From the NCBI GenBank assembly GCA_024641545.1, contig JAHECW010000014.1:1-51062 (forward strand): a stretch of 51,062 bases of DNA, read 5' to 3'. The position numbers were made by a program, and so were the translations under genes. Below, piece by piece: positions 1 to 51,062 of the stretch. The notes beneath the pieces are model-generated. The model saw nothing but the letters and a program-made list of their open reading frames with translations. It had not been told where the DNA came from and made no database searches. Each line of letters begins with the position of its first letter. The first letter of the stretch is position 1. This stretch comes from Acidobacteriota bacterium. GTDB taxonomy: Bacteria; Acidobacteriota; Thermoanaerobaculia; Thermoanaerobaculales; Sulfomarinibacteraceae.

Positions 1-1
1 C

Positions 2-214
2 ACCCGGCAAAAACTCCTGCGCAACCGCCGCCGCCTCGAACCGGTACTCGCCCGTCATGGAATCACATTGCGCACCGACGTCCTCGAGGACCCCGACCGC
101 GATCTCTGGACATCGGTGCGACTTCACGAGCCGCGCCGCCCGTCGACCTCGCACCTCAAGGAACGCCTCGACAAGGCCCTCGCACGAGTCGAGGATTTCA
201 TCGGCGCCCACTGA
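2..214 (+). CDS. C-terminal end of an unknown protein (partial)
   Basis: Frame 2 is open from the window edge to a TGA at 212-214 and gives 70 residues, rich in Arg, Leu and Asp. It ends in a likely helical segment (HLKERLDKALARVEDF). The start lies outside the window. I recognise no family. The next gene is convergent and ends about 30 bp away. The reading frame looks genuine because it stays open and has codon use like its neighbours, but so short a tail gives no function. Confidence 0.5.
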   Translation, partial: TRQKLLRNRRRLEPVLARHGITLRTDVLEDPDRDLWTSVRLHEPRRPSTSHLKERLDKALARVEDFIGAH

Positions 215-245
215 CTCAGCAGCGCGTCACCGGACCCGGTGAACC

Positions 246-1031
246 TCACTCCTTCGGATAGACCCTCTCGTACAGGTCCGCGCCGAGCTCCGGAGCATGG
301 GTGTTGAGGTAGATGATCTCGCTCTTGGCGCCGTTGCGGTCGCCCGCGAAAAGCAGTGCGAGCCCGTGTCCGTAGTGCGCACGGGCGTTCTCGGGGTCGA
401 GCTCCAAGACGCCCCGAAACTCACGGACAGCCGCCTCGTTGTCGTCTTGGTGAAAGAGCGCGACCGCGAGCCCGAGGCGCGCCTCGATGTTGTCGGGGTC
501 GCGTTTGAGGACCTCCCGGCACACTCTCTCGGCATCAGTGTGACGCTCGAGGGCGCCATAGGTGATCCCGAGCTCGACCAGCGCCTGCGTCAACTCCGGG
601 TCACGGACGGCGGCCTCTGCCAGATACGTCACCGCTTCCCTCAGAGCACCCTGGCGCCGCCGCGTGACTCCGAGCATGAAGGTGCACTTGGCCTCGCCCG
701 GTTTGAGTTCGTGAGCTTCTTCAAGGGCCTCGCGCGCGTCGTCAAGGAGGCCGAGTTCGAGAGCGGCCGATCCCAAACCAAAGAGAGCGTTGTATCGTTG
801 TTCGTCCCCCAGGGAGAGGTCGCGCGCGTTGGTGTAGTGGCCGATGGCGGATTCGAAATCGCCTTCGTCCAGGGCGACGTACCCGAGCTGGAGCTCACGA
901 AAGGCATCCTTCCCCTTCTCATCCATCCCGGCCCACGCACCCGACGCCGTCGTCAGGATCAGAAAGACTGCGACCCACAACATCGCTCTTGGCGGGCAGC
1001 GGCCGTCCCGGCGGCTCGAAATCGTACTCAC
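246..1031 (-). CDS. Secreted TPR-repeat protein
   Basis: The protein has 261 residues. An N-terminal signal-type segment (AMLWVAVFLILTTASGAWA, roughly residues 16-34) is followed by about five TPR-like helical pairs. Repeat hallmarks include GYVALDEGDFESAIGHY, LGSAALELGLLDDAREALEEA and ARLGLAVALFHQDDNEAAV, with the Ala, Gly and Tyr/Phe spacing of TPRs. Such domains serve as periplasmic protein-protein scaffolds. The start is GTG at 1031, and GTGA overlaps the stop of the DUF3108 gene (1028-1030), so the two are probably translationally coupled and function together. The exact partner is unknown. Confidence 0.85.
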   Translation of the reverse strand: MSTISSRRDGRCPPRAMLWVAVFLILTTASGAWAGMDEKGKDAFRELQLGYVALDEGDFESAIGHYTNARDLSLGDEQRYNALFGLGSAALELGLLDDAREALEEAHELKPGEAKCTFMLGVTRRRQGALREAVTYLAEAAVRDPELTQALVELGITYGALERHTDAERVCREVLKRDPDNIEARLGLAVALFHQDDNEAAVREFRGVLELDPENARAHYGHGLALLFAGDRNGAKSEIIYLNTHAPELGADLYERVYPKE

Positions 1032-1900
1032 CGGCTGTCCCCGCCGCTATCCCCCCAGGTCTCCCATTCCGTTGGGACACCGCCTTCGGCGCCGTCATCG
1101 GCGCTGCTGAGGGTCGCCGACAACTTGCCGAAGGAGAGGTCGAACTCGATCTTGCAGGGGCGGTGAGGCTCTTGACGATCGATCCACACCACCATGGATC
1201 CCGATTTGCTGAACATCATCTTGTCACGCGGCTCCGGGACCACCGCCGCCGCATCGCACTTTCCCATCTTGGTCTTGATCGTCTTGTGCTCTCTCACCCG
1301 CGCAACGGTTTCCACGGCTCCCTTGCTGGTCATCAGGCCGAGCACGTTCTCGGTTCCGACTTCCGTTTTCATCGTGCGCAACCGATAGATGAACGCCAGA
1401 GGATCGTAGGCGCGCTCGACCTCGACCGGGGATCGGGTCTCTTCGCCGTTCTTGGTCCGCACGAGTTCCATGGTCTCGAGATCGACGAGCCAGACCTCGC
1501 TCTTTCTCTTTTTCTTCTCGACCGAGTTCTCGTCATAGCGGATCGACGTCACCCGGCGGGGATCGAAGTACGAATCCAACCGCGATCGAACACGGTAGAT
1601 GCCATCGAAGAACTTCGTGGTCCGAGCAAGAACGACGATGCGATAGATCGACTCGCCCTCCGGTCCGGACTCGACAAAGCTCGTGATCTCCATCTCGCCG
1701 CAGTGGACTCCAAGCCATGAGATGGCGAATGAGAGCCGCTCACCGACGGGGAAAGCGGTCACAGCCTCGACCGCCGGCTGCGGCTCGTTCCCAGCGCCTT
1801 CGGAAGCTCCGACACCATGACAGGTCACGATCAGCGCGGCGATGCTGATCCAGGCTCGAAGCCTGATCGGTCGGCTCGGTCGCTGGGTTCTGGACTCCAT
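1028..1900 (-). CDS. DUF3108-family exported protein
   Basis: The 290-residue product begins with a basic stretch and a hydrophobic segment (AWISIAALIVTCHGVGA), so it is exported. The body has DUF3108 features: FPVGERLSFAISWLGVHCGE near the start of the mature protein, YRVRSRLDSYFDP, and a late GSMVVWIDRQEPHRPCKIEF. DUF3108 proteins are predicted beta-rich periplasmic or envelope proteins of unknown function. I chose ATG at 1900 over an upstream GTG at 1939. The ATG places the signal peptide at the N-terminus and has a GGAGGGGAG-like purine tract about 14 nt upstream, whereas the GTG has no ribosome site. It overlaps and precedes the TPR gene in a two-gene operon. Confidence 0.8.
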   Translation of the reverse strand: MESRTQRPSRPIRLRAWISIAALIVTCHGVGASEGAGNEPQPAVEAVTAFPVGERLSFAISWLGVHCGEMEITSFVESGPEGESIYRIVVLARTTKFFDGIYRVRSRLDSYFDPRRVTSIRYDENSVEKKKRKSEVWLVDLETMELVRTKNGEETRSPVEVERAYDPLAFIYRLRTMKTEVGTENVLGLMTSKGAVETVARVREHKTIKTKMGKCDAAAVVPEPRDKMMFSKSGSMVVWIDRQEPHRPCKIEFDLSFGKLSATLSSADDGAEGGVPTEWETWGDSGGDSR

Positions 1901-1994
1901 GATTCGGCCGGTTTCTCCCCTCCACGTTCGTCTATCCACGATACCAGGGATGGGTCGTCAGGGCTCCCGAGCGGCCGCCCCCTCGAACACCGGT

Positions 1995-2369
1995 TCAATG
2001 CACCCGACTCGGACTGAAGTCGCCCTCTTCATCGAATCCGTGGATGAGGACGAAGAAGTAGGCCGGGTAGCGATCGGCCTCGGTCTCGGTCATGAGTTCG
2101 AAGACGAACTCGTGCTCCTGGTCGCCCGGCCCACCCTGGACGTACGCGATCTGGTCCGCCGTCAGGAGGAGTTCGCCGACCAGGAGTTTACCTCTGAGCA
2201 CCTGCACGACCAGGGTGTCAGGTTCTTCCTTGGCGAAGTGCCAGTGGAGGTCCTCGTCGTCGTAGATCACCGCCTCGGGGGTTCCGGCGCGCAGGATGCA
2301 GTTCGGGTGACCCATGAGCCAGGGCCAGAAAACGTCAAAGGGCAGCGTCGGTTGGTCGTCGATGGTCAT
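1995..2369 (-). CDS. Conserved-looking small hypothetical protein
   Basis: This is a 124-residue, acidic, soluble protein with no signal peptide or membrane segment. Trp and Phe are concentrated early (PFDVFWPWLMGHP), and His/Asp/Glu-rich strands follow (YDDEDLHWHFAKEEP). I do not recognise a family. The ATG at 2369 is preceded by an AAGGTGA ribosome-binding site. It lies downstream of the citrate synthase terminator on the same strand and about 94 bp before the DUF3108 gene. It therefore may be transcribed on its own or by read-through. Confidence 0.7.
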   Translation of the reverse strand: MTIDDQPTLPFDVFWPWLMGHPNCILRAGTPEAVIYDDEDLHWHFAKEEPDTLVVQVLRGKLLVGELLLTADQIAYVQGGPGDQEHEFVFELMTETEADRYPAYFFVLIHGFDEEGDFSPSRVH

Positions 2370-2423
2370 TGTGGCTTCACCTTACCATTGATTGAACTCC
2401 GTCGGTTCAAACTCGCAACGAGC

Positions 2424-2453
2424 AACAAAAATCGGGGCGCCCTCGGGCGCCCC
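2424..2453 (-). terminator. Intrinsic terminator of the citrate synthase gene
   Basis: Read leftward, a perfect 9-bp stem (GGGGCGCCC/GGGCGCCCC, arms 2445-2453 and 2434-2442 with a 2-nt loop) is followed by GATTTTTGTTG. It lies 27 bp past the citrate synthase stop. GC stem plus U tract is the classic Rho-independent form. Confidence 0.9.
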
Positions 2454-2480
2454 GTCGGAGTCGTTACGGTACGAGATCCT

Positions 2481-3785
2481 CTACTTGATGCCGGCGAACT
2501 CCTCGAGCATGGCCGTGGTGACCGACTTGGGCCGTTCGATGGGATAACCCAACGCGCGATCCCAGGTGATGTTGGTCAGCACGCCGAGGGCGCGACCGAT
2601 GCCGAAGAGAACCGTGTAGAAATCCCACTCGGTGAGACCGTAGTACCACTGGATCACGCCGGACTGCGCGTCGACGTTGGGCCACGGGTTCTTGGCCTTG
2701 CCGTGCTCGGTGAGGACACCCGGCGCCACCTTGTAGATCATGGAGATCACCTTGAACAAGGGGTAGTCCGGCAGGTTCTTGAGACAGAACTCACGCTGCG
2801 ATTCGTACCGCGGGTCGGTCTTGCGGAGCACCGCGTGACCGTAGCCCGGGATGACCTGACCCGAGTTGAGGGTATCCCAGAGCGCCTTCTTGATGACCTC
2901 TTCCGTCGGTTCCTGGCCGCCGAGTCCCTCCATGAACTTCATCGTCCAGCTCAGCACCTCCTGGTTCGCCAGGCCGTGCAGGGGACCGGCGAGACCGTTC
3001 ATGCCGGCCGACAAGGAGTAGTACGCATCCGACAACGCCGACGCCACGAGATGGGTGGTGTGGGCGGAGACGTTCCCCGACTCGTGGTCGGAGTGGAGAA
3101 TGAAGTACATCCGAGCGACGTCGTCGTAGGGCTTGGCAATACCCATCTGGTGGGCGAAGTTGCCGCCCATGTCGAGGCTCGGATCCTCGTCGATCTGTTC
3201 GTCATTCTTGTACTTGAGGCGGTAGATGAAGGCCGCGAGGGTCGGGAGCTTGGCCATCAGGTTGCAGGAGTCCTCGAACATCGGCTCCCAGTACTCCATC
3301 TTGTTCATGCCCTCGTTGTAACGCTTGACGAACTCCGACTCGCGCTGCATGGCGACGATGCCTGCCGAGAACATGGTCATCGGGTGGGTGTCGGCCGGCA
3401 TCGCCCGCATGATGTCCTTGACGTACTGCGGGAGCTGGCGGCGCTTCTTGAAATCGGCGACGACTTCCGCCGCCTGCGCGGCGGTGGGGATGTCACCGGT
3501 CATGAGGTAGTAGAAGAAGCCCTCGACGGACGGGTAGTCCTGGCCCTTTACGGCCGGGAGCGCCGCAAAGGTCTCGGGGATGGTGCGACCGCGAAAACGG
3601 ATTCCCTCGAAGGGATCCAGATAGGACACGTCGGTGACCAGGCACTTGACCCCGCGAGCGCCGCCGATGGCTTGGCCGATGGTCACTTCGCTGATCTTGA
3701 CATCACTGTGTTCTTTGAGCAGCCGAACGGTTCGCGGCCGGTGCTCGTCAATTTTCTTTTTCAGGGCTTCCTTGAGAGTCGACAT
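2481..3785 (-). CDS. gltA: Citrate synthase, type I (mitochondrial-like)
   Basis: This cytosolic enzyme condenses acetyl-CoA and oxaloacetate to citrate, the entry step of the TCA cycle. The product has 434 residues. All three catalytic residues are present: His270 in GPLHGLANQE, His317 in GYGHAVLRKTDPR and Asp372 in NVDAQSG, almost the same numbers as in pig citrate synthase (274/320/375). SDHESGNVSAHT and MNGLAGPLHG are typical of the eukaryote-like type I group, which is also known from Geobacter. I chose ATG at 3785 because AAGGAG lies 7 nt upstream. A TTG two codons earlier (3791) overlaps the ribosome site. The gene has its own promoter and terminator. Two more citrate-synthase-family genes lie at 26.9-29.2 kb, but this is the likely housekeeping enzyme. 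Confidence 0.97.
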   Translation of the reverse strand: MSTLKEALKKKIDEHRPRTVRLLKEHSDVKISEVTIGQAIGGARGVKCLVTDVSYLDPFEGIRFRGRTIPETFAALPAVKGQDYPSVEGFFYYLMTGDIPTAAQAAEVVADFKKRRQLPQYVKDIMRAMPADTHPMTMFSAGIVAMQRESEFVKRYNEGMNKMEYWEPMFEDSCNLMAKLPTLAAFIYRLKYKNDEQIDEDPSLDMGGNFAHQMGIAKPYDDVARMYFILHSDHESGNVSAHTTHLVASALSDAYYSLSAGMNGLAGPLHGLANQEVLSWTMKFMEGLGGQEPTEEVIKKALWDTLNSGQVIPGYGHAVLRKTDPRYESQREFCLKNLPDYPLFKVISMIYKVAPGVLTEHGKAKNPWPNVDAQSGVIQWYYGLTEWDFYTVLFGIGRALGVLTNITWDRALGYPIERPKSVTTAMLEEFAGIK

Positions 3786-3908
3786 GTCCAATCTCCTTTT
3801 GTGGCCTCGGCGGCTGCAACAGCCGTGACTCAGACGGTGCGCCGTCGTTCCGATTCGTTCGAATTCAGCTTCTCGATTCTGATTTCAAGGGTCGCGCTCA
3901 CGCAACAG

Positions 3909-3937
3909 AGTATAGGGCTTGTGAAACAAAGTGACAA
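3909..3937 (-). promoter_or_regulatory. Sigma70-type promoter for citrate synthase
   Basis: Leftward TTGTCA (3932-3937), a 17-bp spacer and TATACT (3909-3914) each match the consensus at 5 of 6 positions. This gives a leader of about 115 nt before the ATG at 3785. A loose dyad, CTTGT...ACAAG (3918-3938), overlaps the spacer and -35 and could be an operator, but it is short. Confidence 0.7.
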
Positions 3938-4041
3938 GCTCTTTCACGGTTGCGCGTCTTTCAAAGCGAAAACACTGATCGGCAGCCGCGTTCACCCTGA
4001 AACAGTTGACAGCGGCGATGAACCGGCGAAAATGAGCGCCT

Positions 4042-5394
4042 ATGCAGAAGATCGCGATTCGCGAGCTGCGAACCAGATTCCTGCTCGCCGAAGCTGACGC
4101 ACTGATCCTCCTCGGCGCCGGTGTTGCGGCGGCCTGGATCCGTTTCGGTTCCGCCGGTTTTGACGTCGAGTTGAATCAACTCCTCCAACACCCGGGGTTC
4201 ATCATCTACGCGGTGCTGGCTCAATTCGGTCTCGCCACGACCTTCGATCTCTACCGCCCTTCGAGTTGGCGAACCCCGGATTATGTGCTCGCGAGGACCG
4301 CGGCCCTGGCCGTCAGCATGGCCATTGCCCTGGTCCTCGGCGTCTATCTCGTCGAGCCGTGGCGATTCGGTCGCGGCCTCCTCACCATCACCCTCGCCAT
4401 CTCGCTGCCGTCCCAGGTGCTCCTCCGGTCGGTCTGGCTCAAGCTCGCGACCCGTCCGCAGGCGCGCGCCGCCATCCTCATCGGCGACGGTCCGATCGTT
4501 GGAGCGCTTCGACGAGAACTTCAGAACCGGCCGAATCCACCGTTTCAGATCGTCCGCCATCTCCCGGCCCCAACCAACGGCGCGACCGACCCCCTCGAGG
4601 GCATCGACGTCCAGGCCACGGACCTGATCATCGTCGCCCAGCTCGCCGACGGCGATCCCACCATCGATCGCCTCGCCGCGCTCAATTTCCACGGCACCAC
4701 CGTGGTCGACGCCGCCGGCGCCTACGCTTCGCTGACCGGTCGAATCCCGATTCACCAGGTGGACTCCCGGTGGTTCATCGCGACGGGAGATTTTTCGTCC
4801 ATTGCAACTTCGCCGTTCCATTACCTGCAGCGAACCTTCGATCTGGTTTCGGCCTCCACGTTGCTCATTCTCACCGCGCCGATTCTCATTTTCGCCGGGC
4901 TCGCTGTGGCGTTCTTCGATGGCCTGCCGGTCATCTATCGACAACAGCGGCTCGGCCAGTTCGGCCGGCCCTTCGAGCTCTTCAAGCTCCGCACCATGCG
5001 AAATTGTCCGGACGGCAAGGGTCCGACCTTCGCCGAGGAGAACGACGCGCGGGTGTTTCCCATCGGCCGGTTGCTGCGGCGCTGGCGCATCGATGAGCTC
5101 CCGCAATTGCTGAATGTGCTGCGCGGCCAAATGAGTCTGGTCGGTCCCCGACCGGAGCGCCCGGAGGTCGCGGCCCGATTCGAACGGAAAATCCCGTTCT
5201 ACGCTTTCAGGTACTCCGTCCGGCCGGGACTCACGGGCTGGGCCCAGATTCACCTCCCCTACTGCGCCCGGACCGAAGACCACATGACCAAGCTCGAGTT
5301 CGATCTCTACGCCGTCAGACACCACGGCCCCTCCATGTATGCGATCGTTCTGCTGAGGACCTTGGGAGCGCTGGTGTTCCGGCCGGGGAGATAG
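4042..5394 (+). CDS. Polyprenyl-phosphate sugar-1-phosphate transferase (exopolysaccharide initiation)
   Basis: The 450-residue inner-membrane protein belongs to the WbaP/WcaJ family, which transfers a sugar-1-phosphate from a nucleotide sugar to undecaprenyl phosphate to start exopolysaccharide or O-antigen synthesis. Four N-terminal hydrophobic segments (within residues 15-140) precede a soluble Rossmann-like region (IIVAQLADGDP). A re-entrant hydrophobic helix follows (LVSASTLLILTAPILIFAGL, about 268-287). The catalytic part shows FKLRTMRN, RRWRIDELPQLLNVLRGQMS, VGPRPERPE and RPGLTGWAQI, all hallmarks of the family. The start is ATG 4042 with only a weak ribosome site. The gene stands alone and diverges from citrate synthase. 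No other polysaccharide genes are adjacent, so the sugar and product are unknown. Confidence 0.93.
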   Translation: MQKIAIRELRTRFLLAEADALILLGAGVAAAWIRFGSAGFDVELNQLLQHPGFIIYAVLAQFGLATTFDLYRPSSWRTPDYVLARTAALAVSMAIALVLGVYLVEPWRFGRGLLTITLAISLPSQVLLRSVWLKLATRPQARAAILIGDGPIVGALRRELQNRPNPPFQIVRHLPAPTNGATDPLEGIDVQATDLIIVAQLADGDPTIDRLAALNFHGTTVVDAAGAYASLTGRIPIHQVDSRWFIATGDFSSIATSPFHYLQRTFDLVSASTLLILTAPILIFAGLAVAFFDGLPVIYRQQRLGQFGRPFELFKLRTMRNCPDGKGPTFAEENDARVFPIGRLLRRWRIDELPQLLNVLRGQMSLVGPRPERPEVAARFERKIPFYAFRYSVRPGLTGWAQIHLPYCARTEDHMTKLEFDLYAVRHHGPSMYAIVLLRTLGALVFRPGR

Positions 5395-5574
5395 ACCGCT
5401 GCCGACGCGAAAGGATCGCTCTGAGCAAGGGCGGCGGATCGAGGGCGAGGCAGGCCGGAACTGTTCGTCGGACGAGCCGTCGGATGCCGGGGACCCTTCC
5501 CAGGTTCTCCCGGACCGCCCGCCGTCGCCGCTCCCAAGCCCGGACCACCGCCCGTGGGGACGGCTGGACCGTCC
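5395..5574. other. Intergenic stretch with no recognised feature
   Basis: This is the upstream half of the 385-bp gap between the sugar transferase and the receptor gene. It is GC-rich, and I find no convincing terminator for the transferase and no plausible small gene. The downstream half holds the promoter and riboswitch listed separately. Confidence 0.5.
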
Positions 5575-5603
5575 TTGACACCGGGCGGGTCGATGCGGAT
5601 ACT
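5575..5603 (+). promoter_or_regulatory. Sigma70-type promoter upstream of the TPP riboswitch
   Basis: TTGACA (5575-5580), a 17-bp spacer and GATACT (5598-5603) form a near-consensus promoter. The predicted transcript starts near 5610, about 25 nt before the riboswitch aptamer, which is the expected arrangement. Confidence 0.75.
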
Positions 5604-5632
5604 CGGGTCGGCTCTTTGTGAATCTGCTCGCA

Positions 5633-5716
5633 TCCATGGGGGTGTCCCGTCTCGGACGGGGCTGAGATCAAACCCCTCGAACCTGATCCGGGTCATGCCG
5701 GCGGAGGGAACTGGAA
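5633..5716 (+). ncRNA. TPP riboswitch (THI element)
   Basis: The conserved THI-box elements appear in order. First is GGGGCTGAGA (about 5658-5667), then ACCCCTCGAACCTGATCCGG, then GTCATGCCGGCGGAGGGAAC (about 5692-5711). These are the pyrimidine- and pyrophosphate-sensing helices of the thiamin pyrophosphate aptamer. The element lies 64 nt before the ATG of the TonB-dependent receptor. GGTCCGCC (5721-5728) can pair partly with the ribosome site GCGGAGGACC (5767-5776) and also with GGCGGA in the aptamer. A translational switch is therefore plausible, though that part is inferred. Confidence 0.93.
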
Positions 5717-5779
5717 TCGTGGTCCGCCGTGCCGTGCTCCCCCGCCCGGGTTCAACCCCCCGATCAGCGGAGGACCGGC

Positions 5780-8224
5780 ATGTTTTTGTTTCGCTTGACC
5801 GTCACCATCGTCATCTGGGCGACGCTCTCCGGTGTCGCCCTTGCCGCCGAGATTCGCGGACGGCTCATCGACACACTGAGCAAGGAGCCCATCGCCGGCG
5901 CGTCTCTCCTGGCGACCGCGGACGGTCTGAACCTCGAGACCTCGACCGACGAGGACGGGGGATTTGTTCTTCATCTCCCCGACCCGCCTCCGTTCTCCTT
6001 GCGTCTTCGGGTGACCTCGGGAGGCCACGAGACCCTCGACCTCAACCTCACCGATGTCCCGCACACCCACGGGCTCAGCCTCCAGGCCGAACCGATCGTA
6101 TTTCAGGGCGAGGTTGAGGTCACCGGGCTGCGCGCCACCGTCGGTGAGACCCCGGTCACCGTGACCAGGATCGGCCGCGAAGAGATCGAACGCCGCTACT
6201 GGGCCCAGGACGTCCCCATCTTCCTGGAACAGACCCCCGGTTTCTACGCCTACAACGACAGCGGCAACGGCATCGGTTACTCGTACTTCTTCCTCCGCAG
6301 CTTCGACATGCGCCGCACCGCCATCAGCCTCAACGGCGTCCCGCTCAACGACGCCCACTCTCACGGCGTATTCTTCATCGACCTGGCCGATTTTCTCTCC
6401 ACCACCGATGAAATCCAGGTCCAGCGCGGCGTCGGAACCAATCTCTACGGCGGCAGCGCCATCGGCGGATCGGTCAACATCACCAGCCGGCAGCCCCTGA
6501 CCGAGCAACGCCTCCACCTGGCCATGCTCGGAGGCTCCTTCGGCACCGGTCGCGTCACCCTCGAGTTCGACAGCGGGCTCATCAGGAACAGATGGGCCAC
6601 CACCGCCCGCTACTCCCGGGTGCAGACCGACGGCTACCGCGACCAGAGCTGGTCGGAAATGTGGAACTACTCCCTTTCCGTCGTTCGGTACGGCGAGAAG
6701 ACCAACCTCCGCTTCAACCTCTTCGGCGGTCCGGAGGAGACCCATCTCGCTTACGAGGGGGTTTCCATGGCCTTCCTCGACGGCGAGATCACCGGGGACG
6801 CGCGTGTTGACCGCCGCTACAACCCGCTCGAATACCGCAACGAGATCGACCGCTTCTTCCAGCCCCACTACCAGTTGATTCACGCCTGGCAGATCAGTCC
6901 CGATCTCGCGTGGCAGAACACGTTCTATTTCTTTGAAGGGGAAGGCTATTTTCAGCAGTTCAAACACGACCGCTGGATGCCCGAGTACGGCCTCGAACCC
7001 ATCGCGTTGCCCGACGGCTCGATCATCGACACCACCGATCTCGTCCGCCGCCGCGAGGTCGACGAGTGGGACGCGGGTTGGATCCCCAACGTCGAATGGC
7101 GCCACGGCAACGACCACGGCAGCCTCCAGGCGGGTGCTGCGTTCCGACTCCACAGCGGTCGCCACTGGGGTTTCGTTCAGTGGGCGCAGTACTACCCTCC
7201 GGATCTCGATCCCGATCACCGCTACTACGACTACCGCCTCGACAAGCAGACCATGCAGCCTTTTGTCCAGGAGAGCTGGCGCGTCAACAAGACATGGAAT
7301 CTCATGGCGGGCCTGACGTGGACCCACCACCGCTACGAGATGAGTGACGACAGGGTGAAGGGCGTCGAGGTGGACGAGAGCTTTTCCTACCTGCTCCCGA
7401 GACTCGGCGTCACCTACCGACCCAGCGAGCGCCTGAGCTTCTTCACGAACGTCTCGCGCGGGGGCCGAGAGCCCGCGTTCCGCGACATCTACGACCCGCA
7501 GAACACCTGGTCGCCCGCCCCGCTGAACCTCGAGCCCGAAGAGCTCACCGACTATGAACTCGGCGGGACCTACGCCTGGCGAACCGGGCGGGCGTCGCTC
7601 AACCTCTACTACCTCGATTTCGACAACGCCATCGTCTGGGCCGGGGGCCTCGACAACAACGGCGACCCGGTGACCGCCAACGGCGCCGTGACCGAGCACC
7701 GTGGAGTCGAGGTCGACCTCGAGTGGCAACCCATCCCTGCGATCGGCGGCCGCCTCGACCTTGCCTGGTCGGATAACCGAATCGTCGACTTCACCGAGCA
7801 CGACTACGACGGCAACGCCATCGACCACTCCGGTAACGCCTTGCCGGTGAGTCCCGATTGGCTCGTTTCCCTCGAAGTTCACGGAACCGCAGGCCCGGTC
7901 ACGGGGACGCTCACCGTGCGCTATGTCGACGACTTCTACCTTGACAATACCGAGGACATGCGGAAGTTCCCCGAGATCCGGAACGACCCCGACTACATCC
8001 ACCGGGTCAATCGAGCCTTCACCACACTCGACCTTGCGCTCGAGGTCGACCTCGGTCGAACCGTGGCGAACGCCGTCATGGCGCAACGGGTCAACGCCAC
8101 CTTCCGGATCAACAACCTCACGGACACCCTCTTCACCACGTTCGGCTATTTCGACGGATACCAGCCGGTGTGGATCCCCGCGGCAACCAGGAACGCGTAC
8201 GCGGGGTTGGTCTTCGATTGGTAA
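5780..8224 (+). CDS. TonB-dependent outer-membrane receptor, probably for thiamin or a precursor
   Basis: The 814-residue protein starts with a signal peptide (FRLTVTIVIWATLSGVALAA). A carboxypeptidase-regulatory-like beta domain follows (EIRGRLIDTLSKEPIAGASL, about 24-110), then the plug domain (ETPVTVTRIGREEIERRYW to about residue 235, including SFDMRRTAISLNGVPLNDAH). A long barrel with many aromatic-ended strands completes it. Such receptors use TonB/ExbBD energy to import ligands across the outer membrane. The TPP riboswitch directly upstream argues for thiamin, its phosphates or the HMP moiety as ligand, as proposed for riboswitch-linked receptors in Bacteroidetes. I chose ATG 5780 because GCGGAGGACC lies just upstream and it gives the signal peptide. 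The substrate is inferred from regulation only. Confidence 0.9.
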   Translation: MFLFRLTVTIVIWATLSGVALAAEIRGRLIDTLSKEPIAGASLLATADGLNLETSTDEDGGFVLHLPDPPPFSLRLRVTSGGHETLDLNLTDVPHTHGLSLQAEPIVFQGEVEVTGLRATVGETPVTVTRIGREEIERRYWAQDVPIFLEQTPGFYAYNDSGNGIGYSYFFLRSFDMRRTAISLNGVPLNDAHSHGVFFIDLADFLSTTDEIQVQRGVGTNLYGGSAIGGSVNITSRQPLTEQRLHLAMLGGSFGTGRVTLEFDSGLIRNRWATTARYSRVQTDGYRDQSWSEMWNYSLSVVRYGEKTNLRFNLFGGPEETHLAYEGVSMAFLDGEITGDARVDRRYNPLEYRNEIDRFFQPHYQLIHAWQISPDLAWQNTFYFFEGEGYFQQFKHDRWMPEYGLEPIALPDGSIIDTTDLVRRREVDEWDAGWIPNVEWRHGNDHGSLQAGAAFRLHSGRHWGFVQWAQYYPPDLDPDHRYYDYRLDKQTMQPFVQESWRVNKTWNLMAGLTWTHHRYEMSDDRVKGVEVDESFSYLLPRLGVTYRPSERLSFFTNVSRGGREPAFRDIYDPQNTWSPAPLNLEPEELTDYELGGTYAWRTGRASLNLYYLDFDNAIVWAGGLDNNGDPVTANGAVTEHRGVEVDLEWQPIPAIGGRLDLAWSDNRIVDFTEHDYDGNAIDHSGNALPVSPDWLVSLEVHGTAGPVTGTLTVRYVDDFYLDNTEDMRKFPEIRNDPDYIHRVNRAFTTLDLALEVDLGRTVANAVMAQRVNATFRINNLTDTLFTTFGYFDGYQPVWIPAATRNAYAGLVFDW

Positions 8225-8347
8225 CAGGGAGCAGGCATCCGAGCCCCCCAGTCGCCCTTTGCCGCGTTGCGACGTGCCCAGCCGGTCCGATTGAGCTAGA
8301 TTACTCGTCGTTCATCGGGGGCCCGACCGGTGCCTCGATCCTGATTC

Positions 8348-9061
8348 ATGCGGTCGATTCTCGTCTTCTTGCTGCTGCTCGCCGTTCGAGCCTCCGCCCG
8401 GTTGTTTTTCCGCCTTCGGGAAGACTGGATGCCGACCAAGCCCCGTGAAATGGCCGACGACACCCGCATCGTCGCGATCCTGAATCACACGAGCCTCTAC
8501 GAACCGCTCATCGCCGGCTACGCCTCGACAAAGCTCCTGTGGCGATTCGCGCGTCACGGCGTGCTTCCCGTCGCCGAAAAAACCATGAAACGCCCCGTCG
8601 GGATTTTTTTCCGTTTCCTGGTCCGTCACACCGTGACCGTCACCCGCCAGCGCGATGCAACCTGGGAGGAAGTCCTCAGCAAGATCGACAATCGGGCCCT
8701 CGTGATCATCCTCCCGGAGGGTCGGATGAAGCGCAGGACCGGGTTCGATTCGAAAGGGCGGGAAATGACCGTCCGCGCCGGGATCGCAGATATTCTCGAG
8801 GCGTTGCCGGACGGTCGGATCCTCACGGTCTACTCGGGTGGGCTCCACCATATTCAGGCTCCCGGCGAGCTCCTCGCCCGCCCCTTCAGACCCATCTTCT
8901 GCCGATTCGAGATGATCGACATCGCGAACTTCAAGCGCGAGCTGGCGGCCAGGTACCCCGATGTCCCGTTTCGCATGGCCGTCGTCCGCGATCTGACCGA
9001 ACGCCGGGACACGTATTGCCCGACCGAGCTGCAACCGCCGCCGATACCAGCCGATGACTGA
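8348..9061 (+). CDS. PlsC-like acyltransferase family protein
   Basis: The 237-residue protein begins with a membrane anchor (ILVFLLLLAVRASARLFF). It shows two motifs of glycerophosphate acyltransferases: NHTSLYE (His47-X4-Glu52, where the family normally has HX4D) and ILPEGRMKRR (Glu124-Gly125, the FPEGTRS-like block). The family moves acyl chains from acyl-ACP or acyl-CoA to lysophosphatidate or other acceptors at the inner membrane. The Asp-to-Glu change in the first motif and the divergent sequence make a specialised acceptor possible. It lies 120 bp after the receptor gene on the same strand. Its start is an ATG with a poor ribosome site. Confidence 0.75.
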   Translation: MRSILVFLLLLAVRASARLFFRLREDWMPTKPREMADDTRIVAILNHTSLYEPLIAGYASTKLLWRFARHGVLPVAEKTMKRPVGIFFRFLVRHTVTVTRQRDATWEEVLSKIDNRALVIILPEGRMKRRTGFDSKGREMTVRAGIADILEALPDGRILTVYSGGLHHIQAPGELLARPFRPIFCRFEMIDIANFKRELAARYPDVPFRMAVVRDLTERRDTYCPTELQPPPIPADD

Positions 9062-9103
9062 CGCGGTGTCCGGATCGGTGCCGCACTTGCTCAAACCGCG
9101 TCA
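9059..9103. repeat. 9-bp inverted repeat spanning the acyltransferase stop codon
   Basis: TGACGCGGT (9059-9067, including the TGA stop) and ACCGCGTCA (9095-9103) are perfect inverted copies with a 27-nt interval. There is no U tract, so it could be a factor-dependent or weak terminator structure rather than a classic one. Confidence 0.4.
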
Positions 9104-9133
9104 ATGGTGCGATCATGTGGTATCAAGCAGGAA

Positions 9134-9160
9134 GCTGGCGCAACCGGCAGATGCGCCAGC
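9134..9160 (+). other. Perfect 9-bp hairpin in the leader of the DUF4388 gene
   Basis: GCTGGCGCA (9134-9142), a 9-nt loop and TGCGCCAGC (9152-9160) form a perfect stem about 50 nt before the start at 9213. It may be a leader RNA element. No known class is recognised. Confidence 0.45.
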
Positions 9161-9212
9161 GGACCGGTGCAAAGAAGTGTGCTTCCGACGCCGGTTTTGA
9201 CAAACGGGAGGA

Positions 9213-11888
9213 ATGTTGGTCACGGAAGCCGATTCTCGGGAGATTGCCGAGGCGCGTCTGCTGCTGGCGAGGTACCTGTCGGACGAAGTCGCTCCGATGA
9301 TCTTCGCCGACGCGGCGGAAATCCTCCTCCAGGCGCCCCCCGAGGTCCTGGCTCGCGAAATCCACTCATGGGTGGGCACTCAGCTCCAGGGACCGAACGC
9401 CTCCCCGGTCAGCGATTATCTCCTCCACTCGGCCCGCAAGGTCCAGAACCTCGGCGAGCTCGGACTCATCCCCAAGGAAAACCTCAATCAATACCTGGCG
9501 AGACTTCAACCGCTTCTGGTCAGCATCTGCCCCGAGCACGATCGATCTGATCTGGCCGACAACCTGAGTCGGCTCGGGGTCGGCGCCGGAGAAGCACTCG
9601 CCGCTCGGATCTCGGTCAGTCGATCGCCGCAGTCGGGCTCCGGAGGCGGTGGCGGCGGTGGTTCGACGACGGGAGGCGGTGGTTCTCCGGGACATCTCGG
9701 CGACCTCGACGCACAACGATCGGCCGCGAGCCATGCCGGACAGAGCGCCCAAAGCGGCGCCAATCAGAGAGCCGCTCAACAGATCGAACCGCCGCCAGAG
9801 ATCCCTCGACAGCAGTCCCGGCAGCAAAGCGATGCCGCTGCCGGATCACGGACCGCCGGCAACGAGGACCAGACAACCGCGCACATCGATCGTCTCAACC
9901 ACCTCCTCGACCGTTGGGAGCGGGTTGCCTCGAAATCACCCGCACAGACGCCGGCCGGACTCAACGCTTCGCTGGCGGGAGCCGAGGGTGCGCTTCTTTC
10001 GCGCATCATCGATGAAGTCGCCAGTTCTGCGAGATCGTCATCGGACCTCAACAATCAACTCCGCTATCTCAAGGATTTCGGCGTCCACTCGCTCGGTGAC
10101 GGCGTCTTTCGGGCGCTCAGCGGCTCGCTTCCGGATTGGGCGCCGGCACAGGAGCCGTCGACCAAAGATGGGGACGCCCCGCCTCTTTCCGGCGCGGCTG
10201 AGACCATGCGCAAGGTCGTGGATCTGTCCAAGAGTCCGGCCGAGCTCAACGAACGCTTCCGGGAGCTCATTTCAACCGTCGTCGATCAGTTCAACGGCGG
10301 GTCGCTCGGCCGGGCCGTCACCGTCATCGACCTGGCAAAACGGATGATCTCGAAAAAGGAGGTCGATGCGTCCCTGGCCTCGAACATCATCGACCAGGCA
10401 TCCGAAAAGCTGGACGAAGCGCATCTGCGCAAGTACTCCGAGAATGACGACAAGAAGCTGCTCCTGCGTCGGGTGCTCAACTTCTTCCCACCGCTCCAGA
10501 TCGACAGCCTGATGCAGGACCTGATCGCTGAAACCCGTCGCGACCGGCGGCGGATGATCCTCCGGCTGCTCATGATCCACGGCGACGAGACCAGAAACAG
10601 CGCGATCAGGATCCTCGACGAGTCGCTCTCGGGAAACGTGCCGCAACCCTGGTATGTCCAGAGAAATCTGATCTACCTCGTCCGATCCATTCCTTCGAAC
10701 GGGGAAGATGACGTCGACAAGGAAATCGACCTGTTGATCAGGGCGTCGGTCCCGGGCGGAGAGCTTCCGCTGCTCCGTGAAGCCCTGACCGCCCTCGGAC
10801 AACTCGACCACCCGCGATCGGTCAAGACCCTGGTCGCGCGGATCAGCGATCTCGAGGATGTGCTCCTGCAGAAAGGCAAAGCCGCACACAAGACATCCGA
10901 GATTCAGTCGCTTCTCGACACCGCTATCAAAGCTCTGATTCGGTTTGACAACAAAGAGGCGCGGCAGTGCGTCGTGACCCATGGGCTCACGCGGCGTCCC
11001 GAATTCGGGGACACGCTGTCCCGCCTGGCCATGCTCAGCGCGCAGGACCTTTCCGATGACCCGACCACCATCAATCGCGTGATCGAGGCGATCAAGTCCG
11101 AACTCCCGGTCAAGGTATTCGGCGTCTCCGTCAAGACCTCACGCAAGGCGCAGAACATCGGACACCTGCTCGAAAGCCTCTCGGGTACCGACATTCCCAA
11201 AGTGCGCATGGTCTACGACAGTATCGTCCGCAAGTTCCCCGGTGAACAGTTCGCCAACGCGGCAGCCAAGGCCCTGACCAAACTCGACGCGAAGACCTCC
11301 ATCGATCAACCAACCGACGACGACTCGATCACCTCCCTGTCCGGCGACCTCTCGCTTTTCGGCCTCCCGAACCTGATGCAGAATCTCGCCGATTCGCGGC
11401 TCGAGGGCGTTCTCACCGTCCTTGATGACTCGGGCAATTCCACCGCATCGATCACCCTCAGCGACGGAATGATGATCGATGCCGCAGCGGGCAACCTCAC
11501 GGCGGACACCGCGGTCTACCAACTCCTCGAACGTCCGATCCTCGGCCGGTTCATCTTCGTCAACCAACCGGTCGATCTCCCCGAGAGGGAAGGCGAAGCT
11601 CCGGGAATCGCAGTCATGTCGCTGCTGATGGAGGGCATGCGGCGCTACGACGAGTTCAACCGCGCGGCAGCGATCATCCCCGACGAAGGTCAATTCGCGG
11701 CAACAGGGAAACAGCCGACGGGCCTGCCCGATGAAAACGATGCGAACTTCGTCAACGGCATCTGGGTCCAGGCTACCCGGGGCAAGACGCCGATCGCCCT
11801 CGAAAAGGAAGCCGGCGTCGACGGCTACCGCGTATTCCGGCTTTTCGAGCATTGGGTCAACGAAGGCGCGCTCGAGCCAAAGAGCTGA
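9213..11888 (+). CDS. Large HEAT-like protein with C-terminal DUF4388 (PATAN) domain
   Basis: The 891-residue cytosolic protein has an N-terminal helical region. A Gly/Ser-rich linker follows (about residues 142-165, runs of 4-7 Gly), then a low-complexity Gln/Ala/Ser stretch. A long alpha-helical section (about 250-690) resembles HEAT-type repeats, with segments such as LIYLVRSIPS, ALTALGQLDHPRSVKTLVAR and AIKALIRFDNKEARQCVV. Residues about 708-790 match DUF4388/PATAN (LSGDLSLFGLPNLMQNLADS, then EGVLTVLDDSG and ITLSDGMMIDA). PATAN domains act in signalling and scaffold roles, for example in PatA-type regulators. GGGAGG lies only two bases before ATG 9213, so the TTG codon at 9216 may be the true start. 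The gene is convergent with ppk across an AT-rich inverted repeat. Confidence 0.8.
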   Translation: MLVTEADSREIAEARLLLARYLSDEVAPMIFADAAEILLQAPPEVLAREIHSWVGTQLQGPNASPVSDYLLHSARKVQNLGELGLIPKENLNQYLARLQPLLVSICPEHDRSDLADNLSRLGVGAGEALAARISVSRSPQSGSGGGGGGGSTTGGGGSPGHLGDLDAQRSAASHAGQSAQSGANQRAAQQIEPPPEIPRQQSRQQSDAAAGSRTAGNEDQTTAHIDRLNHLLDRWERVASKSPAQTPAGLNASLAGAEGALLSRIIDEVASSARSSSDLNNQLRYLKDFGVHSLGDGVFRALSGSLPDWAPAQEPSTKDGDAPPLSGAAETMRKVVDLSKSPAELNERFRELISTVVDQFNGGSLGRAVTVIDLAKRMISKKEVDASLASNIIDQASEKLDEAHLRKYSENDDKKLLLRRVLNFFPPLQIDSLMQDLIAETRRDRRRMILRLLMIHGDETRNSAIRILDESLSGNVPQPWYVQRNLIYLVRSIPSNGEDDVDKEIDLLIRASVPGGELPLLREALTALGQLDHPRSVKTLVARISDLEDVLLQKGKAAHKTSEIQSLLDTAIKALIRFDNKEARQCVVTHGLTRRPEFGDTLSRLAMLSAQDLSDDPTTINRVIEAIKSELPVKVFGVSVKTSRKAQNIGHLLESLSGTDIPKVRMVYDSIVRKFPGEQFANAAAKALTKLDAKTSIDQPTDDDSITSLSGDLSLFGLPNLMQNLADSRLEGVLTVLDDSGNSTASITLSDGMMIDAAAGNLTADTAVYQLLERPILGRFIFVNQPVDLPEREGEAPGIAVMSLLMEGMRRYDEFNRAAAIIPDEGQFAATGKQPTGLPDENDANFVNGIWVQATRGKTPIALEKEAGVDGYRVFRLFEHWVNEGALEPKS

Positions 11889-11893
11889 CGTCC

Positions 11894-11980
11894 GAATTCT
11901 CAATTCCTAATTCTCAATTCCATCGCAATTCCCACGGAGTGCAGTGTGATGAAAATTAAGAATAAAACTTGAAAATTATG
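11894..11980. repeat. AT-rich inverted repeat, copy A (convergent junction)
   Basis: The left arm 11894-11927 contains AATTCTCAATTCC twice and ends CATCGCA. The right arm from 11945 begins TGTGATGAAAATTAAGAAT and runs into the TAA stop of ppk (11976-11978). The arms are imperfect complements around a 17-nt GC-richer loop. The same element occurs at 29216-29287 and 37173-37251, each time between convergent genes. Confidence 0.85.
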
Positions 11981-14081
11981 AACTTTCTTCCGCGAGCCTG
12001 ATGAACTCGAGCTGCGCCGCGCGGGTCGGGTCGCCGTCGTTCGGCATCCGCCGGACATAGGTGCCGTCGGATTGGAGATCCCAGGCGGTATGGTTGTCGC
12101 TCTCCAGCACCTCGAGGATTGCGTCGATCTCGTCTCTGAGCGCCGGGTCGATCACCGGCGCCATGGTCTCGACCCGACGGTCGAGGTTCCGCTTCATCCA
12201 GTCGGCTGAACCGATGTAGATCTCCGGGTCACCGCCGTTCTCGAAGCGATAGATGCGCCCATGCTCGAGGAATCGGCCGAGGATCGAGAAGACCTCGATG
12301 GTCTCCGAGAGCCCCGGCACACCGGGCTGCAGGATGCACAATCCGCGTACGTTGAGGCTGATCGGAACCCCGGCGCGGCTCGCGGCGTAGAGTTCGCGGA
12401 CGATTTCCGGGTCCTGGAGCTGGTTCATCTTGGCCTTGATACCGCACCGCCGCCCGGCTTTGGCGTGACCGATCTCACGCCGGATGAGCTCGCAGAAACG
12501 GTCTCGCATGTAGCGGGGGGCGACCAAGAGCTTCTGATAGTCCTCGTGCGGCGTGGCGCCCGTGAGCTCGTTGAAGACCGCCGCCACATCTTCGCTCAGC
12601 ACCGGATCACAGCTCAGCAATCCCAGGTCCTCATAGATCCGCGCGGTACCCGTGTGGTAGTTCCCCGTCCCGGCATGGACGTAGCGGCGGATCCCGTCGG
12701 CCTCCTCACGCAGGACCAACGCAAGCTTGACGTGGGTCTTGAGGTGTTCGACGCCGTACGACACGTGGACGCCCTCTTTCTCGAGCAGACGTCCCCAGGC
12801 GATGTTGGGGGCTTCATCGAACCGGGCGGTGATTTCGACCAGCACCGCCACCTGTTTGCCGCGGCGAGCCGCTTCCAGGAGCGCCGCGATGATCGGCGAA
12901 TCACTCGACGTCCGGTAGATCGTCAGCTTGATGGCCAGCACCTGCGGATCCGCCGCCGCCGATTCGATAAACCGGAGCACCGAGGAATCGAAGCTGTGGT
13001 AGGGGTGGTGCACCAGAAGATCCCGACGCCGGATCTCGCGGAAGAATGCCTCGTGATCGGCCACCGGGATCGAGCGAAGGCGGGGGTGATCCGCCGGGCG
13101 GTGCGGTGGATAGCGCAGCTCCTCGTGTCCCGGAACCTGGAGTTTCAGGAGGTCGGCGACTCCGAGCAGGCCATCGGTCACATACACCTCCTCCGGCAAA
13201 CAACCGAGTTGGCCGCGCAGCCACTCGCGCATCTTCTTGGGCATGTCGGAGGAGACCTGAAGACGAACTTCACCGGCGAACTTCCGGGCCTTGAGCTCGG
13301 ACGCAACCTGTCCAACGATGCTGCCGGGTGTCGTCAGGACACCGGGATCCTCGAGTCCGGACACCCCCCCCTCTTCCGCCTCCGCTCCCCGGGTCAGACG
13401 AAAACGATGAACCCGGCCGATCTTTGCCCGCGGGAACAGCCCCTTCAGATTCGCCGCAATCACCTGTTCGAGGGGCACGCACCCTCCGCCGCCGACCAGC
13501 GGCACCCAGCGCTGCCGGTTGGGCGGCACCTTGATCCGGACAAATCGTTCGCGTTTCTGTTCCTTGATCACCACCGCCAGATTGAGGCCGAGGCTCGAGA
13601 TGAAGGGAAAAGGGTGTTCGGTGTCAACGGCCAACGGCGTGAGGATCGGCAGAACCGCTCGCGCATGGTACGCGCTGATTTCGCTCTTTTGATCGCGCGG
13701 CAGGTCGCGGTAGTTGACGATGGGAAAACCGACATCGGCCAGCGCCGGCCGAATCTGCTCGCCGAGAACCTCGCTGAGTTCATCAACCTGGGCGAGGATC
13801 TCCTCCCTGCAGTCGTCATACTCTTCCCGCGGGGTCCTCCCGTCGAGGGAGAGTTTGACGATCCCGCGCTGGATCTGGCGTTTGAGCCCGCTCATCCGCT
13901 TCATAAAGAACTCGTCATGGAGCATGCCGAGAATCCCGGCGTACTTCACCCGTTCGAGCAGGGGGACTTCCGGATCACGCGCGAGCTCGAGGACGCGCCG
14001 GGAAAACTGGAGCCAGCTCAGTTCCCGGTTGATGAAGGTGTTTCCTGCAATGGTCGCGGTCTTGCGTCTCTTGGCCATCAT
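11976..14081 (-). CDS. ppk: Polyphosphate kinase 1
   Basis: The enzyme reversibly transfers the ATP gamma-phosphate to a growing polyphosphate chain and is usually membrane-associated. The 701-residue length suits the family. The N-terminal domain starts FINRELSWLQFSRRVLELA. The catalytic PLD-like domains carry His450 in EHLKTHVKLAL (the phosphorylated histidine, E. coli His435) and His607 in LEHGRIYRFENGG (E. coli His592). RTSSDSPIIAALLEAA and GTGNYHTGTARIYEDLGL are family signatures. The start is ATG 14081, with a second ATG directly after and a weak ribosome site. It is convergent with the HEAT-like/DUF4388 gene. Polyphosphate serves as phosphate and energy store and stress regulator; no ppx gene is adjacent. 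Confidence 0.97.
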   Translation of the reverse strand: MMAKRRKTATIAGNTFINRELSWLQFSRRVLELARDPEVPLLERVKYAGILGMLHDEFFMKRMSGLKRQIQRGIVKLSLDGRTPREEYDDCREEILAQVDELSEVLGEQIRPALADVGFPIVNYRDLPRDQKSEISAYHARAVLPILTPLAVDTEHPFPFISSLGLNLAVVIKEQKRERFVRIKVPPNRQRWVPLVGGGGCVPLEQVIAANLKGLFPRAKIGRVHRFRLTRGAEAEEGGVSGLEDPGVLTTPGSIVGQVASELKARKFAGEVRLQVSSDMPKKMREWLRGQLGCLPEEVYVTDGLLGVADLLKLQVPGHEELRYPPHRPADHPRLRSIPVADHEAFFREIRRRDLLVHHPYHSFDSSVLRFIESAAADPQVLAIKLTIYRTSSDSPIIAALLEAARRGKQVAVLVEITARFDEAPNIAWGRLLEKEGVHVSYGVEHLKTHVKLALVLREEADGIRRYVHAGTGNYHTGTARIYEDLGLLSCDPVLSEDVAAVFNELTGATPHEDYQKLLVAPRYMRDRFCELIRREIGHAKAGRRCGIKAKMNQLQDPEIVRELYAASRAGVPISLNVRGLCILQPGVPGLSETIEVFSILGRFLEHGRIYRFENGGDPEIYIGSADWMKRNLDRRVETMAPVIDPALRDEIDAILEVLESDNHTAWDLQSDGTYVRRMPNDGDPTRAAQLEFIRLAEESS

Positions 14082-14271
14082 CTTCGTCTCGTTTCTGTCT
14101 CGAAACGAGCATTATAGCGAGATCGGGCCGGGACCGGGTGGAGGTGGCGACGACGAGACGCCGGTCTCGATCCCTCCTCACCCCCCGCCGAGACGGCTGC
14201 GCTCGGGCTTCAAGCACCGTACGCCGGTCGTGGTTTCGGTGATCCGCTCGACGGCCGCTGGCGACCGTCCG

Positions 14272-15156
14272 CTACCAATCGAAATCGTCGGGATCGTCCC
14301 CTGAGTCAGGGGAACGCTCGATGACCGCGGTTGGAGCGCTGCCCGCTGGGCCCAGGTCGGGAATCTCTTCGGCGCCGGGGTAGTCCTGCGGCAGATAATC
14401 GTCCGCGATACTCTCGGGGAAGGTCGTGACCATCTCGTCGTAGGGGATGGCGATGGGCTCGCCCCAATTCCCTTCGCCGGGTCCCCAATCGATTCCCGGA
14501 GGGGGCACCACGACGGGCGCATAGATCGGGTAGCGGGCCGGCCATCCCCAACCGTAACCCCAGCCCCACCCGGGACCGGAATAGCCGAAGCCGCCGTTGA
14601 ATCCGGAATAGGAGTAGTGACTGACGACCCTCGGTCGGCTGTCCTCGAGGCGCTGCCGGTTGGCATCGCGGGCGTCACGTTCCCGGCGATAGAAGTCAGC
14701 CATCACGTCCTCGATATTTTGTTTCTTCGGCTCTGGTTTAGCCTCCGGCATCTCCCGGTGCACCCGAATGTGGGCGGTCGCGTGGGCGGGTCGCTCACCC
14801 GGGTACTCAACCGTCAACCGAATCACGAAGAGCTCGATCTCGCTGGTGATCTTGGGGGTCTGGAATATCACCTGGTATTGGTCGCCGTTGAAAAGTGCGC
14901 CACCTTCACCCTGGACGATCTCCCAGTGGTAGCTCTCGGGTCGCAGACCCTCCTCAGGCGGCATCCCGCCCAGCTTGATCGCCGTGCCCTGCAGCACCTC
15001 GAGCTGACCCGGCACGGGTTCGGCGGTGACCGTCGGGGCGGTCTGTGCAGCCGCGGCACACGCCGCGAGCACACCCATGACCGCGATGCTGCCGATCTTC
15101 AACTGTCGTCTTCCCGTCAACACGCCGGCCCTCCAACTCGTCGCGAGCGTTGTCAT
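14272..15156 (-). CDS. Lipoprotein with a Gly/Trp/Tyr-rich segment
   Basis: From ATG 15156 the product has 294 residues. Its signal peptide ends in a lipobox (GVLAAC, Cys33), so it should be lipidated and envelope-bound. The next about 100 residues look like an Ig-like beta domain (LRPESYHWEIVQGEGGALF, ELFVIRLTVEYPGERPAHA). A charged helical stretch follows (ADFYRRERDARDANRQRLED), then an aromatic low-complexity patch (YSGPGWGWGYGWGWPARYP) and an acidic tail (SPDSGDDPDDFDW). I recognise no family. An in-frame ATG at 15192 would add 12 residues. A perfect hairpin between the two starts (15160-15182) favours the later one or could regulate initiation. Confidence 0.75.
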   Translation of the reverse strand: MTTLATSWRAGVLTGRRQLKIGSIAVMGVLAACAAAAQTAPTVTAEPVPGQLEVLQGTAIKLGGMPPEEGLRPESYHWEIVQGEGGALFNGDQYQVIFQTPKITSEIELFVIRLTVEYPGERPAHATAHIRVHREMPEAKPEPKKQNIEDVMADFYRRERDARDANRQRLEDSRPRVVSHYSYSGFNGGFGYSGPGWGWGYGWGWPARYPIYAPVVVPPPGIDWGPGEGNWGEPIAIPYDEMVTTFPESIADDYLPQDYPGAEEIPDLGPAGSAPTAVIERSPDSGDDPDDFDW

Positions 15157-15159
15157 ATC

Positions 15160-15182
15160 GGAGTCGGATCCGGTCCGACTCC
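15160..15182 (-). other. Perfect 9-bp hairpin at the lipoprotein start
   Basis: GGAGTCGGA (15160-15168) and TCCGACTCC (15174-15182) are perfect inverted copies with a 5-nt loop, directly before the ATG at 15156. In RNA this would shield the initiation region. It may be an operator or a structured leader. Confidence 0.5.
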
Positions 15183-15221
15183 CCTTCGACATCAGATCAT
15201 ACCGAGTCCTCAGATTACCGA

Positions 15222-15288
15222 CAGTTCAACATTCCCGGAAGAGCAAGATCTGGGGTGTGGTGCGGGGGGAGGGATTCGGCCGTGCGCG
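15222..15288 (-). repeat. Partial duplicate of the tRNA-Leu 3' end and its downstream flank (copy 1)
   Basis: CAACATTCCCGGAAGAGCAAG plus TCTGGGGTGTGGTGC and GAGGGATTCG repeat, with few changes, the sequence around the 3' end of the tRNA-Leu gene (15452-15510) some 230 bp away. The copy covers the downstream flank, CCA, the acceptor 3' strand and part of the T arm. The rest of the tRNA is missing. Confidence 0.85.
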
Positions 15289-15303
15289 ACACAAGCGAGG
15301 TCG

Positions 15304-15335
15304 AAGGTGGTGCCGGAGGAGGGATTCGACCGTGC
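15304..15335 (-). repeat. Partial duplicate of the tRNA-Leu 3' end (copy 2)
   Basis: GGTGGTGCCGGAGGAGGGATTCGACC, given here in parts (GGTGGTGCCGGAGGAGG then GATTCGACC), repeats the CCA, acceptor and T-arm region of tRNA-Leu almost exactly. It then diverges into GTGCACGAAGG. It lies between copy 1 and the intact gene. Confidence 0.8.
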
Positions 15336-15435
15336 ACGAAGGCTGCGGGTATCGCCGTACCGGCGATGGGGCGGCGTGAATCCTTCCGGCAGCAGGGACT
15401 GCCGGTTACGGCGATCCGCCGGCTCGTGCTCGGGG

Positions 15436-15454
15436 CTGCGCGCATCGCGCGCAG
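15436..15454 (-). other. GC hairpin downstream of tRNA-Leu
   Basis: CTGCGCGC (15436-15443), loop ATC and GCGCGCAG (15447-15454) form a perfect 8-bp stem about 30 nt past the tRNA 3' end on its strand. There is no U tract, so it may be a processing or termination structure. Confidence 0.4.
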
Positions 15455-15486
15455 TCAACATTCCCGGAAGAGCAAGTTCTGGGGTG

Positions 15487-15572
15487 TGGTGCCGGAGGAG
15501 GGATTCGAACCCTCACTGAGTTGCCCCAGGCGGATTTTGAGTCCGCTGCGTCTGCCATTCCGCCACTCCGGC
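15487..15572 (-). tRNA. tRNA-Leu(CAA)
   Basis: Read leftward from 15572 the gene gives acceptor GCCGGAG, D arm, anticodon stem GCGGA with loop CTCAAAA (anticodon CAA), a long variable arm (type II tRNA), T arm GAGGG-TTCGAAT-CCCTC, acceptor CTCCGGC, discriminator A and an encoded CCA (15487-15489). The long variable arm, anticodon and A discriminator identify leucine. It has a near-consensus promoter 9 nt upstream. Confidence 0.96.
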
Positions 15573-15581
15573 CCGGCGATC

Positions 15582-15610
15582 ATTCTCACCTTCATCGCGC
15601 CATGGGTCAA
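15582..15610 (-). promoter_or_regulatory. Promoter of tRNA-Leu
   Basis: Leftward TTGACC (15605-15610), a 17-bp spacer and GAGAAT (15582-15587) end 9 nt before the mature tRNA 5' end. This is the usual spacing for a tRNA transcript with a short leader. Confidence 0.65.
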
Positions 15611-15626
15611 CCCTCGCAGGCCAAGG

Positions 15627-15660
15627 TTGCAATCAGACCGGGACTCGAACCCACGCGCGC
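15627..15660 (-). pseudogene. Possible tRNA T-arm remnant
   Basis: Leftward, GCGTGGGTTCGAGTCCCGG followed by TCTGATTGCA resembles a T arm with TTCGAGT loop and an acceptor 3' strand. The upstream sequence does not fold into an anticodon arm with a 7-nt loop. It looks like a decayed tRNA 3' end, just outside the tRNA-Leu promoter. Confidence 0.35.
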
Positions 15661-15694
15661 GGCCGCCCCCTCCTCTCCGAGAACCGACTTGTGG

Positions 15695-16093
15695 TCAGCT
15701 CTCCTGCACGTCCCAGGCCAACAACTCGGCGGTTTCCGCCAGCCGCGCGAGCGCATCCGGGTCGACGGCGGGGAACGGAAAATCCTCGAGCCGGTTCGTC
15801 GGCATGAGATGGATGTGCACATGGGGCACTTCATAACCGAGAACCACAACAACGACGCGTTGGCAGCCGGTGCGCTCCTTCAGATGCCGGGCAACGACCC
15901 GAGCGGCCGACCACAGCGCGTCGTATTCCTCCGCCGGCATCGCAAAAACCTCGTTCCACGGCTTCTTCGGAACGACAAGGGTGTGCCCGGGTACCCGAGG
16001 ATTGATATCAAGGAACGCCAGGTGGCGGTCATCCTCCCAGACCCGGTGACACGGAATCTCGGCGGCAATGATGCGCTCGAAGATCGTCGGCAT
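15695..16093 (-). CDS. HIT family nucleotide hydrolase/transferase
   Basis: The 132-residue cytosolic protein has the histidine triad HVHIH at residues 91-95 (PHVHIHLMP), preceded by GHTLVVPKKPW. Bacterial HIT proteins hydrolyse nucleoside phosphoramidates, adenylated amines and dinucleoside polyphosphates. Family length is usually 110-145 residues, so this one is complete. ATG 16093 has GAGGAGG just upstream. It diverges from the ArsR-type regulator. A leftward CATAAT at 16125-16130 could be its -10 box, with only a weak -35. Confidence 0.93.
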   Translation of the reverse strand: MPTIFERIIAAEIPCHRVWEDDRHLAFLDINPRVPGHTLVVPKKPWNEVFAMPAEEYDALWSAARVVARHLKERTGCQRVVVVVLGYEVPHVHIHLMPTNRLEDFPFPAVDPDALARLAETAELLAWDVQES

Positions 16094-16124
16094 ACGCTCC
16101 TCCTCAGTTCGTTGCAGTCGGAAG

Positions 16125-16130
16125 ATTATG
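16125..16130 (-). promoter_or_regulatory. Candidate -10 box for the HIT gene
   Basis: Leftward CATAAT matches TATAAT at 5 of 6 positions, about 32 nt before the start codon. The -35 region is poor (TTGGTT at a 19-bp spacing). Confidence 0.35.
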
Positions 16131-16189
16131 ACCCTGAAATCGGCCGAAAACCAAATGTGAAAAAAATCGCTTGCCGACCTGCGATCTGA

Positions 16190-16218
16190 TTGACGATGTT
16201 TAGCGCCTGGAGTATATT
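16190..16218 (+). promoter_or_regulatory. Near-consensus promoter of the arsR-family gene
   Basis: TTGACG (16190-16195), an exact 17-bp spacer and TATATT (16213-16218) form a strong sigma70-type promoter 39 bp before the GTG start. The AT-rich stretch around the -10 (TATATTACTAAATGGTGATG) is a plausible place for autoregulation. Confidence 0.8.
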
Positions 16219-16257
16219 ACTAAATGGTGATGTCTGAGACTTTTGTGGGAGGAAACC

Positions 16258-16620
16258 GTGATTGCATCCGACGAACTGCTCAACCGAATCGCCGAAGTAC
16301 TCAAAGCGATGGCCGACCCCACCCGCCTGAGAATCCTCCACAGCCTGCACAACGGAGAGCGATGCGTTTCCGATATCCTGGAATCCGTCGGCGGGAGCCA
16401 GGCCAACGTCTCCAAGCACCTCTCGGTCCTCAAGAGAGCCGGTCTCGTCGACTGCCGCCGAGAAGGTCTCAACGTCTACTATCGAATCATCGACGAGGGC
16501 GTCTTCACCATCTGCCGCAATGTCTGCGATTCCCTCGAATCGCGGATTGACCGCGAGCACCAGGCCATTCTTCAGGGGCGGATCGAGATCGAGCGGGCCG
16601 CCACGAAGGCCGAAAGCTGA
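16258..16620 (+). CDS. ArsR/SmtB-family winged-helix regulator
   Basis: The 120-residue protein is a typical ArsR-type dimeric repressor. AEVLKAMADPTRLRILHSLH (about 12-31) precedes the helix-turn-helix (CVSDILESVGGSQANVSKHL, recognition helix about 50-61) and the wing (LVDCRREGLNVYYRI). Cys occurs in ERCVSDI and in FTICRNVCDS near the C-terminal helix. The classic CVC metal site of ArsR is absent, so the signal could be metal, redox or none. I chose GTG 16258 because GGGAGG lies 5 nt before it, whereas the TTG at 16243 lies upstream of that site. It is followed 12 bp later by the FmdB-type gene in the same operon. Confidence 0.92.
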   Translation: MIASDELLNRIAEVLKAMADPTRLRILHSLHNGERCVSDILESVGGSQANVSKHLSVLKRAGLVDCRREGLNVYYRIIDEGVFTICRNVCDSLESRIDREHQAILQGRIEIERAATKAES

Positions 16621-16632
16621 TCCGGAGCCGAC

Positions 16633-16842
16633 ATGCCGATCTACGAATACCGATGCAGAGCCTGCGGAACGGTCTTCGCCCGTCTCCAACCCATTTCGAT
16701 GCCCACGGACGCCATGGCCTGCCCGGAATGCAAGAGCAATGAGACCGAGCGCCTGCTGTCGACTTTTGCCGCCGGCGCCTCGTCGTCCGGAAGGTCGTCA
16801 GGTGCCGGCTCCCCACCCTGCGCCGCCGGCGGTGGCGGTTGA
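16633..16842 (+). CDS. FmdB-family zinc-ribbon protein
   Basis: This 69-residue protein starts MPIYEYRCRACGTVF and has CxxC pairs at residues 8-11 and 30-33 (CRAC, CPEC), the zinc knuckles of the FmdB/CxxC_CxxC_SSSS family. The end is a flexible Ser/Gly tail (SSSGRSSGAGSPPCAAGGGG). The family was named from a putative formamidase regulator, and its biochemical role is unclear. It is co-transcribed with the ArsR gene, which suggests that regulator controls its level. Confidence 0.88.
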   Translation: MPIYEYRCRACGTVFARLQPISMPTDAMACPECKSNETERLLSTFAAGASSSGRSSGAGSPPCAAGGGG

Positions 16843-16940
16843 GGAATCTGAAACCGGCGACCCGTGAGGTCGCTCCCGAAGGTCCCGGCAAGCGAACCCA
16901 ATCTCCGACCAAGGGGATATTCATTTACATCTGAGGGTGC

Positions 16941-16946
16941 TAAAAT
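16941..16946 (+). promoter_or_regulatory. Extended -10 promoter of the secreted PKD protein gene
   Basis: TGCTAAAAT contains TG-N-TAAAAT, an extended -10 with 5 of 6 matches. The -35 at 17 bp (TATTCA) is poor, as is common for extended -10 promoters. It predicts a transcript start near 16953. Confidence 0.5.
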
Positions 16947-16952
16947 CACCCG

Positions 16953-17041
16953 GTGCAAAAATATGGGAAACGGCCATGCAAGTGGAGTTCGCCGCTCTGC
17001 GTGGCGAACTAAAACCAGAGATTCCTTTTGGGAGGGGAACT
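16953..17041 (+). ncRNA. Structured 5' leader, class unknown
   Basis: The roughly 90-nt leader contains AUGG-GAAACGG-CCAU (about 16973 region), a GCAAG element, and a perfect 7-bp hairpin GTTCGCC/GGCGAAC (about 16986-17008, 9-nt loop). AACTAAAACC then precedes the strong ribosome site GGGAGGGG. The order hairpin with GAAA, GCAAG, hairpin, CUAAA recalls GEMM (cyclic di-GMP) aptamers. The second GEMM helix with its AGGUAGC-type receptor is missing, so I do not call it that. Confidence 0.4.
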
Positions 17042-19858
17042 ATGAAAAGAACCAGTCATCTATTAACTGCAGCCCCGGCGCTCGTCGCGCTGGGCCTGTG
17101 CTTGGCGATCGCACCCGGACTCCAGGCGGCAGAGGCGGATCTGTATTCGACTCACACCGCGCCAGCCGAGGTGTCGCTGGGTGCGACGTTCACGGTGACC
17201 GTGGGTTATGGCAACGCCGGACCCCAAACTCCGACGAGCGCCTATATCAACTCGTACCACACGGCGCCGATGGGTATGGACGTCTTCATCGACGACCTCG
17301 TCAACAACGCCGGCGCCACATACTACGATGCCATCCAGGCGTCCGCGGTTGGAACGGACAGCCTCGGGCTGAACGCCCCGCTCCTGTTCTGGGACGACTA
17401 TTTCTGCGAAGACCTCCTCTTCCAGCTCCAGCGTGACGACGGCGACACGGACGCCAATCCGGTCGAAGGTCTCGCGCCCGGCGTCAACGCCACCTTCTCC
17501 TTCGACGTCACGATCCCCATGGAGGCGCCGAGGACCGGCACCATCCAGATCACCGAGCCCGCAAACCTCGCGGGGTCGTGGACGGGCTCCAACCCGGCCA
17601 ACGTCTTTGTGCTCCAGGCTGCCGAACTGAACAATTACGGCCGCGGCGGTTGCGACAAGCTCGTCGGAACCGAGGAGGAAGACGTCTGCGAATACATCAA
17701 CGACAACTGTTTCGGCAGTCGCGTCTCGCTCATGCCGGAACCCGTCGAGACGGTCTTCGAGGTCGTCAACGACGGCTCTTCCGCTCCGACCACCGGTTGT
17801 GAAGCGCTCGTAGACTTCACCCCGGGCAACGTCGCACTCGTCCGCCGCGGCGGCTGCGAGTTCGGCGTCAAGGCGTTCAACGCCGAGCAGGCCGGCGCCA
17901 TCGCGACCGTCATCGTCAACACCGACCAGTGCAGCGACTTCCCCGCTGACGACAGCTGCGTCATCAACCTCGGCGCCGGCGCCCTTGGTGGACTCGTCAC
18001 CACACCGGTCGTCATGTTCGCCCAGGCCGACGGTGAACCCCTCATCGCCGCCATCCAGGGCGGCGCAACCGTGCGCGGCGTCTTCGGCAGCGCCACCCAG
18101 TTCAGCACCGAGGGCTACGCCTTCCTCTCCGAAACCTCCGACACCGACCCGAACGAGAGCAACGACACCAGCCTCTTCAAGTCGGCGGTCTCGGCGACCC
18201 CGGATCCCCCGGTGGCCGCCTTCACCTTCTCGCCCGCCACGCCGACGACCGGCCAGAACGTCGTGTTCACCGACGCCTCGACCGGTGGCGCCGTGGACAC
18301 CTGGGCCTGGGACTTCGGCGATGGATCGACCAGCACCGTGCAGAATCCGACTCACGCGTTCGCCAGCGCCGGCACCTTCACCGTCTCCCTGATGGTGACC
18401 AACGGCGGTGGTTCGGACTCGGCTTCGATGGACGTCACCGTCACCCTCGGATCGACCTTCAGCGAGAGCTACTTCATCCCCGCCGCGGCCCTCGCCGCCG
18501 GTGCGGAAGGGTCCTTCTTCCAGACCGATGTCGACGTCAACAACGCGGGCGCCACCGCAGCCGGTTTCGCGTTCTTGTGGCTGCCTCGCGGTGAGAACAA
18601 CTCCTCGCCCGCGCAGTCCTCGAGCTACACCCTTGACGCCGGCGCCAGCATCCGCTTCGAAAACGTGCTCGCCGAGGTCTTCGGCGCCGAACCCAACGTC
18701 GCCGGCGCCCTCGCGGTGATCTCCAACTCCACCGAGCTCAAGATCGCCAGCCGGACCTATGACGTGAGCCAGGCCGACACCCTCGGCACCTTCGGTCAGG
18801 CCCTGCCGGGCGTTCCCGCAGCCGATCTCATCGGTCAGAACGAGATCAAGCGGATCATCTTCATGAGCGAGAACGACGGCCTCCGCGCCAACGTCGGATG
18901 CGTCAACGGCGTGAACGACAATCTCCCGATCAAGATCACGCTGTTTGACGACGCCGGTACCGAGCTCGAGACCCAGACCATGAGTCTCGCACCGTGGTCG
19001 AACAACCAGATCAACCGGATCTTCGCCGACTACGCCCCCACCAACGGCTACGTCAACGTCACCTCGATCAAGGCCGGCGCCGGCTACTACTGCTACGGAT
19101 CGGTGCTCGACAACCTGAGCAACGACCCGACGTCGATCCTGCCCACCGAGTACGGCGTCGATGCGCCGTTCGTCAACTACTTCATTCCCGCCGCGGCCCT
19201 TGCCGCCGGTGCGGAGGGCTCGTTCTTCCAGACAGACGTCGACATCAACAATGCCGGCACCGCGATGGCGACCTACGACTTCATGTGGTTGCCCCGTGGC
19301 GCGAACAACTCGTCACCGACCGTTTCGGAGAGCTTCACCCTCGCCGCGGGCGCCAGCGTCCGTTACGAGAACGTCCTCGCCGAGATCTTCGGACTCGAGC
19401 CCGATGTCGCCGGTGCGCTCGCGATCAGCGCCGACTCCGCGTTCCTCGGCATCATGAGCCGGACCTATGACGTGAGTCAGGCCGACACTCTCGGCACCTT
19501 CGGTCAGGCGATTCCGGGTATCCCCGCCAGCAACCTCATCACGCAGAATGAGACCAGGCGGATCATCTTCATGAGCGAGAACGACGCTCTGCGCGCCAAC
19601 CTCGGCTGCGTCAACGGCGTCGACGACAACCTTCCGATCTCGATCACCCTGTACGACGAGACCGGCGCCATGCTCGGAACCGAGACCATGAGCCTGTCGC
19701 CCTGGTCGAACAACCAGATCAATCGGATCTTCGCCGACTACGCCCCCACCAACGGGTACGCCGACGTCACCTCGATCAAGGCGACCGCCGGCTACTACTG
19801 CTACGGATCGGTGCTCGACAACAGCAGCAACGACCCGACCACCATCCCACCGCAGTAA
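17042..19858 (+). CDS. Secreted PA- and PKD-domain protein with duplicated C-terminal domain
   Basis: The 938-residue protein is exported by a signal peptide (LLTAAPALVALGLCLAIAPGLQA). An N-terminal beta domain resembles a CARDB/DUF11-type fold (AEVSLGATFTVTVGYGNAGP). A protease-associated domain with Cys pairs follows (about 185-345: DFTPGNVALVRRGGCEFGVK, GAIATVIVNTD). A PKD domain is next (about 380-465: TWAWDFGDGSTSTVQNPTHA). Finally two copies of a roughly 230-residue domain each begin YFIPAAALAAGAEGSFFQTD and share RTYDVSQADTLGTFGQA, IIFMSEND and GYYCYGSVLDN. There is no peptidase active site. It is probably a surface or matrix adhesin-like protein. ATG 17042 follows GGGAGGGG and yields the signal peptide. 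Confidence 0.88.
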   Translation: MKRTSHLLTAAPALVALGLCLAIAPGLQAAEADLYSTHTAPAEVSLGATFTVTVGYGNAGPQTPTSAYINSYHTAPMGMDVFIDDLVNNAGATYYDAIQASAVGTDSLGLNAPLLFWDDYFCEDLLFQLQRDDGDTDANPVEGLAPGVNATFSFDVTIPMEAPRTGTIQITEPANLAGSWTGSNPANVFVLQAAELNNYGRGGCDKLVGTEEEDVCEYINDNCFGSRVSLMPEPVETVFEVVNDGSSAPTTGCEALVDFTPGNVALVRRGGCEFGVKAFNAEQAGAIATVIVNTDQCSDFPADDSCVINLGAGALGGLVTTPVVMFAQADGEPLIAAIQGGATVRGVFGSATQFSTEGYAFLSETSDTDPNESNDTSLFKSAVSATPDPPVAAFTFSPATPTTGQNVVFTDASTGGAVDTWAWDFGDGSTSTVQNPTHAFASAGTFTVSLMVTNGGGSDSASMDVTVTLGSTFSESYFIPAAALAAGAEGSFFQTDVDVNNAGATAAGFAFLWLPRGENNSSPAQSSSYTLDAGASIRFENVLAEVFGAEPNVAGALAVISNSTELKIASRTYDVSQADTLGTFGQALPGVPAADLIGQNEIKRIIFMSENDGLRANVGCVNGVNDNLPIKITLFDDAGTELETQTMSLAPWSNNQINRIFADYAPTNGYVNVTSIKAGAGYYCYGSVLDNLSNDPTSILPTEYGVDAPFVNYFIPAAALAAGAEGSFFQTDVDINNAGTAMATYDFMWLPRGANNSSPTVSESFTLAAGASVRYENVLAEIFGLEPDVAGALAISADSAFLGIMSRTYDVSQADTLGTFGQAIPGIPASNLITQNETRRIIFMSENDALRANLGCVNGVDDNLPISITLYDETGAMLGTETMSLSPWSNNQINRIFADYAPTNGYADVTSIKATAGYYCYGSVLDNSSNDPTTIPPQ

Positions 19859-19878
19859 GATCCATCAACATCAACCAC

Positions 19879-19907
19879 GGGCGGGGCTTCGGCCCCGCCC
19901 TTTTTTT
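19879..19907 (+). terminator. Strong intrinsic terminator
   Basis: GGGCGGGGC (19879-19887), the tetraloop TTCG, GCCCCGCCC (19892-19900) and seven T residues follow the secreted PKD gene by 20 bp. This is a textbook Rho-independent terminator. Confidence 0.96.
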
Positions 19908-19914
19908 CTCCTGA

Positions 19915-20177
19915 TCGCGCACAAACAGCGGCAGCGTCCGGGTCAGGGGCAGAGGGACAGCGAAAGAGACAGCAGCGACCGCGACCGCGGCAGCGACAAC
20001 GGCAGGGGCAGGGGCAGCGAACCGAACGCTGCGCCTACCGGCTGTCAGGACCGACCCGGGAACGCGGGAAGGGTGCACGGCTCCGGAGTTGTTCGCCGCG
20101 AATATCGCCGCCTGCCTGACATTCCTCAGCGACCGAGCCGGACGCCGGCGCCGTCGCGACCGCTGCCGCCATCGCGA
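19915..20177. repeat. Intergenic tract with degenerate GGCAGCG/GGCAGGG repeats
   Basis: After the terminator, about 19920-20040 is built of decayed 6-7-mers (GCGGCAGCG, GGGGCAGAGGGACAGCG, GACCGCGACCGCGGCAGCGAC, GGCAGGGGCAGGGGCAGCG). The remainder up to the next convergent gene holds nothing I recognise. It looks like a former microsatellite between convergent genes. Confidence 0.55.
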
Positions 20178-21974
20178 TCACCTCGGGGCTCGGTTGATCA
20201 GGGGAACGCCGACCGTCGGGATCTCGACCGGCGTCGAATCGAGCTGCCACCGGCGGGTGCACCAGGGCTTTTCCGCGCCGCCGCCCTCCCGCGTCGTGAT
20301 GCAGTAGTCCCCGGCAGCCGCGGCGATGATGGCGTCGGCGTTCTGTTCGGGGTGGCCGCGAGTTGCAACCAGCTCTCCCTGGCCGGATCGCCACGAGATA
20401 CGATGCGACCTTGAGCCGGCGCTTCGATCGTCGTCCCCAATGAGAACGGTGACGCCGCCGATTTCGAGCCGGATGTCCGTAATGTCCCTGCCGGAGGCAA
20501 GATCCACCGAGATCGGACTCGAGTCGGGACGCGTCCGGAGCACCCAACCGTCCCCGCGGGCGGTGTCAGAGGAGGGCCTCAAAACCCCGATGTGCCGGCC
20601 GCCGACCAACGAGATCCCACCGAGCACGATCGCCTCGGGAGATCCATCGACGGAGAATCTCAGTCGGAGGTCTTCGCCGGAGATCTCCCCCTCGAGAGCG
20701 ATGAACAACGGATCTCGTGGTCCTGAGACGTCGAGTATCGAATCGAATCGACTCGACTTGAATGAAAAAGGATCGACGGACCCATGCACCTCCGGCGTGA
20801 CGAAAATCGCCGCCGGCAGACCGCCGAGAGAGAGGACCACGTCGTCGAAGTCCGAAAGGCCCGTCGCCATCTCGGGCGCGGCGCCGCTCTCGGCAGGGCC
20901 GAGAATTTCGACATCGGGAAGACCGGTTTCCAGCCGGCCGGTCAGAATCGCATGGGCATCACGAGCGAGAATGTGGTAACCCAGCGCGCTCGGGTGGTTC
21001 TTCGGCGCGCGATACAGCCCGCTGCGATCCCAGGTGAATTTCTCGGACCGGGTGGGCACGAGATCGAAGGTTCGAGCCTCGGAAGAGTCGCGCATGAGAT
21101 CACTGGAGCCTCCGTCGTTGAGGAGGACGAGAAGCCGCTCGGAACCAGCCGCCATGTCGGCAAAGATCCGGTCATAGAGTTCGGCGAACTCCTTCTCGGC
21201 GTCGCGGCGGTAGTAGAACGGGTTCGACGGCAGCTCGTTGCCCTCCGGAAGCAGCGCCCTGATCTGGGGTGGAGTCTTTGCATCGAACCGGAGGGAGGCC
21301 CACCGGGGCATCAATCGGAAGTAGCCCTCGGCGGCGCTGCGGCGGTCGCCGCCGGGGACCCGGATCAGCCGGAGGCCCTCGCCGTCGAGTACGTATCGCG
21401 CGTGGACCGGTGCGAAGATCGTGTTGAGCATGATGAAGGTGTTGTCGCGACCGCGATGGAAGCCGTAGAGATTGTAGATCGTGAGGTCGAGGTCGAATTC
21501 CCCGGCGAGGTACTGCCAGAGCAGGTACGACTGCTGAACTCCGAACGCCCCGACTCCGAAGTTCAGCACCTCGACCCTGGGCTGCCCGTCGGTCTCGAAC
21601 AACCGCTGCAGCTGGGATGGAAAGTCCTGTCCGGGCGCGGCTTCCGCACCGTAGACGAAGGAACACCCAAAAACGCCGACCCGGAGAGTATTGGCGGCCT
21701 TCTCACGGTCGAAGCAGGTGTAGGAACTCCGGGGCCGATGTCCTTCACGATGCGCCGTGCCGAGCTGGGTGATCTGGGACCGGCTGAGAAGTGGAAAAGC
21801 CTGCTCGGCAAAGCTCTCCCGCCGCGCCATGTCGAAAGCCCGCAGCGATCTGAGAAATGCGTGGTAGCGGAAGAGATAGCCGAGGGACAGCGCCCCGAGC
21901 ACAACCGCGAGGACCGCGATCCGGATGAACGTCCGACGGTTGCGAAACCTGGAGGGTCGTGTCGCGGATGGCAC
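20178..21974 (-). CDS. Membrane-anchored SGNH/GDSL-type hydrolase
   Basis: From GTG 21974 the protein has 598 residues with one N-terminal membrane helix (IRIAVLAVVLGALSLGYLF, about 18-35), placing the rest outside the cytoplasm. SGNH blocks are visible. VGVFGCSFVYG (Ser105) is block I, LNFGVGAFGVQ (Gly140) block II, YGFHRGRDN a block III-like segment and NHPSALGYHI the block V His. SGNH enzymes hydrolyse or transfer esters, often acetyl groups on polysaccharides. A beta-rich tail of about 250 residues (GPRDPLFIALEGEISGEDL) may bind substrate. It starts 22 bp after the stop of the SGNH-TPR gene, so they form an operon. Family assignment rests on motif reading, as overall similarity is low. 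Confidence 0.75.
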   Translation of the reverse strand: MPSATRPSRFRNRRTFIRIAVLAVVLGALSLGYLFRYHAFLRSLRAFDMARRESFAEQAFPLLSRSQITQLGTAHREGHRPRSSYTCFDREKAANTLRVGVFGCSFVYGAEAAPGQDFPSQLQRLFETDGQPRVEVLNFGVGAFGVQQSYLLWQYLAGEFDLDLTIYNLYGFHRGRDNTFIMLNTIFAPVHARYVLDGEGLRLIRVPGGDRRSAAEGYFRLMPRWASLRFDAKTPPQIRALLPEGNELPSNPFYYRRDAEKEFAELYDRIFADMAAGSERLLVLLNDGGSSDLMRDSSEARTFDLVPTRSEKFTWDRSGLYRAPKNHPSALGYHILARDAHAILTGRLETGLPDVEILGPAESGAAPEMATGLSDFDDVVLSLGGLPAAIFVTPEVHGSVDPFSFKSSRFDSILDVSGPRDPLFIALEGEISGEDLRLRFSVDGSPEAIVLGGISLVGGRHIGVLRPSSDTARGDGWVLRTRPDSSPISVDLASGRDITDIRLEIGGVTVLIGDDDRSAGSRSHRISWRSGQGELVATRGHPEQNADAIIAAAAGDYCITTREGGGAEKPWCTRRWQLDSTPVEIPTVGVPLINRAPR

Positions 21975-21996
21975 CCGCCGATTATATGGCTTCGCG

Positions 21997-24108
21997 CTAC
22001 TCCCCGACCTTCGCCCGGATCGTGCTCGCCAACTCGGTCCTGCCCATTTTCCCCAGGATGAGGAACAGATTGTCCGGCAGATCCGCGACACCGGGATCCA
22101 GCTCGAGCGCCCGGGCGTACGTCGACGCCGCACGATCCGTCTGACCGTCCAGCGCCAGGGCGAGGGCGAGCCGGTTCGTCATCGCCGCGTCGTCGGGCCC
22201 TGCCGCAAGAGCGGTTCCAAAGGTCGCCACCGCTTCGTGGGGGCGGCCGGCGGAGAGCTGAGAAATGCCGAGCCGGCCGAGGATCTCGGGGTTTCGAGGT
22301 TCGATCTCGGCGGCCTCCGTCAGCTTGACCAGTGCCCCGTCGACGTTGCCCTGGCTGTAATCCCGATAGCCCGAAACCATCAGCGCCCGGGCCAGGTTGC
22401 GACGGTTGCGGATCGTGGTCTCGGATGTCCTGGAGAAACGGATGGCCATTCTGAAATGATGAATCGCCTCATCGATCCGGCCGGACTCTTCGAGAAGCAC
22501 GCCGAGATTGCCGTGTGGTTCATCGGCGTCGGGCTGCAGTTCCACCGCCCGCCGATAGCGCGCGACGGCTTCGTCCTTCCGACCCACCAGGTGAGCGGTC
22601 AAACCGGCCTGGTACTGGATCAGGGAGTCATCCGGGAAGAGTTCAACGGCCTGCGCGGCGAGTCGGTACGACTCCTGGAGCTTGCCCGCCCATCCGATCA
22701 CCTTGGAGAGGTTCATCAAGGCCAGGGCGTGGGCCTGCGGATCGATGCCGTCCTCGACCCGGCGTGCGACCTCGGCCACCGCCTCATCACCCCAGGCGGG
22801 TGAGAGGCGGAGCAGCCGACCGTCCGCCATGGTCTCGAGTATCGCCACCGCCAGCTGTCGGTTGACCTCGATGGTGGGATGAACGTGATCGAGAAAGGAC
22901 TCGATTCCCGGGATTCCGTGCTCCGACCGCGCATCGACGAGGGCTTCGAAATCGACCAGCAACACGCCCCGTTCGGATGCGACCTCGCGAACGATGCCCG
23001 CCACCCGGCCCGGTGCCCGCAGAGGGCACACGTCCTCGTCTCGGGCGCGTTCGAACGCCGACCGGGCCTCCCGCCAGTTTTCGGCCTCGTCGAGGAGTCG
23101 CCCCTGAAGATAGGCCAGCTGTGCGTACCGCGGATCGAGGACGGCGGCCTCGTCGACCTCAGCCAGACTCTCGCCGAGGCGACCTTCAGCGTGGGCCGCC
23201 TGAGCGCGCTCCAGCAGGCCTTCGATGGTCAGGCGGTCCTCCTCGCTGAGATCCGGGCGATGTTCGGATTTGAACGGCCGGCTGTCCCTGAGATTGGAGG
23301 CGGGGGTGATCAAGACGGTCTCAGCTCCGACCGACGCCGCGATATCGATCATCCGGCTGAGGTTGTAGCGGTAGTGCTGCAGTATCTTCCCGGCGAGCTC
23401 GTCGTCGCGGGTGTAGGCGCTGGGACCGACGGCGTTGTCGAGGAGCGTCGTCACCTCCTCATTGAGAAGATCGGGGTTGTTCACGGGTGACGAGGGGCGG
23501 TCGGACACCCGTCGCGCGACAGTCGACATGGCAGCCCAGATCCGGGTCTTCGAGACCACGGAACCGAGGCCCCGGACGGCCTTCGGCATGGCGATGATCT
23601 GAGGGTAGGTCCGACGCTCGAGAAACTCGTTGTGCCCCGAATAGACGACAAAGACATCGGGCTGGTACTTGATGAGTTCTTCCATCAAAAGAGCGACCCG
23701 GTAGCTCGCGTAACTGACGCCGCCGGCGTTGACGACCTCCCATCTGCGGCTGGGATCGGCGACCGGGAGCAACTCGCGCAGCCAGCCGCAGAACGAGGTC
23801 GTATCGCCGTAGGGCCGGCCGAAGGTCGTTGATCCACCGACGCAGAAGATCCGAACGGCCTCCCCCTTGCGGAGCGGAAAATGTTGCGGATTGAAGAGGC
23901 TGAGCTTGTTGTCCGCGGTCGCCATCTCGGCGGCGCCGTCGGTTCCGGTACGTTCGACGAACAGCGGCGAGGTGGACGAGAAACCGACGTAGGGGTCGTC
24001 GGCGTAGGCCCCGCGCCGGACCCCGACCACGGCCAGCAGCCCCTCGAGCAAGACAAAAAAGACCACCGTGACCACAACAGACATGAAGATCTTTCGGCCG
24101 GTGGTCAT
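21997..24108 (-). CDS. SGNH hydrolase-like protein with C-terminal TPR repeats
   Basis: The 703-residue protein has an N-terminal membrane helix (FMSVVVTVVFFVLLEGLLAVV, residues 8-28). An SGNH domain follows: VGGSTTFG (Ser93), VVNAGGVSYASYR (Gly129-130), VYSGHNEF (His159-Asn160) and DHVHPTIEV around residue 405, where the catalytic Asp/His pair is expected. From about 430 on there are TPR-like repeats (ALMNLSKVIGWAGKLQESY, NLGVLLEESGRIDEAIHHF, LGISQLSAGRPHEAVATFG). Known SGNH-TPR proteins are mostly uncharacterised; O-acetyl transfer or removal on envelope glycans is likely. ATG 24108 has GGGAGAGG upstream. It diverges from the M28 peptidase gene. Confidence 0.85.
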   Translation of the reverse strand: MTTGRKIFMSVVVTVVFFVLLEGLLAVVGVRRGAYADDPYVGFSSTSPLFVERTGTDGAAEMATADNKLSLFNPQHFPLRKGEAVRIFCVGGSTTFGRPYGDTTSFCGWLRELLPVADPSRRWEVVNAGGVSYASYRVALLMEELIKYQPDVFVVYSGHNEFLERRTYPQIIAMPKAVRGLGSVVSKTRIWAAMSTVARRVSDRPSSPVNNPDLLNEEVTTLLDNAVGPSAYTRDDELAGKILQHYRYNLSRMIDIAASVGAETVLITPASNLRDSRPFKSEHRPDLSEEDRLTIEGLLERAQAAHAEGRLGESLAEVDEAAVLDPRYAQLAYLQGRLLDEAENWREARSAFERARDEDVCPLRAPGRVAGIVREVASERGVLLVDFEALVDARSEHGIPGIESFLDHVHPTIEVNRQLAVAILETMADGRLLRLSPAWGDEAVAEVARRVEDGIDPQAHALALMNLSKVIGWAGKLQESYRLAAQAVELFPDDSLIQYQAGLTAHLVGRKDEAVARYRRAVELQPDADEPHGNLGVLLEESGRIDEAIHHFRMAIRFSRTSETTIRNRRNLARALMVSGYRDYSQGNVDGALVKLTEAAEIEPRNPEILGRLGISQLSAGRPHEAVATFGTALAAGPDDAAMTNRLALALALDGQTDRAASTYARALELDPGVADLPDNLFLILGKMGRTELASTIRAKVGE

Positions 24109-24262
24109 GGTTGGCGCCTCTCCCCCGCTCCGGCCGAAATCTCTCGACCGTGGTGACGAGAGTCTAACCCATGCCGCCGACCCGTGAGCACGCGCACTCT
24201 CCCGACCGGCGGTTTCTGATAGTCTCCGGTTACAGGATTCCGTCCCGGATCTCGGAGGTTCA

Positions 24263-26806
24263 ATGACCGCGAAAACCAGGCCACGATCGATCACCACCAC
24301 CCTCATCGCTCTCACCTTTCTCGCGGCGGGAATCGCCACCGCGAACGACGACTCACTGATCCGAATCGAGCGACGATCAGATGGCGATCGCAACGCCCTC
24401 ATCGATGCCGGCATCACCCTGGTTGCCGAGACCGATGACGCGCTCTTCGCCATCGGTGCGGCCGAGGCTGTCCTCCCTGCGGCCGAGGGTCGCTCGCTGA
24501 TCGCAACCATGGTCAAGGAATCGACTGGACACACACGCTTTGCCCTCGCCGGTCTGCGGCCCGGCTTCAGCGAAACCGACCTCCTCGCCTGCGGTACTGT
24601 CATCGCCCGCGGTTTCGACTGGCTCCTGGTCGAAGAAATCGACTTCTCGACCCCGGAGTGTCGTGAATCCAGCGGCTGGTTTCTCCACCTGATGGACATG
24701 GACCCTCTCGCCGCGATCAAGGCGCAACCGGCTCCGAAGCAGGGATTCCGGCAGTCGAACCCCCTGGTTCAGGAGATGGTCGACCGCGTCGACGGCGCCC
24801 TCGCCCTGTCCCATTGGGCGGCTCTTTCCCAGTCGACCGGGTGGACCACCAGGTACTCGAGCTCACAGGGCTGCCTCGATGCCGCTTCCTATGTTCACGA
24901 TCTCTTCTCGGTCTTTGGGCTGGCTCCCGAGTATCAGCACCACACCGGCGGCTACGCCGACAATGTCATCGGCACCATTCCCGGTCTCAGCGATCCGGAT
25001 CTGGTCTACATCGCCATCGGCCACCTCGATGATCTCCCCTCTTCCGGGCCCGCTCCCGGCGCCGACGACAACGCCAGCGGGACGGCCATGGTGACCGCGC
25101 TCGCCGAGGTCATGTCGGATTACTGCTTCGCCCGCACCACCAGATTCGTCGCCGTCACCGGCGAAGAGCAGGGTCTTTACGGCAGCAATTACTATGCCGA
25201 CCAGGCCGCAGCCGCCGGCGAGAACATCCAGGCCGTGCTCAACGGCGACATGATCGGTTGGGAGGGCGACGGCCAACCCGCGGTCGAGAACCTCGACGTC
25301 AACTACAACTCGGGTTCGCAGTGGCTGGCCCAGGCGATGATCGATGCGTCGGCGACCTACGGCACCGGTCTTCAGATCAACGCCTTCTCCTGCTCGAGCA
25401 TGGTGTACTCGGACCACGCGCCGTTCTGGAGCAACGGCTTTTCGGCGGTCTGCGGGATCACCGACAACGAGGGATTCTGCGGCCAGAGCGGGAACTACCC
25501 CTTCTACCACCAATCATCAGACACCATCGCCAACTGCGGCCCCGGGGCGGCGGATTTCGAGGCCGCCGTCATTCGAACCTACCTCGCCACCATGGCGCAC
25601 CTGGCGCAGCCGCTGGCCAAAGTCCCCGAGCCGCCGAGCGCCGTCGTCGCCCAGGCCGACGGAGACAACCGGATCGCGTTGAGTTGGGCGGGAGCCGGCC
25701 CGGGCCTCACCTACCGGATCTTCCGGTCCACCGGGACCTGTGCCGACCCCGGCCCAGCCGTGCCTGTCGGTGAAACCGGATCGACGTCGTTTGTCGATGC
25801 CACCGTCTCGGGTGGCGTCCCCTATGCCTATTTTGTCGCTGCGACCGCCGCAGGCAGCTGTTCTTCCGAGATCTCGAGCTGTGTCGGGGCAACCACCACC
25901 GGGACCTGCACCGAGCCCCCTTCCTTCGCCGGCATCGACTCGGTAGCGAATCCCGGTACGACATCGTGCCGGCTGGATCTCGGTTGGCAGCCGCCCCAAA
26001 GCGTGTGGTGCGGCGGCCCGGTGGTCTACAACGTCTACCGATCCGCGACACCCGCCTTCACCCCGTCGCCGGCCAACCGCATCGCCCATCAGATCAGCGC
26101 CACCGACTTCCACGACAGCGACGTCATCTTTGCCGAAAACTACCACTACATCGTTCGCGCCGTTGATCTCGCCCACGGCGGCGAGGACGGCAATACCCGC
26201 GAGCTGGCATCCACTCCGACCGGTCCGAGTGTGATCGGCACCTGGAACGACGATGCCGGGGACACCGCGCCCGCCGCGCTGGTTCAGGCGAGTCCATGGC
26301 ACGTCGCCGCCGGCGCCGGTGTGAGCGGCGCCGCCTACGCCACCGGAACCTATGGCAACAATCTCTGCGCCGCCCTGACGACACCCCCGTTGGATCTCGA
26401 TACCGCCCCTCAGGTGGAATTCTGGTCGAAGTACGACACCGAAAACGACTGGGACAAAGGCGAACTCCAGATTTCCACCGACGGTGGATCTTCGTGGCAA
26501 CGCGTGTCCATGAGCTACCCGGGGGTTTCGACCCACACCAACGACGCCTGCGGTCTCGGCACCGGCGGATTTTTCACCGGAGGTCAGTCAACCTACGCGG
26601 CCTTCACCGCCGATCTATCGCCGTGGACGGGCCAGAGCGCGATGCTTCGCTGGGTCTTGTCATCCGACGGCTCGCTGGTGGGCGATGGTTGGTGGATCGA
26701 CGAGATCTCCATCACCAATGTCGCCGTCCCCGGAGTCTGCACCGGCGCCGAGGTGCTCTTCAGCGACGGCTTCGAATCCGGCGATACGTCGGCGTGGTCA
26801 AATTGA
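24263..26806 (+). CDS. Secreted M28-family zinc peptidase with FESGDTSAWS tail
   Basis: The 847-residue exported enzyme has a signal peptide (TTTLIALTFLAAGIATA). The M28 catalytic domain spans about 185-460 with all metal and catalytic residues in order: His254 (AIGHLDD), Asp268 (GADDNASG), Glu301-Glu302 (VTGEEQG), Asp329 (LNGDMIG) and His385 (YSDHAPF). Such enzymes are aminopeptidases using two zinc ions. Two FN3-like domains follow (about 465-640), then a jelly-roll domain (VEFWSKYDTENDWDKGEL, GDGWWIDEISI). The C-terminus is LFSDGFESGDTSAWSN, a tail shared by many exported proteins of related bacteria and perhaps used in sorting or anchoring. GGAGG lies 4 nt before the ATG. Confidence 0.93.
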   Translation: MTAKTRPRSITTTLIALTFLAAGIATANDDSLIRIERRSDGDRNALIDAGITLVAETDDALFAIGAAEAVLPAAEGRSLIATMVKESTGHTRFALAGLRPGFSETDLLACGTVIARGFDWLLVEEIDFSTPECRESSGWFLHLMDMDPLAAIKAQPAPKQGFRQSNPLVQEMVDRVDGALALSHWAALSQSTGWTTRYSSSQGCLDAASYVHDLFSVFGLAPEYQHHTGGYADNVIGTIPGLSDPDLVYIAIGHLDDLPSSGPAPGADDNASGTAMVTALAEVMSDYCFARTTRFVAVTGEEQGLYGSNYYADQAAAAGENIQAVLNGDMIGWEGDGQPAVENLDVNYNSGSQWLAQAMIDASATYGTGLQINAFSCSSMVYSDHAPFWSNGFSAVCGITDNEGFCGQSGNYPFYHQSSDTIANCGPGAADFEAAVIRTYLATMAHLAQPLAKVPEPPSAVVAQADGDNRIALSWAGAGPGLTYRIFRSTGTCADPGPAVPVGETGSTSFVDATVSGGVPYAYFVAATAAGSCSSEISSCVGATTTGTCTEPPSFAGIDSVANPGTTSCRLDLGWQPPQSVWCGGPVVYNVYRSATPAFTPSPANRIAHQISATDFHDSDVIFAENYHYIVRAVDLAHGGEDGNTRELASTPTGPSVIGTWNDDAGDTAPAALVQASPWHVAAGAGVSGAAYATGTYGNNLCAALTTPPLDLDTAPQVEFWSKYDTENDWDKGELQISTDGGSSWQRVSMSYPGVSTHTNDACGLGTGGFFTGGQSTYAAFTADLSPWTGQSAMLRWVLSSDGSLVGDGWWIDEISITNVAVPGVCTGAEVLFSDGFESGDTSAWSN

Positions 26807-26870
26807 ACGACTGAGCTTCCCGCCCCGTCGGAGCTCGATCGGATTCGAACCCGCGTCAACGAAAATCGAG

Positions 26871-28091
26871 ATGCGGTATAAATATCGCGTGAACATCCTC
26901 CCCACCCTTTCGGCCTCGTTCGACTGGAAAGCCGAGAAGATCGACTGGCCGGTGACCACCGAGGTCGGCCGAGGCCTGTCCGGGGTTATCGCCACGACCA
27001 CCGATGTCATGTGGCTCGACCCGGCGAGCGGCAGGTTGACCTACCGCGGCGAACCCGTCGAGACGCTCGCCGCCAGCAACAGTTTTGAGGAGGTCGCGTG
27101 CCTCCTGATCACCGGTTCGGCGCCGGAAACCGACCCGGCGGCCTACCGGGTCGTCCGCGACCAGCTTCGCTCCGGTCGGATGCTGCCAGCAGACGTCGTC
27201 GGTTTGATCCGGGACCTCGAACCCGCGACGCACCCGACGCGGTTGCTCCGTGCGGGAATCTCGGCCCTCGGTTGCCACGAGCTTTCGGTGGATGACGACC
27301 TTTCCGGCGAACAACACTGGCGCGAGCTGCGGATCGTCGGGCAGATCGCCGCGTTGGCGGCCGAAATCGCCGCTCACCGGGCGGGTCGAGGTTCCCCGCC
27401 GATCGACGTCGACGCCAGCCTCCCGGAGTCGGTCCTGGCCGGACTCAACGGCTGTCGCCCGGACCCTGAAGACGTCCGGGTGCTCGATCTCCTGTGGGTG
27501 CTCTATGCCGCGCACGGCCTCGACGCGCCGACCTTCACATCCATGGTGGTCGCCTCCTGTCTCGCGGATCCGTATTTCAACATCGTGGCCGGCCTCTCCG
27601 CCCTCCGGGGTCCGCGCCAGGGAGGCGCCGGCGAGGCGGTCCTCGACCAGCTCGCTGCGCTGAGCGAACCTCGCGCCGCCGGAACGCTGGTCCGGCGGAT
27701 CCTCGACGAGGGCCGCCCCATTGCCGGATTCGGCCATCGAAGCTATCGGATGCCCGACCCCCGGGTCGTGGTCCTCCGGCGCGAGCTCGCCGCCCTCGCC
27801 AACCGGCGTGGACGGCCCGAGATCTTCGAGGCGGCCCGCGCGATCGAGACCGCCGCCACCGCAGTCCTGGCCCCGCGCGGCGTCCACGTCAACATCAACT
27901 TCTACGCCGCTCCGATCTTCCACCTTCTGGGCGCCGACGCTGCCTTCGGACCATGTCTCTTCGCGGTCGGAAGAACCGCCGGTCTGGTCGCGCTGGTCCG
28001 TGAAGCCATGGACACGATTCGCCTGGTGCGGCCGCTGAGTCGGTACGTCGGCCCCTCAGAACGATCCCTGCCGGATCCGGGGTCGACATGA
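26871..28091 (+). CDS. Citrate-synthase-family protein lacking two catalytic residues
   Basis: The 406-residue protein follows the citrate synthase fold throughout: LSGVIATTTDVMWLDPASG, LTYRGEPVETLAASNSFEE, AHGLDAPTFTSMVVASCLAD and GFGHRSYRMPDPR. Of the three catalytic residues only His289 (GFGHRSY) remains. The first His is Gln250 (GPRQGGAGE instead of GPxHGGANE), and the Asp is Asn343 (VNINFYAAP instead of NVDFYSG). It is therefore probably catalytically dead and may be a structural or regulatory subunit. Its ATGA overlap with the next, intact paralogue supports a heteromer. ATG 26871 has a weak ribosome site. GTG 26889, 8-11 bp after a TATAAAT box, could be a leaderless start. Confidence 0.88.
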   Translation: MRYKYRVNILPTLSASFDWKAEKIDWPVTTEVGRGLSGVIATTTDVMWLDPASGRLTYRGEPVETLAASNSFEEVACLLITGSAPETDPAAYRVVRDQLRSGRMLPADVVGLIRDLEPATHPTRLLRAGISALGCHELSVDDDLSGEQHWRELRIVGQIAALAAEIAAHRAGRGSPPIDVDASLPESVLAGLNGCRPDPEDVRVLDLLWVLYAAHGLDAPTFTSMVVASCLADPYFNIVAGLSALRGPRQGGAGEAVLDQLAALSEPRAAGTLVRRILDEGRPIAGFGHRSYRMPDPRVVVLRRELAALANRRGRPEIFEAARAIETAATAVLAPRGVHVNINFYAAPIFHLLGADAAFGPCLFAVGRTAGLVALVREAMDTIRLVRPLSRYVGPSERSLPDPGST

Positions 28092-29224
28092 TCGGCGGGT
28101 CACGATCGCCATCGCCCCAGACCTACGCTCGCGGTCTCGAAAACCTGGTCGCCGGCGACACCCTGATCAGCGACATCGACGGCCGGACGGGCCGCCTGCT
28201 CTACCGGGGATACCCCATCGCCGACCTGGTCGAACGCTCCACCTTCGAAGCCGTCAGCTATCTCATTCTCCAGGGTGAGATCCCGACCGCCGCCCAGCTC
28301 GAAGACTGGGAGAACGAACTCCGGCGCTGGCGGCGACCACCGCGCGCCGCGTTTGACGCGCTGGAGAGAGTTCCCCGCCGCGCCCATCCTCTCGCCCAGT
28401 ACCGGACGATGCTCACCGTTGCCGCGTGTCACACGCCCGAGCCGGAGAACACCACCCTCGACGCACAGTGGCGCCGCCCGGCCCGAATCCTCAGCTGGAC
28501 CGCGGCCCTCGCGGCCGCAGCGATCCGCCACCTCGACGGCTTGGGCCCCGTCGAGCCGTCCGACGATCTCGGTTTTGCCGCCAACTTCCTCTACCAGACC
28601 CTCGGCGTGATCCCGCCGGAGGACGAGATTCGGGCCTTCGAAGCCAGTCTCATCGTCCAGGCCGAACACGGTCTCCACGCTGCCGCATTCGCGGCCCTGG
28701 TCGTGATTTCCACGGGCGCGGACCTCGGTTCGGCCGTCCTGGCGGGGATGGGCGCCCTCTCCGGGGCCCGCCACGGCGGCGCCAGCCAGCTCGCATACGA
28801 GATGATGGCCGGGCTCCGGGACGCCGATCAGGCACGCACCTGGGCGCGAGCCGCACTCGGTCGCGGTCATCGATTCCCGGGTTTCGGCCACCGCGTCTAC
28901 CGCTGCCCCGACCCGCGGGTCAAAGCTCTCGAAGGCCACGCGGAGGCCGTGCTCAAGAACCACGGGATGGAGCACCGTTGGCAGGTCTACACCGCCCTCC
29001 GAGACGAAGTGGAGACCGTCCTGGGTCCGAAGGGAATCTATGCCAATGTCGACTCGATCACCGGCCTCCTCTATCGACCCATGGGTCTTCCGGTCAGCGC
29101 CTTCCCCATCCCGTTCTGCCTCGCGATCCAGACCGGCTGGATGGCCCACTGCCTGGAGTACCTTCCGGACGGCCCGATGATCGAACCCGGAGCGGTGTAT
29201 GTCGGCTCAACCGACAATTCTTAA
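28088..29224 (+). CDS. Citrate/2-methylcitrate synthase family enzyme
   Basis: The 378-residue, short (type II-like) citrate synthase family protein has all catalytic residues: His229 (GARHGGAS), His268 (GFGHRVYRCPDPR) and Asp322 (NVDSITG). The N-terminal part has the typical DIDGRTGRLLYRGYPIADL. It condenses an acyl-CoA (acetyl- or propionyl-CoA) with oxaloacetate; which one cannot be read from the sequence. The start overlaps the stop of the preceding paralogue (ATGA), so the two are translationally coupled. It is distinct from the type I enzyme at 2.5 kb. No prpB or prpD gene is adjacent, which weakens a methylcitrate-cycle assignment. The stop codon lies inside an AT-rich inverted repeat. 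Confidence 0.92.
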   Translation: MIGGSRSPSPQTYARGLENLVAGDTLISDIDGRTGRLLYRGYPIADLVERSTFEAVSYLILQGEIPTAAQLEDWENELRRWRRPPRAAFDALERVPRRAHPLAQYRTMLTVAACHTPEPENTTLDAQWRRPARILSWTAALAAAAIRHLDGLGPVEPSDDLGFAANFLYQTLGVIPPEDEIRAFEASLIVQAEHGLHAAAFAALVVISTGADLGSAVLAGMGALSGARHGGASQLAYEMMAGLRDADQARTWARAALGRGHRFPGFGHRVYRCPDPRVKALEGHAEAVLKNHGMEHRWQVYTALRDEVETVLGPKGIYANVDSITGLLYRPMGLPVSAFPIPFCLAIQTGWMAHCLEYLPDGPMIEPGAVYVGSTDNS

Positions 29225-29287
29225 TTCTCAATTCCATCGCACGGCTCCCTGGCTCGAATGTGATGAAATTAAGAATTGAGAACTGGC
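29216..29287. repeat. AT-rich inverted repeat, copy B (convergent junction)
   Basis: The left arm AATTCTTAATTCTCAATTCC-ATCGCA (29216-29241) and the right arm TGTGATGAAATTAAGAATTG-AGAACTGGC (29259-29287) are near-perfect complements around a 17-nt GC-rich loop. The left arm contains the TAA stop of the citrate synthase family gene. The right arm ends 7 bp before the stop of the leftward gene. Confidence 0.9.
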
Positions 29288-29294
29288 TGTCGGT

Positions 29295-30380
29295 CTACAC
29301 GCGGCTTCGGCTCTTGAGGAACATCTCCCGCAACTCGAGGAGCATCTTCGAAAATCCCACATCGGCGAGAATACTCTTGAGGTCACTGGATTTCGCCCCG
29401 GATGCAAAGGCTTCGAGGAAGGTATCCGCGAGCCCGTAGAACCGCTCCAGCGGATCGAGTTCGAACTCCTCCCGATGGGCGTCGAACCAGCCGCGCCGTC
29501 CCACCACCTCCCACACCAGGTGGCCGTGTTTGGGATCACGCCGAAGCATGCCGTCAGCGATCGAGGTGACCTCGACGTGAAGCGCCTTCAGGATCGCCGC
29601 ATCGTCGCCGTCACGCAGTGCCCTCTCAACCCGCTCGGCCTCCTCCACCGATCCCTCGGGTCCCGGCTCGCCGGGCCCCGGACGGCTCGACACCTCCGTC
29701 ACCGGAGTTGCGACCGAGCCCACCTCGGCGTTCACCGAGATGTGCGGTTTCGGGGGTTTCGCGGGTGGATCGGCATCTGGTGGCGACGCGGTCTCGGTGG
29801 CCGCCTTGTGGAGCCCTTTCGACGACACCTTGACCACCAATCGACCGGGGCGAGGCGCCGGCGGCGGAGGCGGTTCATCCTCGTCGAAGATCGAATCGAG
29901 GGTCTCCTCCTTGCGTTCGGTCGCGGACGGCTCGGCCGAGCGTCTGGTCGGCGTGAGCGGCGCCGATTCCGTCGCTGCCTTGGCGCCTTTGATGGCCGAA
30001 CGGAATTCGTCGAAATACCTTTTCAGTCGGGCGTCATCGTCTTTGCCGGCCGGTCTGCTCGCGGAAATCGTCCTTCTCATTTCCTCGAGTTCGTGGAGCC
30101 GATCGAGCAGGCTGGCGCCGTCATGAGGTTCGAGTATCGTCAACCGATCTTTGAGCACGTCGTTGCCGACAATGATGTCGGCCAGGTCGCGAAAGTTGGC
30201 ATAGGTCATCAGTTCTTCGTAGTCGCCGGTGAAACGGTCGAGGGGCGTTTCGTTCTCTTTGCGAACGACCAGCCGGCGAAAAACATCGCTGGGGAGGCCT
30301 TCCCGATACCAAAGTTCCCCCGAATAGGTCACCAGACCACGGTGAACGATTCGTCGGAAGTTGACCAGGAGGTCGGTCAA
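29295..30380 (-). CDS. Unknown protein with proline-rich central linker
   Basis: This is a 361-residue soluble protein with no signal peptide. The first about 130 residues form a compact domain (LVNFRRIVHRGLVTYSGELW, FRDLADIIVGNDVLKDRLTI). The middle (about 130-240) is a low-complexity Pro/Glu/Thr linker with DEDEPPPPPAPRPGRLVVKV. The last 120 residues are helical (ERALRDGDDAAILKALHVEV, ELDPLERFYGLADTFLEAFA). I recognise no family. The only start I can place is TTG 30380 without a clear ribosome site, so the true start is uncertain. A plausible promoter lies at 30469-30497, and a 13-bp tandem repeat sits in the leader. Confidence 0.7.
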   Translation of the reverse strand: MTDLLVNFRRIVHRGLVTYSGELWYREGLPSDVFRRLVVRKENETPLDRFTGDYEELMTYANFRDLADIIVGNDVLKDRLTILEPHDGASLLDRLHELEEMRRTISASRPAGKDDDARLKRYFDEFRSAIKGAKAATESAPLTPTRRSAEPSATERKEETLDSIFDEDEPPPPPAPRPGRLVVKVSSKGLHKAATETASPPDADPPAKPPKPHISVNAEVGSVATPVTEVSSRPGPGEPGPEGSVEEAERVERALRDGDDAAILKALHVEVTSIADGMLRRDPKHGHLVWEVVGRRGWFDAHREEFELDPLERFYGLADTFLEAFASGAKSSDLKSILADVGFSKMLLELREMFLKSRSRV

Positions 30381-30408
30381 GATACGATTGGCGTCGATTG
30401 TTCGTCCC

Positions 30409-30434
30409 CTTGTTCTATCCGCTTGTTCTATCCG
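30409..30434. repeat. 13-bp perfect tandem repeat in a leader
   Basis: CTTGTTCTATCCG occurs twice head to tail (30409-30421 and 30422-30434), 29 bp upstream of the TTG at 30380. It may be an operator pair or simple slippage. Confidence 0.8.
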
Positions 30435-30468
30435 CGGTCTCGGGCCGCGTTGGTCTTCAGATCACAGA

Positions 30469-30497
30469 ATTGTACTGCGAAACCGAAGGGTTGTCTC
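30469..30497 (-). promoter_or_regulatory. Candidate promoter for the proline-linker protein gene
   Basis: Leftward GAGACA (30492-30497), a 17-bp spacer and TACAAT (30469-30474) match the consensus at 4 and 5 of 6 positions. The predicted leader is about 80 nt and includes the 13-bp tandem repeat. Confidence 0.45.
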
Positions 30498-30522
30498 CGA
30501 TGGAAACTCGGCTTCCCGACTT

Positions 30523-30933
30523 TCATTCGTTTTTTGTCCATTCGGCATCGCGTACCGAAGGACGCGGTATTCTGAACCTGCGAGCCGCGGCGGCGGAGAT
30601 CACCTTTCGAACCGCACGCCGCCCCGGGGGGACGAGGAGAAAAAAGCCCAACGCATCGGTGATGAGCCCGGGCGTCAGGAGCACGGCGCCGGCGATGAGG
30701 ATCAACAGACCGTCGAGCAGTCGTTCCGCGGGAACCCGGCCCTCGCGAAGTTCCGCCTGAACCTGCCGCAGAACCCGCAACCCCTGAATCCTCGTGAGTA
30801 ACGCGCCGAGGGCCCCGGTGGCGACCACTAAGGCAACCGTCGCCCAAAAACCAATGACCTCTCCGAGCTTCACCAGGAGCAAGAGCTCGAGCAACGGAAC
30901 CAGGGTGAACAGAATCAGCAGGCGAACAAACAT
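30523..30933 (-). CDS. fxsA: FxsA family membrane protein
   Basis: The 136-residue inner-membrane protein has three to four hydrophobic helices. It opens with LLILFTLVPLLELLLLVKLG, includes ALVVATGALGALLTRIQGLR, and has LLTPGLITDALGFFLLVPPG, a signature of FxsA. The C-terminus is cytosolic and basic. FxsA was named for overcoming phage T7 exclusion by the F plasmid when overexpressed; its normal role is unknown. It starts 6 bp after the OMP-like gene, so it is the last gene of that operon. Confidence 0.9.
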   Translation of the reverse strand: MFVRLLILFTLVPLLELLLLVKLGEVIGFWATVALVVATGALGALLTRIQGLRVLRQVQAELREGRVPAERLLDGLLILIAGAVLLTPGLITDALGFFLLVPPGRRAVRKVISAAAARRFRIPRPSVRDAEWTKNE

Positions 30934-30939
30934 CGGGGC

Positions 30940-31554
30940 TCACGCGTCCGGTCGGGTACCTGGATTGCGTGACAGCGGGACCAGGAACGGCAGCTCGATC
31001 TTGAGACCGATCTGAGCCGTCATGACCCAGTGGTTCCGTGATGACCTCGCCGCTCCGAACTCGAAAGCCAGCGCGAAGAGCCCGGCGCCTGACTCCGCTC
31101 CGACGGAGAGTCCGTGGTGGATTCCGTGGTTGAAGTCCCTGATTCTGCGATAGCGGAGAAACTTGCCGTAAAAGCCGCGCTGCGTTCGGACGGCCGAGAG
31201 CGTGCGGACACCGCCCCAGCCCAGCGTGGCCATGTGGGTTTCCGATCCCGGGCCGCGCTCAAAGCCGTAGCCGCCGAAAACGCTGAAACTGTGGCCGTCG
31301 GTAAGGGAGAGGTAGCCGTGGGCCTGGAAGGAGATCCACTCGTACGGACCGACCGCGAACCCCGCGCTCGGGCAGATTCCCAGGCTCCAGCCACGGTTCT
31401 CCGGTTCGCTGCCGGCGCCGCCCACGGCCGCGGCGAACGCCTCGTGCCACTGGTCGACATCACGCGGGGGAGCGACCTCTTCCGCAGCGACCGGCAGAAT
31501 CAGGGTGATGATGAACCCCACGAGCACAGGTGCCGTTCGGCCGGCCCTGTTCAT
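30940..31554 (-). CDS. Exported, probably outer-membrane beta-barrel protein
   Basis: The 204-residue product begins with a signal peptide (TAPVLVGFIITLILPVAA). It is dominated by alternating Gly/aromatic beta strands (WISFQAHGYLSLTDGHSF, SVFGGYGFERG, GAGLFALAFEFG) and ends in a strand (WVMTAQIGLKIELPFLVPL), as small beta-barrel proteins do. No specific family is recognised. I chose ATG 31554, which overlaps by one base the stop of the phospholipase-D-like gene; two GTG codons directly upstream are alternatives. Co-expression with an exported lipase-like protein suggests an envelope role. Confidence 0.75.
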   Translation of the reverse strand: MNRAGRTAPVLVGFIITLILPVAAEEVAPPRDVDQWHEAFAAAVGGAGSEPENRGWSLGICPSAGFAVGPYEWISFQAHGYLSLTDGHSFSVFGGYGFERGPGSETHMATLGWGGVRTLSAVRTQRGFYGKFLRYRRIRDFNHGIHHGLSVGAESGAGLFALAFEFGAARSSRNHWVMTAQIGLKIELPFLVPLSRNPGTRPDA

Positions 31555-33032
31555 CACCACAACATGCCCATCCCATCGAGAAAGCGGCGCTTCGACCCGA
31601 GTTCGAGACGCATGGCCTCGACATCGTCGGGACCGAGTAGCTTCACCAGTTGGTCCACGACGACCTGCCGGTCGCCGTTGGTGCAGACGACGTCGAAATT
31701 GCGCAGGGTCAGCAGGCCGTCCAACAGCCCCTCGATTCGTCGATTGAATCCCCGATTGAGGATTGCAACCCCCGCCTCGGTGTTGTAATAGGCGGATCGA
31801 ATGTTGAAGTTCGACGAATGGACGATGGTGAGCTCATCATCGACGCGGACCACCTTCCCGTGAAGGGCGATCGGCGGCACGATCGAAGGGGCACACTCGG
31901 CCTTGGCGATCTCGAGGAGGAGATCGGGGTTCGCCTTCCATGCCCAGACTTGGGCCCCGGCCTCGGTCAGTCTGATCAGCGTCGGAAACGCCGCGAGTCG
32001 GATCGCACCGCCGCGGATCGCCGCTTCCCGGTCGTTGGTGATGATCCGAACCCGAACGCCGCGCGCGATCGCCTCGACCAGTGCATCCGTGAGCACCGTC
32101 TCGAAGTTCGGAAACGGCGTCATGATGTCGATCTCGCTCTCGGCGGCCTTGACCAGTTCCACGAGCAGGGCCGCCGTCGGCGCCCGATCCCAGACCATGC
32201 TGTTGTCGTAGAGCACCGCCACCGGGGTCTGGCCCGGCGGTGCCTCGTAGTCGGGGAAGAAGCGCTCGTTAACGTAGTCCTCGAGGGGAGATTCCCCATC
32301 CGGGAACCGTCCCGTGTCCCACAGGCTGCGGATTCGTCGCCGGATCGTTTCCGGGGGCCAGGTAAAGTGCCGTGCATCCGAGAGATCCTCCGCGACCGTC
32401 CACGACTTCAGCCAGATCATTTGGAGGTCCCAGACCGCCGCACCCTGGAGCAGCACACCGAAATCGAGCCACCAGTGCTGGGGATCGAAGTAGATATTCG
32501 AGTAGTTCCGCCCCCCGACGATCGCCTCGCGGCCGTCGCGGATCAGCAGTTTGTCGTGCATCCTCCCGTCGTACATGGGCGACATCCCCCAGGCGGTCCT
32601 GTTGTACGACTTGACGATCGCGCCCCCGGTCCGGACCTCGTTGAAGGCACGGCTGAACAGCTTCATGGCGGCGGCATCGGCCAGGCATCGCGCCATGAAC
32701 TCGTCGGAGTTCCGCCGCCGCGAGCGGACCACCTCGGCAAGGGCGTCCCTGAAACGGGTCCCGTACCTGTCTTCGCTCCAGCTGAAGGTGCTGATGAAGA
32801 TGTGGTGGTCGGCGGACTCCAGAAGATCCAGGCCCGCCTCCCACGCCCGTCGAGGATCGGACAGCAGCTCGACGCGGTTGTTCTCGGTCCACCGCGTCTT
32901 GCCGAACCTGACCACCAGTTCGGCGAGATCGGTCTCCTCCCCGGCGCCCACCTGGGATACCAGCCCCGTGCACGCCCCCAGAAAAAGGGCGGCGATGCGG
33001 CAGGCGGAGGAGACGAAACCAGCTCTTCTCAT
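31554..33032 (-). CDS. Exported phospholipase D-like (cardiolipin synthase-type) lipoprotein
   Basis: The 492-residue protein has two HKD motifs, the hallmark of the PLD superfamily: His159-Lys161-Asp166 (MHDKLLIRDG) with GGRNYSNIYFD, and His391-Lys393-Asp398 (LHGKVVRVDD) with SSNFNIRS. These enzymes hydrolyse or transfer phosphatidyl groups. The N-terminus is an export signal with a plausible lipobox (FLGAC, Cys21). The enzyme would thus sit in the periplasm or outer membrane, unlike the usual inner-membrane cardiolipin synthase. It heads an operon with the OMP-like and FxsA genes. Confidence 0.88.
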   Translation of the reverse strand: MRRAGFVSSACRIAALFLGACTGLVSQVGAGEETDLAELVVRFGKTRWTENNRVELLSDPRRAWEAGLDLLESADHHIFISTFSWSEDRYGTRFRDALAEVVRSRRRNSDEFMARCLADAAAMKLFSRAFNEVRTGGAIVKSYNRTAWGMSPMYDGRMHDKLLIRDGREAIVGGRNYSNIYFDPQHWWLDFGVLLQGAAVWDLQMIWLKSWTVAEDLSDARHFTWPPETIRRRIRSLWDTGRFPDGESPLEDYVNERFFPDYEAPPGQTPVAVLYDNSMVWDRAPTAALLVELVKAAESEIDIMTPFPNFETVLTDALVEAIARGVRVRIITNDREAAIRGGAIRLAAFPTLIRLTEAGAQVWAWKANPDLLLEIAKAECAPSIVPPIALHGKVVRVDDELTIVHSSNFNIRSAYYNTEAGVAILNRGFNRRIEGLLDGLLTLRNFDVVCTNGDRQVVVDQLVKLLGPDDVEAMRLELGSKRRFLDGMGMLW

Positions 33033-33210
33033 GGCGACGGAACTCTACCAGAACCGGTCGGCGGCAGGACTTCGGGTCTCGATCGCTCAACCGATCCGCA
33101 GTATCCTTTTACCCGCGATCTCGTAGCGAAGGTACATGCGCGCACCGAGTACGGGACCAATTGCAAAAGATCGGGCACAATACTGCTGAAGAAAACACAA
33201 GGAGCCACCC
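33033..33210. other. Divergent promoter region, no clear boxes
   Basis: This 178-bp gap separates the leftward PLD-like gene and the rightward YIP1 gene, so both promoters should be here. I see no near-consensus -35/-10 pair. The only clear signal is the ribosome site AAGGAGCC before the YIP1 start. Confidence 0.4.
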
Positions 33211-33984
33211 ATGGATGAGACCAGCGACCGTCCGAGTTACGAACCGGCCGAATCGACGACCCCCGCGCCGGGACCGACCGCGAGGATCAGCAGTTTCCAA
33301 CGGCTGATCAAGGTGTTCTTCTCGCCGGGCGAGGTCTTCGAGGACATCAGAACCAAACCGAGCTGGCTGGTGGTGCTCATCGCCATGATGATCCTGACCG
33401 TCGGAGCGCAGGCGATCATCCTGCCGCACATGGACAACGAGGCGACCCTGCGGGCGAGACTCGGCGACCGCGCTCAGGAAATCAGCGACCAGCAGATCGA
33501 ACAGATGCTCGCCGGCAGCGAGAAGATCACTCGCTTCATCCCCATCATCACCGCGGTTGTGGTGCCGGTCATGTGGGCGATCCTGGCCGCGATCTTCCTC
33601 TTGATGCTCAAGATGGTCGGCTCCGAGACCGACTTCGTGACCACCTTGTCGGCGACCCTGCACGCCTACTGGCCGGCCTCGGTCGTGGCAACGGTGTTGA
33701 TGGTGACGCTGATCCAACGCGTCGACAAGATCACCGAGCAGGAGATCCCCAACCTGGTGAAATCACACCTCGGGGTGCTCCTGCCCGCCGACGCGCCGGC
33801 CTGGCTCAGCTCCATGGCCGGCACCTTCAGCATCTTCAACATCTGGACTCTCGCCCTGCTCGTTATCGGGTTCAAGATCGTCGGCCGCCTGCCGACCGCC
33901 CGTGCCGCCGTCGCCGTGCTCGTCCCCTGGGCGGTCTGGCTCGTCGGCAAGGCCGGCATGGGCGCGCTCCAGGCTCTGTTTTAG
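33211..33984 (+). CDS. YIP1-family integral membrane protein
   Basis: The 257-residue protein has a Pro/Thr-rich cytosolic N-terminus, the YIP1 entry motif (FQRLIKVFFSPGEVFEDIRT) and about five membrane helices (VVLIAMMILTVGAQAIIL, VVVPVMWAILAAIFLLML, WPASVVATVLMVTLI, IWTLALLVIGFKIVG, AAVAVLVPWAVWLVG). Bacterial YIP1 proteins have no defined activity, although several sit beside transporters. Here it precedes the ABC export genes by 15 bp and is probably co-transcribed. Ribosome site AAGGAG precedes the ATG. Confidence 0.88.
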   Translation: MDETSDRPSYEPAESTTPAPGPTARISSFQRLIKVFFSPGEVFEDIRTKPSWLVVLIAMMILTVGAQAIILPHMDNEATLRARLGDRAQEISDQQIEQMLAGSEKITRFIPIITAVVVPVMWAILAAIFLLMLKMVGSETDFVTTLSATLHAYWPASVVATVLMVTLIQRVDKITEQEIPNLVKSHLGVLLPADAPAWLSSMAGTFSIFNIWTLALLVIGFKIVGRLPTARAAVAVLVPWAVWLVGKAGMGALQALF

Positions 33985-33999
33985 CAATCGGGAAAGGTC

Positions 34000-35256
34000 A
34001 TGATGAAGAAGCCACTGATCGGAGCCGCCATCGTCGCGATTCTCGCGCTGGTCGTCTGGGCCTCATTGAGGGACAGCAAGCCTCGCGGGATCAAGGTTGA
34101 TACCGAGGCCGCCAAACACCGCACGGTCTCGTCGCGGGTCAAGGCGACCGGTGAGATCACACCCGAGAAGAAGGTCGAAATTTCGGCCAAGGTGGTGGGA
34201 GAGATCATCGACCTGCCCGTGGTCGAGGGCCAGGAGGTTTCGGCCGGCCAACTTCTCGTCGAGATCGAACGCGACCTCTACGAAGGCGCGCGTGACCAGG
34301 CCCGGGCGGCGCTGCGGCAGGCGGAGGTCTCGAGCCGCCGCATCGACGTCCAGCTCGCGGACGCCCGCCGGAACCTCCACCGGATCGAACAGCTCCACCG
34401 CGATCAACTCGTCAGCCAGGACGCGTTGGAACAGGCGCAGCTCGCCGTGGACACCGCCGAGGTCGAGCTCCAGTCCCAGGTTCACACCATCGACCAGTAC
34501 CGCTCGGCGCTCAAACGGGCCACCGACGACCTCGCCCGCACCACCATCCGATCACCCATGGACGGGGTCCTGATCCAGCTCGACGCCGAAAAGGGCGAGA
34601 CGGTGGTCCCCGGCTCGACCAACCTCCCCGGTTCGGTGATCATGACGGTGGCGGACATGTCGCGTCTGCTCGCCGAGGTCGAGGTCAGCGAGATCGACGT
34701 GGTCGGCGTCGAGCTCGGCCAGACGGCAGAGGTCACCGTCGACGCTCTCGGCAAGGACGAACCCGAGATCGGCCACGTGGTCGAGATCGCCACCTCCGGA
34801 CGCCGCGATCCGGCCCAGGGCACCATCCGTTTCAGGGTCAAGATCGCCCTCGACGATCCCGACCCCTCGCTCCGACCCGCCATGACGGCCAAGGTGGACA
34901 TCCTGACCGCGACCCGGGAAAACGTCCTCTCGGTGCCCATCCAGGCGGTCGTGAAACGAACCGTCGACGACGATGGCGGGGAGGTTCACGGAAGCGCCGC
35001 GGAAGGCCTCGACGAAATCGACGTGGTGTACGTGATCGTCGACGGAAAGGCCGCCGTCCGACCGGTGACGACCGGGGTGGCGGATGTGCTTCACGTCGAG
35101 ATCGCCGACGGGCTCAGCCCGGACGAGGTCGTCGTGATCGGCCCCTACCGAACATTGAAGAAACTCAAGGCCGGCGAGGCCGTGACCGCGGAAACGAAAT
35201 CGCAAGCCGACGACGACGAGGACGACTCGGGCAGCGTCGAGGTGCGCGTCGACTGA
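34000..35256 (+). CDS. Periplasmic adaptor (MacA/HlyD-type) of an ABC exporter
   Basis: The 418-residue membrane-fusion protein has an N-terminal anchor ([18 protein letters not shown]). A lipoyl half-motif follows ([20 protein letters not shown]), then an alpha-helical hairpin (about 85-165, [20 protein letters not shown]), the second lipoyl half ([20 protein letters not shown]) and beta-barrel and membrane-proximal domains. Such adaptors link inner-membrane MacB-type pumps to a TolC-like channel. The tail is acidic ([12 protein letters not shown]). Its stop overlaps the ATPase start (TGATG). No TolC gene is in the window. Confidence 0.93.
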
Positions 35257-35957
35257 TGTTGATCTCCATCGCCAAACTCCGCAAGATCTACCGAATGGGC
35301 GAAATCGAGGTCCGCGCCCTCGACGGGGTCGATCTCGAGGTCGATGCCGGCAACTATCTCGCCATCATGGGACCCTCGGGTTCCGGCAAGTCGACCTTGA
35401 TGAACCTCATCGGTTGCCTGGACACACCGACCAGCGGGGAGTACATCCTCAACGGACACGCCGTATCCGGTCTCGACGACAGCGAGCTCGCCCACATTCG
35501 CAACCGGGAGATCGGTTTCGTCTTCCAAACCTTCAATCTCCTCAGCCGGGCCACCGCCCTCGCCAATGTCGAGTTGCCGCTGATCTACGCCCGGATGCCC
35601 GCCGCCAAGCGCCGCCAGCGGGCGCTCGAGGCCCTTGATCGGGTCGGTCTGGGCGACCGCGTCAAACACCAGCCCAACGAGCTTTCCGGTGGCCAACGGC
35701 AACGTGTCGCGGTGGCGCGGGCCCTGGTCAACCGCCCGTCGATTTTGCTTGCCGATGAACCCACCGGCAACCTCGACTCGAAGACCTCCGAGGAGATCAT
35801 GGCCCTCTTCGACGAACTCAACGCATCGGGGAACACCATCGTGCTCGTCACCCACGAGGAAGACATCGCCGATCACGCTCATCGAACCATCCGGCTGCTC
35901 GACGGCCGAATCACCAGTGACGGACGCCGGGGTGACGGTGGCGGGGTCCGATCATGA
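35256..35957 (+). CDS. ABC transporter ATP-binding protein (MacB/LolD type)
   Basis: The 233-residue ATPase has Walker A (GPSGSGKST, about 40-48), Q-loop ([10 protein letters not shown]), signature ([15 protein letters not shown]), Walker B ([15 protein letters not shown]) and the H-loop (VTHEED), all intact. The sequence type is that of LolD/MacB exporters. In MacB the ATPase and permease are fused, but here they are separate. The start overlaps the adaptor stop and the end overlaps the permease start (ATGA), giving strict co-translation. Confidence 0.96.
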
Positions 35958-37168
35958 TCTGGGACAACTTCCGCATCGCGCTGCAGGCCATCCGGGCCAA
36001 CAAGATGCGCTCACTGCTGACCATGCTCGGGATCATCATCGGCGTCGCAGCGGTGATCGCCGTGGTGTCCATCGTCCAGGGTCTCAACTACGTGATTGCG
36101 ACCCAGTTCGAAGGCGTTGGGGTGACCTACATCATGGTCTTCCCGAGACAGGACCTCCAGGACCCGGATCTCGCCGGTCGCGAGGTCACGCTGACCTACG
36201 ATGACGGCATCGCCGTCATGGAGCAGGCGGCGGGCCTCGAGCTCTTCAACCCGGTCTTTTACCGCGGCGAACAGACTCGATCCGGAGATCGGCGCCACCC
36301 GACCATGCTCCTCGGCGTCGGCCCGTCTCACCAGGAGGTCTCCAACCACTGGGTCGACCGCGGCCGATTCTTCTCCGATCTCGATCTCCAGCGCGCCGCG
36401 CGGGTCGCCCTCATCGGCCGCAAGGTCATCGAGGAGCTCGAGCTCGAAGAACCGATCCTGGGATCCGACCTCATCGTCGGCGCCTCGACCTTCACCATCA
36501 TCGGCATCATGGAGTACAAAGGCGAGATGATGGGCCAGAACCAGGACGACTTCGTTCTCCTGCCGATCACCACCGCCCGCGACATCTACGGCGTCGATGC
36601 CGTCAAACAGCTCCGGCTCGACTTCAAGGCCACCAGCCCCGAAACCGTGGATCTCGCCAAGGACCAGATCGGAGAGGTTCTCAGGCGACGCCATCGGATC
36701 CCGGAAGGCACCAAGGACGACTTCCGCGTCCTTCTCCAGGAGGAGTTGCTCGAACGCACCGGCGCCATCCTGGGGACGGTGACATCGGTGGTCGGCGGTG
36801 TGGTCAGCATCGCACTCCTCGTCGGCGGGATCGGCATCATGAACATCATGCTGGTATCGGTCACCGAACGGACCCGTGAGATCGGCGTCCGCAAGGCCGT
36901 CGGCGCCCGAAAATCGGACATCCTGGTCCAGTTCCTCACCGAAGCCGTCACCATCTCGCTCGTGGGCGGGCTCATCGGCATCCTCGGCGGCTGGGGGCTC
37001 GGAATCCTCGGCGCCAAGGCCATCCCGGGCTTCCCTCCGGCCCACGTGCCGATCTGGGCCATCGCCCTCGCCTTCGGCTTCGCCGCCCTCGTCGGGGTCT
37101 TCTTCGGCACCTACCCGGCCGCCAAAGCCGCAAGCCTCGATCCCATCGACGCTTTGCGCTACGAGTGA
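35954..37168 (+). CDS. ABC transporter permease (FtsX/MacB type)
   Basis: The 404-residue permease has one N-terminal membrane helix preceded by [20 protein letters not shown], the MacB signature. A large periplasmic domain (about 45-270) follows, then three C-terminal helices, with [20 protein letters not shown] and [19 protein letters not shown] typical of FtsX domains. MacB-type systems are mechanotransmission pumps exporting peptides, lipoproteins or antibiotics from the periplasm. The substrate is unknown. Its stop lies 5 bp before AT-rich repeat copy C. Confidence 0.95.
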
Positions 37169-37172
37169 ATCT

Positions 37173-37251
37173 GAATTCTCAATTCTCAATTGCATCGTAG
37201 TTGACCCGGATGGGGCTGCGATGTAATTGAGAATTAAGAATTTAGAATTGG
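37173..37251. repeat. AT-rich inverted repeat, copy C (convergent junction)
   Basis: Left arm 37173-37200 (GAATTCTCAATTCTCAATTG then CATCGTAG) and right arm 37216-37251 (CTGCGATGTAATTGAGAATT then AAGAATTTAGAATTGG) pair at about 24 of 28 positions, with a 15-nt GC-rich loop. It fills the gap between the convergent permease and MCP genes. Confidence 0.92.
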
Positions 37252-37254
37252 ATT

Positions 37255-39285
37255 TCAGTACTTGAATCGTCCCAGGACACGCTGCAGATCCCCCGACATC
37301 TCCGCGAGTTCGTCGGCGCCTTCCCTCGATGACAGCGATGCGGCCGCGGTCTCCTGAACCGCCGCGGCGATCCCCGCGATCCGCTCTGCGATCTCACGCG
37401 AGCCGGTCGCGGCCTCCGATACCGCGTGCGCGATTTCGGCGGTCGTGGCCGTCTGTTCCTCGACGCCACTGGCGATGATGGTCTGGATGTCGTGGATCTT
37501 TTCGATGATCGTGGTGATCTCGTTGATCGCCTCGCCGGCGACGACGGTCTGTTCCGAGATGGTCCGTGCGGTGGAGCTGATCTCTTCGGTCGCCTGCGCC
37601 GTCTGGTTGGCGAGCTTCTTGACCTCATCCGCGACCACGGCAAATCCCCTGCCGGCTTCCCCGGCTCGGGCGGCCTCGATGGTGGCGTTGAGGGCAAGCA
37701 GATTGGTCTGCTCGGCGATGGCGTAGATCACCCTGACGACGGCGCCGATGTTCGTCCCACTCTCCGACAGCTGATCGAAGGTTCCCTTGGTCGACACCGC
37801 GATGTCGACCGCGCTCGTCGCGACCCGTGCCGCCTCCGATGCGTTGGCCGCGATCTCGCGGGTGTTTGCGTTGAGTTCCTCGGTGGCGGTCGCCACCGAA
37901 TCGACATTGGCGCTCACCTGTTCCGCCGCCGCCGACACCAGCCCGGCCTGGCTCGAACTCTCGTCGTTGGCCGTCGCGATCTGTTGCGCGAGACTGCGCA
38001 TCTGCGTCGCCGCTCCCGAGAGTGACTTCGCCTTTGACCCGATGGTCTCGAGGTCTCCTTGAATGTTCTCGACAAAGGTGTTGAACGTCGTTCCGAGACG
38101 GCCGATTTCATCGTCGGTGGTGACACTCACCCGTCGGGTGAGATCGGCCTCGCCGCCGGCGACGTCGAGGAATCGCTCGAGAAGCTCCTGAATCGGCTTC
38201 GTGACGACCCAGCGGCTCACCGACAGGGTGACGCCACCGATCGCCAGGATCGTGAAGAGGATGGCGATCACGGTCATGGTGACGCTTGCGCGGATGGGAG
38301 CGGTGATGAGGTCTCTCGGCACGACAATGCCGAGTGTCCAGTTGAAGTACGGGGAATCGGAGCGGATCGGTGTCGAGAAGACCAGCTTCTGCTCACCATG
38401 GAACGTCAAGGGAAACGCGCCGTAGTCGCCGGCCAGCAGTCGGTCGCTCAATTCAGAAAATCCCTCGGCGTCGAGGTCTGCCCTTCGATCGAGGCCTGCC
38501 AGCTTCATCTCGTCATTGTCGGCGCCTCCCGCCTCGGACGGGTCTCCGGGGAGGGCGTCGTCTCCAGCCTTGATGCCGGGAAAGTAGATGACCTCTCCCA
38601 CGTCATCGACGAGGAAGGCCTCACCCTCACCTTCGAAATGAATCGAGCGAACGAGACGCCCGACCGATTCCATCGAGACATCCGCCCCTCCGACGCCCAA
38701 CAGGGTACCGTTGCTGAGGTAGCGGGTGGTTTGGATGGTGACCGCCTCGGTGCCGGTGACGAGGTCGATGGTGGGCGAGGCCAGATAGAGGCGATCGACC
38801 TGGACGGCCTCCAGCCACCAGGGCCGGGTATTGACCCGGTACCCCGGGAGTTCCACCCGCCCGTCGGGTGTTTCGGGAATTCGATTGGAGAAGTAGTCGC
38901 CCGAGTCCGCATCGGCGAAAAAGACCGCTCGAACATCCTTTTCCCCGGCCGCGATGGCATCGAAATAGTCGATGGTCTCCTTGAAATCGCGATCATCAAG
39001 GACCGGAGCGCGATACTCACTGTAGGCTTGAAAGAAAATCTCGAGCCGCGGATCGGCGAGCAGCGTGGTCACGATCCTCGCCCGCTCGGCGAAGAACCGT
39101 CGGATTTCCTGGGCGTTGGACTCGAGCATCCGCGAGACCTCGATGTGGACCTGATCACTGGCCAGACTCGAGGCGTAGTTCACCGCGATGATGCCGAGAA
39201 TCGTCAGTGCGACGGCGATGGACCCCCCGACAAAAACGGCGATCTTTCGATTGATGTTTTTCAGTTTGAGATCGGCAAACGCCAT
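37255..39285 (-). CDS. Methyl-accepting chemotaxis protein with dCache sensor
   Basis: The 676-residue transducer has TM1 (about 14-38) and a large periplasmic dCache-type domain (about 45-320). Markers in that domain are [49 protein letters not shown] and [18 protein letters not shown]2 (about 332-355), a HAMP linker and a long signalling coiled coil follow, with the conserved tip [20 protein letters not shown]. dCache domains bind small ligands such as amino acids or carboxylates; the ligand is unknown. I chose ATG 39285 (GGGGTGG upstream) over GTG 39336. There is no C-terminal pentapeptide for CheR tethering. It diverges from cheA. Confidence 0.93.
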
Positions 39286-39622
39286 GAACCACCCCGTTGT
39301 ACTGCTGAGATGCAAAGCGGCCGGAAAGAAGGCCACTCTATTTCAGTTTAGCAGCAATCCGCCGAATCGACGGACACGACCGGCGATGACGACCCTACGT
39401 GCCTGGAAGCGGATGTTGCGGTATGCTTGGATTCGGCGTCTCGAATTGACACGCTCGGGCTCGGTCGATGCCCGTCCCGTGGTCACGGAGACCGGCACGT
39501 TGTTTGCTGCGAGTTTCATTGGCGAAACGATGGAGAGTCCGCCTCGCCATGGTTTTCGAAGGACTCCGATCCTCGGGCGCGGCGCACCCGGGGACGAAAC
39601 CCGGTCCGAAGGGGGTACGAGA
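39286..39622. other. Divergent intergenic region between MCP and cheA
   Basis: This 337-bp gap must hold promoters for both signalling transcription units. A perfect TTGACA lies at 39446-39451 rightward, but no acceptable -10 is found 16-18 bp further on. I see no sigma28-type (TAAA-N15-GCCGATAA) promoter in either direction. Confidence 0.4.
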
Positions 39623-41887
39623 ATGGGTGGCATGTCCGCCATCATCGCCGAGTTCCTGGCAGAAAGTGTCGAAAACCTCGACATCGTGGATCAGGATATT
39701 GTCACGCTCGAAAAAGACTCGTCCAACGTCGAGGTCATCGAGCGTGTCTTTCGGACGATTCACACGATCAAGGGCACCTGCGGATTCCTGGCTTTCAGCA
39801 AGCTGGAAGCGGTGACCCACTCTGCCGAAACCGTCCTGGCCCTCGTTCGGGACGGCAGCCTCGACCTGACGCCCGAAATCACGACGACGCTGCTCAAGGC
39901 GATTGACAGCGTTCGCGAGATCCTCGCCCACATCGAAAAGGACGAGACCGAAGGCGACGGCGACTACTCGGAGATCGCCCGGGAACTGGATGCCATCGAT
40001 CAATCGGTCGCGAAGGGAAAAAAAAAGCCCGCCCCGAGGGCGAAGGGGCGAGCCGCCGATAAGGTCGAGTCCAAACCGAAACCGCCCCCAAAAAAGGTGA
40101 CCCGGGGTCGTTCTGAAGCGGTGACGAAGGAGACCGCCAAGCGGGATCTCGACACCAGGGACACCCCGACATCGGCCGACCCGGTCGGCCCGACAGTTGG
40201 CGAATCCAGCTTGCGAGTCGACATCTCGGTGCTCGATCAACTGATGAATCTCGTCGGAGAACTGGTCCTCGCACGAAACCAGATCAGCCAGAATCTGGAC
40301 AACAACAGCAGTCTTGCGCTCACCACGGCATCTCAGCGACTCGACTCCATCACCGGCGAACTCCAGGAAGCGGTGATGCGCGCCCGGATGCAGCCGATCA
40401 GCTCGATTCTCTCCTCTCTGCCTCGGTTTGTTCGAGATCTCGCGATTGCCTCGGGCAAGGAGCTGACGATCGACATTCAGGGTCAGGAGACCGATCTCGA
40501 CAAATCGGTCCTCGAGGCGATCAAGACGTCTCTCCTCCACCTGGTCCGAAACGCCGTCGATCATGGCATCGAGGCGCCGGATGACCGCGAGGCCGCCGGC
40601 AAGCCCCGGGCCGGGAAGATCACACTCAGAGCGGCTCACGAGGGCGGCAGCGTGGCCATCGAGGTTCGCGACGACGGCAAGGGCCTCGACTCGGAGCGGA
40701 TCCTCGAACAGGCGATCTCGGCCGGGATCACGAGTCCCGAGATGGCGGCGGAGCTGACCGGCAGCCAGATCGAGCAATTTGTCTTTCGAGCCGGTTTTTC
40801 GACCGCACGGGAAGTCACCAACGTCTCCGGCCGCGGTGTTGGACTCGATGTCGTCCGCACCAACGTGGAGAGCATCGGTGGTCTCGTCGAAATGCAATCC
40901 GAACCAACGCAGGGAACCACTTTCAAGATCAAGATTCCTCTCACCCTGGCCATCGTCTCGGTGATCCTCGTCCGCGCCGGGGGACAGCGGTTCGCCCTGC
41001 CCCAGGCCTCCGTCGTCGAGCTGGTCCGTCTCGGGCGAGGCAAAAACGAGCTCGGGATCGAAAGGCTCCACGGAGTCCCGGTCTACCGTCTCAGGGGCAA
41101 CCTCCTCCCCCTGGTCACCCTGTCCGAAGAACTCGGTCTCTCATCATCGGGCGCCGGCTCGGCGGAGAGCATCGTCGTTCTCCAGGGCGACAGTCGACAG
41201 TTCGGGTTGCTGGTTGACTCGATCGACGATTCCCAGGAGATCGTTGTCAAACCTCTCGGGCGGCGCCTCTCCGGCCTGCCCTTTGCCGGGGCGACCATTC
41301 TCGGAGACGGGTCCATCACCCTCATTCTCGATGTCTTCCGCGTCGGACTCGCGGCGGGCGTCGTCTCCGACGGCAGGGCCCGATCGATGTCGGCCGACCC
41401 GGCGGCGCCGTCAACCCCAGCCCCCGGCCTCAAACGGGTCCTCCTGCTCCAGGGGACGGACGATGAGCGGATGGCGCTCGACCTCAGCCGCGTCTCGCGC
41501 CTCGAGTCCCTCGATCGCTCCCGCATCGAACGGGTCGGCGACAACCTCGTGGTTCAGTACCGTGGCGAGATCCTGCCGATCATCGATCTTCAGCGCGCGC
41601 TCCCGGAACGACGGACCAACCGACGCAACGAGCAGGCGGACAACGCCGACGAAGCCTCGGTTGTGATCTGTACCATCGACGGCCGCTCGTGCGGACTCCT
41701 CGTCCACCGGATCCTCGATATCGTCGACGCAAACCTCAAGGACGCAACAACCGGGAGCCGAAAAGGCATCGAAGCCTGCTCGGTCATCTCCGGCAGGATC
41801 AATGAAATCATTGATCTCGCAGCGGTGATTCGGCTGGTCGATCCGGACTTCTTCAGCAGGGTCGTTTCGACCGAGGGCAAGCAATGA
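39623..41887 (+). CDS. cheA: CheA histidine kinase with two CheW-like domains
   Basis: The 754-residue kinase autophosphorylates and passes phosphate to CheY and CheB. The HPt domain (1-105) carries His47 (TIHTIKGTCGF). A basic linker (about 130-165, GKKKPAPRAKGRAADKV) is followed by the dimerisation helix (about 204, LDQLMNLVGELVLARNQ) and the ATPase domain (N box HLVRNAVDHG about 305, G boxes DDGKGLD and GRGVGLDVV). Two successive CheW-like domains complete it (about 440-575 and 603-745), where typical CheA has one. I placed the start at ATG 39623, after GGGGG, because the HPt domain begins there; ATG 39632 is an alternative. It heads the che operon. Confidence 0.95.
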   Translation: MGGMSAIIAEFLAESVENLDIVDQDIVTLEKDSSNVEVIERVFRTIHTIKGTCGFLAFSKLEAVTHSAETVLALVRDGSLDLTPEITTTLLKAIDSVREILAHIEKDETEGDGDYSEIARELDAIDQSVAKGKKKPAPRAKGRAADKVESKPKPPPKKVTRGRSEAVTKETAKRDLDTRDTPTSADPVGPTVGESSLRVDISVLDQLMNLVGELVLARNQISQNLDNNSSLALTTASQRLDSITGELQEAVMRARMQPISSILSSLPRFVRDLAIASGKELTIDIQGQETDLDKSVLEAIKTSLLHLVRNAVDHGIEAPDDREAAGKPRAGKITLRAAHEGGSVAIEVRDDGKGLDSERILEQAISAGITSPEMAAELTGSQIEQFVFRAGFSTAREVTNVSGRGVGLDVVRTNVESIGGLVEMQSEPTQGTTFKIKIPLTLAIVSVILVRAGGQRFALPQASVVELVRLGRGKNELGIERLHGVPVYRLRGNLLPLVTLSEELGLSSSGAGSAESIVVLQGDSRQFGLLVDSIDDSQEIVVKPLGRRLSGLPFAGATILGDGSITLILDVFRVGLAAGVVSDGRARSMSADPAAPSTPAPGLKRVLLLQGTDDERMALDLSRVSRLESLDRSRIERVGDNLVVQYRGEILPIIDLQRALPERRTNRRNEQADNADEASVVICTIDGRSCGLLVHRILDIVDANLKDATTGSRKGIEACSVISGRINEIIDLAAVIRLVDPDFFSRVVSTEGKQ

Positions 41888-42333
41888 CCGAACAAAAGCA
41901 GTACTGCACGCTGAGGGTGGCCGATCTCCTTCTCGGCATCGAGGTCGGAGAGATTCAGGAGATCATCCGGGATACCTCGTTCATGCCGGTCCCGATGGCT
42001 CATCCGGCCATCAGGGGCCTCATCAACCTTCGCGGCCAGATCGTCACCGCGATTGACCTGCGACGACGCGCCGGACTCGCAACCAACGACGATGGGGCGG
42101 ATTACATGACCATGGTTCTCGGCACCGCCGAAGAACCACTCGCGCTCGTCGTCGACAGCGTCGGTGATGTCGTCGAGGTCGCCCCGGACACCTTCGAGTC
42201 CCCTCCCGATACCCTTCGAGGAGAGGCTCGTCGGATGATCGACGGCGCCTACAAGCTCGAGCGCGAGCTCCTGCTGGTGCTCAACCTCCGCGTCGTGCTG
42301 GACCTCCGCAGCGCCGCAGGAGAAAGCGCCTGA
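41884..42333 (+). CDS. cheW: CheW coupling protein
   Basis: The 149-residue protein is a single CheW domain ([20 protein letters not shown], ending with [12 protein letters not shown]). It contains the conserved [19 protein letters not shown] segment. It bridges receptors and CheA in the array. The start overlaps the cheA stop (ATGA), so translation is coupled. Confidence 0.96.
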
Positions 42334-42385
42334 TGACCCTGGGTTGCCGGAATCCGCCACTAGCCGGCCGCGGCGGGGGGCTTTG

Positions 42386-43654
42386 ATGCTCGATAATCTG
42401 AGGCTCACTCACAAGCTCTTGGCGCTCCCGATTCTGGCCGGCCTCGGTTTCACTCTCGTCTTTGCGGTTCTTCTCAACGGTGCGGCGCGATCAGCAGAGG
42501 TCCGACGATCGCTCGACACCGCCGAGCTTCGCCAGATCGTCACCTCCCAGGACCGGGCCGCATGGAAACACTTCGAGTCCGAGCTCGACCGGGCGGATCG
42601 AATCGATCGAACCGCGGTCCGGGCGGCCGCGGCCATCGTGATCGCGATACTCGTCGCGCTCGGGGCACTGACCCTGCTCATCAACCGTTACATGAGCCTG
42701 ATGCTGCGCCGGACCGTGGGAGTGCTCGAGCGGATCACCGCCGGCGATCTCACTCGTCGGATGAACGCCAACCGCAACGACGAGATCGGAACCGCCGGAA
42801 CCGCCCTCGACACGCTCTTTTCGACGTTTGAGGGAGTCGTCTACGCCTTTTCGGGCAACATCGCGGATCTCAACGAATCAGCCGACAAGCTCGCCTCAAC
42901 CAGCCAGGAGATGAGCTCCGCGGCGGAAGAGACGTCGAGTCAGGCAGCACTGGTTTCGGCGTCGGCGAAGCACGTCGATTCCAGCATCCAGAGTGTCGCG
43001 GTCGCCGTCGAACAGTTGACCGCAAGCGTGCGGGAGATCGCTTCAAACGCACACCGGGCATCACGGATCGCATCCGACGCCGTGGCCGCGACCGACCTCA
43101 CCAACGCCACGATCCGCTCTCTGGGAGACTCGAGCTCGGAGATCGGCGACGTCGTCAAGGTCATCACCTCGATCGCCGAACAGACCAACCTCCTCGCGCT
43201 CAACGCCACCATCGAGGCCGCGCGCGCCGGTGAAGCCGGAAGGGGCTTCGCGGTCGTCGCCAACGAGGTCAAGGAGCTCGCGAGAGAGACCGCTTCCGCC
43301 ACCGACGGCATCGTGCGACGAGTGGCCACGATCCAGAACGACACCGGCGAAAGCATCGATGCCATCTCCAGAATCGGCGCCATCGTCCGGACCATTCACG
43401 AAATCCAGACCACCATCGCGACGGCCGTGGAAGAACAATCCGCCACCGCCGTCGAGATCGGCAGGAACATCAGCGATGCTGCAGGCGGGAGTTCCGAGAT
43501 CGCGAGAAACGTAGCCGGGGTCGCGGCGGCCGCGCACGCGGCCTCCGCCGGTGCGGCCACGACCCTCGAAGCTGCAGTCCAGCTCGGCCGGACCGCCTCC
43601 GATCTCGAATTCGCCCTCAGCCACTTCAAATTCAACCCCACCGAGGAAAGGTGA
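42386..43654 (+). CDS. Chemoreceptor-like MCP with almost no sensor domain
   Basis: The 422-residue transducer has TM1 at about 10-30, only about 48 extracytoplasmic residues (31-78), TM2 at about 79-99, HAMP ([20 protein letters not shown]) and a full signalling domain with [20 protein letters not shown]. The tiny loop cannot hold a known ligand domain, so it may sense membrane state or a partner, or pass a cytoplasmic signal. ATG 42386 follows GGGGGG and starts just before TM1. It lies inside the che operon, 52 bp after cheW, and is followed directly by cheY. Confidence 0.93.
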
Positions 43655-43659
43655 AGGCG

Positions 43660-44043
43660 ATGAGAGCTCTGATTATCGACGACTCGCGTGCGATGAGGAC
43701 CATCCTGCGCGGCATTCTGGTGAGCCTCGATTTCGACGTCGTCGAGGCTGCTGATGGCCGCCAGGCAGTCGGCATCCTCACCGAGGATCACGATTTCGAC
43801 CTCGCTCTGGTTGACTGGAATCTGCCCGAAATGAGCGGCCTCGAGATCGTGACCGAGGTCCGGAAGAACCCTCGCCTGGCATCGCTGCCGCTCCTGATGG
43901 TCACCACCGAGACCGAGTTCGAACGCGTGGCACAGGCGCTTCAGGCTGGCGCCAACGAGTACATCATGAAACCATTCGACCGCGGCATGCTGTTGGACAA
44001 GCTCGTCATGCTGGGCATTCCCGTCGAAACAAAGAAAGCCTGA
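43660..44043 (+). CDS. cheY: CheY-type single-domain response regulator
   Basis: The 127-residue receiver has the acidic pair (IIDDSRAMR), phospho-acceptor Asp52 (LALVDWNLPEMSG), Thr in VTTETE and Lys in IMKPFDR. These are the complete CheY residue set. It should carry phosphate from CheA to the motor or pilus output. ATG 43660 gives the canonical MRALIIDDS start. GTG 43651, overlapping the mcp stop, is an alternative that would add three residues. Confidence 0.95.
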   Translation: MRALIIDDSRAMRTILRGILVSLDFDVVEAADGRQAVGILTEDHDFDLALVDWNLPEMSGLEIVTEVRKNPRLASLPLLMVTTETEFERVAQALQAGANEYIMKPFDRGMLLDKLVMLGIPVETKKA

Positions 44044-44054
44044 AGAGGAACCCT

Positions 44055-45107
44055 TTGCCCCCTATTCGAATCCTTGTGGTGGACGATGCCGTTGTCGCCC
44101 GCAGAGTCATTTCAGAGATCCTGAGCGAGGAGGACGGCCTGGAGGTCGTCGGCACCGCTCCCAACGGTCGAATCGCGCTCACCAAGATCGAACGTCTGAG
44201 ACCCGATCTCGTCACCCTCGACATCGACATGCCTGAACTCGACGGTATGGAGACCCTGGGTCTGATCAGATCCGACTTCCCCGGTGTCGACACGATCATG
44301 GTCAGCAACCTGACTCAGCGTGGCGCCCGGGTCACGGTCGACGCGCTCTTCATGGGAGCTGCCGACTATGTGACCAAAGCAACCCAGGCAAGTTCGCCGG
44401 ATGCAGCCCGGGATCACCTCAGACAACAGCTCATTCCCAAGATCCGCGCCCTCTATCTCGGTCGTCAAGGAGGCATCAAGCCGAGCCGAACCCCGGTCCC
44501 GACCACCGCCGCGGCCGGTCGTCCGAGAAAGGTCGGGGTCGTCGCCATCGGCGCGTCAACCGGCGGTCCAAACGCCCTGGCGGAAGTTCTCAGGCACATT
44601 CCGAGGGGTTTTCTGGCGCCCATCGTCATCGTTCAACACATGCCGAAGAACTTCACGGCGTTTCTCGCCGAACGACTGAACAGCCGTTGCGAGCTCACCG
44701 TTCGAGAAGCGCAGGAGGGATCGCTGCTCACACCCGGGAGCGCATGGATCGCCCCGGGCGATCTTCACATCAAGGTGCGGCAGAGCGGCGGCAAGATGCA
44801 CCTCGTCACCGACGACGGCCCTCTGGTGAACTCCTGTCGACCTTCGGTCGATGTCCTCTTCGATTCCGTCGCGAAGTGCTACGACGCATCCACCCTGGCG
44901 GTGGTGCTCACCGGGATGGGCCAGGACGGCCTCGAAGGGTGCCGCGCCATCGTCTCGGCGGGCGGTCGGATCGTGGTTCAGGACCAGTCGACGAGTGTTG
45001 TCTGGGGCATGCCGGGTCATGTGGCGAACCAGGGTCTCGCGGAGGCCGTGCTTCCGTGCAGCGAGATCGGAGCCGAAATCATCCGGCGGGTCGGATTCCG
45101 AACATGA
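44055..45107 (+). CDS. cheB: CheB methylesterase/glutamine deamidase
   Basis: The 350-residue protein has a receiver (Asp56 in VTLDIDMPELDG) and a C-terminal esterase with Ser168 (IGASTGGPNA), His195 (VQHMPKNF) and Asp291 (GMGQDGLEG). It removes methyl groups from chemoreceptors when phosphorylated. The start is TTG at 44055, supported by AGAGGAA 5 nt upstream and the PPIRILVVDDA beginning. It overlaps cheR by ATGA. Confidence 0.96.
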   Translation: MPPIRILVVDDAVVARRVISEILSEEDGLEVVGTAPNGRIALTKIERLRPDLVTLDIDMPELDGMETLGLIRSDFPGVDTIMVSNLTQRGARVTVDALFMGAADYVTKATQASSPDAARDHLRQQLIPKIRALYLGRQGGIKPSRTPVPTTAAAGRPRKVGVVAIGASTGGPNALAEVLRHIPRGFLAPIVIVQHMPKNFTAFLAERLNSRCELTVREAQEGSLLTPGSAWIAPGDLHIKVRQSGGKMHLVTDDGPLVNSCRPSVDVLFDSVAKCYDASTLAVVLTGMGQDGLEGCRAIVSAGGRIVVQDQSTSVVWGMPGHVANQGLAEAVLPCSEIGAEIIRRVGFRT

Positions 45108-45973
45108 AGAAAGAGACCCACGGGATCCAGTTTCCAGAGCCCATCGACGGGTCCGATTTCGACTACATCAGGGACCTTGTCAAGGACCACACCTCCATCG
45201 CCCTCGACAACTCCAAGGTGTACCTGGTCAATGCCCGACTCCTCCCGGTCGCTCGCGATGCAGGAATCGAGTCCGTCGTGGCGCTGATCAGGCACCTCCG
45301 GTCGCGACCGTTCGGCGACCTCCACTACAGGACGGTGGAGGCCATCGTCACCACCGAGACATCTTTCTTTCGCGATTTCTTTCCGTTCGAGGCTCTGCGC
45401 CAGGAGGTCATTCCGGAGATCATTGCCGAGCAACGCGGCGGGAGTCGGAGCCTGACCATCTGGTCGGCAGGTTGTTCAAGCGGCCAGGAACCCTACAGCA
45501 TCGCCATGATCCTCCGCGAGGCCTTTCCGCAGCTCGCGACCTGGAGCACCCGAATTCTCGCCAGCGATGTCTCGCGGGCGATGCTGGAGAAATCGAAGGC
45601 CGGCGTCTACTCTCAAACCGAAATCAATCGTGGTCTGCCCGCCTCTCTGTTGGTGAAGTACTTCCGCCAGAACCAAACCAGCTGGACGCTCAACGACGAG
45701 GTCCGTAACATGGTCAGTTTCTTTCATCACAATCTCACCCGGGATCTGCCCGTTCTTCCACCGGTGGACATCCTCGCCATGCGCAATGTGCTGATCTACT
45801 TCGATGTCGAAACCAAACGCCTGGTCCTCGATCGGATACGGCGATATCTCCGCCCCGGCGGTCTCTTGATTCTCGGCACCGCGGAAACCACCCTCAATCT
45901 TGACGAGCGGTTCGAAAGGGTTCGGTTCGGTCGGGCGGTCTTTTACCGCGTCAGGAATTCGGAGACACGATGA
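45104..45973 (+). CDS. cheR: CheR chemoreceptor methyltransferase
   Basis: The 289-residue enzyme methylates receptor glutamates with S-adenosylmethionine. The N-terminal helical domain (VEAIVTTETSFFRDFFPF) and the SAM-binding domain (LTIWSAGCSSGQEPYSIAMI, ILASDVSRAML) are clear. The late motif DILAMRNVLIYFD is also typical. No C-terminal TPR or pentapeptide-binding insertion is obvious. It overlaps both neighbours, cheB and cheX. Confidence 0.96.
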   Translation: MKKETHGIQFPEPIDGSDFDYIRDLVKDHTSIALDNSKVYLVNARLLPVARDAGIESVVALIRHLRSRPFGDLHYRTVEAIVTTETSFFRDFFPFEALRQEVIPEIIAEQRGGSRSLTIWSAGCSSGQEPYSIAMILREAFPQLATWSTRILASDVSRAMLEKSKAGVYSQTEINRGLPASLLVKYFRQNQTSWTLNDEVRNMVSFFHHNLTRDLPVLPPVDILAMRNVLIYFDVETKRLVLDRIRRYLRPGGLLILGTAETTLNLDERFERVRFGRAVFYRVRNSETR

Positions 45974-46419
45974 AACCCAACGAAACCCAGATCCGGTCAA
46001 TCGTTCAAAGCGTGTGGTCGACCCAGCTCGGCCTCGAAATCCAGGACGCCGAGGGGCCGGCGCCGCCCGGGCCCGGTCGGAACATGACCGCCGCCATCAA
46101 CATCAGCGGGGACTTCCACGGCGGCATCAGGCTCGAATGCAGCCGGGTCATCATTCAGCGCGCCGCCTCTGTCATGTTCGATCTCCCGACGGACAAGCTG
46201 ACCGATGATGACGAACGAGATGTCATCGGCGAATTGGCCAACGTCGTCGCCGGCAACGTCAAAGCACTGGTCCCCGGCAGCAACTCAATCTCGTTGCCGA
46301 CCATCGTCGAGGGGTCCGACTACCGGGTCTCGGCGCTCGACGTCAAGACCAGCGATGACTTCAGCTTCACCATGGAGGGTGAATGGATGACCGTGACGGT
46401 GATGGAGCACCGAAGCTGA
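45970..46419 (+). CDS. cheX: CheX-type CheY-P phosphatase
   Basis: The 149-residue protein has the CheC/CheX/FliY-family catalytic pair Glu88-x2-Asn91 in IGELANVVAGNVK, in a fold starting MTAAINISGDFHGGIRLECS. Such proteins dephosphorylate CheY-P and replace CheZ outside Proteobacteria. A single ExxN motif and this length fit CheX rather than CheC. It closes the che operon, overlapping cheR (ATGA). It converges with a second operon that also encodes a CheX-like domain. Confidence 0.9.
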   Translation: MKPNETQIRSIVQSVWSTQLGLEIQDAEGPAPPGPGRNMTAAINISGDFHGGIRLECSRVIIQRAASVMFDLPTDKLTDDDERDVIGELANVVAGNVKALVPGSNSISLPTIVEGSDYRVSALDVKTSDDFSFTMEGEWMTVTVMEHRS

Positions 46420-46489
46420 GGTTCCTGTTCGGGGTCAGGACACAAGGGACTTTTGTCGCGCAACCGGACGCGGGTCGCGCGCTCCACGA

Positions 46490-46684
46490 TCAGTCGCCGG
46501 AGTCGTCGCCTCCGATGATCCGCTTTCGAGGCACGACGGGTTTGGGTTTTCCGTCCCAGCAGAAGGTGCTGAAGATCCGACCGATGGGATGAAGCAGGAA
46601 GCGGCGGTCGTCATTCTGGCTGTAATCCCACTTCGTATCCTCGAGCTTTTCGGCCAGGCTGTCGTCTTTCCACTTGTCACTCAC
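46490..46684 (-). CDS. Small 64-residue protein at the end of the DUF4388/V4R operon
   Basis: The start is GTG 46684, overlapping the TGA of the upstream gene (46681-46683) as GTGA, and the stop is TGA 46490-46492. The product is soluble and charged (SDKWKDDSLAEKLEDTKWDY, then RRFLLHPIGRIFSTFCWDG and a basic VPRKRIIGG). No family is recognised. The stop-start overlap is the best evidence that it is a real gene. Confidence 0.65.
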   Translation of the reverse strand: MSDKWKDDSLAEKLEDTKWDYSQNDDRRFLLHPIGRIFSTFCWDGKPKPVVPRKRIIGGDDSGD

Positions 46685-48792
46685 GGGGACGCTCCATACC
46701 CGCCGGAGGCGAGAATCGAAGTCACAAGCTCGTGGTCGGGAGTTCCGGGCACCGCGATCGTCAGTTTCGACACCCGCTCTTCGGTGGCCACAATGAAGAC
46801 GCACGACTCCCGCGGCTCACTCGCGCAACTGATTTCACGCGCCGCCAGAGTCCGCCCCGACAGGTAGGTCAAGACCGCCGAGTGGAAACCGGACAGAATT
46901 GGGCACGCACCGCCGGAGACCGCGACAAAATGACCGGGGAACGGGCTGTCGCGGTGAAGGATCACGATGATTCCCGCGTCGCGCCGGCTCAGATCGGCGT
47001 CGAAACTCCCGAGGCCGAGGACACCCAGCGACGATGACAGCAGTTCGAGCGCCATCTGGGTTTCCATCTCCCGCAGCGTCTTGCCGTACTCTCTTTGGAC
47101 GTGTTGTTCGAGACGGAATGCGTGCCGGATGCCCCATTTCCGACCGAGTTCCCGGAGTAACTCGTGGTGTCGAAAACCCATGTGCTTGGTGAAAACGCTC
47201 TCAAATGCGTCAAGAAAGTCCTCATTGGCGAGCACCACTCGGCCGTGGCCGGCATCACGCAGCGCCCCGGAGAGGGGGTCTCTCTCGAGCACCGGGGCCA
47301 GACTCTCGCTGAGGTCGCGAAGCCTCGCCAGGGTCACGATGAACCCGCCGTCCACCACACGACGAACGAGGTTGATCCGCCACATGCCGCCGTGGTGACC
47401 CGACCAGGCCTCGAACTCGGTGCTCGCAGAACTCCGATCCTCGATGGGCATCCGCGCCAGCGACTTGAGCACCACCTCGGCAACCGCCGCGGCCTCATCG
47501 GTCAGCAGGCTGAGAAAGAGGCGCCCCGTGACGGTCTCCGAATCGAGGTGGTTGACCCGCAGCCCGTACGGCGCATACGACTCGACCCGAAGGTCGCCGT
47601 CGAGCAGGAGACAGCCCTCGGGGAGGCTGCCCCGCACCACCGGCTGTCTCGTTCGGCTCCCGGTCTGGGTTTCGCCGGCGGAATCACCATCCCTGGGCTC
47701 CCGAAAACCGACAAACCCCAACCGCTCCATCCGATCCTGCCAGGGGGTGAACAGCTCGGCGAGTCGTTTCTTGGTGAATCGCCAGGCAAGAGCCTCCTCC
47801 ATCCGCGAGAAGAAGCGAAGAATCCACGTGCTGACGAACCCGGCGAAATCTTCCGGACCGCCGTGGAGGTCCCAGCCCGGCTCGAGAGTGATCTCGCCGG
47901 CCGAACCCAGTCTGATGCCGCCAAGCTGCCCTGATTCCCTGACGAGCTCGTCTCGAATGGTCTCGAGCCGTTCGAGCACCAGATTGACCTCCATGTGATT
48001 GGAGGCGTAGGACACCACCGTGTTGAGCATGGTGAGCGCGGTGTCCAGGGTCTGAAGAAGGACGATCGTCTCCGTGTCCTCCTTCGAAGCCGCCCGCCGT
48101 TCGTCAAGCCGACGCATGGCCTCGAGCAGCAGCTCGGAGGGTGACATGCAGAATTTCGGTTCCACGTCGACTGATCCGAAGTCGGCCTCGAAGGTCCCGG
48201 TCTCCCAGGTCGCAATCTCGTAGACCGCTTCTTTTCCTTCGAGTCCACCCTGGATCTCGGCGCCGATGACCTGGCCGTCCTGCAGCCACAGACGGCCTCT
48301 TTCATTCTCGTGTTGGAACGAGACGGCGCCGCTGCGCCGGCCGACTTCCGCGGTCTGGAGGAGATCGGCGACCGAGAGCTGAGACATGGTGCCGAAGAGC
48401 GCCTGATCATGGCGGTGCTTGTCGATTGCGAGCTTGGTTGTGAGGGTGACTTCCTCATCGTCATAGGGCGGGGCAACCACCCCGAGCAGCCCGAGACGCA
48501 GCGCCCGCCGCCGTTCCTCGGCGCCGGCGCTGGCGATGACAACCAGGGGAATCTGTTCCATCAGCGGATTCGACTCGAGCAGCCGAATCAGGATCGAGTC
48601 GCCGCTCTCCATGTCCCGCAGCGGCGTCAGAATCGCGTCGGGAAGGTCGAACTGGCGCTCGCGGATCACGAACTCGGCGTCTTCGAGGGTTGTCATGCTG
48701 GCGACCTCGAAGTCCGACTGACGCAGAGCCTCGCTCACCCGTCGGGCTATCACCAGGTCGGAGTGCACAACGTAGGCGAGGTCGCGCTTCAC
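46681..48792 (-). CDS. Pseudo-receiver, DUF4388 (PATAN) and V4R-domain signalling protein
   Basis: The 703-residue cytosolic protein has a receiver-like N-terminus (1-125, LAYVVHSDLVIARRVSEALR). The usual phospho-Asp position reads AILTPLRD, so it is probably not phosphorylated. DUF4388/PATAN spans 133-208 (LSVADLLQTAEVGRRSGAVS, LWLQDGQVIGAEI, ETGTFEADFG). A middle region of about 350 residues with helices and a PAS-like part (PEGCLLLDGDLRVESYAPYG) follows. The C-terminus resembles the 4-vinyl-reductase (V4R) small-molecule-binding domain (TYLSGRTLAAREISCASEPR-ESCVF). The start is GTG 48792. It is co-oriented with the MshEN-CheX gene, 67 bp downstream of it. Confidence 0.8.
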   Translation of the reverse strand: MKRDLAYVVHSDLVIARRVSEALRQSDFEVASMTTLEDAEFVIRERQFDLPDAILTPLRDMESGDSILIRLLESNPLMEQIPLVVIASAGAEERRRALRLGLLGVVAPPYDDEEVTLTTKLAIDKHRHDQALFGTMSQLSVADLLQTAEVGRRSGAVSFQHENERGRLWLQDGQVIGAEIQGGLEGKEAVYEIATWETGTFEADFGSVDVEPKFCMSPSELLLEAMRRLDERRAASKEDTETIVLLQTLDTALTMLNTVVSYASNHMEVNLVLERLETIRDELVRESGQLGGIRLGSAGEITLEPGWDLHGGPEDFAGFVSTWILRFFSRMEEALAWRFTKKRLAELFTPWQDRMERLGFVGFREPRDGDSAGETQTGSRTRQPVVRGSLPEGCLLLDGDLRVESYAPYGLRVNHLDSETVTGRLFLSLLTDEAAAVAEVVLKSLARMPIEDRSSASTEFEAWSGHHGGMWRINLVRRVVDGGFIVTLARLRDLSESLAPVLERDPLSGALRDAGHGRVVLANEDFLDAFESVFTKHMGFRHHELLRELGRKWGIRHAFRLEQHVQREYGKTLREMETQMALELLSSSLGVLGLGSFDADLSRRDAGIIVILHRDSPFPGHFVAVSGGACPILSGFHSAVLTYLSGRTLAAREISCASEPRESCVFIVATEERVSKLTIAVPGTPDHELVTSILASGGYGASP

Positions 48793-48859
48793 GAGTCGAC
48801 CCTCGGAGACCCGCCACCGGTCAGCGCGGGGACCGTCGCCTCAGAGCGAGACACGAGCC

Positions 48860-49723
48860 TCATTTCACGTCCATTCCGGCGCAGAAGATCCAAATCTCGA
48901 ACTCGACGTCGGCCGAAGCGACCACCGCCCGGACCGCGGGTGCGGCGGTCGTCACCAGATCGCCGCCGCCCGACCACGACGGGGGCTCCGGCCTCAGGAG
49001 CTTTCCGAGTTGCTCGATCCGGGTGCAGGCGTTGCCGCCGATGAGATTGATCACCTCACACACCGCGTCCGGCTCGGCCTCGGCGCCGGGCTCGACCGAG
49101 AATCCGAGCATGCCGCGTGCGACCTCCGCGACCAACGCGGGCGGCAGATCCACCACGATGGTGTAGTCCCCATCGCCGACGATCCGCTGCGAAAAACGCT
49201 GGCGGCCCGGGGCGAGCGCGGCGGTTGCAACAGAGACCGAGTTCAGTTTGACCGGACGACCGGTGACACGGGCGATATGGAAGGCGGTGAGCTCGACGCA
49301 CGCGCTCACCGTTTCCGAATCGGGCAGGTGCTGCATCGCTTCACGGATCTCCTGATCCGCTGCACTTTCCAGGGATCGATAATCCGCGAGATTGGCCCCG
49401 ATCTCCTCCTCGCTGAGGTGCCCGCCCTCCACGAGTGCGGCCCCGATCCGAAGCCAACTCGATCTCTGTTTGTTCTGCAGGCGTTGAATCTGCTCGCGAC
49501 TGAGACCGCCGGTCTCCTCGAGGATGACCTCGATCGGTGCATCCGACATGCGGTAGTGAACCATGATCGAGTTTGCCCGACTCCGTTCGATCAAACCCTC
49601 CTGAACCGCAAGCTCGGGCAGGCTGAGGTTCGAACGACGCTGCCGATCAAGGGCGTCGAGCAACGCCTCACGAGTGATCGCCGCCTTGGCGAGGAGGTAC
49701 TGGCCGAAGAACATTGTCGCCAT
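48860..49723 (-). CDS. MshEN-like tetra-repeat fused to a CheX-like domain
   Basis: The 287-residue protein has an unusual plan. Residues 5-115 hold four copies of a 24-residue pattern, starting at 5, 34, 63 and 92, an exact 29-residue period. The best copies are FFGQYLLAKAAITREALLDA (5-24, then LDRQ) and RIGAALVEGGHLSEEEIGAN (92-111). The pattern matches the MshEN/GspE N-terminal motif, which binds cyclic di-GMP in pilus ATPases such as MshE. Residues about 130-287 are CheX-like with Glu223-x2-Asn226 (CEVINLIGGN). ATG 49723 has GGAGG 5 nt upstream. It follows the CheY-like gene by 10 bp. A CheY-P phosphatase or binding protein under second-messenger control is a reasonable guess. Confidence 0.82.
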   Translation of the reverse strand: MATMFFGQYLLAKAAITREALLDALDRQRRSNLSLPELAVQEGLIERSRANSIMVHYRMSDAPIEVILEETGGLSREQIQRLQNKQRSSWLRIGAALVEGGHLSEEEIGANLADYRSLESAADQEIREAMQHLPDSETVSACVELTAFHIARVTGRPVKLNSVSVATAALAPGRQRFSQRIVGDGDYTIVVDLPPALVAEVARGMLGFSVEPGAEAEPDAVCEVINLIGGNACTRIEQLGKLLRPEPPSWSGGGDLVTTAAPAVRAVVASADVEFEIWIFCAGMDVK

Positions 49724-49733
49724 CTCAACCTCC

Positions 49734-50105
49734 TCACGCGGGTCCGTCGACGCCGCGCATGAATTCAAGAAAATCATCACGGGTGAACGGTTTCTGCAGA
49801 AAACTCCTGGCCCCGGTGGTCAGGCACTCGTGGATGGCATCCTCCGTTCCGAGCGAGGAAATCATCACGACGCACGCATCCGGATCGATGGCGAGAATCT
49901 GCGCAAGAGTCTCGACCCCGGACTGCCCCGGCATGATGAGATCGAGCAGGACGATGTCGGGGCGGATCTCACCAAACCGCTGGACGGCGCGCCGGCCATC
50001 GCGCTCGGATGCGACGACGTCGAACTCCGAGTCTTCGAGATATGCGGCGATGATGGTCAAAATGGCGGCAGAGTCATCCACCGTCATCACGCTGGCCCTA
50101 GCCAT
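49734..50105 (-). CDS. CheY-like response regulator
   Basis: The 123-residue single receiver has the acidic pair (TVDDSAAIL), phospho-Asp at about 55 (DIVLLDLIMPGQSG), Ser in ISSLGTED and Lys in LQKPFTR. It is close to CheY in type but distinct from the cheY of the facing operon. GGGAGG precedes ATG 50105 by 5 nt. It is encoded directly before the MshEN-CheX protein, its likely partner. Confidence 0.94.
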   Translation of the reverse strand: MARASVMTVDDSAAILTIIAAYLEDSEFDVVASERDGRRAVQRFGEIRPDIVLLDLIMPGQSGVETLAQILAIDPDACVVMISSLGTEDAIHECLTTGARSFLQKPFTRDDFLEFMRGVDGPA

Positions 50106-50192
50106 CGTGGCCTCCCTTCCGACGCAGCCCGTCGGAACACTCCCTCAGCGTGCCCGGACGGCACAGCCAGACACCTTGGTACGAAGCCCCGG

Positions 50193-51062
50193 TCATTCCA
50201 CGACCTCCCGATCCGCAGCTCGATCCAGACTCTGTAACCGCCCCTCGACCCGTTGCAGCTTGGCCTGGAGAAGTCGTCTCTCCATCGCCAATCCGGCTTC
50301 AATCATGAGCAGTTCGAGCCCTTTGATCGAGCCGATGGGTTCACCCTCTGGGACGTTGTCACCATAAAACACTGCCGCAATCATACCGTCAACCACGATG
50401 GGAATGGCAACGACTTCATTTGGAACCGGTCCGCCGAGGAGCTTGATCAGCTCGGAGTTCCACCTGCACCGCTTGAGCGGCCCCCGATATGTCTGCATGA
50501 TCTCCGCAACATCGAGAAAGACCGATGGCTCGCCGTTGGGGACGAAAAAGGACCTGATCTTCGCGTCGACACCCGGGCTCGCATCACCCTTGGCGCCGAG
50601 GCCGAACTGCCCGATCCCCGTGATGCCGTCGGATCCGACGTGGAACAGCAGGCCGCGGTTGACCAGGCTCGATGCGTACCGAAGGATCATCAGTGCGATC
50701 TCGCCGGTATAGGACGGCGAACGGAGCTGGATCTCGGTCATGAGCGAACACAGGTCGCCGAGCTCGTCCGGAGCCTCGAACCGTGCAGGGCCGCCGCCTT
50801 CCATGCCGCCGAGCGCCGATCCGTCGATCATATAGTCCAGGAGCGAGGCCAGATCGGTTGCTGCAGGCGGCGCCAGCTGGCTGTCCGGCGACCGCAGGAC
50901 GGGTGCGACGATGTCTTCGACGCGCGACCGTTGAACCTCATCGAGTCTGGTCAAGAGATCGAGAATGAACCCATCGGTATTGATGCCGCCGTCGATGTCG
51001 AGGTCGTTGGTGCGCTCGATCTCGGGCGCCGGCATGACGACATCCGACGGTTTGAAGCTGAA
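50193..51062 (-). CDS. GAF-like signalling protein, N-terminus beyond window (partial)
   Basis: The frame is open from the window edge at 51062 to TGA 50193-50195 (289 residues seen). Upstream of the first internal ATG (51035) it reads FSFKPSDVV, which looks like the final strand of a DUF4388 domain, so the start is probably outside the window. Next comes a helical region (LLDYMIDGSALGGMEGGGPA). A GAF-like domain follows (ALMILRYASSLVNRGLLFHV, NEVVAIPIVVDGMIAAVFYG), then a coiled coil (MERRLLQAKLQRVEGRLQSL). GAF domains bind small ligands or mediate dimer signalling. It heads the leftward operon with the receiver and CheX-like genes, 87 bp upstream of the receiver. Confidence 0.75.
   Translation of the reverse strand, partial: FSFKPSDVVMPAPEIERTNDLDIDGGINTDGFILDLLTRLDEVQRSRVEDIVAPVLRSPDSQLAPPAATDLASLLDYMIDGSALGGMEGGGPARFEAPDELGDLCSLMTEIQLRSPSYTGEIALMILRYASSLVNRGLLFHVGSDGITGIGQFGLGAKGDASPGVDAKIRSFFVPNGEPSVFLDVAEIMQTYRGPLKRCRWNSELIKLLGGPVPNEVVAIPIVVDGMIAAVFYGDNVPEGEPIGSIKGLELLMIEAGLAMERRLLQAKLQRVEGRLQSLDRAADREVVE

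Follow-up and report, generated by a model that had tools for sequence, protein, structure and literature searches.

Reciprocal loss of active site residues in an overlapping pair of citrate synthase paralogues from an Acidobacteriota genome

Citrate synthase (CS) is a textbook homodimer, in which each active site is built from two histidines, an aspartate, and two arginines of one subunit together with an arginine from the C-terminal tail of the partner subunit. The catalytic roles of His274, His320, and Asp375 of the pig enzyme are well established. How two overlapping genes of this family can be maintained side by side when neither product carries all of these residues is the question raised by the stretch of DNA considered here (51,062 nucleotides, hereafter the window), which comes from a draft genome in 310 contigs (G000).

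Family, fold, and active sites of the two proteins

The products of the upstream and downstream genes (P1 and P2, Table 1) both match the CS family profile PF00285, with E values of 1.5e-80 and 5.2e-94, respectively, and both align with solved citrate synthases across almost their full length. The AlphaFold monomer model of P2 finds its best match in the Thermus CS 1ixe (TM 0.85), and a monomer model of P1 in a Sulfolobus CS (TM 0.77), so that profile and fold together place both proteins in the CS fold. P1 and P2 share 28% identity; with Thermus CS, P1 has 32% and P2 37%. Both score below the curated thresholds of all NCBIfam CS models; for cit_synth_II (TIGR01800) the pair scores 261.8 and 299.1 bits against a curated cut-off of 421.3. 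Alignment of orthologues favors the GTG over the ATG start of P1. The ATGA shared by the stop of P1 and the start of P2, pointed out in a preliminary description of this DNA and confirmed here, is likely to couple their translation.

Table 1. Features of the P1/P2 gene pair in the window. Residue numbers of P1 count from ATG 26871; equivalent pig CS and S. tokodaii ST0587-CS positions are given in parentheses.
Feature	Positions	Strand	Remarks
P1, CS-family pseudo-subunit	26889..28091	+	400 aa from GTG 26889; 406 aa from ATG 26871
P1 Tyr-Phe-Asn, start of interface helix M (bulky side)	27573..27581	+	Most divergent of 352 three-residue windows, P1 vs P2
P1 Gln250 at first catalytic His (pig His274; ST0587-CS His215)	27618..27620	+	Q/T/L/I/V in 16/16 P1
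P1 Asn343 at catalytic Asp (pig Asp375; ST0587-CS Asp310)	27897..27899	+	Asn in 13/14 P1, His in 1
P1 Arg368, substrate arginine kept (pig Arg401)	27972..27974	+	14/14 P1
P1 Arg387, cross-subunit arginine kept (pig Arg421')	28029..28031	+	13/14 P1
ATGA stop/start overlap of P1 and P2	28088..28091	+	ATGA or GTGA in 14/14 readable pairs
P2, CS-family partner subunit with His/His/Asp	28088..29224	+	378 aa
P2 Gly-Ser-Ala, same place in helix M (small side)	28727..28735	+	
P2 His229 kept (pig His274)	28772..28774	+	16/16 P2
P2 His268 kept (pig His320)	28889..28891	+	16/16 P2
P2 Asp322 kept (pig Asp375)	29051..29053	+	14/16 P2; Tyr in G532, Gly in G563
P2 Ile347 in place of substrate arginine (pig Arg401)	29126..29128	+	Arg absent in 16/16: Ile 14, Val 1, Asn 1
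P2 Glu366 in place of cross-subunit arginine (pig Arg421')	29183..29185	+	Glu in 14/16, Ala in 2/16 P2

In the S. tokodaii enzyme ST0587-CS, the substrate residues comprise His180, His215, His254, Arg263, and Arg335 of one chain and Arg354' of the partner, and an arginine at this last position (pig Arg421') enters the active site of the partner subunit in known CS dimers (PMC5021468). Alignment to ST0587-CS places all of these residues, as well as the catalytic Asp310, in P1 and P2, with Arg335 equivalent to pig Arg401 and Arg354' to pig Arg421'. As the preliminary description had it, P1 carries Gln250 and Asn343 for the first histidine and the aspartate and keeps only His289 of the catalytic set, and alignment to solved citrate synthases does not restore the missing histidine and aspartate. 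The same description correctly credited P2 with His229, His268, and Asp322, but its further claim that P2 is intact does not hold, as Ile347 and Glu366 occupy the positions of two of the three substrate-binding arginines; the third is kept in all 16 P2 sequences. Substrate-loop changes are also fixed in P2, with NVDSITG for NVDFYSG. Thus P1 lacks the complete His/His/Asp set that a functional CS homodimer carries in one chain, and P2, which in the window has all three, could not as a homodimer supply two of the three substrate arginines, one of which comes from the partner. Each protein is without residues that the other keeps; the loss is reciprocal.

Distribution and conservation of the pair

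The pair is found in 16 genomes, distributed over one Acidobacteriota family (the window genome and four more), one small phylum (that of G332), and one metagenome-assembled genome (MAG) labelled Thermodesulfobacteriota. In the small phylum, P1 occurs in 10 of 39 genomes and P2 in exactly those 10. The Thermodesulfobacteriota-labelled MAG is the sole carrier among 198 genomes searched around it; an IS200-like transposase gene adjoins the pair there (L100), which, together with the absence of the pair from the 197 relatives searched, suggests horizontal transfer or misbinning as possible origins.

Throughout these genomes the pair behaves as a unit. P1 and P2 are adjacent in all of them, or lie at contig ends where the pair is split, and the overlap is present in every one of the 14 readable pairs (as GTGA once), with P1 identities down to 42%. 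Each protein forms a single clade with 100/100 support, the branching orders of the two clades largely match, and the P1 and P2 distance matrices are correlated (r = 0.91; 0/5000 permutations). Both proteins are under purifying selection, with dN/dS of about 0.07-0.29 where dS is unsaturated, which bears out the earlier view that the upstream gene is selected and not decaying.

The residue pattern is likewise conserved. The first histidine is lost from all 16 P1 sequences and the aspartate from all 14 that can be read there, the equivalents of Arg401 and Arg421 being kept in 14/14 and 13/14; in P2, both histidines are kept and both of these arginines lost in 16/16, with the aspartate present in 14. 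In the ordinary CSs that the same searches returned, about 40 in number, all key residues are retained; the sole substitution at these positions is Glu for the aspartate, in one of the two members of every head-to-head CS pair described below. Recurrence in 16 genomes makes the pattern more than chance, and the locus has the sequence properties expected of an enzyme-pseudoenzyme heteromer, namely, loss of catalytic residues from a paralogue that is under selection and linked to its partner.

The division of residues between P1 and P2 is not absolute. In two distant pairs P2 lacks the aspartate (Tyr in G532, L107 8096-9211; Gly in G563, L108 1585-2700), apparently through separate events within one branch, and P1 of G541 has exchanged the cross-subunit arginine for Tyr. 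In the branch formed by G541, G532, G563, and G558, the catalytic set thus erodes further while the pair persists. A different kind of variation is seen in P2 of G536 (L104 2309-3601), which has about 57 extra residues inserted where the small domain begins; the other aligned members lack them. More distant matches (L037-L042, L072-L077) were considered as P1 orthologues and rejected, every key residue being intact in them, and a plasmid search returned, among the matches listed, only ordinary CSs or head-to-head pairs of less than 37% identity.

The dimer interface and a proposed mixed dimer

In S. tokodaii CS, helices F, G, L, and M form the core of the dimer (PMC5021468), and the interface helices of the pair were assigned from this published account and the P2 monomer model. 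Fixed differences between P1 and P2 are enriched in these four helices (15/41, compared with 7/51 positions conserved alike; p = 0.01, computed among conserved positions and no more than moderately significant once conservation is controlled in this way). The start of helix M reads Tyr-Tyr/Phe-Asn across P1 sequences and Gly-Ser/Gly-Ala across P2 sequences, with ordinary CS intermediate. Mean volumes of residues 200-202 are 501 cubic angstroms in P1, 233 in P2, and 369 in ordinary CS; the sum for P1 and P2 is 734, compared with 738 for two ordinary chains, the most extreme case among the 352 windows. Such volumes are what a knob-in-hole heterodimer would be expected to leave.

Because the complementary split recurs in 16 genomes, P1 and P2 most likely function solely in combination with each other, and a heteromer, which the preliminary description had also suggested, is the best reading of reciprocal loss, co-occurrence, and coupling as these appear in the sequences. 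In the form judged probable on balance, P1 and P2 would make an obligate heterodimer of CS fold with one usable site, P1 lending the arginine that this site is missing. P2 would supply the acyl-CoA-activating histidine and aspartate, the second histidine, and one arginine; P1, unable to do the chemistry, would supply the cross-subunit arginine that Glu replaces in P2. Of the two sites in each dimer, that of P2 would then be usable and that of P1 dead. Coupled translation would allow both subunits to be made together, and the altered packing at the M helices would disfavor homodimers. Such an enzyme would probably join an acyl-CoA to a 2-oxo acid in a CS-like condensation, with substrate or control changed, since P2 is also without its own second arginine. 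The role first suggested for the pseudoenzyme, that of tuning substrate or regulation, may be part of the picture, but because a P2 homodimer would want two substrate arginines, P1 seems to be more than a tuner and to complement P2 both structurally and in substrate binding.

Alternative readings and related systems

Loss of P2's own second arginine to Ile347 implies that even the mixed site would not be a normal oxaloacetate site. A tentative extension of the mixed-dimer reading is therefore an obligately heterodimeric CS-family enzyme whose single site is split between two degenerate subunits, neither able to function by itself, and whose substrate is a 2-oxo acid without the second carboxylate of oxaloacetate, so that the protein would not be a citrate synthase; as it overlaps the heterodimer proposed above, confidence in the one is not to be added to confidence in the other. 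The absence of the Arg401 equivalent from all P2 sequences and the fixed changes in the substrate loop both fit such a substrate, as do the neighbors of the pair in part of the small phylum: four genomes have an aminotransferase gene after it in the same orientation, and two of these four have a gene for 2-oxoglutarate dehydrogenase E1 further on. The substrate itself, however, cannot be read from sequence, and these neighbors are not conserved in the Acidobacteriota family, in which the pair is flanked by a peptidase-like gene (24263-26806 in the window, so assigned by reading its translation) and convergent unrelated genes. A conserved operon that would explain the function was rejected, as the Acidobacteriota share nothing beyond inherited synteny and the neighbors vary between lineages. 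Downstream of the pair in G332 (L099 11078-17271), genes on the same strand encode histidine kinase, aminotransferase, PAS, and DUF438/hemerythrin proteins and a nitrilase-family hydrolase, an order shared in part by G531, G533, and G535.

Rather unlikely is a heteromer that has given up synthase chemistry altogether and acts as a metabolite- or acyl-CoA-binding regulator. Persistence of the pair, under purifying selection, after loss of the P2 aspartate in G532 and G563 makes a non-catalytic role possible, at least in that branch, and the lack of two of three substrate arginines from every P2 points the same way. The presence of ordinary CS is also in keeping with it. All genomes with the pair except G006, a 96% complete draft, contain a further CS-family match, so that the pair adds to the cycle enzyme and does not replace it, and the idea that it serves as the cell's sole CS was rejected. 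The window's other CS (2481-3791, minus strand), catalytically intact by its residues, had rightly been noticed at the outset as a separate, ordinary enzyme, but it is of the eukaryote-like Si-CS type (PRK09569, close to TIGR01793) and not, as then supposed, of the E. coli type I. Pure binding, however, would require less than P2 retains: its two histidines and third arginine are invariant (16/16), and the aspartate is present in 14/16. Moreover, profile searches found no regulatory domain attached to P1 or P2, and neighboring genes differ between lineages.

Two independent homodimers that are merely co-transcribed, P2 being a CS of altered substrate and P1 a separate binding or regulatory protein, are improbable. 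A dicarboxylate could indeed bind to P1, which retains one subunit's substrate-binding histidine and arginines, but reciprocal loss, strict co-occurrence, coupled translation, and the mismatch in bulk at helix M all argue against separate dimers, and a P2 homodimer would place Glu366 and Ile347 where substrate arginines belong. Decay of a duplicate pair, suggested by the absence of catalytic or substrate residues from both proteins, is hardly credible and was rejected given dN/dS well below 1 for both, conservation, recurrence in separate lineages, and frames that are open throughout.

Among known systems, the dimeric type II CSs (Thermus thermophilus 1iom; S. tokodaii ST0587-CS, 1vgp) resemble the pair in fold and length. 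P2 shares with them the His/His/Asp set and one arginine, and P1 the cross-subunit arginine; they are, however, homodimers with complete sites, whereas P1 and P2 each lack a different subset of site residues. A functional parallel is offered by trypanosome AdoMetDC, a live enzyme that needs a dead paralogue, the prozyme, which relieves its autoinhibition (PMC5201418); P1, in contrast, is proposed to supply an active site residue. The open-access literature searched yielded no description of a heteromeric or pseudoenzyme-bearing CS, in line with the preliminary description, nor of tandem, coupled CS genes whose products have reciprocally lost parts of a common active site. If correct, the proposal would make the locus a clean natural case of the passage from homodimer to obligate heterodimer, with 16 members to compare, some with further losses, and a warning against the annotation "citrate synthase" for either gene.

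Adjacent CS paralogues as such are known from Caulobacter, where, of the two, only CitB complements E. coli gltA (PMC7083601), in contrast to CitC. Like P1/P2, Caulobacter citB/citC (compared by description) and the head-to-head pairs of Agrobacterium and Terriglobia consist of two neighboring CS genes. In the head-to-head pairs compared (L011-L013, L110, L112; from Terriglobia, Agrobacterium, and Niveispirillum), however, both members keep both histidines and all arginines, one having Glu for Asp and the other an N-terminal extension, with neither ATGA coupling nor reciprocal loss; the window pair is tandem and overlapping and has other residue changes. The paralogue with Glu for Asp is the shorter one and carries the motif TNVE[FY]YTA in all five (L011, L012, L013, L110 3459-4559, and L112).
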